Source: a virus. Taken from it: a DNA stretch of 49,446 nucleotides. The DNA lies in the IMG/VR virus record IMGVR_UViG_3300046542_000228, positions 1 through 49,446 of that record. One strand, given 5' to 3'. The notes under the pieces were generated by a model. The model worked only from the letters and a program-made list of their open reading frames with translations, made no database searches and had not been told where the DNA came from. Positions 1-49,446 of this stretch are shown here, piece by piece (the first letter of the stretch is position 1; each line of letters opens with the position of its first letter). The position numbers were made by a program, and so were the translations under genes.

Positions 1-767
1 CCGTGAAGGACTTCTGGGCGAACCTGGGCCGGAACCTGCGTCACCCTGCGATCAAGGATCTCGGCTACGTCATGGCGTACACCGAAGTGATCCACAACCA
101 GGCCTACGAGCGGCTGCTCGAGGTGCTCGGTCTGGAAGCAGTCTTCGAAGAGAACCTGAAAATCGATGTCGTTCGCGCCCGCGTGAACTATCTCCGGAAG
201 CATGCTCAGCGTGTCTACGAAGACGATCGCAAGCAGTACATCTATTCGATCATCCTGTTCACGCTCTTCGTCGAGAACGTCAGCCTCTTCAGCCAGTTCT
301 ACACGATCATGTGGTTCAACCGCTTCAAGAACGTCCTGAAGGATACGGCTCAGCAGGTTCAGTACACGAAGAACGAAGAGACCCTGCACGCCCAGATCGG
401 CATCAAGATCATCAACACGCTGCGTCAGGAATACCCGGATCTCTTCGACTTCGAGCTGACTGAGCGCATCCGCGAAGAGTGCCTAGAAGCCTTCAAGGCC
501 GAGAGCAATCTGATCGACTGGATGATTGGTGATTACGCCGACGAAAACATCAGCGCCGAGATCCTCAAGAACTACGTCTCCACTCGACTGCAGGACAGCC
601 TCAAGTCGATCGGCATCCGGTCGCCACTCACCGACTGGCCGATGATCGAGACGCTTTGGATGGATGAAGAAGTCTTCGGCACCAACAAGACCGATTTCTT
701 CCACAAGAACCCCGTCGACTACACCGAAAACGACGTCGCCTACGACCCGAAGGAACTATTCGCATGA
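1..767 (+). CDS. nrdB: Ribonucleotide reductase small (beta) subunit, 5' partial
   Basis: Class I ribonucleotide reductase radical-generating subunit, which partners NrdA to make deoxyribonucleotides in the cytoplasm. The frame is open to the left edge, so the N-terminus, including the first metal ligand, lies outside the window; a GTG at position 3 is unlikely to be the true start. Seen in the 255 visible residues: the E-x-x-H metal motif followed by a tyrosine four residues later (EVIHNQAY, matching E115/H118/Y122 of E. coli NrdB), the next helix glutamate in LFVENVS, and the second E-x-x-H in NEETLHAQIG. All visible ligands are intact, so the protein should be active. It overlaps nrdA by ATGA, indicating translational coupling. 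Confidence 0.93.
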   Translation, partial: VKDFWANLGRNLRHPAIKDLGYVMAYTEVIHNQAYERLLEVLGLEAVFEENLKIDVVRARVNYLRKHAQRVYEDDRKQYIYSIILFTLFVENVSLFSQFYTIMWFNRFKNVLKDTAQQVQYTKNEETLHAQIGIKIINTLRQEYPDLFDFELTERIREECLEAFKAESNLIDWMIGDYADENISAEILKNYVSTRLQDSLKSIGIRSPLTDWPMIETLWMDEEVFGTNKTDFFHKNPVDYTENDVAYDPKELFA

Positions 768-2404
768 CCACCTGGATTACCGATGACACCCGTAAGTTTC
801 TCTCCCGCGGATATCTGCGGGAGGGAGTGTCCGTAGAGGACCGCATTGCTGAGGTCGGCAAGCGGGCAGGGGAGATCCTCGATCGCCCTGACATCGGAAA
901 GAAGATCTCCGAGTACCTGATGAACGGCTGGATGAGCCTGTCGTCGCCAATCTGGTCGAACTTCGGTCTCGCCCGTGGCCTGCCAATCAGCTGCAACAAC
1001 GTCTACATGGACGATACCATGGACAGCATCCTGCTGAAGACGGCCGAGATCGGTGCCCAGACCAAGTACGGCGCCGGCACCTCTGCCTACTACGGCGCTC
1101 TCCGTGGACGTGGCGCTGCCATCTCTGGTGGCGGCTCGAGCTATGGTGCTGTGCATTTCATGCAGATGGCCGAGACGACAACGTCCGTGGTGAGTCAGTC
1201 GAACGTCCGCCGTGGCTCGATCGCAGTCTATCTGCCGGCCGATCACCCGGATATTGACGAGCATCTGACCATCCGCACGAAGGCCAGCCCGCTGCAGAAT
1301 GTTCAGCCAGCCGTGTCCATCACGGACAAGTTCCTGGAAGACGCCTTCGCTGGCAGTGAACGCAACCAGGCCGTCTTCGCCAAGATCCTCGAGCGCCGCC
1401 GTGCCAACGGACGCCCATTCATCTTCTTCCACGACAACGCCAACCGCTTTGCTGCGGACGTTTATCGGGATCAGAAGCGGACCATCTGGTCGTCGAACCT
1501 CTGCACCGAGATCATGCTGCCGTCGACGGCCAAGGAGTCGTTCGTCTGCAATCTGCTCTCGCTGAACGTGCTGCACTACGACGACTGGAAGGACACCGAC
1601 CTGGTGAAGGTGGCCATCTATCTGCTCGACGCCGTGATGTCCGAGTACATTGAGAAGACCAAGGATCTGCCGTTCATGGACAGCTCCTACCGCTTCGCTC
1701 TGCATCACCGCGCCCTCGGCCTCGGTATCCTCGGCTGGCACTCGCTGCTGCAGTCCAAGATGGTCGCGTTCGAGAGCACGGAAGCGTCTCTGCTGAACAT
1801 CAAGATCTTCCAGCAAATGCAGGCTCAGTCCTACGAGGCGTCGGAGCAGCTCGGCCGCGAGTACGGCGTTCCGGAGATGCTGATCAACTACAAGCGCCGC
1901 AACAGCACTACCATGGCGATCGCGCCGACGAAGTCCTCGGCCTTCATCCTGGGTCAGGCTTCCGAGGGCATCGCGCTGTTCGAGAATAACTACTTCGTTC
2001 CGGATCTGCAGAAGGGTAAGTTCACCTTCCGCAATCCATACCTGGAGAGGGTTCTCGGCCAGAAGAACATGGACAACGCCGAGACCTGGCGCTCGATCCT
2101 GCTCCGCGAAGGCTCTGTGCAGCACCTGGACATCCTCACGGACCACGAGAAGGCCGTCTTCCGGACTGCCAGCGAGGTCTCTATGGACAAGGTGATCGAG
2201 CAAGCCGCCGCCCGTGGCCGGTACATCGATCAGGGTCAGAGCCTGAACCTGAAGATGCCGCCGAATGTGACGCCGAAGGAGCAGATGCGCCTGACCCTCA
2301 AGGCCCACAAGCTTGGTCTGAAGTCGCTCTACTATCAGGAGTCGACGAACCCAGCCCAGGCTCTGGCTCGATCGAACGAGTCCTGTGTAGCGTGTGAAGC
2401 GTAA
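764..2404 (+). CDS. nrdA: Ribonucleotide reductase large (alpha) subunit
   Basis: Catalytic subunit of class I ribonucleotide reductase, 546 aa. Key residues are all visible: the first active-site cysteine in LPISCNN (about residue 83), the N-x-C-x-E catalytic triad in SNLCTEIML (about residue 246), the second active-site cysteine in SFVCNLLSLN, the radical-transfer tyrosine pair in SLYYQES, and the C-terminal CVAC reducing cysteines. It is shorter than the bacterial enzyme (about 760 aa) because it starts directly in the barrel region and lacks the N-terminal ATP-cone, so allosteric activity inhibition by dATP is probably absent, which suits a phage. The start overlaps the nrdB stop (ATGA). 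A terminator follows directly. Confidence 0.95.
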   Translation: MTTWITDDTRKFLSRGYLREGVSVEDRIAEVGKRAGEILDRPDIGKKISEYLMNGWMSLSSPIWSNFGLARGLPISCNNVYMDDTMDSILLKTAEIGAQTKYGAGTSAYYGALRGRGAAISGGGSSYGAVHFMQMAETTTSVVSQSNVRRGSIAVYLPADHPDIDEHLTIRTKASPLQNVQPAVSITDKFLEDAFAGSERNQAVFAKILERRRANGRPFIFFHDNANRFAADVYRDQKRTIWSSNLCTEIMLPSTAKESFVCNLLSLNVLHYDDWKDTDLVKVAIYLLDAVMSEYIEKTKDLPFMDSSYRFALHHRALGLGILGWHSLLQSKMVAFESTEASLLNIKIFQQMQAQSYEASEQLGREYGVPEMLINYKRRNSTTMAIAPTKSSAFILGQASEGIALFENNYFVPDLQKGKFTFRNPYLERVLGQKNMDNAETWRSILLREGSVQHLDILTDHEKAVFRTASEVSMDKVIEQAAARGRYIDQGQSLNLKMPPNVTPKEQMRLTLKAHKLGLKSLYYQESTNPAQALARSNESCVACEA

Positions 2405-2408
2405 GAAG

Positions 2409-2434
2409 AAGGCCCCTCACGGGGCCTTTTTTAT
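2409..2434 (+). terminator. Rho-independent terminator after nrdA
   Basis: An 8-bp stem AAGGCCCC / GGGGCCTT with loop TCAC is followed by a run of T. It starts 4 bases after the nrdA stop and also overlaps the end of the convergent o-spanin gene, so it separates plus-strand and minus-strand transcription and may work in both directions. Confidence 0.88.
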
Positions 2435-2722
2435 TTGTCCTGTCCGTAGAGCGTCGTCTCGCTCGATCAATCGCCGCCCACAGGACGACTTCTTTTCATC
2501 CAGGGTGATGAACTCCCCGAACTTGTCGAACGTCTGCCCCTTGGTCATCCGCTGACCCCGCACGGGAGGCGTAACTGTCTCGTCGAAACAGGTCCGGATG
2601 TCAGCGGGCAGGAGCGGCAGGTTTGCTCTGTCCGTGAGGCCGAGGCCAAATATCGAGCAGCTGCTCAACGTCATCGCTATCAAAGCAGGTATCGTCAGGG
2701 TGCTTAATCTTGGCGCGAGCAT
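2417..2722 (-). CDS. Outer-membrane spanin subunit (Rz1-like lipoprotein)
   Basis: Small lipoprotein of 101 aa. A hydrophobic signal segment ends in a lipobox LSSC with the lipidated cysteine at residue 22; the mature part would be about 80 aa in the periplasm, with a PPVRG stretch. Rz1-type o-spanins join an inner-membrane i-spanin and fuse the two membranes in the last step of lysis. The assignment comes from the lipobox, the size and, above all, the position: its start lies inside the upstream i-spanin gene in another frame (122 nt overlap), the classic Rz/Rz1 arrangement. It is the last gene of the lysis cassette. Confidence 0.8.
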   Translation of the reverse strand: MLAPRLSTLTIPALIAMTLSSCSIFGLGLTDRANLPLLPADIRTCFDETVTPPVRGQRMTKGQTFDKFGEFITLDEKKSSCGRRLIERDDALRTGQIKKAP

Positions 2723-2963
2723 CGGCTAGCTCCTTCTGCAATTCTGTAATCCGGTTCTGATCCTGCTCCCGCTGCGTGCGGTCAGCGGAGTCGATCGCGA
2801 TCCCGAGGTTGATGTCCTTCACCCACTTGGCGAGCTCGGCCGCTTCGTGCTTCTCGTTCGCGGCGTGCTGTCCGTAGAGATAGCCGCCAAAGACCAGGCC
2901 CGCGGCTAGGGCACAAATCAGGACCGGTTTTGCCAGCGGCTCGAGGAGCGTGAGGGGGATCAT
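2601..2963 (-). CDS. Inner-membrane spanin subunit (Rz-like)
   Basis: 120 aa. One N-terminal transmembrane helix (about residues 10-28, rich in A, L, G) is followed by a charged, coiled-coil periplasmic region containing DRTQREQDQNRITELQKELA. This is the topology of an i-spanin that contacts the Rz1-like lipoprotein across the periplasm. The start was chosen at ATG 2963 because it overlaps the endolysin stop as ATGA; the open frame extends upstream, but that part is antisense-like, arginine-rich sequence within the endolysin gene. The 3' third overlaps the o-spanin gene. Confidence 0.82.
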   Translation of the reverse strand: MIPLTLLEPLAKPVLICALAAGLVFGGYLYGQHAANEKHEAAELAKWVKDINLGIAIDSADRTQREQDQNRITELQKELADARAKIKHPDDTCFDSDDVEQLLDIWPRPHGQSKPAAPAR

Positions 2964-3451
2964 TCCACACCCCTCATGCACATCGTCCGCTCCACCGCCC
3001 GACGCTTGGCCAAGCCAGGGAGAATGACCTTCTTGCCCTTCACTGTCCCCTTGTTCCAGGAGAGCATTGCGTCGCAGGCGGCTCTTACGTTTCCGGTACG
3101 GAGATAGCGGGCCGAGCTCGAGCCACAGAAGGCTCCGTTCCCCACGTTGTAGCTGAAGCTGTCGAAGGCTCCTCGAGTCTCGACGGGGAGGGCGTCCCAA
3201 TTCTTGACGCATGCCGCGTTACCTTGATCGTAGTGGGCCATGCGCTTAACCAGGAGAGCACGGCACTCTTCCCTGGAAAACTTCCGGCCCTGCATGGACT
3301 TCGCATTTTCAGTTTCTCCCATGCAGTAGGTGAGGACACCGACTGCATCGCGGTAGACATAGCCGACGTAACCTTCTGCCGGTTCAGCAATGGAGACGCC
3401 GATCGCAACAGCAGCGCTGGCGATCGTCGCAGTGATCGTCTTCTTAGCCAT
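2960..3451 (-). CDS. Endolysin, GH24 lysozyme with N-terminal signal-anchor
   Basis: 163 aa muramidase of the T4/R21 lysozyme family that cuts the glycan strands of peptidoglycan. The catalytic triad spacing is exact: E26, then eight residues, D35, then five residues, T41. Residues 5-22 form a weakly hydrophobic, Ala/Gly-rich helix without a clear cleavage site, as in SAR (signal-anchor-release) endolysins, so export through Sec and release on membrane depolarisation is likely. Several cysteines (43, 63, 81 and later) could form disulfides in the periplasm. The start overlaps the holin stop by 8 nt and the end overlaps the i-spanin gene. Confidence 0.93.
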   Translation of the reverse strand: MAKKTITATIASAAVAIGVSIAEPAEGYVGYVYRDAVGVLTYCMGETENAKSMQGRKFSREECRALLVKRMAHYDQGNAACVKNWDALPVETRGAFDSFSYNVGNGAFCGSSSARYLRTGNVRAACDAMLSWNKGTVKGKKVILPGLAKRRAVERTMCMRGVE

Positions 3452-3683
3452 TCTTGGCTCCTGAGATTTTCTTCTGGGGGATCAGGCGTCCATAGATCGC
3501 GCCGAGCGCGACCAGGCCGTCGAGGATGGAGAAGGCGAGACGCATTGATGGCGGGACCATCGGTAGCAGCGTGTCGCAGATCGGCTCGAGGACCACGAGG
3601 AAGAGGAAGAAGTAGGTACACCACATGGCATACGAGTGTCGCAGGATCGTCTTCCAGTCCTGGTGGACCTGGGGGCGCCGCAT
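3444..3683 (-). CDS. Putative holin
   Basis: 79 aa with two hydrophobic segments (about residues 18-40 and 46-64) and charged ends, ending in a lysine-rich tail. Position directly before the endolysin, small size and two membrane spans indicate the pore- or pinhole-forming holin that times lysis. The WKTILRHSYAMW start and GRLIPQK end resemble a widespread proteobacterial prophage membrane-protein family (DUF7940-like, recalled, not searched). With a SAR-type endolysin, a pinholin role (depolarisation only) would fit. Start and stop overlap neighbouring genes by a few bases. Confidence 0.75.
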   Translation of the reverse strand: MRRPQVHQDWKTILRHSYAMWCTYFFLFLVVLEPICDTLLPMVPPSMRLAFSILDGLVALGAIYGRLIPQKKISGAKNG

Positions 3684-4012
3684 TAGAGCCCCACGAACTT
3701 CTTCAGGAGCAGCGGTGCGACGGCCGAGATGACAGCACTGGCCACGGAGCAGAGCGTGACCAGTCGGACGACCTTCTCATTGAGAGCCGTGTACTTCTTC
3801 TCGAGATCTGCGTGCTGAGCTTTGAGCTCTCCGATGGACTCCTTGAATCCATCTTTCACTTCCTTCACCTGGGTGGCGACGAAGCTGTTACGCTCCTCGA
3901 GCACGACCAGGCGCTCCATGAACTCTGCCAGAGCGACGACGCGATCCGACATCTGCTTGACTGCCGATTCCAGGCTGTCGAGCCGGATGTGGGTGAGGTC
4001 GGTTACGGGCAT
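3683..4012 (-). CDS. Coiled-coil protein with C-terminal membrane anchor (XhlA-like)
   Basis: 109 aa. A long amphipathic coiled coil (about residues 10-80) ends in one C-terminal transmembrane helix (LVTLCSVASAVISAVAPLLL). This is the architecture of XhlA-type holin-associated proteins, which sit next to holins and help membrane disruption. It is the first gene of the lysis cassette and overlaps the holin start by one base. A hairpin covers its start codon (see separate entry), which may hold back lysis gene expression. The function is inferred from topology and neighbours only. Confidence 0.7.
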   Translation of the reverse strand: MPVTDLTHIRLDSLESAVKQMSDRVVALAEFMERLVVLEERNSFVATQVKEVKDGFKESIGELKAQHADLEKKYTALNEKVVRLVTLCSVASAVISAVAPLLLKKFVGL

Positions 4013-4037
4013 ACGGGAACTCCAATTGGTTCCCGTA
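4012..4037 (-). promoter_or_regulatory. Start-codon hairpin of the lysis cassette
   Basis: A perfect 9-bp inverted repeat (TACGGGAAC at 4012-4020 and GTTCCCGTA at 4029-4037) surrounds an 8-nt loop. In the minus-strand mRNA the 3' arm runs into the A of the ATG at 4012, and the Shine-Dalgarno GGAG spans the end of the loop and the first base of the 3' arm. Folding would block ribosome entry. A second inverted repeat, CGTTCTG/CAGAACG, lies 29 bases further upstream at 4066-4086. Confidence 0.55.
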
Positions 4038-4115
4038 AATATGGTTATAGAGGCTTAGTGATTCTCGTTCTGGTTGACTCAGAACGATGCTAAATGAATA
4101 ATCGCATAGGTATAA

Positions 4116-4277
4116 TTATGGAACTAACACACCAAATAGTTGTTCAAATTTTTCCCTGATCATCTTGATGATGAGCTCGCTTCCGGACAGTCCGTAGGTG
4201 TCGGCCAGGAGTGCGAGCTTCTCGCGATCGTCGTCAGTTCCGTATGCGATGATGCCTTTGTTCCTGGTCTTGCTCAC
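4116..4277 (-). CDS. Small Arc-like ribbon-helix-helix protein
   Basis: A 53-aa gene. It starts at GTG 4277, overlapping the stop of the upstream gene as GTGA, with a GGAG Shine-Dalgarno seven to eight bases upstream. The protein has a short N-terminal strand (KGIIAYG), a helix beginning DREKLALLADTYG, the turn SGSE and a second helix ELIIKMIREKFEQL, which matches the Arc/MetJ ribbon-helix-helix layout. It lies between the fibre module and the lysis cassette, so a role in controlling lysis genes is possible, but that is inference. Confidence 0.7.
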   Translation of the reverse strand: MSKTRNKGIIAYGTDDDREKLALLADTYGLSGSELIIKMIREKFEQLFGVLVP

Positions 4278-4654
4278 CACTGGATCTCCGTTGCTGTTTC
4301 AATCGCGGCCGGTGTGTTCGCCGCAGCGACGGCATCCTTTGCGGCCATTCGCTTCTGCTCGATCACTGGCGCAACCTGGCGCCACTCATGGGCCAGACTC
4401 AGGATCACTGCAGCTGCATCGAGCAGCGTGGATCCGGTTCGCTCAGCTTCTGCGGCGACGAGCAGCACGATCTGCGGATTGATGTCCGGAGTCGCGGCCA
4501 CGAGTTCGGCTTGACGTTCCTTCTCCCAGTAGACCATTGCTTGGCCGGCGCCGAGCGTAACGTACTTGCCCCGCTCGAGCTCGGCCGCTGCATCAATCTT
4601 GGCGATCGCCGCGGCACGGATCGGGTTCAGATCCTTCTTCAGATTAAGCTTCAT
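4274..4654 (-). CDS. Putative tail-fibre assembly chaperone-like protein
   Basis: 126 aa, mostly alpha-helical and alanine-rich. The pattern near the N-terminus (RAAAIAKIDAAAE, then YVTLGAGQAMVYWEKERQAE) is typical of small proteins encoded at the end of receptor-binding clusters in alphaproteobacterial phages (XkdW/DUF4376-like, recalled from memory). These are thought to help fibre assembly. Overlaps the upstream gene by 11 nt and couples to the Arc-like gene downstream. No catalytic motif is visible. Confidence 0.6.
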   Translation of the reverse strand: MKLNLKKDLNPIRAAAIAKIDAAAELERGKYVTLGAGQAMVYWEKERQAELVAATPDINPQIVLLVAAEAERTGSTLLDAAAVILSLAHEWRQVAPVIEQKRMAAKDAVAAANTPAAIETATEIQW

Positions 4655-5207
4655 CGATCGTCACCTTCACAAAGCGTTCCATGTACGGCCATTGCTCCAG
4701 CGTGATGTGGTAGGTCGCCGGCATCTCGGCCTCGAGCTCGAGTTCGCCGCCAGTGAGGACGGTCTGATCGCGGTCCACCCAGACGTTGCAGGGATCCGGC
4801 AGGCCAGTCAGCTTGACCGTCTCACCCACCTTGAGCTTGATCTCGGCGGGAACATCAAACGTCGGCCGAGCTGTGATCTGTCCGTCCAGGATGTAGTCGG
4901 ATTCGATCGCACACTTCACGAACTCTAGCCGGCCGGTGATGATGATCTGCTGCTCGAACTCGTCGACCACCTGCTCGCCTGCTTCGTCCAGGACGGGCTG
5001 ACCCTCAGCATCGAGCCTCGGAATCTGGACGGTCTCCATGAGGGGCTGACCGGTGTTCGGATCCACAGCGCCGACGTCTGGAAGCGGAACTGGCGGGAAA
5101 TCCAGATAAGGTCTCCCCTGCTCCGCGAGTGCGGCTTGAACGTCAGGTGAGACAGGATCCCAGATGACGTGAGTAATCCGGCCGTCAGGTAGGTGTTCGA
5201 TGATCAT
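4644..5207 (-). CDS. Tail fibre-associated protein
   Basis: 187 aa. It opens MIIEHLPDGRITHVIWDPV and has a proline- and acid-rich first half, then a beta-rich second half ending in an immunoglobulin-like stretch. This type of protein pairs with the helical protein downstream at the end of tail clusters of rhizobial and other alphaproteobacterial phages. It likely belongs to the receptor-binding assembly; the exact role is unknown. It overlaps the upstream gene by ATGA. Confidence 0.6.
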   Translation of the reverse strand: MIIEHLPDGRITHVIWDPVSPDVQAALAEQGRPYLDFPPVPLPDVGAVDPNTGQPLMETVQIPRLDAEGQPVLDEAGEQVVDEFEQQIIITGRLEFVKCAIESDYILDGQITARPTFDVPAEIKLKVGETVKLTGLPDPCNVWVDRDQTVLTGGELELEAEMPATYHITLEQWPYMERFVKVTIDEA

Positions 5208-5581
5208 ATTGCGTAATCCCAGATAAAATAACCCATGTAGACCGGACCCCAGGTGTTGGCGTAGAGCTCGAGGCGATCATTAAAAACCCTCGCAACACCG
5301 TTAAGCCCCAGGGTCAAATCGTTGAACTGGAGGTACGACCAGTTGTAGCCCAGCTCGGCAGTCTGAAAATTGTAGGGAACGATCACCTGGGGAACCCGAG
5401 AGAATGTCTTGCCAAACGGGATGACGGTCGTCCCGGTTACGTAAGCTTTCCCGGAGGCGAGCAACGTTATCGCGGACCAGTCGGAGGAAAAGTTCAAGTT
5501 CACATTCGCGGCCGTCAACACATCCATACCTGGTCGCGAAATCTTCAATCCGTTCACGTCGAACAGCACACGATTAGGCAA
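5204..5581 (-). CDS. Small receptor-binding-cluster protein, third of three paralogues
   Basis: 125 aa from TTG 5581. That start overlaps the stop of the preceding gene, has GGAG about 11 bases upstream and gives an N-terminus MPNRVLFDVNGLKISRPGMDV that lines up with the other two proteins of the cluster. A longer start at 5671 would break that match. The body is beta-rich and aromatic (many Y, W, F), as in tail-tip or fibre tip proteins. It probably contributes to host binding; no enzyme motif is visible. Confidence 0.65.
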   Translation of the reverse strand: MPNRVLFDVNGLKISRPGMDVLTAANVNLNFSSDWSAITLLASGKAYVTGTTVIPFGKTFSRVPQVIVPYNFQTAELGYNWSYLQFNDLTLGLNGVARVFNDRLELYANTWGPVYMGYFIWDYAI

Positions 5582-5972
5582 CGGCGGGCAAGCTCCAAAC
5601 TCGGTATCGGATGTATCGCTGAGCGGCAGAACCGGCCGGGGTGTAGCGAGCACCCTGGGCGTCCGCTCCATTCGGAGAAAGTGTGAAGTAAATCTGGGTC
5701 AAGCTCAGGTACTGGCAGATTGCCTCGAACCAACCGATGCTTTCAAACTCGACAACAGGTTTGAAGCCCAGGTTAGGGATGTTCACGACGGTGGGCGTGA
5801 ACCCCGCCGCCGTCTGCGGTACAACGCCGCTCTGGACAACCTGAACCATCTTGGAGTCGGCGCGTAGGAGAAAGTCACTGTCCAAGGTGGCTGTCTGAAC
5901 TTCTTTCCCCGCCTTGGTGATCCACAAACCATATTCGGTGCCTCGCTTACCGAGGAGAACTCGTCCGACCAT
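5574..5972 (-). CDS. Small receptor-binding-cluster protein, second of three paralogues
   Basis: 132 aa. The start is ATG 5972 in a TGATG overlap with the preceding gene; the longer frame upstream is antisense-like. N-terminus MVGRVLLGKRGTEYGLWITK shares with its neighbours the layout R-V-(I/L)-L-G, a GT turn, a K-x-G motif and a V. The rest is beta-rich and probably trimeric fibre-tip material. Three related genes in tandem after the tail-tip protein suggest duplication and divergence of an adhesion module. Confidence 0.65.
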   Translation of the reverse strand: MVGRVLLGKRGTEYGLWITKAGKEVQTATLDSDFLLRADSKMVQVVQSGVVPQTAAGFTPTVVNIPNLGFKPVVEFESIGWFEAICQYLSLTQIYFTLSPNGADAQGARYTPAGSAAQRYIRYRVWSLPAVA

Positions 5973-6427
5973 CAGGGCTTCACCACCCAGTAATCGAACC
6001 AACCCCAAAGTCGGGTGTAGTTTCCCGAGAGCGGCCACCAAGCAGCGCCCGCGCCGATACCGATCGTCTTGCCGACCGAATCGTAGCCACCATTCATGGT
6101 GAAGAACCCACCAATGTTGCTCTGCCCTATCATGTTGTAATCAAAGTTCGACCTCGGGACGACGATGACGTATGGGAGTTCATTCGGATCCCAGCTCCCC
6201 CCAAGATAAACCGGTGATGGTGCGTACCAGGACCAACCAACCATGTCGGCCCATTCTAGCTGCCCCTGTAGGGTTCCTTGAGAAAGAACTCGCGCAGCGG
6301 TGAAGTAACGGCTATCGAAAGCCAGTTGCTCTTTGGTTAGTGCCGGATCGAGGACGTTGAACCCTGGCTTGGATGCTCTGAGGACGAATGTACCGTCGAA
6401 GGCGCCGAGGATAACTCTGGTTGTCAT
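5972..6427 (-). CDS. Small receptor-binding-cluster protein, first of three paralogues
   Basis: 151 aa, starting at a TAATG overlap with the end of the tail-tip gene. N-terminus MTTRVILGAFDGTFVLRASK defines the shared motif of the cluster. The remainder is rich in Trp, Tyr, Gly and Asn (for example LWGWFDYW near the end), consistent with a beta-structured surface protein. Position immediately downstream of the J-like gene supports a role at the distal tail. Confidence 0.65.
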   Translation of the reverse strand: MTTRVILGAFDGTFVLRASKPGFNVLDPALTKEQLAFDSRYFTAARVLSQGTLQGQLEWADMVGWSWYAPSPVYLGGSWDPNELPYVIVVPRSNFDYNMIGQSNIGGFFTMNGGYDSVGKTIGIGAGAAWWPLSGNYTRLWGWFDYWVVKP

Positions 6428-9400
6428 TAGTCCGAAATCAAGATCCTAGTGTTGTCGAGCTCGATCCGCATTTTGTTGTTTGCCGATCGGGCCACGCCGG
6501 CCGTAACGTCCCCAAGGGTGGCGCTAACGGCTGATAGCGAAGACACATTTAGTTTCGCGGCAGTGATAGCACCAGCGGCGACCTGCTCTGCAGTGACGCT
6601 TCCTGCATCAAGATGATTCGTTTTGATGGCATCGTCTGAGATCTCCGTCGCGCCGAGAGCCAGCGGGGTGCCGAAGACGACAGTCGTCGTGAAGGCCGAG
6701 CGGTTGCCAGACTTGTCGACGGCTCGAGCCCAGACCCAATATTTCACACCAGCCAGCAGGCCGATGATCACACCACGCTCGCCCGAAGCGTTGCCACCGA
6801 ATGTCGCCGTCGAGACGTCGTTGACCGTATTGGTGAAAAGCTCGACGTACGAGAGATCCTGGTCGGACGGATTCGTCCAGTTAGCGATAAGGATCTTGAA
6901 ACCAGGTGTGACACTCAGACCGGTCGGTGGTTCCGGCGGGATCTCGTCACCCACTCCGCCGCTCGGAAGCGGGATCTCGAGCGACATCTGGTTGCCGAAG
7001 TTCAGATCGGAATCGTCCTCGAACAAGTCGTAGAACGCCAGCTTGAAGTACCAGGTGTTGTCAGCCTCGAGCGGGATCGCGACGTTGTTGGTTGGTCCCT
7101 TGTAGACGAGGTTGCTGTCATCTGGCGTGAAGCTGTCGGTTAGCGAGGCGTGGACGACGACACCGCGGAAGTCGCGGATCGGCGGCACGTCATAATGGAC
7201 AACGGCAGCTTCGTAGAGCACCTCGACGCTTTGGGTCGCAGGAGCTGCCGGCGCGTCGTTCTTCACGGACAGGGTGACGAAGTCGGACCTGAACCCGAAC
7301 TGGTCCTCGGTCGCGACGGCGATCTTGAATTTGCGGCGAGGCTTCCCGCCTCCGTCGTTGGTGTTGACCGTGTACTCGTAGGTGTACCAGGTGCGGTCCA
7401 GAATCTCTTCGCGGATCACGAGATCGCTCAGGTCGCGGACCTGGAGAACGTACTGCTTGAAATATTGGTCCTTCGCAGCACCCCACTGGAAGAGCGGCGA
7501 GCGGCTTTCGAAGTCCGTCTCGGTCGGCTCGTCGATCATCCGGAGACCGGAGATTCCGTCCACGTTGCGGGTGTCACCAATCAGGCGATGTTCGATGATG
7601 GCCGGTACGGAGGCGTAGCCGTTCACGTCGACCGCCGTCACCTCGAAATAGTATTCGCCAGCCGGGATATCGTCCCACTCGAACTGCGGAACCGGAACCT
7701 CACCAAGCAGCGAGATCGGGCCGTTGTCTCGCGAGCCAGAGATCTTGTAGCGGGTGACCGTCTTCGTCGGGCTTGGGTTCCAGGCCAGGGTCAGGGTCGT
7801 GACCTGGCGTGCGCCAACCGTGCGGGTCGTCGCCCTCACCTTCAGATCCACAACTGGGTCGGGCTTCTTCTTCTGGCCGAGGACGTACTTGTCCAGGTCG
7901 TCGATCGAGCCAACGTAGCCGTCGATGTAGAGCCACTTGGCTCTGTTCATCTGCATGGCCTGGATTTCGACGTTGTCCGGATCGCCTTCCACTTCGGTGA
8001 TCGACATGACGCGGAAGGCGAGCGGAGCCACGTCGCCGTTCGTCTGGGTGATCGTGAAGACGGCGTCTTCCGGGAGATTATCCGGCAAGTCCGTGGTGGT
8101 CGTCAGAGCGGTCACCGCGCCCGTGACATTGGTCAGCTCGCGGCTGTCCATCACGAAGTCGCCGGTCGCTTCGCTAACAAGCTGGAAGCCAATCTGGTAG
8201 GAATAGCCAGGTTCGAGGAAGAGCGGATCGCGGAGGTTGATCGTCCGCTTGCCAGTCAGGCTCTTCACACGTCCGCTGAGGCCAGCTTCCATGTCCTCGT
8301 CCGCGACTGTGATCATGTCGTACGGCGTGAGGTAAAGACCCATGCGGTTGGTCTTGAAGTTGACCAGCATGGTTTCCTTGGTGCCAGTGATCAGATGATA
8401 CCTGGCGCGGCGGATCGCCTCCTCTTCGTCAGTGCAGCCGACCGCTTCGAAGTTGTACGGAATGCGACCGTACTTATTGATGTGCTCCTGGTCGTAGACG
8501 CGGCGGCGATCTTCTTGCCAGCCCAGATCTTCGTTGATGTAGGTGACCGTCAGGTCGTTATGGCGGGTGGAGATTTCCGTGAAGGAATAGGTGAAGACGC
8601 CATCGACGACGTTCTCAGGCGTGAAGGCCACGGCAGGATTGGCATCACGGTCGATCCGGATGACGCCCTGACCATTGCCATCGTCGAAGAAGCGGCCGGC
8701 GAAGATGCCACAGATGTAGTTGATCGTGTCGCGGCCACCCTTCGGGTCCGAGATCAGACCGTTGAAGGTGAAGCGCGGCTTGCCAGAAGCGGTCCTGGTG
8801 TCGCACCAGACGCCCGCGTCGTAGACATCCCACTTGTTCAGGACGATCGGGTAGTAGGCGTTCATGCCATACCGATCGTTGAGCACCAGGTCGTTCGCGA
8901 CGAAGGCAGGATTGTTCGTGTAGGCCAGCTTCCACGTGCCGTCCCAGACGCCAGTGTAGACGCGGGTCGTCGCATTATAGTTCGACGGAACGCGAACGAT
9001 GCGGCCGAGGTAGATGCCCGAGAAGTCAGGGATCGACGAGAACTGTTCGCTGGCTCGAGCGATCACCTGCGTGGTCGCGAGGCCCTTGAACTTGTAGTTC
9101 TTCGCCGTGACTTCCTGGAACGATTCCCAGGTGATGCTGAAGAAGTTTTCGGTCGTGTCGATCGGAGACGTCTTGACGACGCGGAACATGTAGGGCTCGT
9201 TCGCCCGTGCGACCGGTACGCGGAACTCCTTGGGGAAAGGCTGCGTGGTCTTCGCCGTGAGGGCGAGCTCGCCGTTCGTCAGGACGATGTCACCACCGGT
9301 CCCGTTCTCACCAAAGGTGCCAGGGCGTAGTGAGGATCCCGCCTGGATCCAGGTCGAGCCGTTGAAGAAGTATGGACGCTGGGCGCCCGTGTGTAGCCAG

Positions 9401-10239
9401 TAGTCGCCCTGCTCCGGAGCAAAGCCCACCATCTGTGCGCCGACGAATGCCTTTGTCGCACGATCGCCGCCCCACGATGAAGCTTCGGACCAGGTCCAGC
9501 GGTTGTTCGCGAAGAAGAGCCCAGCCGGGAAGTACCAGTTGGTGCCGTCCCAGATCTTTGGCTTGTAGTTGTTCGAGGTGTCGAACCAGATCCCCGCATT
9601 GGCGCTCGTGATGGGCTGCGTCGGCGCCCAATAGGTCGGCCGGTCACCGGGGGAAGCGTTGATCTTTACCGGCGTTCCGCCAGTTCCGTAGAAGATGTCG
9701 AAGCTATCGCCAGAGATCTGCGGCGGGAGCGGATTGACGGTCGGGGTCCGGACGGGCGTCCAGACTGGAGCACTGACCAGCTTGTATTCGATGCGCCAGC
9801 GGCCAGTGTGGTTGAAGGTGCCCTTGTCGTTCTGCGTCACCAACTGGTTGATGACAAAGCGGAGATCGACGTAATCAATGTCGGTGTGCGTGCCCTGGCG
9901 GATGATCGCCACGTTCGGCGCCATCTCGACGTTGACCGTGGTGGACGCGCCGAAGCCACCGAGGCGAGAGTAGATCTCCTCCCCGAGCTCGCTGCCCTTG
10001 TAGTCGATGAGCTCAAAGTTATCGAAGTTGGCTGTGCCGCTGTCGTCCTGAAGCTGGGTCTCTCCAACCAGGTAGGATTTGGCGCCGTTCTCAAGACCCT
10101 TGATCGGGCCTTCACTGATACCCAAGAGGGCTTCGACCACGTCGGTCGCGAAAAGGGAGTCGGCTGTCTGTTTAGGACTGGAAGAAGATTGTCCCTTCGA
10201 ACCGCTGAGTTTTCGAAGGGACATATCTTGAATTGTCAT
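6427..10239 (-). CDS. Tail-tip / host-specificity protein (lambda J-like)
   Basis: 1270 aa, close to lambda J (1132 aa). The N-terminus carries the J signature (VVEALLGISEGPIKGL, about residues 34-49). A central J domain includes the zone around AGRFFDDGNGQGVIRID and DEEEAIRRARYHL. There are fibronectin-III-like repeats at about 793-885, 905-1000 and 1098-1190, and a C-terminal domain with ISDDAIKTNHLDAGSVTAEQ typical of J proteins. Two GTNWY/FFNGSTW-like segments around residues 220-305 look like a carbohydrate-contacting insertion. The protein forms the central tail tip and determines adsorption. It lies at the end of the M-L-K-I-J order. Confidence 0.93.
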   Translation of the reverse strand: MTIQDMSLRKLSGSKGQSSSSPKQTADSLFATDVVEALLGISEGPIKGLENGAKSYLVGETQLQDDSGTANFDNFELIDYKGSELGEEIYSRLGGFGASTTVNVEMAPNVAIIRQGTHTDIDYVDLRFVINQLVTQNDKGTFNHTGRWRIEYKLVSAPVWTPVRTPTVNPLPPQISGDSFDIFYGTGGTPVKINASPGDRPTYWAPTQPITSANAGIWFDTSNNYKPKIWDGTNWYFPAGLFFANNRWTWSEASSWGGDRATKAFVGAQMVGFAPEQGDYWLHTGAQRPYFFNGSTWIQAGSSLRPGTFGENGTGGDIVLTNGELALTAKTTQPFPKEFRVPVARANEPYMFRVVKTSPIDTTENFFSITWESFQEVTAKNYKFKGLATTQVIARASEQFSSIPDFSGIYLGRIVRVPSNYNATTRVYTGVWDGTWKLAYTNNPAFVANDLVLNDRYGMNAYYPIVLNKWDVYDAGVWCDTRTASGKPRFTFNGLISDPKGGRDTINYICGIFAGRFFDDGNGQGVIRIDRDANPAVAFTPENVVDGVFTYSFTEISTRHNDLTVTYINEDLGWQEDRRRVYDQEHINKYGRIPYNFEAVGCTDEEEAIRRARYHLITGTKETMLVNFKTNRMGLYLTPYDMITVADEDMEAGLSGRVKSLTGKRTINLRDPLFLEPGYSYQIGFQLVSEATGDFVMDSRELTNVTGAVTALTTTTDLPDNLPEDAVFTITQTNGDVAPLAFRVMSITEVEGDPDNVEIQAMQMNRAKWLYIDGYVGSIDDLDKYVLGQKKKPDPVVDLKVRATTRTVGARQVTTLTLAWNPSPTKTVTRYKISGSRDNGPISLLGEVPVPQFEWDDIPAGEYYFEVTAVDVNGYASVPAIIEHRLIGDTRNVDGISGLRMIDEPTETDFESRSPLFQWGAAKDQYFKQYVLQVRDLSDLVIREEILDRTWYTYEYTVNTNDGGGKPRRKFKIAVATEDQFGFRSDFVTLSVKNDAPAAPATQSVEVLYEAAVVHYDVPPIRDFRGVVVHASLTDSFTPDDSNLVYKGPTNNVAIPLEADNTWYFKLAFYDLFEDDSDLNFGNQMSLEIPLPSGGVGDEIPPEPPTGLSVTPGFKILIANWTNPSDQDLSYVELFTNTVNDVSTATFGGNASGERGVIIGLLAGVKYWVWARAVDKSGNRSAFTTTVVFGTPLALGATEISDDAIKTNHLDAGSVTAEQVAAGAITAAKLNVSSLSAVSATLGDVTAGVARSANNKMRIELDNTRILISD

Positions 10240-10280
10240 AGGCTTAACCGGCTTTCTTCGTGTACCGGTTTAAGTGGGGA

Positions 10281-11318
10281 TTAGTGCGCCGTTTTTCCAG
10301 AGCGCCAGCGGTTCTGCATCCACTTCAGACGCTCGGCCGCTTCACCAGGATCGAACTCGAACCGGATGAAGTTCATCTCGCTCGAGGCGTACGGATCAAT
10401 GAGAGCCACAGGGCAATTGTAGAGATCCTTGGCGTCGAGGTTCAGCTCCTCGGCGTAGCGGTCGATCTTCTTGTACGAGGCGACCTGGAGAGCGTGCCAG
10501 ATCTGCGAAGATGACGGACGCATCCCGTGGGCATAGCCAGAGGTGTGGATGTGGCCGGCGACGTAGATGTCATGGTGCTCGCCGTCGAGCTGAGCCGCCT
10601 TCGCCGCACCATAGGACTCCGACCACATGGACTTGCCGCGGAAGCCGTGGACCGAATAGATCTTCACGTCTCGGCCGTTCGGGAGCTGCAGCTGCAGGCG
10701 GACCTTGTTCGACTTGTGGACGAGAGCATGGTTCGCGAGGATGTGCTTGAGGATGTCGCCACCCTGACCCCACAGATCGTGGTTGCCGTCCGTGTAATAG
10801 AGCCAGTCGATCTTCTGGAGAACGTACTCGACCAGCGCCAGGGCTTCGTCGGCCGACGTGCTCTGCTCCGAATAGAGACGCGCCAGACGGCCAGCCCAGT
10901 TGTTGAACACGTCGCCAACGTTGGCAGCGTAGAGGCCCTCGTGCCGGCCGTCGAAGAGATCGACGTGCTCGAGCACCTGGGCCAGGTCCGTGCCGTCGTC
11001 GTCCAGGTGCATGTCCCCGAAGAAGCCAATGCCGATCGGGCCGTCGCGCTTCACGCGAACCGGGATGATTTTCTCCCGCTCGAACTTCTCCCGCTTCTGG
11101 GCGAACTGGGTAATGCGCCGCTCGACGAGTGCCTCGATGTCGATCGACGGTTTACCTTCGTCGACCAGTTCGAAGTCGCTGTCATCCCAGCGCTTCTTCA
11201 TTCCGCGAATGCCAGACTCCGAGATGTCGTAGCCCTGTTCACGCAGGTAGCGAGCGGCTGGTCTGTAGCCTCCCGTCATGCCAACTGCTTGCTTGATGAG
11301 GTCTTCAGATGGACGCAT
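10281..11318 (-). CDS. Calcineurin-like metallophosphoesterase in tail cluster
   Basis: 345 aa. All blocks of the metallophosphoesterase fold are intact: GDMHLD (D102, H104), GDVFNNW (D136, N139), GNHD (N179, H180, D181), VHG (H224) and GHIH (H256, H258), so two metal ions should bind. Residues 1-45 form a helix-turn-helix-like segment (ARYLREQGYDISESGIRGMKKRW), suggesting nucleic-acid contact. The substrate cannot be told from sequence; DNA or RNA ends, or a cyclic nucleotide, are all possible. It lies between the I-like and J-like genes, which in lambda are adjacent, so it is an inserted cargo gene or a tail component. Confidence 0.88.
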   Translation of the reverse strand: MRPSEDLIKQAVGMTGGYRPAARYLREQGYDISESGIRGMKKRWDDSDFELVDEGKPSIDIEALVERRITQFAQKREKFEREKIIPVRVKRDGPIGIGFFGDMHLDDDGTDLAQVLEHVDLFDGRHEGLYAANVGDVFNNWAGRLARLYSEQSTSADEALALVEYVLQKIDWLYYTDGNHDLWGQGGDILKHILANHALVHKSNKVRLQLQLPNGRDVKIYSVHGFRGKSMWSESYGAAKAAQLDGEHHDIYVAGHIHTSGYAHGMRPSSSQIWHALQVASYKKIDRYAEELNLDAKDLYNCPVALIDPYASSEMNFIRFEFDPGEAAERLKWMQNRWRSGKTAH

Positions 11319-11326
11319 TAGAAATC

Positions 11327-11893
11327 CTATGGTTTGTATTCGATCGCGTTGATATCGAACGACAGGAAGTGTCCGTAGACGCGGCGCCTGCCGTAGAGGA
11401 TTGGGATGCGGGTGCCGATCGCCACCGTGTTCTTGGGAGCGCCGAGATAGGAACTTCGTTTTGTGCCGTCGCCGGATTTGTCCGTCTCGGGCTTCGGCGC
11501 CAGGAGCTGCGTGAGCCCGCCGAGCAGCATCAGAGCCCCGACCTTGACCAGGAGTGAACCGATCATTGTGCCGCCCAGGAGCAGGCCGACGCCGACGAGC
11601 GCGACACCAAGCAGGATCTGCAGCAGACCCCCCTTCTTGCCGCCACTCAGCTGCGGGACGATGTGGATGAACTCGACATCAGACTCGATCGGCGTGTGGA
11701 GAGATTCCTCCGTCTCATAGCCGACGATCTTGATCCGATGCCGTCCGCGAACCGGATCCGGCTGGAAGCCGACGAGCTGGCGCGTGACGCCCTCGACGAT
11801 CTCAGCCACGGTGTGGCCGACCATCTCAATCGGGCCTTCATGGAACGCAGCGAAGTAACCGTGGAGAACGACCTTAACCCGCAACGAGAACAT
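11327..11893 (-). CDS. Tail assembly protein (lambda I-like)
   Basis: 188 aa. It starts with a ubiquitin-like beta domain (MFSLRVKVVLHGYFAAFHEG) and has a central glycine- and leucine-rich hydrophobic block (about residues 88-132) followed by a short beta C-terminus (RIPILYGRRRVYG), the standard layout of lambda gpI-family proteins needed for tail-tip assembly. It overlaps the JAMM gene upstream by 20 nt. Confidence 0.88.
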   Translation of the reverse strand: MFSLRVKVVLHGYFAAFHEGPIEMVGHTVAEIVEGVTRQLVGFQPDPVRGRHRIKIVGYETEESLHTPIESDVEFIHIVPQLSGGKKGGLLQILLGVALVGVGLLLGGTMIGSLLVKVGALMLLGGLTQLLAPKPETDKSGDGTKRSSYLGAPKNTVAIGTRIPILYGRRRVYGHFLSFDINAIEYKP

Positions 11894-12194
11894 CTCCGTC
11901 TTCGACCAGGTACTTCGTCACACCGTCATTGCCGATGATGTAATGCTCGAGCTCGGGCCAGTTGATGAACGAAAGGAAGTCGCCGGCCGACAGGTTCGAG
12001 TCCTCGCCAGGGTGGGTGTGCCAGCTGGCCTGGGCGTGCGGGGCGTACATGATGAGATCCTCGCCGCGGAAGTCGAAGCCGTTTGCGGAATCCACACAGA
12101 TGTTCTCGCACTCAACGATCTCGCCATTCTTCAGGACGAAACCACAGCGCTCCTGGTCGCCCTCATACAAGGGGAGAAGTTCGGAGGTATTCAT
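11874..12194 (-). CDS. JAMM/Mov34 metalloprotease domain (N-terminal half of lambda K)
   Basis: 106 aa. The JAMM zinc motif H-x-H-x7-S-x2-D is exact: H59, H61, S69, D72, with the upstream acid in QERCGFVL. In lambda, gpK carries this domain fused to an NlpC/P60 peptidase; here the two are separate genes overlapping by 32 nt. Predicted isopeptidase or peptidase at the tail tip, possibly acting on tail-tip maturation or cell wall. Essentially a bare catalytic domain. Confidence 0.9.
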   Translation of the reverse strand: MNTSELLPLYEGDQERCGFVLKNGEIVECENICVDSANGFDFRGEDLIMYAPHAQASWHTHPGEDSNLSAGDFLSFINWPELEHYIIGNDGVTKYLVEDGDVLVAG

Positions 12195-12651
12195 CCAGCT
12201 TCCTTTTTACGTTTGGGCTGACCAGGTCGAGCAAGTTCGCGGTCGTCTCGGTCTTCTTGAGACTGACGTCTTTGTGTCGGAGAACGGCCAGGGTGTTGTT
12301 GCGGAGGAGATCGCGATAGGACTCCACGGTCGACAGCCGGCCCCACAGATGGTGCAGCACCTGGCCGTTCTCGACGAACACACCAACATGGTTGGCAACC
12401 TCCGACTTGATAGCGCAGAGGATCACGTCCCCCGGCTGATATTCGGATGGATGGCAGTCCAGCAGATAGAAGCCACACCTGCGATAGCGGTCCATGTAGA
12501 GATTGAGGCCGTGGTCCCAGAACTCTTTCGGGCCAGCGTAGTTCGGCAGGTGGATGTCGAAATTGTCCGCATAGAAGCCGCGGATCAGGTGGTAGCAGTT
12601 CTGGTTCTTGTAGCTGAACGGCAGGTGCAGCAGGTGATCGTACTTCAGCAT
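12163..12651 (-). CDS. NlpC/P60 cell-wall peptidase (C-terminal half of lambda K)
   Basis: 162 aa. The catalytic cysteine is in NQNCYHLIRGFY (C19) and the catalytic histidine in EVANHVGVF (H88), with a further His pair in VLHHLWGR (H100/H101), as in NlpC/P60 endopeptidases that cut the peptide stems of peptidoglycan. Position between the L-like and JAMM genes marks it as the tail-tip peptidase that helps DNA entry. A C-terminal helix of about 35 residues has no match I recognise. Confidence 0.9.
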   Translation of the reverse strand: MLKYDHLLHLPFSYKNQNCYHLIRGFYADNFDIHLPNYAGPKEFWDHGLNLYMDRYRRCGFYLLDCHPSEYQPGDVILCAIKSEVANHVGVFVENGQVLHHLWGRLSTVESYRDLLRNNTLAVLRHKDVSLKKTETTANLLDLVSPNVKRKLDEYLRTSPLV

Positions 12652-13142
12652 CAGAGCGTCACCATCGGGAACTCAGGGGGAATGAACATGCGGCATGGCA
12701 CCTGGAAGTTGGCACCCTCGGTCATGTTGCGGAGTTCGAACGTGATGCTCTGTCCGGAGATGAGCTCACGGATGCGGCCGACATACCACATGCGCTGTTC
12801 GGAGATGTTCACGTCCTTCTCGACGTGATCGCGGAGGACACGACGGCGGATGACCGTCGCCTGGTCAAGCTGGCCCTGAAGCGCAGCCTTGTTGAAGATC
12901 CCGAACGGGTTCATGACCTGGAGGATTGGTCGGCTTTCTTCGCCGTCCGCCGATCGCGTGTCACCGGTCATGCGGGTCGCCATACCTTCGTAGAGCTGCC
13001 CCTGCCACGTGACCGTGTTATCGGTCTTGAAGCGGAAGATCACCGGCTGGTTCTTCAGCATGATTGTGTAGAGATCTACTAGACCGTCAGCAGTGAGTTT
13101 CTGGGCTTCTTGTTTGTGCTCAAGAGGCGCAGTCGACGTCAT
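12651..13142 (-). CDS. Minor tail protein (lambda L-like)
   Basis: 163 aa. Recognised by VDLYTIMLKNQPVIFRFKTD followed by a W-x-G-x-x-Y motif (WQGQLYEG), a conserved LQVMNPFGIFNKAAL segment and a C-terminal CRMFIPPEFP. The lambda L protein binds an iron-sulfur cluster; here only one cysteine is evident, so that is not conserved. Overlaps the M-like gene (ATGA) and the NlpC/P60 gene (TGATG). Confidence 0.85.
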   Translation of the reverse strand: MTSTAPLEHKQEAQKLTADGLVDLYTIMLKNQPVIFRFKTDNTVTWQGQLYEGMATRMTGDTRSADGEESRPILQVMNPFGIFNKAALQGQLDQATVIRRRVLRDHVEKDVNISEQRMWYVGRIRELISGQSITFELRNMTEGANFQVPCRMFIPPEFPMVTL

Positions 13143-13519
13143 GGCTGGGTCGTGACCTCCAGCTCAAACGGCTCGACAGTTCCCAGGCCATTCTCGGCAA
13201 CTTTGTACCGGAACGGCTTGCTGAAGCGAACAGTCAAAAGCCCCTTCCCCGGAATAGGCATGATGAATTTCTCGAACAGCCGATGCTTCTGGTAGAACTC
13301 TTCCAGGCGAGCGATGTTGATCTTCGGCATGACACCAGTCAGCACACGCTCGGCTTCATCCGTGAAGAACTTCATCGTCTTGAAGTGGAGAGTGTACTTT
13401 ACCTGATCAGGTCCGCGAGGTCTGGGAGCAAATTCATAGCCTCGACCGAACTGCACCTTTGGGGAGGACTCTGGGTATTCAACGGTCCAGGTGAAGTACG
13501 GGAAATCAAACGTTTCCAT
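13139..13519 (-). CDS. Minor tail protein (lambda M-like)
   Basis: 126 aa from ATG 13519 (METFDFPYFTWTVEYPESSP), the usual beginning of the family; a TTG start at 13555 would add 12 unusual residues and has no better ribosome site. Conserved layout: aromatic N-terminus, a QFGRGYE motif, a central L-x-F strand (YTLHFKTM) and a C-terminal FRYKVAENG. The 3' part of the inserted HTH gene overlaps the first 121 bases, so the upstream border of this gene was probably remodelled by the insertion. Confidence 0.82.
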   Translation of the reverse strand: METFDFPYFTWTVEYPESSPKVQFGRGYEFAPRPRGPDQVKYTLHFKTMKFFTDEAERVLTGVMPKINIARLEEFYQKHRLFEKFIMPIPGKGLLTVRFSKPFRYKVAENGLGTVEPFELEVTTQP

Positions 13520-14166
13520 GCCGGTTGATATGGGTTTGATTCCCTTGCAATACAAGGGTTTGCGGTCGCTGCTGCCTTAGTAGATAAATCTTGTTTATTC
13601 ATGGGGGCAACATTTTTAGACCCACCCCTACCCTTCAGCCAGGAGAGCCACTCGGAGCAGACGATCTTGACCTCGTTGAAGCGGTTCCGCTGACCACGCG
13701 GGCGCTCATGCTTGACCGAGATGAGGCCGAGTTCACGAGCTTTCCGGAAGGCCATCTGCACCATTGCTCGGCAGACACCTGCGGCGGCTGCGACACGAGA
13801 GATTGGCCACACCAGCTTACCAGCGCGGCGGACTTCGTTGGCCAGCACCGTGAGAACTGCCAGCTCGGACACTGAGAACTGGGCGGCGATCCGGGGACCG
13901 ATCGGTGCATACGCTGCCAGACGGCGGCGACGGCCAATCCGTTCTGCCCGCTTCGCGATCCTGACCTTTGGCCGAGATGCTGGGAAAATCGAGCGACGGC
14001 GTGGCATAAATTGCAGCTTCCGACGCAGCTCAATGCCTTCGGCAAGATTCTGAGCTTCGTCATCTGTCAAGTAGCCGTGTCCGTGGGCCTGCCACAGGAT
14101 CTTGGATAACTCATCGAAATTAGGTTGTATGGCTTCTGTAATGGCAATTTTCAGTTGTGCAAACAC
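13399..14166 (-). CDS. Rhizobial helix-turn-helix protein (inserted gene)
   Basis: 255 aa from GTG 14166, which has a strong AGGGGAG Shine-Dalgarno eight bases upstream. Layout: helical N-terminus ending GYLTDDEAQNLAEGIE, an arginine-rich linker, then a winged-helix part (SVSELAVLTVLANEVRRAG, ISRVAAAAGVCRAMVQMAFR, ARELGLISV) and EWLSWLKGRG. This resembles a family of HTH proteins that I recall from many rhizobial genomes and plasmids. The last 40 residues overlap the M-like gene and look unlike the family, as if the stop had been lost on insertion. Likely a DNA-binding regulator; target unknown. Confidence 0.78.
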   Translation of the reverse strand: MFAQLKIAITEAIQPNFDELSKILWQAHGHGYLTDDEAQNLAEGIELRRKLQFMPRRRSIFPASRPKVRIAKRAERIGRRRRLAAYAPIGPRIAAQFSVSELAVLTVLANEVRRAGKLVWPISRVAAAAGVCRAMVQMAFRKARELGLISVKHERPRGQRNRFNEVKIVCSEWLSWLKGRGGSKNVAPMNKQDLSTKAAATANPCIARESNPYQPAWKRLISRTSPGPLNTQSPPQRCSSVEAMNLLPDLADLIR

Positions 14167-14492
14167 TTGCAGTGCTCCCCTCTGGGTAGACCTGAGAGAC
14201 GACGCAGTTGTCCGTTCGAGAAATCGGCAAATTTCCCGTTGACATCTGATTCGTTTTATGGGAGCTTCGACCTTGAAGACGGGGTTCGAAGCTCCTCGAA
14301 GTTTGAATAAGCACTTGGGCGGCAACCCGAGTGCTTTTTCGTTTGTGGGTTATTAGCTCAAGACTCACGTCTCCTGTTGCAAATCAGTGATATTGTGACC
14401 TAGTGGTTGAGTCGTGCCAACCCCTGGGCGGAATACGCCCATCGGTCCACAGAGTAGAATTGTCGATAGATCGTTAAGGTGCTGTTAACCGC
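14167..14492. other. Gene-free regulatory stretch in the inserted segment
   Basis: 326 bases between the starts of the HTH gene (minus) and the secreted-protein gene (plus). It holds a perfect 10-bp inverted repeat (GGAGCTTCGA 14261-14270, TCGAAGCTCC 14286-14295), a plus-strand terminator at 14309-14339, and a small hairpin GGGCG/CGCCC near 14430. A TTGACA at 14239 has no fitting -10 box. The stretch is more AT-rich than neighbouring tail genes, consistent with a transferred segment. Confidence 0.6.
14309..14339 (+). terminator. Rho-independent terminator, plus strand
   Basis: Stem AAGCACTTGGG / CCCGAGTGCTT (one T-G wobble) with loop CGGCAA, followed by a T run on the plus strand only. No recognised protein gene ends here on that strand, so it may terminate a short antisense or regulatory RNA arising within the HTH leader region. 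Confidence 0.65.
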
Positions 14493-14861
14493 ATGTCGTT
14501 TCCGAGAATTTTGGCCGTCGCTTCGCTAGTCTTGAGCAGCGCCACCATCGTCCAAGCCGCGAGTGAACCCGCGCCAACGGGTACAGACAAGAAAGTCGCG
14601 GACATCATCCGCAAGTCCGCCAAGGATCCTTGGGCTGTTCGAGAGCTGAAGGCCAGCAAGCCTTACTTCTCGCTGACAAATTTCTCATACCGAAATCATT
14701 GGGCCGTTTGTGCGACATTCTATGGAAAGAATGGCTACGGCGCTTACAGTCAGGGTTCCTACCTGGTGTTCTTCAAGAACAATCAGGTAATCGACGTTTT
14801 GGGAGGGACCGACGTCGGGGTTCGTCCCGAGTGCGGTCCCCTCCATCCCGTCAAGTATTAG
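14493..14861 (+). CDS. Secreted periplasmic protein, moron-like
   Basis: 122 aa with a clear Sec signal peptide (MSFPRILAVASLVLSSATIVQAAS, cleavage near residue 22). The mature part is about 100 aa with two cysteines (CATF and ECGP) that could form a disulfide, and an aromatic beta-rich core. It is on the opposite strand to the tail operon and converges with the tape-measure gene, their stops overlapping by 4 bases. The upstream TTGTCG-N17-TGTTAA is a weak promoter candidate just before the start; no good Shine-Dalgarno is present. A role in host envelope change or superinfection exclusion is a guess from secretion and context. Confidence 0.75.
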   Translation: MSFPRILAVASLVLSSATIVQAASEPAPTGTDKKVADIIRKSAKDPWAVRELKASKPYFSLTNFSYRNHWAVCATFYGKNGYGAYSQGSYLVFFKNNQVIDVLGGTDVGVRPECGPLHPVKY

Positions 14862-17800
14862 ATCTGACCCATCGCAACCTGCTGGATCAACTGCTTGATC
14901 GAACCGCGGTTCTGGATGTTCTGGCTGACCGTCGCGATGATATCGTTCGGTCCAGACTGGGGCACCTGATCCTGGGATACGACCCAGACGTTGACGACGC
15001 CTGACTGCTGTTTCTTGTTGTCGTTGTTCCCAGCGAGACCCTGCAGAGCGCCTTCGGAGATCTGGCGGTTGCCTAGGTTGTTCAGGTTCGTCAGCTTGTC
15101 TTCACCGATCATGGACACGGCCGACTGGCGCAGGACCATCTCACCAGGCATGAGCTGGTAGGCACCGCCGTCGCGGAACGGAGCGACCGCCCCGTTGGCA
15201 GCACGGATCAGACCGCCGTTGGCCTTACCACCGATGATACCAAACAGGCCCTCACCCAGCGCACCAAAGATGCCGCTGCCACTACCGCCACTTCCGCCAC
15301 CAAACAGCGACATGATGATCTGGTTCGCCAGGGCCTTCGCGATGATCTGCATGAACATCTGAAGGATGCTTTGGCCCAGCTGCTTGAACGCCTCGCCGGC
15401 CGACATGGTGCCTGACGAGATGTTCGTAAAGAACTGGGTGAAGCCAGAGGACAGCCCGTCGAGTACCTGGCCCCATGCATCACCAACCTGGGTAGCTAGT
15501 GGGATCAATTCTCGCTGAGAGTCGAGGATACCATTCTGCTGTGCCCACGCCACTGTGGCGGACTGGATTGCGCTGGCAGTCGATGGTGCCTGCTTGGACT
15601 TGGCAGCATCAAGAAGATTGTTCTGTTCCTTGAGCTGATTGTTTTTCTCAATCAGGTCGTTCTCGAGGTTGCGCCACTGGAGAATTTCGCTGTCACGCGA
15701 ACCATCCTTGTTGTTGGCTTCGGCCTCAGCAGCCATTCGGCGGATTTCAGCGATCTGCTGCTCGATGAGCAGGATCCGGTTGGCCGCAGCCTCACGCTCG
15801 CGATCGACAACGTTCTGCTGAAGCTTCTGAATATCCAAGGCCGTATATTTGCTGGCCATATCTGGCTGCTGGGCGATGTCCAGTGCTGCCTTGGCGCGAT
15901 CGACCGGCTTCTGGAGTTCCTCTTCCGCAGCCTTGAAATATTCCTCCATCACCTTCTGAAGATCGGCGTTGAGGTTTTCGTGGATGCTGCTGCGGAGGTC
16001 GGACAGCTGGTTGTCGTAGTCGGCCCTGTTGGAGGCGAACAGATCCTTGTTCGTGGCCTTGAACTTCTCGACCTCGGCCGTCTCCATCTTGTCGTAGGCG
16101 TCGTGAATCTGCGTCTGCAGATCCTTCAGGGAGTTGGCGTCGTCCGTGAAGCGGACCTGGGTCTTCAGGTTGCCGATACGCGACTTCAGGTTCTTGATCG
16201 TTGCGTCGGACATCGCCTTGATGGACTTGGCGTTGTTCTCGTCGATCTGATCGGAGAGCTTCTTTTCGTTCTCCTCGGCCGCAGCCGTCGTCGACGGCAC
16301 GTTGCCTGACAGGAAAGCACGGGCCTGGGAAACACGCTCGCCAACATGGTTGATCTTCGGATCCTTGTTCGGACGCTCGAAGATGTTCATGAAGTCACGG
16401 GTCAGAACGTCGACATCCTCGTTGCCTGCCTTCAGGCGTGCGAAGAGGCTCGGGTAGTCACGCTGCAGCTCATGCAGGATGAAGTCATACTGCGTCGACA
16501 GGTTGTCGGAAGCGGTCCCCTTCCCGATAGCGAACGAGCGGAGCTCGTTCCAGCGGGTACCACGCCACTGGGCTGCACCATGGGCAGTGCCGTGGTCGCC
16601 GAGAGCGTTCGGGTTGAAGGAGCTTTCCTGGGAGACGTTGCCAGCGATTGCTGCGGCGCCAGCCTGGGAGAGACCCCGCTCCATGAAATGCTTGATGGCC
16701 GACTGGGCGCTGCCAGCGGTAGCGGCACTGATCGGCGTATTGAGATCTATGCCACCAAGCTGGACGTCAATGTTGCCGATCTGATTGAGCTGACCATTCA
16801 GCTGAGCATTCAATTCCCGGATCTTGTCCACGAGGGCGTTCATCGCCGTGCTCGGCGGCGTACGCTTCAGCTCGTCGAGAGCCATGTCGATCTGGGTCTT
16901 CAGAGCCTTAGCGGCGTCCTGCATTGCCTCGCGCTGGCGCTGCAGAGATTCCTTGTGGAGATCTGCCAGCTTCGCAGCGTTGTCGCGGTTCTGCTCATCG
17001 TCCTCAGCCTTGGCGCGATCGAGGTACTCCTTCTGCTCCTCCTTCAGGCGCTCGACTTCGTCGGTGTCCTTGTTCAGGTTCGCGAGGCGGATCAGCTCGT
17101 CGTAAAACTTGACGATCTGGTCCGTGGAGGCCTTGCGGAAATCGTCGTAGCCCTTCTTCGCGGCTTCGAATGCTTCGTTGTTGCGGGCGCCAGTGATCTG
17201 ACGCTGCCAACGGGCGAGCTCGCGGTTCTGGGTCTGCTCGGCCTTCTTGACTTCCTTGGCGAGAGCCTTCGACTGAGCAGCGACGGCCTTCAGGCTGGAC
17301 TCGTTCAGCTTCAGCGTCAGGGCGTTCAGCATCTGACCGATGGCTGCGGATGCGTCCTGGCCATTCAGGCCGGCGAGGTTCGGATCGGTCTGAGCTTCCT
17401 TCTCGAACTCAGCCGTGAAGCCTGCGATCGAGCGATCCCGTACGGTCTCGAGCCAGCGGCGGACAGCGCTGTAGGCTTCGATCTTCTCCTCATCGTTGAG
17501 GTTGCTACCGCGGATGTCTTCGATCTTGGAGTTGAAGACCGACTGAATCTTCTGCGCCTTGGCATCGAGACGCCCGTAAGCGTCGGAGCCCCTGACAGCT
17601 TCCGATGCCTGGTTAAGCAGGATCGTCTTCAGGTCGGCGTCGGCCGCTGCGGACTTCGTCAGGTTGGCGACGATCGGGTCCAGGGTGGACTTCAGCTCTG
17701 TGAAGAATCCGAGGGAGCCATCCGGGTCGCCGTTGTTCTTGACCTTGTTCAGCTCCTCGTTGACGTACTTGCTGAGAGCCAGGGCTTCGCGAGCGTCGTG

Positions 17801-20239
17801 GACGTTGCTGAGATCACCGGTCGAGATCCGGTAGGCTTCGCCAATGTTGGCGCCGAACTTCTTGGTGACCAGGTCGATCAGGTTTGCAAACTGGCCGGAC
17901 TCGACTGCACCGCCCGTGCCGCCAGTTGCTCCGTCCGCCAGCTGCCGCATGTAGTTGGCACGCGAGGAGTCGCCGGTCAGACGATCACGCTGCTGACCAA
18001 GCTTGTCGATCTCGGTACGGCGAGCGCCGGCTGCTTCAGCCAGGGTGGCCGCACGGACACGCGACGACGTCTGCTTCAGGTTATTCAGCTCACGGATCAG
18101 ATCCGTGACGGACATGGTGTCGTCCTTGATCGAGATGCCGAGCTCGGTGAATTGAGCACGGAGCTCCTCGATCTTGGCACCACGCATGATCGGGTCGCCG
18201 TCGAGTTCTTTGCGGCGGTCGATCAGGCCCTGGATCGCGGTGTCGAGCGAGTTGATCTTGCTCTCGGTCGCGTCGGCCGAGCCCTTCAGCTCGTTGACCT
18301 TGGAGTCCAGGTCGTCGATCGCTTTGACGAGATCGTCGGTCTTGCCCTTCCAGGCGAAGAATGCACCAGCTGCGAGCGTGGCGCCGGCCACCAAGAGGCC
18401 GATCCAGTTGGTTGCCAGGACAGCGCTCAGGCCAGCGATGATACGGGAGAGAACGCCGATGGAGGCACCAGCTGCCGTGGCGCTCGCAGCGGCAGCAGTC
18501 ATGCCAGCGGTGAACGTGCCGATCAACGGGATCATCAGGCCGAAGCTTTTGATGAGGCCACCGATGAGGGACGTGCCGAGGATGGTCGCAAACACACCTG
18601 CGACGGCTCCGATGACCTTGAGGGCGCCTGGGATCTCATTCAGCCAGGAGACGGCTTGCGTGGCTCCCGCGATCACCTGCTGTAGTGTCGCCACGACGGG
18701 CTCGAAAGCGGTGAAGGTCGCAGCGCCAAGTGTGTTCTTGAAGACCTGAGACGTGTTGGTCAGCGACTTCATCTGGGTGGCGTTAGCTTCGACGGCTGCA
18801 GCCGAGAGCGTGAAGCTGTGCTGCATATCGCGAGCCAGCTCGGTGTTGTTCGCCAGCGCGAGGAATGCCGCTGCAGACCGGGTCTCGAGAGACTCGTATG
18901 CTTCAGCTGCCCCAAAGCCCGCCTTCTTCAGCGTCTCGATGACAGGCAGGAAGCCTTTCGTCTTAACATTGATGTCCTCGACGGACAGTCCTGCGGCCTT
19001 CAGGGTTTCGATCAGCTTCTTGGACGGAGCCTGGAGATCGGTGAGGAGGGCGCGGAAGCCCGTACCCATCGTCGAGGCCTTCACGCCCGACTGCGACAGA
19101 GCGCCGAGGATCGAGGTAGTTTCCTCAAGCGTCAGGCCGAGGGATTCTGCAGTCGGGCCGATGTAATTCAGCGAGGTCTGGAGTTTGTCAACGGACAGCT
19201 TCGACAGGTTGAGTGCCGCGGTGAAGATGTTGGCAACGTCACCCGTGCGGCTCGTTTCGAGGTTGAAGGCCGTGAGGGTGGAGGTGACGACGTCGACGGC
19301 CTGCGTGAGGCTCGAACCGGTCGCCGTTGCGAACTGGGCGATCGAACCAAGGGACTCGCTGACCTGGCCCGTGGAAAGACCAGCCTGGGCCAGTGCGGTT
19401 GCGGCTTCAGTAATCTGGAGCGTGGTGTACGGAACAGTCTCGGAGATCTGCACCAGGTTCTGCTTGAACTGCACCATCTCCTTGTTGGTCGCAGCCGAGA
19501 TGGCCTGGTACTGATGGAGTTCCTTGTCTAGGTCGACGATGCCAGTGCCGGCGCTCTTAATCGTGTTGAACAGGCCACCGACTGCGGCGTAGTTCAGCAT
19601 GACGCGGCCCTGGATACCCATCAGGTCGGCGCCGCCGTTATAGTTCAGCTGTTCGATGCGACGGCGAGAAGCCAGTGCGGCTTGGCCATTCTCGGCAGCA
19701 AAGATCGTGTCGGAACGACGCTGGTTGGCCAGGGTGGTGCGGGCGGACAGATAGCGATCGTCAGAGTTCGCGACAGCCTGGGAGTTGGCGAAGGTCGCAT
19801 TCTTGATGCGGGCTGCGACGGCAGCTTCGGTTGTCTTCAGCAGGCTCGTCGTCTGCTTGACGATGGCCTCGGCCACGGAGGCCTTCACTGCTTCGGTCGT
19901 GCCCTTGATGTCATTGATGAGGGCCTGAGCGGCCACTCGGTTGAGCTGGTTTTCTTGGGACTTGGTAGCACCGGAGCCCTGCCCCAGCTGTTGGTAGCGA
20001 GCACCGAGGATCGAGGTGGCACTGCGCTCCGCACGGGCGCGAGCTGCAGTACCTTTCTCGGTAGCGCCCACCATCATGGTGAGCAGCTTCGTCAGTTCCA
20101 GGATGCCACGCTTGGCAGTGCCCAGGTTGGAATTGAAGTTGGCCGTGATACCGTCAAGTTGCTTACGGACTTTTTCAAGCTCTTCTCGAGCCTGGGCTGC
20201 GTTCAGTTCGTAGTCAACTTCAAAGGTGTTCTCAGCCAA
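14858..20239 (-). CDS. Tape measure protein with internal lysozyme domain
   Basis: 1793 aa, the largest gene, setting tail length. A helical N-terminus leads into a TP901-type tape-measure core (about residues 215-465), hydrophobic helices (about 505-630) that can insert in the host membrane, long coiled coils, and a soluble muralytic domain at about 1175-1315 (QSAIKHFMERGLSQAGAAAI, NVSQESSFNPNALGD, GAAQWRGTRW), resembling the phage tail lysozyme fold. The C-terminus has the lambda H-like GEMVLRQSAV motif. It lies downstream of the G/T chaperones (8-nt overlap). Confidence 0.94.
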   Translation of the reverse strand: MAENTFEVDYELNAAQAREELEKVRKQLDGITANFNSNLGTAKRGILELTKLLTMMVGATEKGTAARARAERSATSILGARYQQLGQGSGATKSQENQLNRVAAQALINDIKGTTEAVKASVAEAIVKQTTSLLKTTEAAVAARIKNATFANSQAVANSDDRYLSARTTLANQRRSDTIFAAENGQAALASRRRIEQLNYNGGADLMGIQGRVMLNYAAVGGLFNTIKSAGTGIVDLDKELHQYQAISAATNKEMVQFKQNLVQISETVPYTTLQITEAATALAQAGLSTGQVSESLGSIAQFATATGSSLTQAVDVVTSTLTAFNLETSRTGDVANIFTAALNLSKLSVDKLQTSLNYIGPTAESLGLTLEETTSILGALSQSGVKASTMGTGFRALLTDLQAPSKKLIETLKAAGLSVEDINVKTKGFLPVIETLKKAGFGAAEAYESLETRSAAAFLALANNTELARDMQHSFTLSAAAVEANATQMKSLTNTSQVFKNTLGAATFTAFEPVVATLQQVIAGATQAVSWLNEIPGALKVIGAVAGVFATILGTSLIGGLIKSFGLMIPLIGTFTAGMTAAAASATAAGASIGVLSRIIAGLSAVLATNWIGLLVAGATLAAGAFFAWKGKTDDLVKAIDDLDSKVNELKGSADATESKINSLDTAIQGLIDRRKELDGDPIMRGAKIEELRAQFTELGISIKDDTMSVTDLIRELNNLKQTSSRVRAATLAEAAGARRTEIDKLGQQRDRLTGDSSRANYMRQLADGATGGTGGAVESGQFANLIDLVTKKFGANIGEAYRISTGDLSNVHDAREALALSKYVNEELNKVKNNGDPDGSLGFFTELKSTLDPIVANLTKSAAADADLKTILLNQASEAVRGSDAYGRLDAKAQKIQSVFNSKIEDIRGSNLNDEEKIEAYSAVRRWLETVRDRSIAGFTAEFEKEAQTDPNLAGLNGQDASAAIGQMLNALTLKLNESSLKAVAAQSKALAKEVKKAEQTQNRELARWQRQITGARNNEAFEAAKKGYDDFRKASTDQIVKFYDELIRLANLNKDTDEVERLKEEQKEYLDRAKAEDDEQNRDNAAKLADLHKESLQRQREAMQDAAKALKTQIDMALDELKRTPPSTAMNALVDKIRELNAQLNGQLNQIGNIDVQLGGIDLNTPISAATAGSAQSAIKHFMERGLSQAGAAAIAGNVSQESSFNPNALGDHGTAHGAAQWRGTRWNELRSFAIGKGTASDNLSTQYDFILHELQRDYPSLFARLKAGNEDVDVLTRDFMNIFERPNKDPKINHVGERVSQARAFLSGNVPSTTAAAEENEKKLSDQIDENNAKSIKAMSDATIKNLKSRIGNLKTQVRFTDDANSLKDLQTQIHDAYDKMETAEVEKFKATNKDLFASNRADYDNQLSDLRSSIHENLNADLQKVMEEYFKAAEEELQKPVDRAKAALDIAQQPDMASKYTALDIQKLQQNVVDREREAAANRILLIEQQIAEIRRMAAEAEANNKDGSRDSEILQWRNLENDLIEKNNQLKEQNNLLDAAKSKQAPSTASAIQSATVAWAQQNGILDSQRELIPLATQVGDAWGQVLDGLSSGFTQFFTNISSGTMSAGEAFKQLGQSILQMFMQIIAKALANQIIMSLFGGGSGGSGSGIFGALGEGLFGIIGGKANGGLIRAANGAVAPFRDGGAYQLMPGEMVLRQSAVSMIGEDKLTNLNNLGNRQISEGALQGLAGNNDNKKQQSGVVNVWVVSQDQVPQSGPNDIIATVSQNIQNRGSIKQLIQQVAMGQI

Positions 20240-20447
20240 GCGTGCCTCCTACTTCGGCAAATGCTTTGGCGAGTTGATCGAAGGATTGAATCGCCTCGCT
20301 CTCATCAGGTTTGGAATCTCCCCCTCCGAGTGCTTCATCGACCACCAGGCGAAACGTTTCGTAGTCCTGGTAGTATCCGGCCATACGCTCCTGTGATTTC
20401 AAACTCACCAGAGTGGTCAGATCCTCGAGGGAGTGCGACCAGTACAC
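20232..20447 (-). CDS. Tail assembly chaperone, T-like frame
   Basis: 71 aa when read from GTG 20447, but the frame is open well upstream of this across the stop of the G-like gene and encodes WALGVRPSLLEEVYWS just before the GTG, continuing the same helical protein. This is how lambda T is made: only as a G-T fusion through a -1 ribosomal frameshift. The T frame is indeed -1 relative to G. I see no canonical slippery heptamer; G-GGT-GGG about 30 bases before the G stop is the nearest. The fusion would bind the tape measure. Confidence 0.7.
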   Translation of the reverse strand: MYWSHSLEDLTTLVSLKSQERMAGYYQDYETFRLVVDEALGGGDSKPDESEAIQSFDQLAKAFAEVGGTLG

Positions 20448-20485
20448 TTCCTCGAGTAGGCTGGGCCTGACGCCCAGCGCCCAAA

Positions 20486-20893
20486 TTATGGAGTCGCGGA
20501 AGCTAAGGCTTGCAACCCACCCATTGAAGACTTGAGGTCCTCGAGAAGGCCTTTGTGGTTTTCCACGTGCTTGGCCGATTTCACCAAGCGCCGTACGAAA
20601 AAACCCATGAGGTGTTCTCCAGCCCAGTCGAGCAAGCGTTCGACGTCGTCGATCGAGATCTCGATATCTTCGATGTCGTCGACCTTCTTGACGATCTTGC
20701 CCGTGACCTTGCGTTCAGCCAGGAGAGCCTTCAGCACCACGTCGCGGAGTTCGTCGTCGAGGGACATCGACGGTACCAGCTCGGGCGAGCCGACGACGAT
20801 GGAAAGAGCGTTCAGAAGACCATAGGACATGAAGATTTCGCGGTCTTCGCCATCCTGCTTAATGTTCAATTTCGGATTGGGTGTTTCGGTCAT
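20486..20893 (-). CDS. Tail assembly chaperone, G-like
   Basis: 135 aa, acidic and helical (MTETPNPKLNIKQDGEDREI). Position between the major tail protein and the tape measure, size and overlap with a downstream -1 frame mark it as the G-type chaperone that coats the tape measure during tail assembly. DIEDIEISIDDVERLLDWAG is the conserved-looking core. A strong hairpin lies 26 bases upstream of its start. Confidence 0.8.
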   Translation of the reverse strand: MTETPNPKLNIKQDGEDREIFMSYGLLNALSIVVGSPELVPSMSLDDELRDVVLKALLAERKVTGKIVKKVDDIEDIEISIDDVERLLDWAGEHLMGFFVRRLVKSAKHVENHKGLLEDLKSSMGGLQALASATP

Positions 20894-20918
20894 TTTTGAT
20901 CCAGAGTTACAAACAATT

Positions 20919-20947
20919 GCGCCCCAGACATGTGGTGTCTGGGGCGC
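20919..20947 (-). terminator. Strong hairpin after the major tail protein gene
   Basis: A perfect 12-bp stem, GCGCCCCAGACA / TGTCTGGGGCGC with a 5-nt loop, sits between the major tail protein stop and the G gene. In the minus-strand RNA it is followed only by AATTGTTT, a weak U-tract, so partial termination or 3'-end protection that raises tail-tube protein over downstream products is likely. Confidence 0.7.
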
Positions 20948-20971
20948 ATATTTGCAAGAGAGTTAGAGGGC

Positions 20972-21772
20972 TTAGCGGTTGAAGAGGATAGCCGCCGCAG
21001 TGTTGTATTCGGAGTAGAGTGGATCACTCTCAACACCCGAGTACGGAGTAAACTCAAACGGCAGGTTGCCGAAGTTATCCGTCTGGAATGCGACACCCAG
21101 ACCCTTCGTGATCTTGACCTTCGGGAGGTAGATCGTGAACGGCGCGTTGTCTGCCGGTAGGAGGCCGACGACCTTGACGGCGAACTCGGGCTGAACGTCC
21201 GTGCCACCAACATCGATACGCTTGACCTTGCCGATGCGGGCGCCGATCGGGAAGCTGACCGTAGCGGACGGCTCATAACCAGCTGCGAGCGTGATCGTGG
21301 TCTTCGTTGTAGCATAGACGGCCGAGGCGATCTTGGCGATGTGGACCTTATCGTCCAGGCCGTTCTGCAGGAAGATGTAATCACCCGCCGAAAGCTTCGT
21401 GCTAATGTCAGTGGCAACTTCGATCGACTTCGTGGCCGTTGCGTAGGCAGCGGATGCGAGCCAGATCTCGTTGATGGAATCGAACTCAACGCCCGAGGCG
21501 TCCAGACCAGCGGCATATGCCATGTTGCGGAGCGTGTACTCGTACACTTCCATCGAGCACTTCAGGCCTTCGCCGTTCTTGACGGACATGACGACCGAGT
21601 TCTTGACGCCCTGGGTGAGCTCGACAAACGTCGGATCTGCAGTCATCTGGAAGTTCTTGACGAGGCCGATCGAGTGCTCGGCAGGGTTCAGCTTGTGCAG
21701 ATCAGCAGGAGCGCCAATCATGACGGTCGCCGTAGAGAGCAGGAAGTTTTTGGTCTTAGCGTTGCCAGCCAT
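20972..21772 (-). CDS. Major tail (tube) protein
   Basis: 266 aa from ATG 21772 (MAGNAKTKNFLLSTATVMIG); a start six codons earlier has no ribosome site. Beta-rich with a central Ig-like or insertion segment. Position upstream of the G/T chaperones, size and the strong downstream hairpin identify the tail tube subunit that polymerises around the tape measure. The sequence resembles phage tail-tube families only in general pattern (SVVMSVKNGEGLKCSMEVYE), so the call is mainly from context. Confidence 0.82.
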   Translation of the reverse strand: MAGNAKTKNFLLSTATVMIGAPADLHKLNPAEHSIGLVKNFQMTADPTFVELTQGVKNSVVMSVKNGEGLKCSMEVYEYTLRNMAYAAGLDASGVEFDSINEIWLASAAYATATKSIEVATDISTKLSAGDYIFLQNGLDDKVHIAKIASAVYATTKTTITLAAGYEPSATVSFPIGARIGKVKRIDVGGTDVQPEFAVKVVGLLPADNAPFTIYLPKVKITKGLGVAFQTDNFGNLPFEFTPYSGVESDPLYSEYNTAAAILFNR

Positions 21773-21812
21773 GGTGTGAGAGTTCCTCATTGTTCAGAAC
21801 AAGTGTTGCTGC

Positions 21813-21840
21813 TTGATAAATGAGGAGAGAATCCTATATT
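21813..21840 (+). promoter_or_regulatory. Sigma70-like promoter for the Arc-like gene
   Basis: TTGATA, a 16-base spacer and TATATT lie 33 bases upstream of the ATG of the plus-strand ribbon-helix-helix gene. This is one of the best -35/-10 pairs in the window. It lies in the region that also carries the ribosome site of the divergent major tail protein gene, so it could be a control point for both. Confidence 0.5.
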
Positions 21841-21873
21841 TGCTAGGCACAAGATTATTCAAAATGGTGGGAA

Positions 21874-22074
21874 ATGCGTCGTCTTTCAACTAGCCTTCCG
21901 GACGAGTTATTTGCACTGCTTGAGGGCAGAGCAGAGATCAATCGTCGATCGATGAACAAGGAAGTCATCTTCCTTTTGGAGGCCGCGCTCGCTGCTGAGC
22001 ACGGCGATAATCTGGAGATCCTCCGGACTGTCATGATAGCCCAGGGTGGGCTATCGACTCTTAGCCCGCAGTGA
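21874..22074 (+). CDS. Arc-like ribbon-helix-helix DNA-binding protein
   Basis: 66 aa. MRRLSTSLPDELFALLEG forms the beta-strand and first helix, and RRSMNKEVIFLLEAALAAE the second helix with the N-x-E motif that defines Arc-family repressors; the rest is a short helical tail. It should dimerise and bind operator DNA in the major groove. It is on the plus strand inside the minus-strand tail operon, with its own promoter, GGTGGG ribosome site and a 14-bp convergent overlap with the tail-completion gene. Likely a late-gene or autoregulatory repressor. Confidence 0.87.
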   Translation: MRRLSTSLPDELFALLEGRAEINRRSMNKEVIFLLEAALAAEHGDNLEILRTVMIAQGGLSTLSPQ

Positions 22075-22510
22075 GCGGGTCTAGGATAAACTGACATTGG
22101 ACGAATTGGAGAGGGCGGGCATCCGCCCTCGTCATTGGTAGCACGATCGTCCCATCGACAATGTGAAACCAGCCCTTCTGCTCGAGCGTCTTATGATCGT
22201 AGAAGGGTATCTTCATTCCCGGTCGCAGCCGGTTGAAAACTTCCCCCACATAATTGCGAAGCCTGAACAAAGATTTGTCGTCCGCGTAGATCGACACACC
22301 GATCGTGAACGAGCCGTTGAAGATTTCCGGCTGATCCTCGGTGAACGTGATTGCCGTCGAGCCAATGAGATCGCAGTCGGGCAGCTCCTGGACGTTGGCG
22401 TGGGCTTCCCAGTCCAGGTAGTCGATGGTGACATTTGGATACTCGAGGCGCCGATTGTCGACGACGGTAAGCGAGAAAGCTACGACTGATCCCCAGATGT
22501 TCTCGTACAT
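22061..22510 (-). CDS. Tail terminator / completion protein (putative)
   Basis: 149 aa alpha/beta protein. MYENIWGSVVAFSLTVVDNR and a C-terminal beta region ending QCQFILDPLTAG. It lies immediately before the major tail protein, where tail terminator proteins (lambda U-like) that cap the tail tube are usually encoded. The sequence is not diagnostic, so function is inferred from synteny. Confidence 0.65.
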   Translation of the reverse strand: MYENIWGSVVAFSLTVVDNRRLEYPNVTIDYLDWEAHANVQELPDCDLIGSTAITFTEDQPEIFNGSFTIGVSIYADDKSLFRLRNYVGEVFNRLRPGMKIPFYDHKTLEQKGWFHIVDGTIVLPMTRADARPLQFVQCQFILDPLTAG

Positions 22511-22522
22511 ATTAGAGAGTCC

Positions 22523-23383
22523 TTACTTGAGGCTGTTCTGTATGGTGGTCGCGACGATCCGCGGGATGCGGTTCAGCGCCCAGAAGGTGAAGATTGGTTG
22601 GAGGAGCGGACGGTGATGTCCTTCGACACCACGCAACTTGCGGAGTGAGGGTTTGGAGATCCCGAGGCTTCGCTCGAACAGCACGTTCGGATCGTAGACC
22701 GAGGCTTCCGCAGTATGAGCGCCAGGTAGGTTCGCGAGATTCGCCTTCGGCAGGAATGCCAGCTGGATCTTGCCGACCTTGATGTGCTTCGGCAGATCCT
22801 TCGTCGAGCGGAAGTTCTTCGCGTTCCCCTTCATGTAGCCCACGGTGACACTGCCAGTCTTGGTCACGATGTTCTTCGCGAGCTGCCGCAGCTCGGCCTG
22901 CAGAGCGCCAGTGTGGATGAAGTGCTGCCGAGCTCGATCGCGGGGAGATTCACCTCGGCCGGCGACGGCGCCGTGAGCCTGGGTGTTCGACTTCTTCATG
23001 ATCGTCTTGCGGCTGAGCGCTTCCCAGTAAATCACGTCGGGTGTCTTGAGGCTCTCAACCTGGCGGGCGTTCGCGTTGACGATCGGGTTGTAGGGTTCCG
23101 ACCAGTCGAAGTGAATGGTGGTCGGGGCTCCCCTGCCCTTCGTGGCGACATTCGACTTCGTCCCGACCATGGTGTTGGCCGCGAAGCTGATAGCCGCCTC
23201 GAGCGAACGCTCAACACGACCGCTCAGCTTGGCTCGCAATGCTTGCACCTGCACGCGATCGACCGTTGCAGCCTGGTCGACGGTCTTCACGCCGACTGCC
23301 TGGATGAACTGGTCGATGCCTTCGGACATCTCAGCGTTGCTGACTTTGCGGTTACCGACCTTGAAGCTGACCTTGACGGCCAT
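22523..23383 (-). CDS. Putative neck or tail-completion protein
   Basis: 286 aa from ATG 23383 (TGATG overlap; a GTG three bases earlier is an alternative), with GGAG upstream. Basic protein containing TGALQAELRQLAKNIV, reminiscent of HK97-gp10/lambda-Z-like neck proteins, and a lysine-rich middle. Located between connector genes and the tail terminator, which supports a role at the head-tail joint. No enzymatic motifs seen. Confidence 0.6.
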   Translation of the reverse strand: MAVKVSFKVGNRKVSNAEMSEGIDQFIQAVGVKTVDQAATVDRVQVQALRAKLSGRVERSLEAAISFAANTMVGTKSNVATKGRGAPTTIHFDWSEPYNPIVNANARQVESLKTPDVIYWEALSRKTIMKKSNTQAHGAVAGRGESPRDRARQHFIHTGALQAELRQLAKNIVTKTGSVTVGYMKGNAKNFRSTKDLPKHIKVGKIQLAFLPKANLANLPGAHTAEASVYDPNVLFERSLGISKPSLRKLRGVEGHHRPLLQPIFTFWALNRIPRIVATTIQNSLK

Positions 23384-23928
23384 CACTGGATCTCCGCGAG
23401 ATAGACACCGCGGACGATGTCCAGGCGCTTGACCACCATTCCCTTGACGATGTCGTTGAGCTCGAGCTTCGCCGCGGTGAACACGGTGAAGGACTGCTCC
23501 TTCACACGCATAGTGCCATCGGCTTGCTCGCGGTTCACACGCTCAGGCAAAACCCAAATGTCACCGAGGGGTGTCTTGCCGGCCGACTTCGGTTGGCGGG
23601 TGAGCGGATCCACCACCTGGGTCTCGCGTTCCCAGGTCACTTTCTCCGTGAGTGGGATCAGCATGTGGGAGCGGTATTCCGCGACATTGTAGGCGAAGGA
23701 TCCATCGTGGTCTGCGACCAGGTATCGGCGGTCGATCGCGTCGATGATCACGTCCAGGGTCTGGACCAGGCAGTCCGGAGACACGCGAAGGAGACGCCGA
23801 GGGAAACTGAAATCATAGCCGATCAGCTTGCCCTCGAGATCCTGCTCGACGGTGCCCTTGAAGGGCAATCCGTCGTCGCGGTGCATCAGGCTGTCGAAAC
23901 GAAGTCCTGCCGTCTTCAGGCTAACCAT
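23383..23928 (-). CDS. Putative head-tail connector protein
   Basis: 181 aa, not recognised by sequence. It begins MVSLKTAGLRFDSLMHRDDG and has a beta-rich second half with PLTRQPKSAGKTPLGDIWVL. Its place in a run of overlapping genes between the major capsid protein and the tail tube suggests a head-closure or adaptor protein. Overlaps the next gene by TGATG. Confidence 0.55.
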   Translation of the reverse strand: MVSLKTAGLRFDSLMHRDDGLPFKGTVEQDLEGKLIGYDFSFPRRLLRVSPDCLVQTLDVIIDAIDRRYLVADHDGSFAYNVAEYRSHMLIPLTEKVTWERETQVVDPLTRQPKSAGKTPLGDIWVLPERVNREQADGTMRVKEQSFTVFTAAKLELNDIVKGMVVKRLDIVRGVYLAEIQ

Positions 23929-23931
23929 TCA

Positions 23932-24651
23932 TCACCCCGTGATTGCGTCGGTGTTCGAGGTGACCAGGAAGAGCGACGGTGTAACCTCGCTCTTGGTCAC
24001 GACCTGATCCAGCGCCTCCTGGTAGCGCTTCTCGGCTTCGATCTTCAGCTTGTCGAGCTCCTTGAGATCGACACGGCTGAACTCTTTGACGCCGTTCTTT
24101 TCGGATTGGGCCATTCGCTGCTTGGCGGACGGGAGCACGTCGAGCACGGCTCGCATGCAAATGAGTGTGTTGGCCGCGAGCTCCTTGGTGGTGCCAGAGG
24201 TGAGTGCGACGACGAGCTCGTCGACGCCGACTTCGTCCTGGATGGTGAGGAACGCGGAGAAGATGTCGATGTCAGCATCCGGGAGCTCATGCTCCTCGAT
24301 ACCGATGAAGGCTCGAACCTGCTGGCCGGTGGTGGTGTGGATAGCTTCGGGCACAACGCGATAGGCGCGGTTGAGCTGAACGTCCTGACCATCCACGGTG
24401 AATTTCACGACCACGCTGCGGCGCTCAAAGCTTCGCGCTGGGTCGATCTGATGAGCAGACGACGGAACGAGGATCGTCATCTGGTAGGTCGTTGACGTGG
24501 TGACATACGGGATGTCTTCCAGTCCAGGCATGGCCACGCCCGCCTGGTTGCGGACGGTATAGAGTACAGACCCAAGATCAGGGGCAACCGGCCGGTCGCC
24601 AACCATGAATGGGATGGTCAATGCAGACGGTGTGCCCCCGATGATGTCCAT
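23932..24651 (-). CDS. Putative head completion protein
   Basis: 239 aa, not recognised. The N-terminal 120 residues look beta-rich (TTSTTYQMTILVPSS), followed by a helical region with many charged residues (KELDKLKIEAEKRYQEALDQ). Start overlaps the previous stop (TAATG). Synteny suggests a connector or head completion role. Confidence 0.5.
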   Translation of the reverse strand: MDIIGGTPSALTIPFMVGDRPVAPDLGSVLYTVRNQAGVAMPGLEDIPYVTTSTTYQMTILVPSSAHQIDPARSFERRSVVVKFTVDGQDVQLNRAYRVVPEAIHTTTGQQVRAFIGIEEHELPDADIDIFSAFLTIQDEVGVDELVVALTSGTTKELAANTLICMRAVLDVLPSAKQRMAQSEKNGVKEFSRVDLKELDKLKIEAEKRYQEALDQVVTKSEVTPSLFLVTSNTDAITG

Positions 24652-24938
24652 TACTTAGCCTTCCGTGCCTTCGGAGCCGCAGGTGCGTTCTCGTCGAACT
24701 TCGAAAGGAAGGATGCGATCGCGAGCTCGCGGTCACCGGAGTCGATCCAGAAGGCCAGGAACTCTTCATCGGTCGCTTCGTCCGGAACGTCGGCAATTTT
24801 CGTCACCTGGCCGAGCGCGATACGCGAATCGATGAAATAGGAGCGGGCGATTACGGAGGGGCGAGTTGACTGGAGATCATGCCCAGTGGACAGGTCCGTC
24901 AGCATGAAGTCGCCAGTGGTTTCAGCAAGAATTTTCAT
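24651..24938 (-). CDS. Small hypothetical protein after the capsid gene
   Basis: 95 aa. Short beta strands at the start (MKILAETTGDFMLTDLSTG), then VPDEATDEEFLAFWIDSG and an Ala/Lys/Pro-rich tail (APAAPKARKAK). It follows the capsid terminator and has a good AGGAG ribosome site. Similar small proteins occupy this place in other siphophages; function unknown. Confidence 0.65.
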   Translation of the reverse strand: MKILAETTGDFMLTDLSTGHDLQSTRPSVIARSYFIDSRIALGQVTKIADVPDEATDEEFLAFWIDSGDRELAIASFLSKFDENAPAAPKARKAK

Positions 24939-24948
24939 GGGTTCTCCT

Positions 24949-24985
24949 AATAGAAAGCCCGTCGTCCAGGGTTTGAACGACGGGC
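24949..24985 (-). terminator. Rho-independent terminator after the major capsid gene
   Basis: Stem GCCCGTCGT / ACGACGGGC (9 bp, 11-nt loop, 24957-24985) is followed in the minus-strand RNA by TTTCTATT. Another 8-bp repeat (CTTCTCGG/CCGAGAAG, 24996-25019) spans the capsid stop codon. Together they would let the capsid mRNA be made in excess over the genes downstream. Confidence 0.78.
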
Positions 24986-25006
24986 CGGTTGGGTGCTTCT
25001 CGGTGA

Positions 25007-26194
25007 TTAAGCCGAGAAGTCGAAGATCGAGCGGGTGTCTCCGAAGTTCATCTTGTAGCCAGCGTTCGTGGTCTTGGTGACCGTGACCGACTGGTTGGTG
25101 ATGGAGCGTTCGGACTCCTCGATATCCGAGCCGGCTTCGATCAGCTCTTCCATGGTGTCACCCTTGGAGAGACCGACGAGCTTGCCGACCGGTGCATCGC
25201 TGGCGATCGCGAAGTTGGCGATGCCCTGGAGCAACGGAACGCCGCCGAGCTGGAAGCCTTGAGCCTGTGCGATCTCGACTTCGGTCTTGCCCTGCAGAGC
25301 AGCGTTCGGCATGACGAACAGCTCGAGCCATTCCAGGTAGGCGTCCCAGTTGCCGACAACCGTATCGACCGGGGTACCAGCCTTGGCGCGGTTGATCAGC
25401 CACTTGATGAGAGCGCGGCGACCAATCTTGTTCGCAGTGGCACCAGCGTCGAGGCTGGACTGCGTAACGACCGGAGCAGCGGCATTCACGCCATCGCCGT
25501 TTACCAGCAGCGACACCGCGGCCGAAACCTTGGACATCTCAGCTTCGCGCAGCATGCGGACGAAGTACGGCGTCATCAGATCGAGACGGGCGCGACGGCC
25601 AAACTCGTACGAGTAACGCAGACCACCGCCGTGCTTGAAGATCTGCACCGAGGTCTGGCTCGTGCGGATCGTGCGAACCGGTACGCGACCAAGTTCTGCA
25701 ACCGCACGGGTCGTCTGGTAGTCTTCCTGCTTGTCGTCGACGACCGTCGAGATCATTTCGTTACCCGAAATGGTACGCGACTGGGAGATCAACGGCTGGA
25801 CGCTCTCAATCTGGCTCTGGCGGTACTTCCAGCGAACCATGTCGTCGATAACTTCCGGGAACAGCGCACGGGTACCGGCGTAGGTCTGGAAGGTGTCGGA
25901 TGCGGCGTCGAGGACAACGCCCTGGGCGAAGTCATCGCGAACCGGCAGGTTCAGGAAGGCCAGTGTTGCTTCGTAGCCGTTCAGGAAGCCATTGGCGTCC
26001 TGGTAGCGCTCAGAATGCTCGGACTGCGAAGCGTCGATTGCCAGCGTGAGGAAGTCACGCAGATTGAGGCCAAAGTTCTTGGCTTCGCGGATCAGCTTGC
26101 CAGCTTCCGCCTTGCTGACGGCTTCGTCTTCCGTCAGTAGGACGCCGAGGGTCTCTACGCCACGACGCTTGATTTTGGTGAGGGACTCGGTCAT
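25007..26194 (-). CDS. Major capsid protein (HK97 fold)
   Basis: 395 aa. The N-terminal 90 residues are charged and helical, resembling a delta domain. Conserved-looking segments of the HK97 fold follow: the P-domain around VPVRTIRTSQTSVQIFKHGG, the spine helix around LMTPYFVRMLREAEMSKVS and the region NWDAYLEWLELFVMPNAALQ. Gene order protease-decoration-capsid supports the call. Strong terminators on its 3' side fit a highly expressed structural protein. Confidence 0.87.
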   Translation of the reverse strand: MTESLTKIKRRGVETLGVLLTEDEAVSKAEAGKLIREAKNFGLNLRDFLTLAIDASQSEHSERYQDANGFLNGYEATLAFLNLPVRDDFAQGVVLDAASDTFQTYAGTRALFPEVIDDMVRWKYRQSQIESVQPLISQSRTISGNEMISTVVDDKQEDYQTTRAVAELGRVPVRTIRTSQTSVQIFKHGGGLRYSYEFGRRARLDLMTPYFVRMLREAEMSKVSAAVSLLVNGDGVNAAAPVVTQSSLDAGATANKIGRRALIKWLINRAKAGTPVDTVVGNWDAYLEWLELFVMPNAALQGKTEVEIAQAQGFQLGGVPLLQGIANFAIASDAPVGKLVGLSKGDTMEELIEAGSDIEESERSITNQSVTVTKTTNAGYKMNFGDTRSIFDFSA

Positions 26195-26234
26195 TTCGAA
26201 AAATTCTCCGTTGAGTTTGGGGCGGCGCGGCGCG

Positions 26235-26633
26235 TTAGATCAGGACGACGACGGCGTCGGTCCCGATGATTTCCGCGACGAAGTTCTTGTTGGCGTCGTT
26301 CGCACCGGCCTTCTTGACCGTGCCGGCGCCACCGCCGACGACCGTGTCGCCAACTGCAGGTTCGGAACCGGTCTTCATCGGCAGGGTGTTCATGAACTTC
26401 AGCGCGACAGCGCCGACGAGCTGACCTTCGACCTTGCGATCTTCGACGGTCGCGAGACGGCCGATGATGATGTCGCCGTCAGCAGCGAGCTTGACCTTGT
26501 TCGGGGCCGAGGTGTCGATCGACACGGCCTTGCTTACGTCAGCGGCGGTAATGCCGGCTGCGAGCGTGAAGGTCAGGTGGAAGTCTTCGAAGTGGAAACC
26601 ACGAAGACTGACTTTGGTGTGGAAGGATGCCAT
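26235..26633 (-). CDS. Head decoration protein
   Basis: 132 aa, beta-rich and glycine/alanine-rich (DIIIGRLATVEDRKVEGQLV, VGDTVVGGGAGTVKK), as in lambda D or DUF2190-like capsid stabilisers. It is encoded between the protease and the capsid gene, the normal place for decoration proteins, which bind outer capsid surfaces at the threefold axes. Confidence 0.75.
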   Translation of the reverse strand: MASFHTKVSLRGFHFEDFHLTFTLAAGITAADVSKAVSIDTSAPNKVKLAADGDIIIGRLATVEDRKVEGQLVGAVALKFMNTLPMKTGSEPAVGDTVVGGGAGTVKKAGANDANKNFVAEIIGTDAVVVLI

Positions 26634-26658
26634 GGTGGGTTATCTCCGTGGTGGGTGA

Positions 26659-27768
26659 TTAGCGGGCCGAGCGGAAAGCAGCGGCGGTGCGGGACGGCTG
26701 GCTCACGAGATCGGCCGGCTTGTCGGAGGCGTTGCCACCAGCCTTGATCACGAGAGCAGCGGAGTGCTCGTCGATCAGAGCGGACAGCTCGGTGACCGTC
26801 TTGGGCAGTTCGGCGTTGAGCTTGCCGACCTTCGTCAGGACGCCCTGGGCAACAGCCGAGAGAGCAGCGACGGCTGCATCGCGCTCGGTCGTGAGGGCGG
26901 CGGTGTCGACGGCGTTGGCAGCAGCCAGCTGAGTGTTCAGATCAGCGATCGTTGCGTCACGTTCAGTGATGGTTGCTTCGAGCGTGGTGACCTTGCCAGT
27001 GACGTCCGTGAGGTCGCGCTTGGCGTTCGTGAGGTCAGCAGTCGTGGTCGTCAGGTTGGCGACGAGAGTTGCGAGGTCCATAGAATCTTCCTTGGAGGCA
27101 GTTGCGAGCAGGACGAGGGAGTTCGGATCCATCCCAGAGGCAGCGAGCTGCTCGAGGGACTGGCCGAAGTGCGACCGGTCGCGTGAAACGATCCGTGCAT
27201 TCTGGGCGCCGCCCTGGCCGACGAGGGACATCTCGAAAAACTTGTCGAGACCGACCATGCGGGCGTAGACGCCGTTCTTGCCGACCTGGTTTCCGTCGTT
27301 GTCTGTTCCGGACCAGATGTTGTCGGACGAGGAGTCGGGGCCGAAGTAGTCGAAGCCCGACTTGGAATTGAGCATCTGCTTCGCGAGAACAGAGACGGAC
27401 ACCTGGTCGACGCTGCCAGCCTCGATCTTGGTCGCCTGATCGTTGGCGGTCGGATCGAGGAAGAAGAGCACGCGGAGCTCGGAATCGACGCCCGTATCGA
27501 CGACTTCACCGTGGAAGACGCGGCCGATCGGGAGCGGTGAGGTGTTGTGCATGATCTGCACGGGGCGAGATTCGCGCTTCAGTTCGCCGGCCATCTCCAG
27601 GAGGAAGGCGCGATCGGCGCGAGCGCCCTTGTAAAGCGGGTGCTCCTTGCGGATCGGCAGGGTGTTGAAGGCGATCGCTTCGTAGACACGCAGAGCATCA
27701 ACATCGACGTCACCTGCCGAAGCGGTGAGTAGATCCTTGATGGCCTGTGTTTTCGCGATTTGCTTCAT
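26659..27768 (-). CDS. Prohead protease fused to scaffold
   Basis: 369 aa. The N-terminal ~220 residues fit the herpes-assemblin/HK97 prohead protease: the His in VQIMHNTSPLPIGRVF (H74) and the serine in SVDQVSVSVL (S124 or S126). The C-terminal third is a coiled coil (about 233-300, DLTNAKRDLTDVTGKVTTLE) with an Ala-rich tail, typical of internal scaffolding that is removed at maturation. So scaffold and protease are one gene, and no separate scaffold gene is seen. Translation may be controlled by the start-codon hairpin described separately. Confidence 0.84.
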   Translation of the reverse strand: MKQIAKTQAIKDLLTASAGDVDVDALRVYEAIAFNTLPIRKEHPLYKGARADRAFLLEMAGELKRESRPVQIMHNTSPLPIGRVFHGEVVDTGVDSELRVLFFLDPTANDQATKIEAGSVDQVSVSVLAKQMLNSKSGFDYFGPDSSSDNIWSGTDNDGNQVGKNGVYARMVGLDKFFEMSLVGQGGAQNARIVSRDRSHFGQSLEQLAASGMDPNSLVLLATASKEDSMDLATLVANLTTTTADLTNAKRDLTDVTGKVTTLEATITERDATIADLNTQLAAANAVDTAALTTERDAAVAALSAVAQGVLTKVGKLNAELPKTVTELSALIDEHSAALVIKAGGNASDKPADLVSQPSRTAAAFRSAR

Positions 27769-27802
27769 CTGTCAGTGATCCCGTAAGGTTCACTGACAGA
27801 TG
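27766..27802 (-). promoter_or_regulatory. Start-codon hairpin of the prohead protease gene
   Basis: A perfect 13-bp inverted repeat, CATCTGTCAGTGA (27766-27778) and TCACTGACAGATG (27790-27802). In the mRNA the last three bases of the 3' arm are the ATG start codon, while the loop exposes GGGA, the only Shine-Dalgarno-like sequence. The stem should repress translation until opened by a ribosome, protein or RNA. Upstream to 27861 is AT-rich with two further short palindromes (TTCAAT/ATTGAA and CACAAT/ATTGTG). Confidence 0.65.
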
Positions 27803-27861
27803 GAAATTTAGATTAGGAAGTTCAATTAAGCTATTGAAGCACAATGATTAATTGTGATTCA

Positions 27862-29532
27862 TTACGCAGCGGCAAGCCAGTTGTCGATCGCTGCGCCGGT
27901 GGGTTGGTCGATCATGATCTGGCCACCCAAACCACCAGTTGCCACGCGGAGATGGGTTCCGTCGTCACCGGCATAGCTATTGCCTGGCCACATCACGAGC
28001 TGGTCGTTGACTGCCGGGATGTTCGCCCAGGCAGAAGCCGCGGTGAAGTCCCCATTGGTGTTGTTGTTCCCACCCTTCAGGACGCCGATGTTGGCGCCAC
28101 TGATGAACTCGGCGACCCCATTGGCCATGGTGTTGCTTCCGACCGCGTAGTCCGTGATGAAGCGGCTCGTCGTGCGGGGCGAGGCATTGAGGACCGTTGC
28201 GACGACAGGTAGCGGCAGTGCAGCCTTCTCACCTGCAACTGCAAAGCGGCCGGAATCCCGGTATGGTTCGACGGCGTCTGCCCAGTCGATGTAACCGTCG
28301 AAGGCTCCAGCGCGGATCGCAGCATTGAACTGGCCGCGAGAGGAGTTCGATCCTGGCTCGTATCCAGGGTTCGGCTGTTGCCAGTAGACCGAGCTCGTGG
28401 TCGTGCGGGCGGCGATCGTGATGCTGCCAGTTGCGGTCGGCGTAACCGAGCCCACAAACGGGAACGCGATCTTATTGTTGACCGTATCGACTGAGCGGCA
28501 GATGAACGAGCCGTTGTACTCGGTCTGGGTCGCACCGGCGATGCTGTAGGCCTGGTTGACGACGAAGATCGATGCATCCGGAACGGTCATCGTCATGACG
28601 TTGCCAGCGGAGGTCACTGGGCCGACCGCGAGTGCCGCCTTCTTGCTCACGCGAGGCAGCATGGTGATCTGCGTGAACTTGATGCCTTCGGCGTTCGCCA
28701 TTGCGCGAAGCACCTGCAAATCTGCGAGGATCTGTGCGGGCGTGCGGCCAGCGGTTAGATCGTTCGTCGACCAGTTACAGACAATGCGAGTGATGCCGAG
28801 TAGCTTCGCAAGAGCAATTTGACGGACAAAATTGGCGCCACCGTTTGCAGCGTAGGTTTGGACGGTCGTGCCGACGATCGACACATGGTAGACGGGGCAC
28901 TTCCCGGCAGAGGCATTCATAAGCGCCGCGCCGTTGTTGGTCGCGAGTGAGTCACCCACGCCCATTACAGCTTCCTTGCGGAGCTCCGACGCTTTGGCTT
29001 TCGTGTCGACGCCCGCGAAACCGAGGCGGGTGATGTACTTGGCGCCATTCGGTATGGTGGAGGTGAAGTTCAGCTTGAAGGACGCGCCGGCTGGGATGCT
29101 CGTCGGCAAAGCAACGTCGGCCGACTTGATCGAGCCACCCGATGCACCTGGTACGACGGTATCAGGGATCACAGTCTGAGTGCCACCGACCGGGTATTCG
29201 ACGTTGCCCGAGTTGGTGAAGTCGTTCCCAGCCGCTGAGGTTCCGGTTGTGGTCACGCCCCAACCCTGGAAAACGACTGCGAGTGTGTCGATCGCTCGAC
29301 CGCTCTCATTGACCAGAGTCACGGAATAGGTCTTGGCAGTGCCATCGCCGGTTTGGATAACGGTCTCGGCGTTATAACCCATCCCGTATTGGCGCGTTGC
29401 GAGACGATATATCGGAGTTTCAGGCTGCGGCGGGGGTGGAACGACAATTGCCGGCTTCTTGATGCTGACCGACGATCCGAGGCGTAGCTTGAGACCTCGG
29501 AGTCCCGTGACGGAAGTCCGAAGGCGCCGCAT
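27862..29532 (-). CDS. SGNH/GDSL esterase-like tail spike or appendage
   Basis: 556 aa. An N-terminal basic/proline-rich leader is followed by a beta domain and an SGNH hydrolase: block I GVGDSLATN (S195), block III WSTNDLT (N257), block V GDDGTHL (D524, H527). A beta insertion of about 100 residues splits the fold. SGNH enzymes on phages remove acetyl groups from capsular or lipopolysaccharide sugars, so this may process host surface glycans during adsorption. It lies inside the head gene block next to the fibre genes. Start overlaps the previous stop (TAATG). Confidence 0.82.
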   Translation of the reverse strand: MRRLRTSVTGLRGLKLRLGSSVSIKKPAIVVPPPPQPETPIYRLATRQYGMGYNAETVIQTGDGTAKTYSVTLVNESGRAIDTLAVVFQGWGVTTTGTSAAGNDFTNSGNVEYPVGGTQTVIPDTVVPGASGGSIKSADVALPTSIPAGASFKLNFTSTIPNGAKYITRLGFAGVDTKAKASELRKEAVMGVGDSLATNNGAALMNASAGKCPVYHVSIVGTTVQTYAANGGANFVRQIALAKLLGITRIVCNWSTNDLTAGRTPAQILADLQVLRAMANAEGIKFTQITMLPRVSKKAALAVGPVTSAGNVMTMTVPDASIFVVNQAYSIAGATQTEYNGSFICRSVDTVNNKIAFPFVGSVTPTATGSITIAARTTTSSVYWQQPNPGYEPGSNSSRGQFNAAIRAGAFDGYIDWADAVEPYRDSGRFAVAGEKAALPLPVVATVLNASPRTTSRFITDYAVGSNTMANGVAEFISGANIGVLKGGNNNTNGDFTAASAWANIPAVNDQLVMWPGNSYAGDDGTHLRVATGGLGGQIMIDQPTGAAIDNWLAAA

Positions 29533-29879
29533 TAGGCGGCGCTCACGACGGAGAGTTTGTCACCGACCAGACAAGGGATGTCGCGAACTTCACCAGCTGC
29601 GAGATGGATCCGCGTGTCCTCACGGTTGGTGCTCTTGGCTTTGCTCGTGTCGGGAGCCTTGCCTCGGGAGATGAAAATTGCGTTTGCTGTCGGCGCTCGA
29701 ACGCGAAAGATCGGAAGACCACCAGCGACGAGGGAAGAAACAGACCCAGCTGCGACTGCAGCCAGAGTGGTCGTGCCATTTGCGGCGATCGTCTCGGACC
29801 AGATTGGGTCGAACAGCTCGCTGGCACCGGCCTTCAGAGCAACGCCCATTTCGATATGAGCACCTGTAAATTCGGCCAT
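29532..29879 (-). CDS. Small beta-rich protein beside the SGNH spike
   Basis: 115 aa, not recognised. Ala/Thr/Val-rich with IWSETIAANGTTTLAAVAAG and a final LVGDKLSVVSAA, suggesting a compact beta domain such as a spike adaptor or capsid-bound protein. Tight overlap with the SGNH gene indicates a joint role. Confidence 0.6.
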   Translation of the reverse strand: MAEFTGAHIEMGVALKAGASELFDPIWSETIAANGTTTLAAVAAGSVSSLVAGGLPIFRVRAPTANAIFISRGKAPDTSKAKSTNREDTRIHLAAGEVRDIPCLVGDKLSVVSAA

Positions 29880-29982
29880 TGTGGATCTCCTGGCATGCGG
29901 TATGGACTGTTGCCCTAGAGATGGCCTTCGCGGAGCCGGCGTTCAATTAAAGCATTGATTCGAAATGACTAATATTGAACCG

Positions 29983-30555
29983 CTACGCGGCCATGTAGGC
30001 CACTTGGTCGGTGATCGTGGACTGCTGCTGGAGCCAAACGCCGTCGATCTCGGCCGGTGTCTTTCCGAAGAACGACCCGATCTGATCGACCAGGGGATTC
30101 GAGCGTTCGAACCTGGTCGCACGGCGCCAGTAGATGCGGGCGATCAAACGATCGGGATCCTGCATCTCCTCGATCTTGGCGTCGATCTGCTCGAACGTGA
30201 TGTTCAGGCGGAGCATCCCGAGCTCGAAGTCGATCGGCTTGAGATCCAGGTAGGTGATCGGCAGCTCTTCTTTCTGAATCACTGTCGCAGTCTTGAGCTT
30301 ATACTGCCACTCCAGATCCGTCTGGTGGTAGACTTCGAGATTACTAAGATCCGGAGTCAGATTGCGCTGAAGCGTATCCAATATAATCGCATCATCAGCA
30401 TCCGCCGTTAGTAAAGGAGGGATATTGCGAATCCCGGCGTGTAACGAGGAAACGCCTGGGTAACGGTCGTCGGTGAACTCGATGCGATACTCGATCATAT
30501 CAATATAGCCGGCCTGGTTTAGCAGCACACGCACGAGGGTCCAGTTCTTGTTCAT
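29983..30555 (-). CDS. Hypothetical protein in fibre block
   Basis: 190 aa, unrecognised. Acidic, alternating strands and helices, with PITYLDLKPIDFELGMLRLN and two Trp-rich segments near the C-terminus (IARIYWRRATRFE). It overlaps the upstream fibre-tip gene by ATGA. Could be a fibre assembly protein. The 103 bases downstream to the next gene contain an inverted repeat GTTCAAT/ATTGAAC (29942-29948 and 29975-29981). Confidence 0.6.
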   Translation of the reverse strand: MNKNWTLVRVLLNQAGYIDMIEYRIEFTDDRYPGVSSLHAGIRNIPPLLTADADDAIILDTLQRNLTPDLSNLEVYHQTDLEWQYKLKTATVIQKEELPITYLDLKPIDFELGMLRLNITFEQIDAKIEEMQDPDRLIARIYWRRATRFERSNPLVDQIGSFFGKTPAEIDGVWLQQQSTITDQVAYMAA

Positions 30556-30947
30556 GGCGTCGTCCTATAAAGCCCGAAGTGTTGAAGACCACTTATGGTC
30601 GTCATGAGTGTGCCGCGGTAATAAGTCTTCCCACCCGCCAACACCGAGGTGGTAGCGGCCGGTGTTCCATTTCCGTAAACAGCCGCGCCGCCCCAAACGA
30701 TGTCGAGACGGCCTTTACCGTCACCTCCACCCGTTGGGTTCATCTTCCAGTCAGTGCTGTTGAGCGCATAAGTCTCTCCAGAGGCGGGTTCGCGAACGAT
30801 GTTCGAGGCGCCATAGAGCTGCGAGAAATACATAGGACCAGACGCAGGCAACGAGCCCTTGCCGCGGTAGGACGCGAAGCTGTAGCCAAGGCCAAACTCC
30901 GCATGGAACATAGCCATCGTTAGCTGACCGGATGAAGGAAGAGTCAC
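30552..30947 (-). CDS. Tail fibre tip / adhesin-like protein
   Basis: 131 aa. N-terminus MTLPSSGQLTMAMFHAEFGL and the following ASYRG form the short motif found at the ends of many phage fibres and adhesins (LPSSG-x-IS-x-x-x-x-x-EFG). The rest is glycine-rich beta sequence. It lies right after the S74 fibre gene (start overlaps its stop), so it may be the distal binding unit that follows the self-cleaved fibre. Confidence 0.7.
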   Translation of the reverse strand: MTLPSSGQLTMAMFHAEFGLGYSFASYRGKGSLPASGPMYFSQLYGASNIVREPASGETYALNSTDWKMNPTGGGDGKGRLDIVWGGAAVYGNGTPAATTSVLAGGKTYYRGTLMTTISGLQHFGLYRTTP

Positions 30948-32152
30948 TAGACAGCCCTCCCCTTCAGCGCCTCGACCTCAGCGGCCAGCTCTTTCACCGC
31001 CTGTATCAGAACCGGTGTTAGCTTGTCGTAAGCAACAATCTTCCACCGCTCGCCGCCGTTCTCATCATCAGGGATTGATCTACCAACGAGCTCCGGCAAG
31101 ACAGCCTCAACCTCGTCAGCCAGAATGCCGATATCGCGCTCACCAGGACGGCCGATCAGGTTCGTCTTATGATTCCAGGTGAAGCGGACACCGCGCAGAC
31201 TCTTGATGATATCAAGGGCGTCTTCGATCTCAACAACGTCATTCTTCAGACGTGGATCGGAATAAGCGGCGATGTTACCCGAGGCGACCATCGTGCCATC
31301 GACAGCCGTATACCAGGACCAGGCGCCACGCGACCAGCCACCCATGCCCATGTAACCGTCGCCACGAAGATACAGCTTCATGCCGTATGCCGAGCCGCAC
31401 AGAAAGCCGAGGGAGGCAACGTCAGTGTCACCGGAGTTCGCGCCACCGTTGCGGATGATGATCGATGCCGCCGAGCTGCTGGTCGTGGTAACGTAGGGAT
31501 CCATATAAGCCCCCCCAGCAGTGGGAAGCTTCGCATTAAGAGCCGTCTGCAGACCAGTTGTGTCCGCTATTGCGTGACTATGGGCGAGCGGCGCGCAGGT
31601 CGCAATTCCGCTCGTGACAAATGCCGTTGTTGCAATCTGGGTCGTGTTGGTGCCAGAAGTGGCGGTGGGTGCCGTGGGTGTGCCAGTAAGAGCCGGAGAC
31701 GCCAGCGGAGCCTTGGTTGCGATCGCGCTAGCAAGCTCGGTGTCGTTTGCATCTAACCATGCGCCGATCTCTGCCAGTGTATCGTATAGGGCAGGCGCCC
31801 CGACCTTCAGATTGTCCACCGCGGCTTTGACAGCAGCCATCGTGGCGATCTGAGTGGTGTTGGTCCCCAATGCCGCTGTTGGTGCAGTCGGCGTTCCTTG
31901 CAGGTGGGCGTCCATTAGAGGCGCAAAAGCTGCCATGTATGTGGCAAGATCACTGAGGTCAGCGGTTGTGTGCGTGTGGACGGTTGGAGCGGCGCCGATC
32001 GCGGTTCGGACGGCAGTGGGATCCGCGAAGTCGGAACCGTTATTCGCCTTCTTAACGGAGGAGTTAACGACACTCGCGATAGCAGTCCGTACAGATTTGA
32101 ACTCAACGGCCAATCGGTTTGTGAGGGCGACGATCGTATCAGCTGCAGCCAT
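30947..32152 (-). CDS. Tail fibre with S74 intramolecular chaperone
   Basis: 401 aa. The first ~200 residues are Ala/Thr-rich repeats with GTPTAPTA and THTHTTADLSDLAT patterns common in fibres. The C-terminal 104 residues are a peptidase_S74 chaperone: SDPRLKNDVVEIEDAL (S298), GILADEVEAVLPELV, YDKLTPVLIQAVKELAAEVE. Such domains trimerise the fibre and then cut themselves off at the serine. Neighbours are a collagen-like protein upstream and a tip protein downstream. Confidence 0.87.
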   Translation of the reverse strand: MAAADTIVALTNRLAVEFKSVRTAIASVVNSSVKKANNGSDFADPTAVRTAIGAAPTVHTHTTADLSDLATYMAAFAPLMDAHLQGTPTAPTAALGTNTTQIATMAAVKAAVDNLKVGAPALYDTLAEIGAWLDANDTELASAIATKAPLASPALTGTPTAPTATSGTNTTQIATTAFVTSGIATCAPLAHSHAIADTTGLQTALNAKLPTAGGAYMDPYVTTTSSSAASIIIRNGGANSGDTDVASLGFLCGSAYGMKLYLRGDGYMGMGGWSRGAWSWYTAVDGTMVASGNIAAYSDPRLKNDVVEIEDALDIIKSLRGVRFTWNHKTNLIGRPGERDIGILADEVEAVLPELVGRSIPDDENGGERWKIVAYDKLTPVLIQAVKELAAEVEALKGRAV

Positions 32153-32679
32153 TAGACAATTCCACTCTCAAATAGTGCAACCAGATCCGGCAGCACTAAG
32201 TCTCCGATCGGTCCCATCGGGCCAACATCCCCTTGAATTCCCTGGACGCCTTGGTCGCCTTTGGCTCCGGTGTCACCCTTATCGCCCTTCGGGCCTTGGT
32301 TCCCCTGAATGCCTTGGAGGCCTTGGTCGCCTTTGGCTCCGGTGTCACCCTTGGCTCCGGTGTCACCCTGGATCCCCTGAATACCTTGGGGGCCTTGGAT
32401 GCCCTGGTCGCCCTTGTCACCCTTAGCCCCAGTGTCACCCTTGTCACCCTTAGCTCCAGTGTCACCCTTCGGCCCTTGGATGCCTTGGATCCCCTGGATG
32501 CCTTGGATGCCTTGGTCACCCTTTTCGCCTTGGATGCCCTGGATCCCCTGCTCGCCCTGGATCCCTTGGGCACCGCGGGCGCCTCGCTGGATGAGCTCGA
32601 CGACTTCAGGCTTCGCTGGTTCGACAACCTCGATCAGGCGTGGCCCATTCGAGATTTCGACCAGGATGACTTCAGTCAT
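32152..32679 (-). CDS. Collagen-like Gly-X-Y repeat fibre protein
   Basis: 175 aa from ATG 32679 (8-nt overlap with previous gene; longer starts are arginine-rich antisense-like). N-terminal ~30 residues [20 protein letters not shown] anchor, then about 42 uninterrupted G-X-Y triplets with GIQ, GAKGDT and GPKGD units, then a short C-terminal cap ([12 protein letters not shown]). Collagen triple helices form stiff rods in phage fibres. It overlaps the S74 fibre gene, so it may be the shaft on which that fibre sits. Confidence 0.85.
32222..32590. repeat. Direct repeats in the collagen-like gene
   Basis: The DNA for the Gly-X-Y region is built of repeating 9- to 33-base units; one perfect 33-base unit occurs at 32248-32280 and again at 32320-32352. 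Such DNA is prone to slippage, changing shaft length. Confidence 0.8.
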
Positions 32680-33004
32680 GATTGATGCTTCCGGAAGCCA
32701 GGAGGTTGCCGTAGACGACGGTCTTCTCCTCCGCTTCAAAGAGGCGGACGATCTCGTAGTTCGGCAGGTGGGTTTTGGCTGTCAGGCCCTTGGTGATCGC
32801 GCTGCTGACGTGAACCTTGAACTCCCCTGCGAGGGCATCCGAAATTTCACCGTCGATCTCAGTGACCACGCCATCACACTCGATGAGCATCGTGAAAGTG
32901 CTGTCGGTCAGGTCGTACGGCACACTATCGGAGTCGAGTAGGCGAAACGTCAGGATCTCGGAGTTGCCGCGCCAGATGTCGATGTCACGATACGGGGGTT
33001 TCAT
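32672..33004 (-). CDS. Small beta-domain protein between portal and fibre genes
   Basis: 110 aa. Begins [20 protein letters not shown] and reads as an all-beta, immunoglobulin-like fold with [15 protein letters not shown]; similar domains form the N-terminus of baseplate/fibre-attachment proteins (BppU-like, from memory). It overlaps the portal (ATGA) and the collagen gene, so it may connect fibres to the particle. Confidence 0.6.
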
Positions 33005-34494
33005 GCAGCCTCCTTCTTCGCGGCTGGCTTCTTCACCTGCTTCGATTTCGCCATTTTGGAGCCCTCTGGCGCCATCGAGCGGCCGAGTGGGTCTGAGTTG
33101 GGGGAAACCTCGTCAGCGCGTCCTGTGCCCCCTGCTGTCGGCTGCATGAAGCCTGTACCGCTGAGCTCCGGAGCGCCTTCCGGCGGGAGGCGATGATACA
33201 TCTGCAGGTGATACTCGAGGTCGCTGATCAGGCCGAGCGAGAGGTCCGTCTGAAGTCGGGCTTGGCGCATGGTGAGCTGCGGCTCGAGCTCGAGCTCCGG
33301 ACGGAGCTCGCCCTTCACGAACACGACCTCAGCAAACCCCTGGTAGCCACCCTGATGCAACATGAAGGAGAACACGTTACTCAGGATGGCTGACACAGGC
33401 GCATTGAGCTCGTCGGCGTTCATGGCAGCTATACGCGCTTCCACCGAGCCAGTGTTTACACCCGAGGCGCCGCGACCGATCACAGTAGCCATGGTCTTCA
33501 GACCCGCTTGATTCTGTGCGTTAAGAGTCTCGATCACCTTGCTGATGTCGATCCCGGCGCCAGGGGATTTCTCGTTCATGATACCTGGCTCGACCGAGTC
33601 CATGTGGACGAAGGCGGTGTCAGCCCTGATATCCTGAACAGAGTTGCGGATCTCGGCCAAACGGGCGTTGATCCATTCCGTCTGCTTGGCCTCATCCACG
33701 CGGATGTTGGCCGGCATGTTCTTGCGCAGCACTTCTTCGACGACCGTTACCTCGAGGCGCGGGTAGCCGGTGTACTGCATGATGCGATAGAGGTCGTTGA
33801 TCACCTGCTGACGAGCGGCGATCGTGTTGATCGTGGAGACGAACGGCGAGTTCGAGTAAATCTTGGTTGGGTTCTGGCGGTAGTAGGAGACGAAGAACGT
33901 CGGGATATCTAGGTTGATACCATCCTGCACACCCGAGACCTTCTGGCGCGGCTTGTACTCACCAGGCTTCTTTTCGAACCACTCGACGGACGCCAGGTCT
34001 ACGTTCCGGAGGTCCGAGGGGATGAGCTTCTCGTCGTAGATGAGCTCAATTGCCGCGCCGCCCCGCATGAGAACCATGTAGCGGATCTCTTCGCACCACT
34101 GCTCCAGGGTCATCTTCATCTGGAAGCCCTTGGTGTAGTCGGTCGGGCGCGTCATGAACTTGATCTTCTGCATCAGCTCGGCCGTGGCGGTGGCGTCGAT
34201 CTGGTCGTTCATATCCTTGACGAGGATGACCGGCTGCGTGTTCGCCATGGTGAGGTAAGCGTGCAACGCAGCCGATACGTCCGGATCTTGCTCCATGAGG
34301 CTGACGATCAGCGTGCGGGCGTCGTCGGCCGTCCTGGTCGAGAAGATGTCGCTCAGGTGGTCCTGGTAGTTCGGGGCCGTGAGGACGTTCTGGCTCGTCG
34401 ACGGGCTGTAGGTGCCCGTGGCAGCGAAGCCACCCTTCTTGACCGCCTTCTTAGGAGCAATGATCGACAGAATGGCTTTGCCCAAAGAGGCCAT
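33001..34494 (-). CDS. Portal protein
   Basis: 497 aa. Recognisable portal pattern: ARTLIVSLMEQDPDVSAALH in the first quarter, a stem/wing region with EEIRYMVLMRGGAAIELIYD, a GASGVNTGSVEARIAAMNAD crown-proximal segment and a lysine/proline-rich C-terminal tail. It forms the dodecameric ring through which DNA is packaged. It directly follows the terminase (10-nt gap). Confidence 0.85.
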   Translation of the reverse strand: MASLGKAILSIIAPKKAVKKGGFAATGTYSPSTSQNVLTAPNYQDHLSDIFSTRTADDARTLIVSLMEQDPDVSAALHAYLTMANTQPVILVKDMNDQIDATATAELMQKIKFMTRPTDYTKGFQMKMTLEQWCEEIRYMVLMRGGAAIELIYDEKLIPSDLRNVDLASVEWFEKKPGEYKPRQKVSGVQDGINLDIPTFFVSYYRQNPTKIYSNSPFVSTINTIAARQQVINDLYRIMQYTGYPRLEVTVVEEVLRKNMPANIRVDEAKQTEWINARLAEIRNSVQDIRADTAFVHMDSVEPGIMNEKSPGAGIDISKVIETLNAQNQAGLKTMATVIGRGASGVNTGSVEARIAAMNADELNAPVSAILSNVFSFMLHQGGYQGFAEVVFVKGELRPELELEPQLTMRQARLQTDLSLGLISDLEYHLQMYHRLPPEGAPELSGTGFMQPTAGGTGRADEVSPNSDPLGRSMAPEGSKMAKSKQVKKPAAKKEAA

Positions 34495-34503
34495 AGAAGT
34501 TTC

Positions 34504-36273
34504 CTAGCGTATTCCGAGAGATGTGGGGCTTCTGCCCCCTCGCTGCAGCCCCAGCCGTGATGCGTTTTGAACCGGAACGACTACATTGGAAGCGGTGATC
34601 TGGGTGCGAGGATCCTCCTCGCGATAGTCGATCGCGGTGTGGACGCGGATGGCATAGAGCAGGTAGCCCAGCGAGTGGAAGAAGTGGTCGTTACCAGTCA
34701 GTTTCGCCCAGCGAGCCGGGATCTCATCCTTGGTCTTCTCGTTCACCTCGTTCTCGATACGCACCATGTCTTGCAGGTGGTCGAGGATGATACGCTCGAG
34801 GCGACCATAGCCGTAGAAGGAGACCTTCCGCTTGCGGATCGCGCCGGCCACGGTGTCGAGCATGGTCGTGCGGTTGCCGACCAGGTGTGAGAGCTGATCG
34901 AGCTCGTCCTTGACGAAGGTGACAGCCGCGGCGCCTGGTTGACCGGCGTACTGGACCGGCAGGATCCGACCGTTCGAGAGTTCACGGATTTCGTTCGCGA
35001 GCGGCGTGTATGGATTGCGGTCCATGCACCCGCCCACGACGTTGTAGGTCTCCAGGATCGTCTTGACCTCGTCATAGAGGTTGTCGGCCGACACCTGGCG
35101 GAAGCTAAAGACGACTGGGTTCGCCTGACCGACATTGGCCAGGGTGATGTGGCAGGTGAGACCCGCGTCGATTCCGATCATCACGGGCTCGAAATTGCCT
35201 ACGTCGGCCGAGCTCTCGCCTCTCATGACGGCGCGAATGTCGACCTCGCTGAGGCGAGCGCTGGCATCATTGTAGGCCTCGCCCAGCACCGTGTTGTACC
35301 AGCGGCGCAGCGCGTCACGCTTTTTGTACTTCAGCAGCTGGTCGACGATGTATTCCGGGTTCGCTATGCGGTGAACGCAGAAGGGAGAGACCCTGTAACC
35401 TCGGCTACGGCGCCCAGGAAAACGAGGCACCCAAGACCGCAACGAAGGATCAGCGGTATTAAGACGGCGTCCACAAGCCTCACATCGAACGAAGCCGGCT
35501 CTAAGGTCCAGCTTGTCAGCAAGTTCTGAATCGATTTCTGAAAGATCGTTGATGTCACTGGAGAGCCCTGGGATGCAGATGAATTTCGGCGTGAACTGCG
35601 GGATGTTGTAGTGATTGCACCCTTCGCACTTGAGGACGTACTCATGCTGGTCGGATGTCTGAAACCCCGCGTGGACCCCGTATCCTTCGAACGTGGGGGT
35701 CGAGAAGCTTTGTGTGATCTTGTAGTCAGAGCCTTGGAGACGTGACTGGTAGAGAGCCAGCATTTCCTGATCTGCGAGATCGATTTCGTCCTGGAAAAGC
35801 GCGTCGGCGTTGATCGAAGTGGCATCCGATTCCTTGCCCCCGGTGAAGAACCCGAATGACTGGTTGATCTGATAGAGGCCGACCGAGCGCACGGGCTTGT
35901 CGACGGACGCCATGTTGAAGACCGGCTCGTCGTTGATCAGCGGGCCGAAGCGCGTCTGGGACACGCGCTTGAACATCACGTCACTCGGTAGAGAGAAGAT
36001 CGCGTTGACGGCAGTGGTTCGGGCCAGGAAGCCCGCGAACTTGCGGAGCTGAACTTCGGTCAGACCGATTTGAGAACACTTGATGGTCCAGAGATCGGGA
36101 TGCATATCATCGACGATCTGTTGCTGGAACTCATAGCCCGCGAAACTGAACTGCTTCTTCCGGAGGTGGGTGTTCTTTATGATCCATTCGGACATCGACA
36201 TATTGATCGAGTCTTCCGCAAATCGCTGGCGCAGCTGTGATCGGAAGTCGGACAAATAGTCGTTGCGATACAT
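34504..36273 (-). CDS. terL: Terminase large subunit (lambda GpA-like)
   Basis: 589 aa DNA-packaging motor. ATPase: Walker A-like KCSQIGLTE (about 65-73) and Walker B ALFQDEID (about 158-165). Two CxxC pairs (CEGC and CEAC) form a zinc-like insertion before the nuclease domain, as in GpA-type enzymes. Nuclease acids: IGIDAGLT, CMDRNPY and TGNDHFFHSLGYLL. It is the first gene of the minus-strand block. No small subunit with a clear HTH is adjacent on the same strand. Confidence 0.92.
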   Translation of the reverse strand: MYRNDYLSDFRSQLRQRFAEDSINMSMSEWIIKNTHLRKKQFSFAGYEFQQQIVDDMHPDLWTIKCSQIGLTEVQLRKFAGFLARTTAVNAIFSLPSDVMFKRVSQTRFGPLINDEPVFNMASVDKPVRSVGLYQINQSFGFFTGGKESDATSINADALFQDEIDLADQEMLALYQSRLQGSDYKITQSFSTPTFEGYGVHAGFQTSDQHEYVLKCEGCNHYNIPQFTPKFICIPGLSSDINDLSEIDSELADKLDLRAGFVRCEACGRRLNTADPSLRSWVPRFPGRRSRGYRVSPFCVHRIANPEYIVDQLLKYKKRDALRRWYNTVLGEAYNDASARLSEVDIRAVMRGESSADVGNFEPVMIGIDAGLTCHITLANVGQANPVVFSFRQVSADNLYDEVKTILETYNVVGGCMDRNPYTPLANEIRELSNGRILPVQYAGQPGAAAVTFVKDELDQLSHLVGNRTTMLDTVAGAIRKRKVSFYGYGRLERIILDHLQDMVRIENEVNEKTKDEIPARWAKLTGNDHFFHSLGYLLYAIRVHTAIDYREEDPRTQITASNVVVPVQNASRLGLQRGGRSPTSLGIR

Positions 36274-36365
36274 GTAGTTGGCTATATGGGGAGCCGAGAC
36301 ATGATTTGCAAATCTGGTGAGACATTCGGAAATTTAGGTCTGAGTGTTGTCGCACGTCGTGCTTG

Positions 36366-36378
36366 AGTTCTTGGAACT
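36366..36378. promoter_or_regulatory. Palindromic operator-like site between terL and early genes
   Basis: AGTTCTTGGAACT lies in the 173-bp divergent intergenic region, flanked by an outer imperfect repeat (CACGTCGTGCTT and AAGCACGAGACGTG). It matches the AGTTCTAAGAACT palindrome found at 40429 and 43359 except for the central bases. It is placed to control terL and the replication genes together. Confidence 0.55.
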
Positions 36379-36446
36379 GAAGCACGAGACGTGTGGCCAA
36401 ACATGTCCCCATTTTCTACGTAAGCTCCAACAGAAACGGAGCAGAC

Positions 36447-36923
36447 ATGAACCCGAAATATTTCCCGAACATCAGCGAGGACCAAATTCTCCTCGTCAAT
36501 CGAGTGTTGCGGAGCATCGGAGAGAACCCCGATTACCTCTCACACCCTGATTGCCCCTACCCCATCACGGTCAGGGACTTCTTCACCAAGCAGGCTCGAG
36601 GCTCGCAGGCCGGCCAGGTGGAGGATCTCTTCGAAGGCGACCAGGTGGTGGCGATCGAGAAGCAGATCCAGCAGCTTATCAACGACCTGGAAGCCTACGG
36701 CAAGAGCCTCGGCGCCGACGATGCCTCCGAGAAGCTGCAGTATTTCAAGACGAAGAACTCGCTCCTCGAAAAGCTCCTCAACAACCTCGAGCGGGCAGCA
36801 AACCTCAAGCAGATCAACGAGTTCCGGCAGATCGTCATCCAGTTCATGGATGAAGTCCTCACCAAGGATCAGATCACCGATTTCATGAAGCGTATCGATG
36901 GAGTTCTCAGCAATGGTCGATAA
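36447..36923 (+). CDS. Coiled-coil protein upstream of primase-helicase
   Basis: 158 aa from ATG 36447, which has GGAG upstream; an earlier in-frame start lacks this. The protein is helical and charged, with IEKQIQQLINDLEAYGKSLG and LLEKLLNNLERAANLKQINE typical of coiled coils. It is the first plus-strand gene, divergent from terL, and overlaps the primase gene. It could be a terminase small subunit or a replication accessory factor, but no DNA-binding motif is visible, so function is open. Confidence 0.7.
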   Translation: MNPKYFPNISEDQILLVNRVLRSIGENPDYLSHPDCPYPITVRDFFTKQARGSQAGQVEDLFEGDQVVAIEKQIQQLINDLEAYGKSLGADDASEKLQYFKTKNSLLEKLLNNLERAANLKQINEFRQIVIQFMDEVLTKDQITDFMKRIDGVLSNGR

Positions 36924-39321
36924 GATTTTCGAAACCTACGCCCCGCTCTACTGGGCAGCAGGCCTCCCGGCCATCCCGCTCATCTACGAGAACAAGCGCC
37001 CCGCGATTCCGCGCTGGCAGATGTACTCGGACGCCTTCCCGACGAAGGAAGATCAGTCGAACTGGTTGACGGCTTTCGCTTCTGGCAACATCGGTCTGCC
37101 GATGGGTCCAGCTGCTGGTCTCGTCGCGATCGACATCGACTCCGAGGATCCGGTGGTCCTCCAGGTGCTCGAGCGCGTCCTGCCGCCGTCTCCGTGGCAT
37201 CGTGTCGGCCGCAAGGGTCGGGTGCAGATCTATCGTTGGTCGGGCGAGCGTACGGCTCGTATCAAGGCCGAAGATGGCACGATGATCTGCGAAATCCTGT
37301 CCAAGGGCACGCAGTTCGTTCTCCCGCCGTCGATCCACCCAGACACCAAGCAGCCCTACACGGCTGACGGCAACCTCTGGGAAATCGCCAAGAACGCTCC
37401 TCCCCTGCCGCTCGACTTCGAGCGTGTCCTGAAGGGCGCCCTCCGCGAGGCAGGCATCCAGGTCTCCTCGGGTGGCCAGAACAAGACCGTCAACTTCGTG
37501 CCGGCTGGTGCTCGTGACGCCACCATGGTCTGGCATGCCGGTCTGCTGGCTCGAGCCGTCCTTCGTGGGGAGCGTTCGCTCGTCCAGGCGCTCGGTGAGA
37601 TGGCTGCATGGGTCGAGAACTACGTCGAGAAAGTCGTGGGCGACCCCCTGTCGGTCGAGAAGGCTCAAGGCAAGATCGTCGAGTTCTTGGTCCGCGATGT
37701 GACGGGCGAGGCTCGCAAGGCCCTGCCGCTGGGTTGGGACGAGGGTCTGACCGAAGAGGATCTGCAGAAGCTCGGTCTGGCGTTCACCGATGACGACAAG
37801 AGCTGGTCTCCGCAGAAGATCATGGACTACGTGGCTCTCGAGTTCGAGCGTCATACGGATGTCCGTTCCGAGGGTCGCAGCAACGCGATCTCCGTCGCCT
37901 TGGACCGAATTGTTCGGACCAATCCGCCGCTCAGCCCGATCGACGAGGCGATCGTGCTCAAGTTCGTGGCCAACCAGGCACAGAACGGCCTGTCGGTCAC
38001 GGACCTGAAGCGCCAGCTGCAGACCCTTCGCCGCGGTGAGATCTTGGGTGAGACCCACGCCGAGCTCGCTGAGGCCTGCCTCACGTTCCTTCGCAAGTAT
38101 GGCGACGTCCGTTTCGACGCCTCGTCGTTCTGGCAGTGGCGCGGTGCTGCCTGGGTCAAGTGCCAGGAGCAGGAGCTGCTGAAGATCATCGCTGAAAACT
38201 ATGGTGCCTATCCGGCCGGCAAGCGCCAGAATGACCACAACGGCATCCTCAAGGTTATGAAGGCGATTGCCTCGGAGCCACTCCGGACTTCGTACGTCAA
38301 GGGCGTGAATTTCGCCAATGGTTATCTGACCGAGAAGCTCGAGCTGGTTCCGCATGCTCCGGAGTTCGGCATGACGTACACCCTGCCCTACCGGTACACC
38401 CCGGAGAAGGCTGGCCATATGCCGATGTTCGACCAGTTTCTGAACGATAGCTGGGCGACGGATCCGGACTATGGCGACAAACTGCTCGCTCTGCAGGAGA
38501 TGCTCGGTGTCTCGCTCATGGGTATGGCGCCCCGCTTCCAGATGGCGTTCCTCCTGTTCGGTCAGGCGGGTGCTGGCAAGTCGGTTCTCCAGGCCATCAT
38601 GCGGGGGCTGATGCCGAATGGCTCGTCGTCGGCAATCGTGCCGTCTGACTGGTCCGATCGGTTCCTGCCGGCCGAGATGTTCGGGAAGATCGTCAATTTC
38701 GCGGGTGAGCTGTCGGAAACGCGGCCGATCCCCGGGGATATTTTCAAGAAAGTGGTCTCCGGTGAAGAGATGCAGGTTCAGTTCAAGAACCAAAATCCCT
38801 TCGTTTTCATCCCGGAATGCGCCCACTGGTTCAACTCGAACCACCTGCCGAAGACACGGGACAGCTCCGAGGGCTTCAACCGTCGTTGGTTGATCCTGGA
38901 GTTCAATAATCGGATCAGCCCCGACAAGCGGGTCATCGATCTGGATGCCCAGATCCTCGAGCATGAACGTGAAGCGATCGTTGCCTGGGCGATCCAGGGT
39001 TACAAGCGCCTGGTCGAAGCTGGAAATTACACGCTTCCGACCTCGCACCTGGCTCTGGTCGACCAGATGGCGGCGGACAACAACTCGGTACGCCACTTCC
39101 TGTCGTCGAACGGCACGGGTCTGAAGTGGGGTGCCCAGCACGAAATCGCGCTGCCCGACATGCACACGCAGTATTGGCAGTTTTCGATCGCAACGGGCAA
39201 CGCCACTCGTGTGACGCTGACCAAATTCACGAAGCTGATGAAGGAGCTGTCGGGCACGTTCCCGTTCGACATCGAGATCCGGGGTCAGAATGAGCTTTAC
39301 TACTTGGGAGTTGGAATCTGA
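36913..39321 (+). CDS. Primase-polymerase / SF3 helicase (D5-like)
   Basis: 802 aa from ATG 36913 (GGAG nine bases upstream). N-terminal bifunctional primase-polymerase: IPLIYENKRPAIPRW, catalytic acids in VAIDIDSED (about 75), GTQFVLPPSIHP (about 135). The middle is a helical linker. The C-terminal D5/P4-type helicase has Walker A FGQAGAGKSVL (about 550), Walker B-like VNFAGELSE and motif C FIPECAHWFNSNHLP. Likely the replicative primase-helicase for phage DNA. The frame continues over the next small gene by TGATG. Confidence 0.92.
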   Translation: MVDKIFETYAPLYWAAGLPAIPLIYENKRPAIPRWQMYSDAFPTKEDQSNWLTAFASGNIGLPMGPAAGLVAIDIDSEDPVVLQVLERVLPPSPWHRVGRKGRVQIYRWSGERTARIKAEDGTMICEILSKGTQFVLPPSIHPDTKQPYTADGNLWEIAKNAPPLPLDFERVLKGALREAGIQVSSGGQNKTVNFVPAGARDATMVWHAGLLARAVLRGERSLVQALGEMAAWVENYVEKVVGDPLSVEKAQGKIVEFLVRDVTGEARKALPLGWDEGLTEEDLQKLGLAFTDDDKSWSPQKIMDYVALEFERHTDVRSEGRSNAISVALDRIVRTNPPLSPIDEAIVLKFVANQAQNGLSVTDLKRQLQTLRRGEILGETHAELAEACLTFLRKYGDVRFDASSFWQWRGAAWVKCQEQELLKIIAENYGAYPAGKRQNDHNGILKVMKAIASEPLRTSYVKGVNFANGYLTEKLELVPHAPEFGMTYTLPYRYTPEKAGHMPMFDQFLNDSWATDPDYGDKLLALQEMLGVSLMGMAPRFQMAFLLFGQAGAGKSVLQAIMRGLMPNGSSSAIVPSDWSDRFLPAEMFGKIVNFAGELSETRPIPGDIFKKVVSGEEMQVQFKNQNPFVFIPECAHWFNSNHLPKTRDSSEGFNRRWLILEFNNRISPDKRVIDLDAQILEHEREAIVAWAIQGYKRLVEAGNYTLPTSHLALVDQMAADNNSVRHFLSSNGTGLKWGAQHEIALPDMHTQYWQFSIATGNATRVTLTKFTKLMKELSGTFPFDIEIRGQNELYYLGVGI

Positions 39322-39449
39322 TGACTGGGCTTGGAAATCTTCTGTATTTTCTTCTGATCTGGGCCGCTATCGGCGCGGTTTTGTCTCTCGGAGGTGCGAT
39401 TTGGCTGGTTTTCTGGCTCGTGACCCACGTTTCGATGACGATTTCATAG
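39321..39449 (+). CDS. Tiny membrane protein (42 aa)
   Basis: Starts at ATG 39321 in a TGATG overlap with the primase-helicase stop. The sequence is almost wholly hydrophobic (LLYFLLIWAAIGAVLSLGG, then IWLVFWLV), so one long or two short membrane spans. No Cys or charged residues apart from a single His. It ends 7 bases before a terminator, making it the last gene of this operon. Role unknown; small membrane proteins of this kind can be involved in exclusion or lysis timing. Confidence 0.7.
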   Translation: MTGLGNLLYFLLIWAAIGAVLSLGGAIWLVFWLVTHVSMTIS

Positions 39450-39455
39450 TTAAAG

Positions 39456-39480
39456 ACGGCGCCTCTCAGGCGCCGTTTTT
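39456..39480 (+). terminator. Terminator after the primase-helicase operon
   Basis: Stem ACGGCGCC / GGCGCCGT with loop TCTCA and a T-tract. It closes the transcript carrying the primase-helicase and the 42-aa membrane protein. Confidence 0.88.
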
Positions 39481-39482
39481 CA

Positions 39483-39511
39483 TTGATGTTGTCCTCAACC
39501 TCGAATAATCA
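39483..39511 (+). promoter_or_regulatory. Candidate promoter for the glycosyltransferase gene
   Basis: TTGATG, 17-base spacer, TAATCA, immediately after the terminator and 29 bases before the GTG start of the glycosyltransferase. The fit is moderate. Confidence 0.35.
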
Positions 39512-39540
39512 CCCGCGGTGAATTGGAGCTTGAGAATACC

Positions 39541-40353
39541 GTGATAGTTGCGTGCGCAATCGATCGACGCTTTGCAGAATTGGCCGGCGTCATGATTTAT
39601 TCCCTAGAGTTGACTGGAGACATCCCCGAGGCTGATCTTTGGATCATCGGAGATGGCTTACGCCAGTCCGACAAGGACAAGATCCAGGCCTGTGCGAAAC
39701 GCAAAATCACATTCCACGACCTTGGTGCTGGTACGATACAACAACTCAAGGGCCTGAAAACTACCTCAAATTGGAGCCGAGTAGCCTACGCTCGCTTGTT
39801 CCTACCAGCTCTGATGCCGGCTGATCGCGGTAATTTGCTGTATCTGGATGCCGACACGATGATTAAGGGTAGTCTGCGGCCTCTGCAAGAAATGGATCTT
39901 TCAGGCAAGGTAATTGCCGCACTGGGTGGTCCCTCGAAGCACAATTTACCGATCGGCCGCGCTCAGGACGCTTTCTATTTCAACTCCGGTGTCGTGTTGC
40001 TCAATCTCAAGGAGTGGCAGCGCCAGGAACTTACGATAAAGGCGCTCGAGCTCCTGAAAAGCCAACCATTTGGCTTCCCCGACCAGGATGTGCTCAACCT
40101 GGTAGCAGAAGGTCAGACGGTAGCTCTCGAACCGAAGTGGAATTTCCAGCACGGAAAGGCATCGTCGGAAGAAGTGCGGATCGTCCATTTCACACACGCG
40201 AAGCCAAACACGACCTATTGCGTCCATCCCGACAAGGCGTTGTTCCTTGAGTATCGCTCGAAGACCCCGTGGGCAAATGTGCGGCTGAAGACCATGTGGG
40301 ATAAGCGGCTCAATCGTCTTCGTCACTCGGTTAAGCAGAAAATCGGTTTATAA
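39541..40353 (+). CDS. Family 8 glycosyltransferase
   Basis: 270 aa from GTG 39541, chosen because GT8 enzymes usually begin close to the first strand (MIVACAIDRRF); TTG 39523 would add six residues. Nucleotide-sugar/Mn binding DAD is in LLYLDADTM (about 103-105), followed by FNSGVVLLNLKEWQ, FPDQDVLN and HFTHAKPN, matching the GT8 order (glycogenin/LPS galactosyltransferase type). It could glycosylate phage DNA or modify host LPS. It is a stand-alone transcription unit with its own promoter candidate and terminator. Confidence 0.87.
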   Translation: MIVACAIDRRFAELAGVMIYSLELTGDIPEADLWIIGDGLRQSDKDKIQACAKRKITFHDLGAGTIQQLKGLKTTSNWSRVAYARLFLPALMPADRGNLLYLDADTMIKGSLRPLQEMDLSGKVIAALGGPSKHNLPIGRAQDAFYFNSGVVLLNLKEWQRQELTIKALELLKSQPFGFPDQDVLNLVAEGQTVALEPKWNFQHGKASSEEVRIVHFTHAKPNTTYCVHPDKALFLEYRSKTPWANVRLKTMWDKRLNRLRHSVKQKIGL

Positions 40354-40393
40354 ATCAGTTGGTTCTGGTCCTGGTTCGGGTTCTGAATCTCGC

Positions 40394-40420
40394 AAAAAGG
40401 CTCCTTCGGGGGCCTTTTTT
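40394..40420 (+). terminator. Terminator after the glycosyltransferase gene
   Basis: AAAAAGGCTCC, tetraloop TTCG and GGGGCCTTTTTT form a strong hairpin with one T-G wobble and U-tract. Confidence 0.88.
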
Positions 40421-40428
40421 CGTTTCTG

Positions 40429-40441
40429 AGTTCTAAGAACT
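40429..40441. promoter_or_regulatory. Operator palindrome AGTTCTAAGAACT
   Basis: Perfect 13-bp palindrome downstream of the glycosyltransferase terminator and upstream of the early-gene control region. The identical sequence occurs at 43359-43371 and close relatives at 36366 and 43263. Confidence 0.6.
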
Positions 40442-40614
40442 GGCACGATTCTGGTCTAGCGCCAGGTCCGTTCTCGGCAGTAGAGGTCCGTCAACGAAAC
40501 GAGCCGAGGATCATATGATAGCAGTCAGAAAAACGAAAAATTTCCCGGAGTTTTTCTGACCCTATTAGGCGGGAATAACGTAATAATATCAGATAATTAC
40601 GTGGTACCCTTCCT

Positions 40615-40643
40615 TTGTAGTCCGAGTAGTGACCCGTTAGATT
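40615..40643 (+). promoter_or_regulatory. Candidate promoter upstream of the early gene at 40807
   Basis: TTGTAG, 17-base spacer, TAGATT. The RNA would carry the GTGGCC hairpin and the three GC palindromes as its leader. Weak match to sigma70 consensus. Confidence 0.3.
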
Positions 40644-40725
40644 GATGACAGTTGATCGACAGATCGACGAGGCAAGTGGCCTTCGGGCCACGGGCTTGGG
40701 GGAGGACTGTGTCCTCTCTCCAAGT

Positions 40726-40789
40726 CTCCCCCACGGGGGAAGGTTCAACTCTCCCCCACGGGGGAAACAAACTCTCCCCCACGGGGGAA
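40726..40789. repeat. Three tandem CTCCCCCACGGGGGAA palindromes
   Basis: Identical 16-base units at 40726-40741, 40751-40766 and 40774-40789, each containing the perfect palindrome TCCCCC-AC-GGGGGA. They are spaced 25 and 23 bases apart, close to two helical turns, and fall in different reading frames, so they act as DNA or RNA elements, not as protein. The last copy is 17 bases from the start codon of the next gene. Confidence 0.85.
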
Positions 40790-40806
40790 CGGAAAGGGAA
40801 ACGGAA

Positions 40807-41553
40807 ATGACGGACACGGCAATCGAAACGGTCGCAACTGCAAAGGCCGCTGGATATCAGGCAGCAACGGTCGCCGCTCGCATCGCGGACATGGATCTTG
40901 ATGCAGCTGGCAACTCTGAGAAGGCAGCATGGAAGCGTTACTTGACGCTTGCCTTGCTCGCAATGGCGAAGAACGTAGATAAGAAGAAGCTTATCGAAGC
41001 GGTCTTCGGCAAGGGCGGCAAGCCTTCCAAGAACTTCCAGAACATGTGGTCGATTGCGGCGAACGCCCGCAACACGGTCCTTGGCAATCGCGACTGGGAT
41101 GACATCCGGTCGATGGCCATCGACGAAGCGATGGCGACGGTCCTCCTTTCCATCAACTCCCACATGTCACAGTTGGGGGTCTCGGCCAAGAACGACTATG
41201 CGGCAGTCTGCAATCTGTCGGTATCGGAAGCTGCCCGCTTCTTTGAGCAAAAGGCAGCGGACAAGGCAGCGGCCGATGCGGCGGCAGCAACGGAGAAGGC
41301 CGAGAAGGCCGAGACCGAAAAGACTGCCGAGACTGAGGCGCAAGCCAAGGCGACGGAGACGCCCGAACGGACTGCCGCTGAGGCAGCGATCGGTGCCCTT
41401 GCTGAGGCAGGGCAGGATGACTTGATGCAGGTTGCGGCCTTCATCGTCTCCAAGATCGAGGTTCCGAATATGATCCTGATCCGGGATGCGCTGGAGAACC
41501 TGATCGCCAACGCCGCCCGCACGGTCAACGGCCCTGCCGCCAACGCGGCCTAA
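40807..41553 (+). CDS. Hypothetical early protein with charged linker
   Basis: 248 aa from ATG 40807. The in-frame extension upstream runs through the three palindromes, each in a different frame, so it is not coding. The N-terminal half is globular and helical (WKRYLTLALLAMAKNVDKKK). Then comes an Ala/Glu/Lys/Thr low-complexity linker (about residues 155-195) and a short C-terminal helical domain (IEVPNMILIRDALENLI). Family not recognised. Its unusual leader suggests tight control and possibly high expression. Confidence 0.8.
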   Translation: MTDTAIETVATAKAAGYQAATVAARIADMDLDAAGNSEKAAWKRYLTLALLAMAKNVDKKKLIEAVFGKGGKPSKNFQNMWSIAANARNTVLGNRDWDDIRSMAIDEAMATVLLSINSHMSQLGVSAKNDYAAVCNLSVSEAARFFEQKAADKAAADAAAATEKAEKAETEKTAETEAQAKATETPERTAAEAAIGALAEAGQDDLMQVAAFIVSKIEVPNMILIRDALENLIANAARTVNGPAANAA

Positions 41554-41632
41554 GCCACCCCCATCACACGACGTCACGTCACGGCCCTGCCACCAAGGCG
41601 GGACCGTGACCACATGCACAACCGCGCGTATG

Positions 41633-41646
41633 CACAGGTACCTGTG
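41633..41646. promoter_or_regulatory. Perfect 14-bp palindrome CACAGGTACCTGTG
   Basis: Lies 57 bases upstream of the next start codon in a 149-base gap. Flanks TG and TGCA make it look like an operator, but no partner copy was found elsewhere. Confidence 0.4.
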
Positions 41647-41702
41647 TGCACCACGTAGACGCGAGAACCAACTCCAAAAAGCGCGAAGGAAGGCGTTTGG
41701 AA

Positions 41703-42110
41703 ATGATCCGTGAAACGACAAACCCGAAATACCACCAGCCCGCTCAACATTCGGGTCGGGTCCGGATGCTGCCCGACAGGCCAGCGGCCCAGATCTACGA
41801 CGGTGACTTCGTGAGCGCCGGTTCGCGGGACATGTCCAAGGGCAAGCCTCAAGAACCATTCGTCGATCGCAAGCCTCATGAGGCCCCGAGCCGCGAACCT
41901 GAGCCAAAATCACGGCCCAGCGGATCGAGCATGTGGATCGCGGATGAAGCGCCAGATGCGCCACTCTGGCTCGTGAAGGACAGAACCACGGGTCATGTGT
42001 TTGCTCGGGTTCGCGGCTCCCTTCCTTGGATAGTGGATCAAACGAAGCTACTCGCCGGCCAGCTTGGTGGGCAGGTAAATGAACTTTACTATCAAAGGAC
42101 GCGGTCATGA
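41703..42110 (+). CDS. Hypothetical early protein
   Basis: 135 aa from ATG 41703 (GGAAGG upstream). The first ~80 residues are polar, rich in Pro, Arg and Glu and probably disordered (RKPHEAPSREPEPKSRPSG). The C-terminal 50 residues look folded (SMWIADEAPDAPLWLVKDRT). Unrecognised. Overlaps the HNH reading frame (ATGA). Confidence 0.65.
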   Translation: MIRETTNPKYHQPAQHSGRVRMLPDRPAAQIYDGDFVSAGSRDMSKGKPQEPFVDRKPHEAPSREPEPKSRPSGSSMWIADEAPDAPLWLVKDRTTGHVFARVRGSLPWIVDQTKLLAGQLGGQVNELYYQRTRS

Positions 42111-42646
42111 TTGGTGAAACTTTCACACGTCTTACGGTGGTGTCTTACTCTCACAAAGCCCCCAATGGCGCGAAGCACTACAGATGACAGTGTAGTTGCG
42201 GAAATTTTCGCACGGTGGCTGGGAGCCACCTGAGGGTAGGCAACACCAAAAGCTGTGGGTGTCTACCTAAAGGCGGGAGTCTTCCAAAGCTGGCTCCAAT
42301 CGAGGCATCGATCAATGATGTCTTTCAGACCATGCGGTACGCCGCCAGTGTTCGTGGTTTGTCCTGGGAACTGGATCGAAGCACAGTTGCGGCTCTGATC
42401 TTGGAGCCTTGCCATTATTGCGGAATAGTCGGCACAAACAACCGCAAGAAACGAAGTCTGAGCCTGAACTACAACGGTATCGATCGTGTTGACAATACTC
42501 GGGGCTATGAACCTGGGAACGTCGTGACGTGTTGCGCAATCTGCAACAGAGCAAAACAAACCATGGGTTATGACGCGTTCGTTACCTGGACCGCAGCCAT
42601 AGCCCGTCATTATTTTTCACAAAACTCAAGGGCGAGGGAAAATTGA
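42107..42646 (+). pseudogene. HNH endonuclease gene interrupted by an in-frame TGA
   Basis: Read as one frame, the 5' part MIGETFTRLTVVSYSH and the part after a TGA (QCSCGNFRTVAGSHLRVG, then NTKSCGCL) together form the zinc-binding N-terminal domain common in phage HNH/AP2-type endonucleases (G-x-x-F-x-R-L-T-V ... C-x-C-x-CG ... S-CGCL). The TGA at 42185-42187 sits exactly where the first cysteine is expected, so TGC/TGT has become TGA. The C-terminal HNH domain is intact. Either a nonsense mutation, a recoded codon or a sequencing error. Confidence 0.7.
42215..42646 (+). CDS. HNH endonuclease, C-terminal translatable part
   Basis: 143 aa if translation restarts at GTG 42215. It keeps the tail of the zinc domain (SCGCL) and the complete HNH: CHYCGIVG, then GIDRVDNTRGYEPGNVVTCC, ICNRAKQTMGYDAF, including the His/Asp-Asn core and two CxxC zinc pairs. 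Likely a nicking or homing-type endonuclease. The restart has only a weak ribosome site, so expression is uncertain. The stop overlaps the next gene. Confidence 0.7.
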   Translation: MAGSHLRVGNTKSCGCLPKGGSLPKLAPIEASINDVFQTMRYAASVRGLSWELDRSTVAALILEPCHYCGIVGTNNRKKRSLSLNYNGIDRVDNTRGYEPGNVVTCCAICNRAKQTMGYDAFVTWTAAIARHYFSQNSRAREN

Positions 42647-42867
42647 TGTTTATGAATACATACCAGCATGGATACCAGGATGCGATCCGGGGTCATGCGC
42701 CGTTTTATCGCGAACCGAGCGACGAATACATGGAGGGCTACCGCAAGGGTGGCCGCTACCGTGCCACCGATCGCATGATGCAGCTCATTGCCCTCGGCGC
42801 ACTGGCCGTGGTCATGGGTGGCGTCGTCACCACGTGGATCGCCCAGGGTGTGGCGGTGGCCGTATGA
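42646..42867 (+). CDS. Small single-span membrane protein
   Basis: 73 aa from ATG 42646 (TGATG, GAGGG upstream). The first half is polar with tyrosines and glycines (YQHGYQDAIRGHAPFYREPS), the second half a transmembrane helix (LIALGALAVVMGGVVTTWIA). Cytoplasmic N-terminus predicted from charge. Unknown role, probably host takeover or exclusion. Confidence 0.7.
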   Translation: MFMNTYQHGYQDAIRGHAPFYREPSDEYMEGYRKGGRYRATDRMMQLIALGALAVVMGGVVTTWIAQGVAVAV

Positions 42868-43064
42868 CAGAGTTTTGGTACCTCGACACCGCCGGTCGGG
42901 TTCTAGGCTCGTTGCAGGCATTCTCATTCCGCGATGCCCATGCATGGCTCAGCCTGCAGGGCGTTGCATACGACAAGGTCACGAAGTTCCGGCCTCGGAT
43001 CCGCAAGGGTCGCGAGCGTCGGATCGAAAAGCGTACCAGAAGGTACGGGGAACTCGCGCTATGA
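42864..43064 (+). CDS. Small basic early protein
   Basis: 66 aa, ATGA overlap. An aromatic N-terminus (MTEFWYLDTAGRVLGSLQAF) and a highly basic C-terminus (RPRIRKGRERRIEKRTRRYG), which suggests nucleic-acid or ribosome binding. Not recognised. Confidence 0.65.
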   Translation: MTEFWYLDTAGRVLGSLQAFSFRDAHAWLSLQGVAYDKVTKFRPRIRKGRERRIEKRTRRYGELAL

Positions 43065-43240
43065 AGCTCTACGCAATTGTGAGGGATGGCTTTCCGGCTG
43101 GTCTTAGAACCAGCCGCGAGCTTTCGGACCTGAACCGGAACCGGGATCGTGTGGTTGAGATCCGGGTCTCGTTGCTCGGTCTTATCTGGGACCATGTTGT
43201 GTGGTCTTTGGGTCAGGCTCTGGTTCGGGTCCGCAGTTGA
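43061..43240 (+). CDS. Small early protein
   Basis: 59 aa from ATG 43061 (ATGA overlap). MKLYAIVRDGFPAGLRTSRE with a charged middle and hydrophobic end (LLGLIWDHVVWSLGQALV). Last gene of a four-gene run joined by overlaps; a gene-free control region follows. Unknown function. Confidence 0.65.
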   Translation: MKLYAIVRDGFPAGLRTSRELSDLNRNRDRVVEIRVSLLGLIWDHVVWSLGQALVRVRS

Positions 43241-43254
43241 CCAGCAGGTGGTTG

Positions 43255-43275
43255 GAACTCTGAGTTCTAGGAACC
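43255..43275. promoter_or_regulatory. Two overlapping operator palindromes
   Basis: GAACTCTGAGTTC is a perfect 13-bp palindrome; its right half begins a second, near-perfect one, AGTTCTAGGAACC. Both share the AGTTC/GAACT half-site with sites at 36366, 40429 and 43359. Confidence 0.55.
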
Positions 43276-43358
43276 CAGCTCAGCTCAGATGTTAGAGTTG
43301 GTCTTCCTATTTTATATTCTTCTTTCTTCTTCTACTTTACTCTAGGGAAGAAAAAATA

Positions 43359-43371
43359 AGTTCTAAGAACT
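43359..43371. promoter_or_regulatory. Operator palindrome AGTTCTAAGAACT
   Basis: Exact copy of the site at 40429-40441, directly downstream of the AT-rich promoter-like stretch and 209 bases before the next start codon. Confidence 0.6.
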
Positions 43372-43579
43372 AAGAAGAGAGTAAGGAAACCAAACGCCCT
43401 CAAAAACGGGGACGTTTCGATCACCCGTGTGGCCACAGAGGGCCGCTGACGAGCATGGCTCTCCGCGTGGTGCATTCCCTTCGACAACCCTCAAAACCGC
43501 GCTGGTGACTCGCCCTGAGTCAACCAGCACGCATCCGAACCAGATCCTGATCCGCGATCTGCGATCGGTGGAGAAAATC

Positions 43580-43756
43580 ATGGAAAAACACATCCCTAAA
43601 CCGCTAACCGCGGGCCATCTCTGTGAGGCCTGCCGAGGAACGGGCGCCGACATCAAGAAAACGCTCGCGCTCAAGTCCTACGACGCCGGCTACATCATGT
43701 GTCGCGTGTGTAACGGGAACGGTTTGGATCCTGCTGAATACTTCAGGTGGAGCTAA
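43580..43756 (+). CDS. Small DnaJ-type zinc-finger protein
   Basis: 58 aa from ATG 43580, with GGAG upstream. It carries two C-x-x-C-x-G-x-G motifs (CEACRGTG and CRVCNGNG), the zinc-binding repeat of DnaJ, without a J domain. Such mini-proteins may bind DnaK-type clients or simply serve as a zinc hairpin adaptor. First gene of a long overlapping array of small early genes. Confidence 0.75.
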   Translation: MEKHIPKPLTAGHLCEACRGTGADIKKTLALKSYDAGYIMCRVCNGNGLDPAEYFRWS

Positions 43757-43757
43757 C

Positions 43758-43955
43758 ATGCCGAAAATCTGTTTCGAAACCAAGGTGGCGGGCTTTCCCA
43801 TCCGCCTCGAGCAAACACGCCGTGGACGCTTTCGCGTGACCTACGGCCTCCAGGTCAAAACCGACCTCATCTACCGTGATGCTGGGCACGAGCTCGGTTT
43901 CGCCCTCATGCACGCCGCAGCCTGTGAAGGGAAGTTGGATAATGGCCAACAGTGA
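43758..43955 (+). CDS. Small hypothetical early protein
   Basis: 65 aa from ATG 43758, GGAG upstream. Beta-rich start (MPKICFETKVAGFPIRLEQT) and a short helix at the end. One cysteine pair, no known motif. Overlaps the next gene by 14 bases. Confidence 0.65.
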   Translation: MPKICFETKVAGFPIRLEQTRRGRFRVTYGLQVKTDLIYRDAGHELGFALMHAAACEGKLDNGQQ

Positions 43956-44133
43956 CCCGATCCCGAACCGGATCCGCGAACTCCAACCGAAGCTCGGGAT
44001 GCATCGCGCCCAGGAAATCGCGGTAGCCGAGAACCTGCTCTTCCGAGCCCAGACCGCAACCACCATTCAGGATCTGAAGTCGATCCTGTGCCAGATCCTC
44101 GAACCACAGACCAAGATTGGACCATTCGAATGA
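43942..44133 (+). CDS. Small hypothetical early protein
   Basis: 63 aa from ATG 43942, mostly helical (RIRELQPKLGMHRAQEIAVA). ATGA overlap with the next gene shows it is in the same operon. Not recognised. Confidence 0.65.
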   Translation: MANSDPIPNRIRELQPKLGMHRAQEIAVAENLLFRAQTATTIQDLKSILCQILEPQTKIGPFE

Positions 44134-44528
44134 CCGCTACCATACTCGAAAACCGCCGCAAGTGGATCGACTACCTCAAGCAGCCTGACACGAAGAAGAC
44201 CCAGGGTTTTCTCGTGGCTGAAGATAATCATGAAGCCCGCTGCTGCCTGGGCCACGCCTGCCATGTCCTCGGCACTGAATATGACGCCGACACTCGCCAT
44301 TACGAGGACTCGTTCCACTACCCACCAGATAGCGTCGTCGAGGCTCTCGGTCTTTGGAACCACTCTGGTGGTCGTGAGGATGAGCTCGATCTCGATCTCC
44401 CCAGTGGTTACGGCTCACTGTCTCGCTGGAACGACGAGAGCAACGTCACACCACAGCAGATCGCTGCATACCTCGAGACCGTGATCATGGGTGGCGAGGG
44501 TACACCATTCAGGCCGATCGATGCGTGA
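44130..44528 (+). CDS. CCLG-type early phage protein
   Basis: 132 aa. RCCLGHACHVLG and the later LSRWNDESNVTPQQIAAYLE fit a widespread phage family of unknown function (C-C-L-G-x-x-C ... L-x-x-x-N-D ... IA-x-x-I/L-E) that I recall but could not search. The distant layout (Cys-Gly motif, then ND, then helix) parallels the three paralogues at 45356, 45803 and 48252, so these may share an origin. Confidence 0.7.
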   Translation: MTATILENRRKWIDYLKQPDTKKTQGFLVAEDNHEARCCLGHACHVLGTEYDADTRHYEDSFHYPPDSVVEALGLWNHSGGREDELDLDLPSGYGSLSRWNDESNVTPQQIAAYLETVIMGGEGTPFRPIDA

Positions 44529-44781
44529 GTACACGTTCGACATCAAACTCCGCGCCGCCACCACGATCAAAGCCGAGAACGCGGACCAGGCACTCGACAT
44601 AGTGCGGGAAGTCTTCGAATGCGCCGACTGCAACGGTGGTCTCTGGCCGAACGGCGACCCCGTTCTCTTCGAAGCCTCGCTGAACGAGCGGCCCTGTATC
44701 GGGCTGATCGACGGCGAGGATGTGCCCATCATCACACTCAATGACTGGGCCAGGCTCAGGAAACAGGAGCAAGGCTCGTGA
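44521..44781 (+). CDS. Small hypothetical early protein
   Basis: 86 aa from ATG 44521 (8-nt overlap). Ferredoxin-like beta-alpha-beta start (REYTFDIKLRAATTIKAENA) with CADC and a second half ending in a short helix. GTGA overlap with the next gene. Unrecognised. Confidence 0.65.
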   Translation: MREYTFDIKLRAATTIKAENADQALDIVREVFECADCNGGLWPNGDPVLFEASLNERPCIGLIDGEDVPIITLNDWARLRKQEQGS

Positions 44782-45206
44782 CCCTCACCTGCAAAACCTG
44801 CAATCAGGAAACCGCCTCAACCGCAGGCGGCGAGTGCTTCGACTGCCACAGCCTCTCACAGGAGGCGTGGTTGAAGAAGATGGCCATCCGGCAGGATCCA
44901 TCGCAATTCAACCTCGACAAACTGATCCGTGTGCTGCTCGACCAGCATTGGATGCACGAGTGCAAGATCGTTCAGGCCTACATGCCGCCGAGACCCGACC
45001 CTGGCACACGACCGACGTGCCAGGTCCACTACCATTACCCAGACGGCACACACAGCTGCCTGCGCTACAGCAAGGGTCCGCTGCAGGGCTACTTCTGGGA
45101 TTTCTACGGGGAAGATTTCCATTCCCCTGAGCTCGCACTGATCGCGATCACCCGGGCGCCAGCACCTACCCGCGTCGGAACAGTGATCCCGACGCATGGA
45201 ACCTAA
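44778..45206 (+). CDS. Zinc-ribbon early protein
   Basis: 142 aa from GTG 44778. The N-terminus holds two C-x-x-C pairs (CKTC, CFDC) consistent with a small zinc ribbon, followed by a globular domain rich in aromatic residues (HWMHECKIVQAYMPPRPDPG). Not assigned to a family; could bind nucleic acid or protein. A 149-base gap follows, including a short inverted repeat CTAGGG/CCCTAG near 45209. Confidence 0.65.
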   Translation: MTLTCKTCNQETASTAGGECFDCHSLSQEAWLKKMAIRQDPSQFNLDKLIRVLLDQHWMHECKIVQAYMPPRPDPGTRPTCQVHYHYPDGTHSCLRYSKGPLQGYFWDFYGEDFHSPELALIAITRAPAPTRVGTVIPTHGT

Positions 45207-45355
45207 TTCTAGGGACAGCACATCCCCTAGACACGCAGAGTGACGCGAAAGAGACACGCCGCAGCCCGCCGGGACTAAGAGACAGGGCACCCCCGAGAAG
45301 ATCCTGAGCAAGATCTAAAACTGCTCTCACCAACCACAATCTGAGGATGATTATC

Positions 45356-45643
45356 GTGACCAATCGCGTCCACGAATTGCTTTCGCTCGCCCAGGATCTG
45401 ATCCGCGATCCGAAGGACTGGATCAAGGACCACTATTCGGAGGGCGGTTGCTACTGCACTGCCGGCGCCATCCGCGCCGTGGTGAATAGGAACGAAGACC
45501 CCATCCCCGCCTTCCACGCGCTCGCCAGAGCTATCGAAGATCCTGATCGCCGCAGCAGCGAGGGCACGATCATCTGGTGGAACGACCAGGACGAACGAAC
45601 CCACGCCGAGGTCATGGCTCTGTTCGATAAGGCACTCGCATGA
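45356..45643 (+). CDS. CxxGAI-ND-THAEV family protein, copy 1
   Basis: 95 aa from GTG 45356, chosen because it has GAGG upstream and aligns with the other copies; ATG 45347 is an alternative. Pattern: ELLSLAQDLIRDPKDWI, then CYCTAGAI, a variable helix, WWNDQDERTHAEVMALFDKA. Resembles DUF6197-type proteins found mainly in actinobacteria and phages; function unknown. One of three paralogues in 3 kb. Confidence 0.75.
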   Translation: MTNRVHELLSLAQDLIRDPKDWIKDHYSEGGCYCTAGAIRAVVNRNEDPIPAFHALARAIEDPDRRSSEGTIIWWNDQDERTHAEVMALFDKALA

Positions 45644-45819
45644 GGATCACGATCGAGCAAACCAGCCAGGGTCCAATCAACCTGGCTCACGACCCCGTGG
45701 CAAACGTGCTTTCGAGCTTCCCCGGCGTGCTGAGCCCAGACCAGGTCCAGCGTCAACTCAACATCAATCGGGCACTCGACGCCCAGCAGAAGAAGGCCGG
45801 TCATGCAAACCACCTTTGA
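45640..45819 (+). CDS. Small hypothetical early protein
   Basis: 59 aa, ATGA overlap with the previous gene and 17-base overlap with the next. MRITIEQTSQGPINLAHDPV, with a helical end (VQRQLNINRALDAQQ). The tight overlaps on both sides support it being translated. Function unknown. Confidence 0.65.
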   Translation: MRITIEQTSQGPINLAHDPVANVLSSFPGVLSPDQVQRQLNINRALDAQQKKAGHANHL

Positions 45820-46117
45820 GCTCCTCCACGCCGCCCAGGATCTGATCCGCGACCCGCGAAACTGGATCCAAGGCAAAGCCGCTGTCGACGAACACGGCCA
45901 CCCCTGCCCCATCACCTCCAAGCGAGCCAGATGCTTCTGCTCGATCGGCGCCCTCCTCCGCGCCGAGGAGAGCCGCGAGGGCTACAACGAGGCGGCACGG
46001 ATCCTCGACACCTTGGCCAATGGGAACCTCATGGCCTTCAACGACACCCACACCCACGCCGAAGTGATAGCGCTTTGGGACCGAGCAAAGGATATCGCCA
46101 GTGCAGCAGCTGCCTAG
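45803..46117 (+). CDS. CxxGAL-ND-THAEV family protein, copy 2
   Basis: 104 aa. FELLHAAQDLIRDPRNWI matches copy 1 nearly residue for residue; then a polar loop with CPITSKRARCFCSIGALL, a helix EAARILDTLANG, and AFNDTHTHAEVIALWDRAKD. The conserved ND-x3-THAEV is likely the active or binding site of the family. Overlaps the next gene (GTG start). Confidence 0.75.
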   Translation: MQTTFELLHAAQDLIRDPRNWIQGKAAVDEHGHPCPITSKRARCFCSIGALLRAEESREGYNEAARILDTLANGNLMAFNDTHTHAEVIALWDRAKDIASAAAA

Positions 46118-46415
46118 CGCCAAGGACAATCGCACCCAACATTTCGCGAACCTGAACCTGTACCGAGACACGGGCATCCCTGCCCACAAGATGCTCGGCA
46201 TGTTCTGGGAAATCGACGTGGAGATCTACGACGAGTTCCTCAACATCCTGCCTCCCGCCTACTGCGCCGGGGGCTTCCGCATGATCGAGAAGCTGACCGA
46301 CGATATTGCCGCCACCTACCTCCAAGCCAGCGGCCGGTATTGGTGCGGCTACACCTGCCGGCAGACCCTCGAACCACACCGGATGCTGAACCACATCGGG
46401 AGGATCCATCCTTGA
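46101..46415 (+). CDS. DUF1419-like rhizobial protein
   Basis: 104 aa from GTG 46101 (AAGGAT upstream). MLGMFWEIDVEIYDEFLNIL, PPAYCAGGFRMIEKLTDDIA and GRYWCGYTC follow the layout of DUF1419 proteins that are known from rhizobia. Resemblance is from memory. Function unknown; supports a rhizobial host. Confidence 0.65.
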   Translation: MQQLPSAKDNRTQHFANLNLYRDTGIPAHKMLGMFWEIDVEIYDEFLNILPPAYCAGGFRMIEKLTDDIAATYLQASGRYWCGYTCRQTLEPHRMLNHIGRIHP

Positions 46416-46696
46416 AGCTCACCTTCAACACCAAGCGCCTCTACACCGCGGAGGGCCAGGTCATCACCGCGATCCACGATGCGATGGCGAACAGGGTCCA
46501 CTTCGTGGACTGGAGCCGGATGTGCAACGGCACGATCGACGGACCACTCCTCGGCCACTTCAACACTCAGCGCGAGTTCGCTGAGTACGTGATGCGGAAG
46601 TACGACCGCAACCAGTACCAGAACACTCGTGAAGCGTACGAGATGCTGATGATGAACCGCCGGCCTGACACCGAACCAGTGGTGATCCAGCTCTGA
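46412..46696 (+). CDS. Small hypothetical early protein
   Basis: 94 aa from TTG 46412, with a strong GGAGG eight bases upstream and a TTGA overlap with the previous stop; the longer open frame upstream is antisense-like. MKLTFNTKRLYTAEGQVITA and a C-terminal helix with two methionine pairs. Unrecognised. Last gene before a structured gap. Confidence 0.65.
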   Translation: MKLTFNTKRLYTAEGQVITAIHDAMANRVHFVDWSRMCNGTIDGPLLGHFNTQREFAEYVMRKYDRNQYQNTREAYEMLMMNRRPDTEPVVIQL

Positions 46697-46929
46697 GCAT
46701 GAATGACAATCAAGTCCCAAGGTGAGGAGGCCCGAGTGGGAACCCTGTAATGCAAATTTGCGAGGCCCGAGGGAGCGGCGAAAGCCCCTATCGGTTTACT
46801 CGCTCGTGACCGGTTAACCACCGGAATAATGGCCCGATCTCAGGGCCGTGGGACAGTCCCACAACTAGCACTCGACTGCTTACGATCCCCTCCTAGAAGC
46901 GCCGGCTGCGGAGGGCGATCAATAATCAG
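46697..46929. other. Structured intergenic region with palindromes and repeats
   Basis: 233 bases between convergent genes. GAGGCCCGAG occurs twice (46727-46736 and 46762-46771), with the perfect palindrome GCAAATTTGC (46752-46761) directly before the second copy. Further on are GGTTAACC (46812-46819), a GGCCC/GGGCC hairpin (46831-46847) and GTGGGACAGTCCCAC (46848-46862). No ORF of note. It could be a structured RNA, an origin or a terminator region. Confidence 0.55.
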
Positions 46930-47208
46930 TCACCGAGGCAGCTGACCGAGGATCCACTTATTCCCCTCACGATTGTCGCAGCCCAGGCAGCGTAATCGCG
47001 GGGCGAGAGATCCAAGGTAGGTTCGATCTCCCCATTTTCGCGCCAGCTCCCATCTCAGGAGCCACGCCTCACGCTCACACTTCGGACAGTAGGCTCCGAG
47101 TGCGTGCCACTCCGGAATATCGTCGAACGTCGTGTGAACCGGATCCAGCAATGGACCCAGGTAAACAATCTCGCCTGCTCCCAGGCGGATGCCTCGACGA
47201 TGTTTCAT
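46930..47208 (-). CDS. Zinc-ribbon protein of rhizobial type
   Basis: 92 aa from ATG 47208 (GTG 47226 is a possible longer start; neither has a clear ribosome site). Two C-x-x-C pairs, CPKC and CLGC, flank a helical W-x-x-x-x-A-R-K-W-G segment and LRCLGCDNREGN. This layout, CPKC ... WELARKWG ... LRC-x-x-C-x-NR, is common in small proteins of rhizobial genomes and phages (recalled). One of only two minus-strand genes in the early region. Confidence 0.72.
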   Translation of the reverse strand: MKHRRGIRLGAGEIVYLGPLLDPVHTTFDDIPEWHALGAYCPKCEREAWLLRWELARKWGDRTYLGSLAPRLRCLGCDNREGNKWILGQLPR

Positions 47209-47244
47209 TGTTCTTATTTCGTTCACGCCGGCGGAAGAGTCAAT

Positions 47245-47430
47245 ATGTTCGAACTCTCAGACTTCAAACGCGGAGATCGCATCCGCATCCACCCTGCATC
47301 CGATTGGTTCATGCGAGGCGAGACCCACGCCCGCGTAACCGTCGTCGGCCGCAAGTACCTCACCGTCAAAGGCGAACGCAGCAACACATCCTTCAAGCTG
47401 CACGTCGACCACGTTCTGGAGATCAAATGA
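47245..47430 (+). CDS. Small hypothetical early protein
   Basis: 61 aa from ATG 47245 (GGAAGAG upstream). An SH3-like beta pattern: MFELSDFKRGDRIRIHPASD, THARVTVVGRKYLTVKGE. The RGDRIRIHP segment suggests a small barrel. It diverges from the zinc-ribbon gene 36 bases away and overlaps the next gene (ATGA). Confidence 0.65.
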   Translation: MFELSDFKRGDRIRIHPASDWFMRGETHARVTVVGRKYLTVKGERSNTSFKLHVDHVLEIK

Positions 47431-47846
47431 GCGAGTTCAGCTATTCACCCTGGCGCCACGGCGGTTGGTACGTCAACAACGTCCGCTATCCATCCGGCGC
47501 GGTCGGCTGCGTCAGCCGGAACTACGAAGATAAGAAGTGGCGCATCGCCTGTGATCCTAGACCCTTCGAACAGCGGCCGACGTTCAAGTCACGTGATGAA
47601 GCAGCTCGCGCCGAGCGGGAGCTGATCAAGGACGCCCTCATCGAGCAGATGGCAGGCGCCCTCAACTTCATCCTCGCGTTCTACGAGCCGCAGAGCTACC
47701 TCGACACCAACGCTTGGACACAAGCCGAGGCTGGCGGTCGTCGAGCTCTCAAGGCTGCGAAGGATGCCGGTTATTTCGGCGGGAACGTTTCTCAGGCCGC
47801 TCCTGAATGTACTCCTCACGAACCATCAGCATCTCAGCAGCATTAG
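47427..47846 (+). CDS. Early protein with SPWRHGGWYV motif
   Basis: 139 aa from ATG 47427. N-terminus MSEFSYSPWRHGGWYVNNVR, then YPSGAVGCVSRNYEDKKWRI and TFKSRDEAARAERELI, a pattern I recall from small rhizobial and phage proteins of unknown function. The 3' end overlaps, on the opposite strand, the end of the DUF982-like gene by 98 bases. Confidence 0.7.
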   Translation: MSEFSYSPWRHGGWYVNNVRYPSGAVGCVSRNYEDKKWRIACDPRPFEQRPTFKSRDEAARAERELIKDALIEQMAGALNFILAFYEPQSYLDTNAWTQAEAGGRRALKAAKDAGYFGGNVSQAAPECTPHEPSASQQH

Positions 47847-48072
47847 CTGCGGCGACGAAAGCAGCTCTGGCCACCTCCGGATCGCGGACACCCTCCATGG
47901 CATCCAGGCACATAAGCTGGGCATGCACCCACTCCTCGCCCCTGCAATCGTCGGGCCAGCGATAGAGCAAAGTGTAGGCCAGGTCGGCAAGCGTGGAGTG
48001 TCGGCGCATGCTGATACCCTTGCGTTTTTCAGGGCACACCAAAACATCTCGAATAGCCGTAGTCTCGTACAT
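47749..48072 (-). CDS. DUF982-like rhizobial protein
   Basis: 107 aa, minus strand. TLADLAYTLLYRWPDDCRGE, HAQLMCLDAMEGVRDPEVAR and AAFVAAANAAEMLM follow the DUF982 order (W-P ... C-x-x-A-x-x-G ... A-R-x-A-F-x-x-A-A), a family largely confined to rhizobia. Function unknown. It is antisense to the 3' part of the preceding plus-strand gene, so both transcripts could influence each other. Confidence 0.72.
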   Translation of the reverse strand: MYETTAIRDVLVCPEKRKGISMRRHSTLADLAYTLLYRWPDDCRGEEWVHAQLMCLDAMEGVRDPEVARAAFVAAANAAEMLMVREEYIQERPEKRSRRNNRHPSQP

Positions 48073-48138
48073 TAGTCACCTCTGAAACGAATCAGTTGGT
48101 GGCTCCCGAGGCTATGTCAAGCAAAAAAGGAAAGGCTC

Positions 48139-48255
48139 ATGGAAGAGCACTCCAAACCCTCCCCTATCGGGGAGGACGATCCCGCATACTACTACTACCT
48201 CGACGAGTTCGACGAGGTCGACATCAACGATGTGTTGAGGAGCCTGAACGCATGA
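48139..48255 (+). CDS. Tiny acidic protein (38 aa)
   Basis: Starts at ATG 48139 after an AAAGG ribosome site and ends in ATGA overlap with the next gene. Very acidic (GEDDPAYYYYLDEFDEVDI), 11 Asp or Glu in the middle, pI very low. Could be a nucleic-acid-mimicking inhibitor such as DNA-mimic anti-restriction proteins, but size and lack of homology leave this as a guess. Confidence 0.6.
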   Translation: MEEHSKPSPIGEDDPAYYYYLDEFDEVDINDVLRSLNA

Positions 48256-48560
48256 ACACTCCCCTCGAAGTCCTCACCACCGGCCGCGAACTGCTCGCGG
48301 ATCCGAAGAACTGGACGAAGGGTTGGTTCGCTCGAACCAAGGATGGATCCACGACCCACCCGGACGATCCCAAGGCAGTTTGCTTCTGCTCGATAGGCGC
48401 CGTGGGTAAAACCACTCCTGGCCAAATCAAGCTGCGGCGCGACGTCATCAATCTGCTCGACCAGGTCACAGGTGGGATCGTCCAGTTCAACGACAACTCC
48501 ACCCACGCCGAGGTTCTCGCGGTCTGGGATAAGGCGATCGAACTTGCACATCACCAGTGA
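48252..48560 (+). CDS. CxxGA-ND-THAEV family protein, copy 3
   Basis: 102 aa from ATG 48252 (ATGA overlap). LEVLTTGRELLADPKNWTKG, then VCFCSIGAVGK, VINLLDQVTGG and FNDNSTHAEVLAVWDKAIEL, matching copies 1 and 2. Separation by 2 kb from copy 2 shows duplication followed by shuffling. The next gene starts inside its 3' end. Confidence 0.75.
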   Translation: MNTPLEVLTTGRELLADPKNWTKGWFARTKDGSTTHPDDPKAVCFCSIGAVGKTTPGQIKLRRDVINLLDQVTGGIVQFNDNSTHAEVLAVWDKAIELAHHQ

Positions 48561-48867
48561 TGGCTCCGCGTACGGCAATGTGAACCCCGGTCTCCTTGCC
48601 GAGACACACAAGCAGCAGAGCCTCTTCAACACTGAGATGCTCAAGTATCGGGTCCGCGACAGCCGACCGCAGATTGCGATCAGCTTTCACACCAAGACCA
48701 ACATGCCGGCCGTGTTTCTCGCCGCCGGCACGTACCCCGGCCTCGCGAACGTCGAGGTCCACTCAGCATCCTTCGTCACCGTCTACGTCCCGTACCGATC
48801 GGAAGAGGACGTCAAGACCATGCGAGCTCACTTCCGCGAGCTCTGGCAGATGACAACCACTCTCTAA
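48544..48867 (+). CDS. Hypothetical early protein
   Basis: 107 aa from TTG 48544 (AAGG about ten bases upstream, overlapping the previous stop). The longer open frame upstream is antisense-like. Beta-rich: MLKYRVRDSRPQIAISFHTK, SFVTVYVPYRSEEDVKTMRA and a final helix. Unrecognised; start uncertain. Confidence 0.6.
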   Translation: MHITSDGSAYGNVNPGLLAETHKQQSLFNTEMLKYRVRDSRPQIAISFHTKTNMPAVFLAAGTYPGLANVEVHSASFVTVYVPYRSEEDVKTMRAHFRELWQMTTTL

Positions 48868-48881
48868 AAGGCGAAATCGTT

Positions 48882-49446
48882 ATGATTGCTTCTCCTGCTG
48901 TGAAGCCAGCGGGCGGCTTTGTGCTGCCTCCAGATACCGAACGTTGGGACGATCTGGTCTCAGTGAGCATGCCGCACGGAGACCTCCAGTCCGACCAGGA
49001 ACTGGGCATCGGCGTGGACTACAAGTCCATTGTCATGCTGACAGTCGAGGGCCGGATCGAGGTACAACAGGGCGCGTATGCTGGCCTGAAGGAAGTGTCT
49101 TCCCTGAATGGCAGTTTCTGCCATAAGATCCATGTCCTTCGTCCGCCGAAGAACAGCCCGCTCATCACTTGGCATGAGCAGGAAGTCGCCACCACGTTCG
49201 AGGGCAACCCTTGGCTCAAGCACCAGTGGTTCCGTGACAACTTCCTCCGCTGGATCGAGCTACTGCCGCGGCCGAGTGAGACTGTGCCAGGTGCGGTCGC
49301 CTACTTCCAGAACTTGGACAAGCGGGCACGCAACATCCGCACCCCAATCAAGCCGGGACGCTTTCTCAAGAAATTCTTCGGGGACATTCTTTCCGAAACT
49401 GAGATCCATGAGCTGGCCCACGAGTGGGGCAACTGGACTGATCTCA
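48882..49446 (+). CDS. Hypothetical protein, 3' partial
   Basis: At least 188 aa and still open at the right edge. ATG 48882 is preceded by AAGGCGA. The N-terminus MIASPAVKPAGGFVLPPDTE is followed by a globular region rich in W and P (PLITWHEQEVATTFEGNPWL) and RTPIKPGRFLKKFFGDILSE, then a helix ETEIHELAHEWG. The ExxHExxHEW stretch resembles a zinc-hydrolase helix only superficially. Unknown function. Confidence 0.75.
   Translation, partial: MIASPAVKPAGGFVLPPDTERWDDLVSVSMPHGDLQSDQELGIGVDYKSIVMLTVEGRIEVQQGAYAGLKEVSSLNGSFCHKIHVLRPPKNSPLITWHEQEVATTFEGNPWLKHQWFRDNFLRWIELLPRPSETVPGAVAYFQNLDKRARNIRTPIKPGRFLKKFFGDILSETEIHELAHEWGNWTDL

Follow-up and report, generated by a model that had tools for sequence, protein, structure and literature searches.

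Hairpins that sequester a ribosome-binding site (RBS) are a classical form of translational control, and several phage systems combine RNA structure or gene overlap with virion assembly. The lambda genes C and Nu3 are nested protease and scaffold genes, and herpesvirus UL26 and UL26.5 are analogous. The MS2 coat protein binds a hairpin that holds the replicase start, the scaffolding protein of P22 acts post-transcriptionally to repress its own synthesis when it is unassembled, and the hairpin promoter of the N4 virion RNA polymerase has a 5-7 bp stem and a 3-nt loop. In T4, hairpins that sequester the RBS of the genes e, soc, 49 and I-TevI contain a late promoter in their 5′ strand; for gene e, the inhibitory structure forms on long transcripts, whereas late ones begin inside the 5′ strand (PMC3014915).

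The locus described here is the start of a prohead protease-scaffold gene in a 49,446-nt viral record (IMG/VR IMGVR_UViG_3300046542_000228, analyzed at full length and hereafter called the window). It resembles the T4 set in that the start codon and Shine-Dalgarno (SD) sequence are locked in a local hairpin, the gene is reachable by read-through transcripts, a promoter-like motif lies in the DNA encoding the left arm, and similar leaders occur in relatives. It differs from the T4 set in belonging to an unrelated siphophage family, in its motif, which is not TATAAATA, and in its gene, which encodes a prohead protease instead of a lysozyme or an endonuclease; in addition, the transcript start is here a predicted one, and control of the protease by the hairpin is predicted from sequence and folding. 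As in lambda C/Nu3, a protease domain is followed in the same frame by a helical segment for the scaffold, which has an internal start of its own and a predicted product, although the likeness is one of arrangement, not of sequence comparison, and the hairpin on the protease start is an addition. The protease fold resembles herpesvirus assemblins. Like the MS2 operator, the hairpin is short and holds an AUG in its 3′ side, but its stem is much longer, its loop is not conserved across clades and it is not known to bind a protein. The stems of 9-13 bp and loops of 6-21 nt in the start-burying cases do not fit an N4 virion RNA polymerase promoter. Our literature search found no report of a leader of this kind in JWF-like phages, and the papers searched did not describe re-formed, unrelated hairpins across a prohead protease family in combination with a promoter-like overlap and a nested scaffold start.

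Placement of a perfect hairpin on the protease start

The protease gene is grouped with the major capsid protein (MCP, phrog_3922), portal (phrog_3753) and terminase (phrog_675) genes of ~80-kb siphophages of the JWF/Seuss/Lumi kind, and a search of phage and plasmid records found no relatives of the window at the DNA level. In an AlphaFold model of the protease-scaffold built from 26 relatives (mean pLDDT 81), the N-terminal domain is assemblin/prohead-protease-like and extends to roughly residue 194; a disordered linker at 204-227 and one long scaffold helix at 232-313 follow. Fold searches with this model found prohead proteases among BFVD entries, the named ones reaching E ~1e-9, and, as the best matches in the PDB, herpesvirus assemblins, which were weak (E 1e-3 and above). 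Residues H74 and S124 and PIGRV-type motifs are conserved, which we take to fit the prohead protease/assemblin family. The features of the locus are collected in Table 1.

Table 1. Coordinates of the protease-scaffold gene, its start hairpin, the promoter-like motif and the proposed nested start in the window
Feature	Position	Strand	Basis or remark
Prohead protease-scaffold gene, 369 aa, phrog_37797	26659..27768	(-)	N-terminal domain, linker 204-227, scaffold helix 232-313
Decoration-like virion protein gene, next gene of operon	26235..26633	(-)	start hairpin absent across relatives
MCP gene, phrog_3922	25007..26194	(-)	start hairpin absent across relatives
5′ (left) arm, CATCTGTCAGTGA	27790..27802	(-)	exact reverse complement of 3′ arm
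Loop, ACCTTACGGGA	27779..27789	(-)	predicted CCU/GGG apical mini-stem; SD-like GGGA at 27779-27782
3′ (right) arm, TCACTGACAGATG	27766..27778	(-)	start codon at its end
Protease-scaffold ATG, last three bases of 3′ arm	27766..27768	(-)	MKQ N-terminus kept in distant relatives
TTAATTGAA, upstream motif half	27821..27829	(-)	17 nt before CCATCT
CCATCT, downstream motif half	27798..27803	(-)	overlaps outer left arm
Conserved AT-rich stretch with dyads	27830..27856	(-)	upstream of motif
Second TTAATTGAA	29942..29950	(-)	before 115-aa gene 29532-29879; no hairpin there
CCATCT of second copy	29919..29924	(-)	identical 17-nt spacing
Weaker motif copy, 3 mismatches	21862..21893	(-)	~70 nt before major tail protein gene 20972-21790; conserved in relatives
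CCATAT, possible further motif relative	36284..36289	(-)	just before terminase start
In-frame internal ATG, codon 230	27079..27081	(-)	proposed start of free scaffold protein
SD sequence AAGGAA	27088..27093	(-)	before internal ATG

The initial annotation, made from the sequence of the window, had described a perfect 13-bp hairpin whose 3′ arm ends in the ATG, and we confirmed this. Read on the minus strand from 27802 to 27766, CATCTGTCAGTGA-ACCTTACGGGA-TCACTGACAGATG is a perfect inverted repeat with an 11-nt loop, in which the arm at 27766-27778 is complementary to that at 27790-27802 at 13/13 positions. The arm sequence has no other occurrence in the whole 49-kb record. Folding the coding strand from -45 to +15 gave -25.7 kcal/mol (z = -6.8) and a probability of ~0.003 that the start codon is unpaired; the plus strand folded over 27730-27830 gave z = -3.5. 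The GGGA, a weak SD of about -4 kcal/mol, lies in the loop as had been noted, but it is not fully exposed: folding predicts a 3-bp mini-stem at the apex, formed by its GGG and CCU, that leaves both SD and ATG paired. An Rfam search returned no family match for the hairpin, only a sub-threshold, chance-like mir-1788 at 21.7 bits against a gathering score of 57.

The same annotation judged exact pairing of this kind unlikely to arise by chance. That judgment stands, since a perfect stem of at least 13 bp ending on the start codon appeared in 5 of 100,000 dinucleotide shuffles of the protease leader. A perfect 13-bp repeat alone is not unique in the window, where a second one, terminator-like and 3′ of the major tail protein gene, occurs at 20918-20948. 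What is unusual is the placement of the repeat on the start codon, not its length as such. Terminator-like hairpins follow the MCP and tail protein genes of the same operon, and the protease hairpin might likewise be a terminator, mRNA stabilizer or processing hairpin that touches the start codon by chance. We looked for a U-tract 3′ of the stem and found none (the next bases are AAGCAAAUCGCG), which speaks against an intrinsic terminator at 27766-27802. The start codon itself lies within the pairing in several leader groups, which also speaks against a chance contact, and we find this explanation scarcely credible.

Start hairpins in close and distant relatives

Comparison of the folded leader with those of relatives, which had been put forward as the way to check the hairpin by stem covariation, showed that the pairing is retained and that compensatory changes have occurred. 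The hairpin is found at the same place in relatives with protease identities of 88-94% (L001-L007) and 73-74% (L015-L019). Pairs were counted after eight distinct leaders had been aligned by hand on their structure, over twelve pairs (MAFFT misaligned the 3′ arm); in this alignment 90 of the 96 pair cells were kept and six, in L004, L016, L017 and L018, were broken or gapped. Within this close clade four of the twelve pairs (6, 8, 10 and 11) carry double-sided changes, such as G-C to T-A in L004, G-C to A-T together with T-A to G-C in L015, and T-A to G-C in L016. Small one-sided insertions, which an RNA stem tolerates, are present in L004, L015, L018 and L019.

These changes bear on the idea that the dyad acts at the DNA level, as a regulator binding site or part of a promoter, with the RNA hairpin incidental. 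The left arm has CCATCT in common with the second motif copy, which lacks a hairpin, and dyads are present upstream. However, the arms change together while their sequence drifts, the one-sided insertions in L004 and L015 preserve the RNA stem and disrupt the register of a DNA dyad, and unrelated hairpins occupy the same place, on the start codon, in distant relatives. We consider a DNA element distinctly improbable.

In more distant relatives with leaders that have no sequence in common with the window, another hairpin is often located on or against this start. The start codon itself is buried in three further leader groups, represented by L184 (CATTCGAAA..TTTCGAATG), by L200 (CGTGCGGTCA..TGGCCGCATG) and by L034/L036/L053/L180, where a GTG start is buried in L180 (CACGACATGCC..GGTATGTCGTG, 11 bp), in L053 (10 bp) and in L036. 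Hairpins ending 0-5 nt before the start were found in L023, L035, L037, L173, L186, L187 and L195, and the folded leaders of JWF, Achromobacter 2-1, Lumi, KB12-38, Seuss, L174, L175, L190 and L193 had no start hairpin. Tens of nucleotides upstream of the start hairpin, the leaders of L022 (2240-2369), L034 and L036 contain a second palindrome (e.g. GTGCATCAC..GTGATGCAC), which is perhaps an operator.

Loop and stem sequences are unrelated between leader clades, and a conserved, protein-recognized loop of the MS2 type was not found among them. Feedback on protease translation by a phage protein (scaffold, protease or capsid) that binds the hairpin as an RNA operator would have precedents in the autorepression by P22 scaffolding protein and in the MS2 coat protein hairpin, and it would suit the loop of the close clade, which is partly conserved with an ACC...GGA core. 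Against it stand the unrelated loops and stems, the SD itself, which explains the conservation of the loop, and the 13-bp stem, which would repress without any protein. An operator, which corresponds to the protein-binding site that the initial annotation had offered as its alternative to a timer, is in our judgment improbable.

Start-codon hairpins were concentrated at the protease gene. In leaders made non-redundant at 80% identity, the probability that the start is unpaired was below 0.05 for 11 of 32 distinct protease leaders (34%), against 3% for MCP and 3% for decoration protein leaders, and z was below -2 at 44%, 3% and 0% of these starts, respectively. Perfect stems that end on the start codon and reach 9 bp or more were present in four of 28 protease leader clusters (the window, L016, L184 and L200); nine other late genes had none at their 159 starts, and shuffling produced such a stem in 0.33% of cases. 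As the clusters are related by descent, we do not claim a formal p-value. The z-score comparison of the protease with other genes was strong (6e-6). Mann-Whitney tests of minimum free energy or start accessibility over all genes were only weakly significant (p ~0.04), owing to the many relatives without the hairpin. One other gene, at 24651-24938, had z values as strong as those of the protease, which are due to the terminator-like hairpin 3′ of the MCP gene.

A promoter-like motif in the left arm

The outer left arm is overlapped by the downstream half of a bipartite motif, TTAATTGAA-N17-CCATCT, which has two exact copies in the window (15/15 fixed bases), both on the gene strand and before genes. 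The motif recurs in relatives with the same spacing, with TTAATTGAA-N17-CCATTT as the second copy in G003 and a weaker conserved copy before terminase, also on the gene strand, in G001; its overlap with the left arm was seen in the close clade only. The AT-rich stretch upstream keeps a fixed spacing to the left arm in relatives while the spacer sequence drifts, and is possibly an activator site. The motif probably represents a late-promoter family with members upstream of the host-range, protease and tail protein genes and perhaps also of terminase. We found no resemblance of the motif to sigma-70 promoters and no phage sigma factor (Sigma70_r2) in the close relatives; a search for a T7-type RNA polymerase (PF00940) gave no match, and the positive controls likewise gave none. 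A collection scan with TTARTTGAA-N15-TTCCATC returned mostly unrelated contigs among the matches listed. The distant relative G006 encodes a protein with a sigma-70 region 2 domain at 72064-72252 (-). CCATAT precedes the terminase start by ~10 nt and a clear SD is missing, so the terminase mRNA might be nearly leaderless.

If CCATCT is a -10-like half, transcripts would start at about 27794-27790, and because this half overlaps the outer left arm, RNA from the local promoter would lack a complete arm. When simulated transcripts were shortened to start at least 3 nt into CCATCT, the predicted probability that the start codon is unpaired rose from 0.00 to 0.3-0.7 in 8 of 8 sequences, and at +9 the hairpin energy had dropped to a range of -6 to -10 kcal/mol. 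The initial annotation had counted transcription starting downstream of the left arm against a function of the hairpin. Such a start may well be what occurs here, but transcription from inside the arm would be a switch, as in T4 gene e, and not a refutation.

We suggest, with a probability of about 0.5, that the best explanation overall is an RBS-sequestering silencer of the full-length protease that is relieved by transcription starting inside the left arm, with scaffold supplied from a nested start. The hairpin would act in cis on translation of the full-length prohead protease. Read-through transcripts from the portal and host-range genes upstream would carry both arms, so that SD and ATG would be locked and protease not made; the same transcripts would still yield MCP, decoration protein and scaffold, the last from codon 230. 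From the local promoter, TTAATTGAA-N17-CCATCT, RNA would begin inside the left arm, the hairpin could not close and protease would be made. Points that weigh against this account are the lack of sigma-70 likeness in the motif, the failure to find a phage sigma factor in the close relatives, the relatives that have no start hairpin, and the overlap of motif and arm in the close clade only.

If transcription instead started upstream of the arm, the hairpin would be on every transcript, the release step would fail and the hairpin would be a plain throttle. A static or kinetic throttle would lower initiation of the full-length protease relative to scaffold and capsid, with no switch, by way of rare initiation before hairpin closure or through standby binding. 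This alternative requires no promoter assumption and fits the needed protease-scaffold ratio, the internal RBS and the clades in which a hairpin lies just before the start (L023, L035, L173, L186 and L187). At equilibrium, however, hardly any initiation would be expected with the window stem at about -25 kcal/mol, and the duplicated motif overlapping the left arm would go unexplained; we regard a throttle as somewhat unlikely. The earlier proposal of a translational timer is supported in part: the pairing is kept with compensatory changes and other hairpins lie at the same place, and a timer or throttle is the best reading of them.

A proposed nested scaffold start and the possible timing of the protease

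Codon 230 is placed exactly at the junction of the linker and the scaffold helix, and an equivalent internal Met is present in 31 of the 37 genes examined. The predicted free scaffold of the window would have ~140 aa and begin with MDLATL. The SD before it has a median of -4.9 kcal/mol, compared with -1.7 for other internal Met codons (p ~1e-11) and -3.4 for the true start, and the structure around the internal start is -6.9 kcal/mol vs -13.3 at the true start. GGA triplets lie in one shared reading frame in 22 of 29 cases, and the internal SD signal could in part reflect conserved amino acids. The initial annotation had assumed that protease and scaffold are limited jointly relative to capsid. 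It overlooked the internal start with its own SD; with scaffold made from codon 230, a limit on the protease need not apply to the scaffold as well.

In phages, the timing and proportion of the maturation protease relative to scaffold and capsid are mostly attributed to protein assembly. The recurrence of start-codon hairpins of unrelated sequence within one protease family points to translational control, which could explain how a shell-cutting enzyme made too early or in excess is avoided. It is possible, and we propose it tentatively, that an ever-changing, re-formed start hairpin, a promoter in the left arm and a nested scaffold start form a family-wide design that times the protease so that shells precede the cutting enzyme. 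If the nested start is used, most members of phrog_37797 should encode a scaffold protein that annotations have missed.

Two further observations concern the surrounding operon. Between portal and protease, 27862-33004 (-) holds tail-fibre-like genes, with collagen-like repeats and an SGNH-hydrolase-like protein; this block varies among close relatives and is absent from JWF, Lumi and KB12-38. Terminator-like hairpins lie on the minus strand at 24957-24985 and 20918-20948, directly 3′ of the major capsid and major tail protein genes, respectively, and relatives as well as the annotated JWF and Seuss also have a terminator-like hairpin 3′ of the capsid gene. The hairpins after the capsid and tail protein genes probably damp transcription beyond the two most needed proteins.

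Follow-up and report, generated by a model that had tools for sequence, protein, structure and literature searches.

Related phages of 80-82 kb carry palindromic sites at eight conserved positions, upstream of early operons, and the sequence of the whole set changes in concert between genomes. The initial annotation of one fragment of such a phage took its palindromes for the regulon of a phage-encoded repressor. The first half of this reading, that the palindromes are operators of a regulator encoded by the phage and not of LexA, is well supported by the eight conserved sites, their top ranks in genome scans and the switching of site type; repression itself is likely only. The explanation that we favour as a whole, with some reserve, is a homodimeric phage regulator that would act as a repressor and whose operators would have been switched under the pressure of immunity.

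Palindromes in the window

The window, i.e. the whole stretch of 49,446 bp that was analysed, is a fragment of a phage of about 80.5 kb. Both perfect copies of AGTTCTAAGAACT reported for it are found, at 40429-40441 and 43359-43371, as are the two close relatives, AGTTCTTGGAACT at 36366 and AGTTCTAGGAACC at 43263 (Table 1). The pattern GTTC-N3-GAAC is matched exactly only four times over the 49,446 bp; each match is one of the reported copies and each is intergenic, as had been claimed. An overlapping palindrome of the form GAAC-N5-GTTC, GAACTCTGAGTTC at 43255, is also present, but it is absent from the same place in the nearest relative and for lack of this conservation it was dropped and not counted as a site.

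With up to three mismatches allowed, the 13-mer has 13 matches in the window against 6.0 ± 2.5 in shuffled sequences, and one shuffle in 100 reaches 13. When every possible palindrome is allowed for, the enrichment in the window alone is modest, and the motif falls outside the five most enriched palindromes. Relatives were sought because of this moderate enrichment, and the decisive support for the palindrome is comparative, the four window sites being found at the same four places in related genomes. An exact 18-bp extension of site 4 had no match in viral contigs, and no RNA families were found in the window.

Table 1. Positions in the window of the sites, their associated elements and the genes discussed in the text
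Feature	Position	Strand	Remarks
Arc-like ribbon-helix-helix protein	21874..22074	+	Antisense within late genes; alternative candidate regulator
Terminase large subunit (terL)	34504..36273	-	Divergent from site 1
Site 1, GAGTTCTTGGAACTG	36365..36379	.	Between terL (leftward) and gene 1 and primase (rightward); same place in A1, B, C and D, with type-specific sequence
Invariant T of site 1	36394..36394	+	22 bp from site centre
Gene 1	36447..36923	+	First gene behind site 1; PHROG 30421, function not known
Primase-polymerase/helicase (Prim-Pol, D5_N)	36913..39321	+	Behind site 1
Site 2, GAGTTCTAAGAACTG	40428..40442	.	Follows directly on the terminator that lies past the glycosyltransferase gene; the candidate regulator gene starts about 365 bp further on
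Invariant T of site 2	40457..40457	+	22 bp from site centre
Leader element	40514..40610	+	Between site 2 and candidate regulator; nearly identical across types
Site-2 protein, candidate regulator	40807..41553	+	248 aa, no known family; predicted all-helical domain, possible helix-turn-helix, variable third helix
Site 3, GAGTTCTAGGAACCC	43262..43276	.	Upstream of the small-gene array
AT-rich, pyrimidine-rich stretch	43277..43357	.	Separates sites 3 and 4; resembles its counterparts in all relatives despite the change of sites
Site 4, AAGTTCTAAGAACTA	43358..43372	.	96 bp centre to centre from site 3

Related phages and their probable way of life

Relatives were collected through searches with TerL and primase and measure 80-82 kb. 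They comprise A1 (complete, 80,553 bp; TerL 95%), B (81,516 bp; TerL 82%), C (80,450 bp; primase 80%), D (82,442 bp; primase 80%) and E (81,816 bp; primase 51%). Independent lineages among them are few, A1 being close to the other type A records and the genome L040 to D, and the gene calls in the relatives are mechanical. Genomes B and D have a 127-bp direct repeat at their ends. The taxon numbers of C and E are of the isolate type in the IMG numbering, which we take to suggest an origin in sequenced bacterial isolates.

Remoter relatives include Caulobacter phage Seuss, Achromobacter phages JWF and 2-1, Xylophilus phage Lumi, Acinetobacter phages and the Methylobacterium plasmid pMaq22A_3p, on which phage structural genes are found; a related region is also contained in a Rhizobiaceae chromosome. 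A megablast search of the region against annotated phages gave no matches. A gene for ParA together with a gene for a small partner of 95 aa was found in A1, B and C. From this gene pair, the related phage-like plasmid of Methylobacterium and the related chromosomal region of Rhizobiaceae we infer a temperate, plasmid-type phage of Rhizobiales.

Eight sites that change type together

The initial annotation had proposed a motif scan of the complete phage genome and expected enrichment in intergenic regions. Such a scan of A1 yields eight sites, seven of them intergenic. Four match the window sites in place and the other four belong to the portion not covered by the fragment. Genomes B, C and D likewise carry a site at each of these eight places, but their palindromes are different: the consensus is GAGTTCTnAGAACTC for type A, GAGTAnnnnnTACTC for type B, GAGTACAcTGTACTC for type C and GAGTACAcTaTACTC for type D. 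The outer frame GAGT-N7-ACTC is common to the four sequences, and the inner part reads TCTnAGA, AnnnnnT, ACAcTGT and ACAcTaT, respectively.

When a genome of about 80 kb is scanned with the matrix of its own sites, the eight sites take ranks 1-8 in A1, B and C and make up eight of the top nine in D. Each matrix was built from the sites that it ranks; leave-one-out scores remain high. The A1 matrix ranks the four sites of the window 1-4. Applied across types, the A matrix scores 18-26 at type A sites vs -18 to +7 at the sites of B, C and D, in whose genomes it finds nothing, and it is in this cross-matrix scan that the whole set of sites is seen to differ together between related phages. The matrices of B, C and D overlap more among themselves, which their common half-site AGTA would suggest. 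In de novo palindrome searches, the top-ranking palindrome of B was GAGTA-N5-TACTC, with 7 copies against 0.02 expected, and that of D was AGTA-N5-TACT, with 7 copies against 0.16 expected.

Among the genes behind the sites are those for primase, exonuclease, polymerase, ligase, Holliday resolvase and a RecN-like protein. In the relatives, site 5 is upstream of the gene for an NMT1-like binding protein, site 6 of an exonuclease-polymerase-ligase operon, site 7 of the Holliday resolvase gene, and site 8 of the gene for a small protein with a Fis-like helix-turn-helix that is followed by nucleotide-metabolism genes. Site 8 is the one exception to the intergenic location; it lies in the 3´ part of the RecN-like gene and, though coding, takes the type-specific form by means of different codons. 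The 96-bp spacing of sites 3 and 4 recurs in A1, B and C and is 99 bp in D.

A T at a fixed distance from the sites

The sites are palindromic, not asymmetric, and the only cue to their orientation is a T at +22 in six of the eight. At sites 1, 2 and 5-8, this T lies exactly 22 bp from the centre in all 24 sequences from A1, B, C and D, and random shifting of the sites reproduced it in none of 2,000 trials. It is absent at site 3 and present at site 4 in two of five sequences. Positions +45 to +49 are conserved as well, though less strongly. A search for sigma-70 promoters gave no consensus match at the sites of the window, and a broader scan of the relatives none that was consistent.

The fixed +22 geometry is otherwise unexplained and would also suit an activator, i.e. 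a phage-encoded protein that would bind the palindrome and bring RNA polymerase to weak early or middle promoters downstream of it, in the manner of Ogr of phage P2. In the P2 Ogr/P4 delta system, the promoters have weak -35 boxes and are preceded, at a fixed distance, by a dyad site. The dyad and the fixed-distance geometry are shared with our sites, six of which keep the distance in four genomes, and the conservation at +45 to +49 would leave a 17-bp spacer between two promoter-like boxes; the missing consensus promoter points the same way. However, the +45 element has no significance on its own, the T is missing from sites 3 and 4 (except in the two site 4 sequences), and the putative -10 element of site 7 would fall almost on the start codon. 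Moreover, a zinc-finger protein of the Ogr type was not found in the scanned regions, and concerted change of specificity is better known from immunity repressors. We consider activation unlikely, if by no means negligible.

A phage-encoded repressor as the preferred model

In the model that we prefer, a phage-encoded, homodimeric DNA-binding protein would recognise the palindromes as operators. The eight operators would head early units for replication, recombination, nucleotide metabolism and small genes in a phage of about 80 kb that is probably temperate and maintained as a plasmid. In the lysogen, the protein would most likely be bound at all eight operators and keep the early operons off, and it would control its own gene as well, if this is the one behind site 2. 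In related phages, the specificity of the regulator and all eight operators would have been switched in concert, as in heteroimmune phages. That a single phage-encoded protein binds all eight sites, that it represses and that immunity has driven the change of specificity is what we infer from the comparison of genomes. An immunity repressor is favoured because the early operons would be controlled as a set, because the phage is probably temperate and plasmid-like, because autoregulation may occur and because the specificity changes in concert; on these grounds we think it reasonably probable that the regulator is a repressor.

Dispersed palindromes serve as centromeres in plasmid prophages, and the small partner of ParA might bind the eight sites in this capacity, as with the dispersed centromere sites of phage N15. 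The presence of both genes in A1, B and C would agree with such a role. The partner, which has no Pfam match and appears to be a ribbon-helix-helix protein, has a putative DNA-contact strand, NLNIRPP, that is identical in A, B and C though their sites differ. In addition, the parAB genes have no adjacent cluster of sites, and the sites head operons instead, which makes a partition centromere very improbable. Even less credence can be given to RNA-level elements, in which the repeats would act as hairpins or terminators instead of protein sites. At sites 1 and 7 the palindrome forms the top of a longer inverted repeat, but most sites are without the longer stem, and a hairpin has no need of identical letters at eight places in one genome and of different ones in the next. 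Finally, a host-encoded regulator acting at phage promoters is hardly conceivable: the type A half-site GTTC is similar to that of alphaproteobacterial LexA, but the corresponding places in types B, C and D are without GTTC, and GTTC-N7-GTTC occurs at none of the sites, its spacing (as noted in the initial annotation) and its orientation both being absent, so that LexA is ruled out by the sequence of the sites.

Candidate genes for the regulator

The least certain part of the repressor model is the gene that encodes the regulator. The best candidate, at somewhat below an even chance, is the protein encoded behind site 2. It had no significant matches in Pfam, PHROG or NCBIfam. It is 92-93% identical within type A; between types, identity is only about 45-63%, according to which stretch is aligned, and most neighbouring genes are at 70-85%. 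A model of the N-terminal 162 residues from an alignment of six relatives reached a pLDDT of 87.7 and a pTM of 0.79 and has helices at residues 49-57 and 65-77; this domain possibly contains a helix-turn-helix. The full-length model is poor (pLDDT 49.9). A Foldseek search with the domain model gave no significant matches and several weak ones to phage DnaA C-terminal-like proteins. In phages with the same sites, the putative recognition segment is more conserved than the rest of the domain (fraction identical 0.93 vs 0.65 for D and L040, 0.87 vs 0.54 for E and F), and between types it is 0.60-0.73 identical. The value for C and D is 0.60 despite their similar operators, which weakens the case for the site-2 protein.

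There is a smaller, though appreciable, chance that the regulator is something other than the site-2, Arc-like and Fis-like proteins. Classical phage repressor domains did not turn up in genome B among those plus-strand reading frames outside the polymerase stretch that were scanned. The Arc-like protein, of a kind for which the initial annotation had proposed a binding test, belongs to the Arc family by its Pfam score (PF03869, 24.5 bits vs a cut-off of 20.4) and is encoded at a comparable antisense position among late genes in the relatives, Achromobacter phage JWF and a Methylobacterium plasmid. An Arc-like protein would invite comparison with Arc of phage P22 and other ribbon-helix-helix repressors. 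Yet its putative DNA-contacting strand does not vary between types A and B as their sites do, and this weakens its candidacy to the point where we regard it as rather unlikely. Neither of these main candidates tracks operator type perfectly. For the protein encoded behind site 8, the Fis-like match is below threshold and the identity between A and B is 78%; it appears the most doubtful of the three.

If the site-specific protein has a DNA-binding domain of no recognised family, the phages may possess a new family of immunity regulators with eight fixed operators, all of which would have been rewritten repeatedly along with changes in regulator specificity; this we propose tentatively.

Comparison with known immunity systems

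The nearest precedent, by analogy, is found in the Cluster A mycobacteriophages. Their repressor sites are dispersed and mostly intergenic, their consensus differs between heteroimmune phages, and site changes accompany changes in the helix-turn-helix of the repressor (PMC3029335; PMC6550527). Like the stoperators of Cluster A phages L5 and Bxb1, the sites described here are dispersed, mostly intergenic and of lineage-specific consensus. Unlike stoperators, which are asymmetric sequences of 13 bp and number 24 in L5 and 34 in Bxb1, they are eight palindromes of 15 bp at fixed positions; the phages are unrelated and the candidate regulator is in no known family. A second parallel is the plasmid prophage P1, in which the C1 repressor acts at many separate operons, replication included. 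This breadth of control and the plasmid state would be shared, whereas the operators of P1 are asymmetric 17-bp sequences.

How repressor specificity changes when many operators must change together is a long-standing question, and three finished outcomes in one layout are available here. The regulon is small and countable, with eight sites, at least three specificities and fixed positions, such that co-evolution of regulator and operators may be read from sequence, and this in phages distant from lambda and the mycobacteriophages. The phage group spans phage-like plasmids of Alphaproteobacteria and phages of Caulobacter, Achromobacter and Acinetobacter.

Other repeated motifs occur in the remoter members of the group. 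Several of the eight places in E and F are occupied by copies of a different motif, CTAGAGTA, mostly without the T at +22; this set is too loosely defined for a count. De novo searches returned GTTCG-N3-CGAAC in JWF, with 12 copies (two of which, at the genome ends, duplicate others), and GTACG-N3-CGTAC in pMaq22A_3p, with 14 copies. The palindromes of JWF and pMaq22A_3p are nearer to start codons than the eight-site set and need not belong to the same system.

Elements flanking the predicted operators

The interval between site 2, one of the palindromic predicted operators, and the candidate regulator gene downstream of it (the site-2 gene) holds a leader element that is nearly identical across all operator types and, in the window copy, includes a long inverted repeat. 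GC-rich hairpins lie in the leader of the site-2 gene, and in the relatives A1, C and D their motif is found around the site-2 gene and in a few places elsewhere. The stretch between sites 3 and 4 is present in all types at almost constant length; it may serve as a promoter or as an origin. Immediately upstream of site 3, D carries GGTTCG hexamers in tandem, of which the other genomes have shorter versions.

Coordinates of the features in the window
Feature	Position	Description
Arc-like gene	21874-22074	Antisense to surrounding late genes
Glycosyltransferase family 8 gene	39523-40353	Between primase and site 2
Leader element	40514-40610	TATGATAGCAGTC...TCTGACCC...GTGGTACCC; between site 2 and site-2 gene
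GC-rich hairpins (n=3)	40727-40790	CTCCCCCACGGGGGA; site-2 gene leader; also at 48160
Site 3-site 4 interval	43277-43357	AT-rich and pyrimidine-rich

The slot between the primase gene and site 2 is a cargo site; relatives have genes other than the glycosyltransferase there, or leave it empty. Fragments corresponding to the C-terminal 73-88 residues of the primase occur in the genomes of Rhizobium sp. BK196 and Neorhizobium vignae, and are possibly relics or attachment scars.

Among the more distant relatives, E and F repeat the motif CTAGAGTA at several control positions matching those described here. The Achromobacter phage JWF has one dispersed palindrome set, GGTTCGTnACGAACC, and the Methylobacterium plasmid pMaq22A_3p, which bears phage structural genes, has two further sets, GTACG-N3-CGTAC and CATAT-N3-ATATG, many of these palindromes lying near start codons of small early genes. 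The Arc-like gene of the window has counterparts in JWF and pMaq22A_3p.
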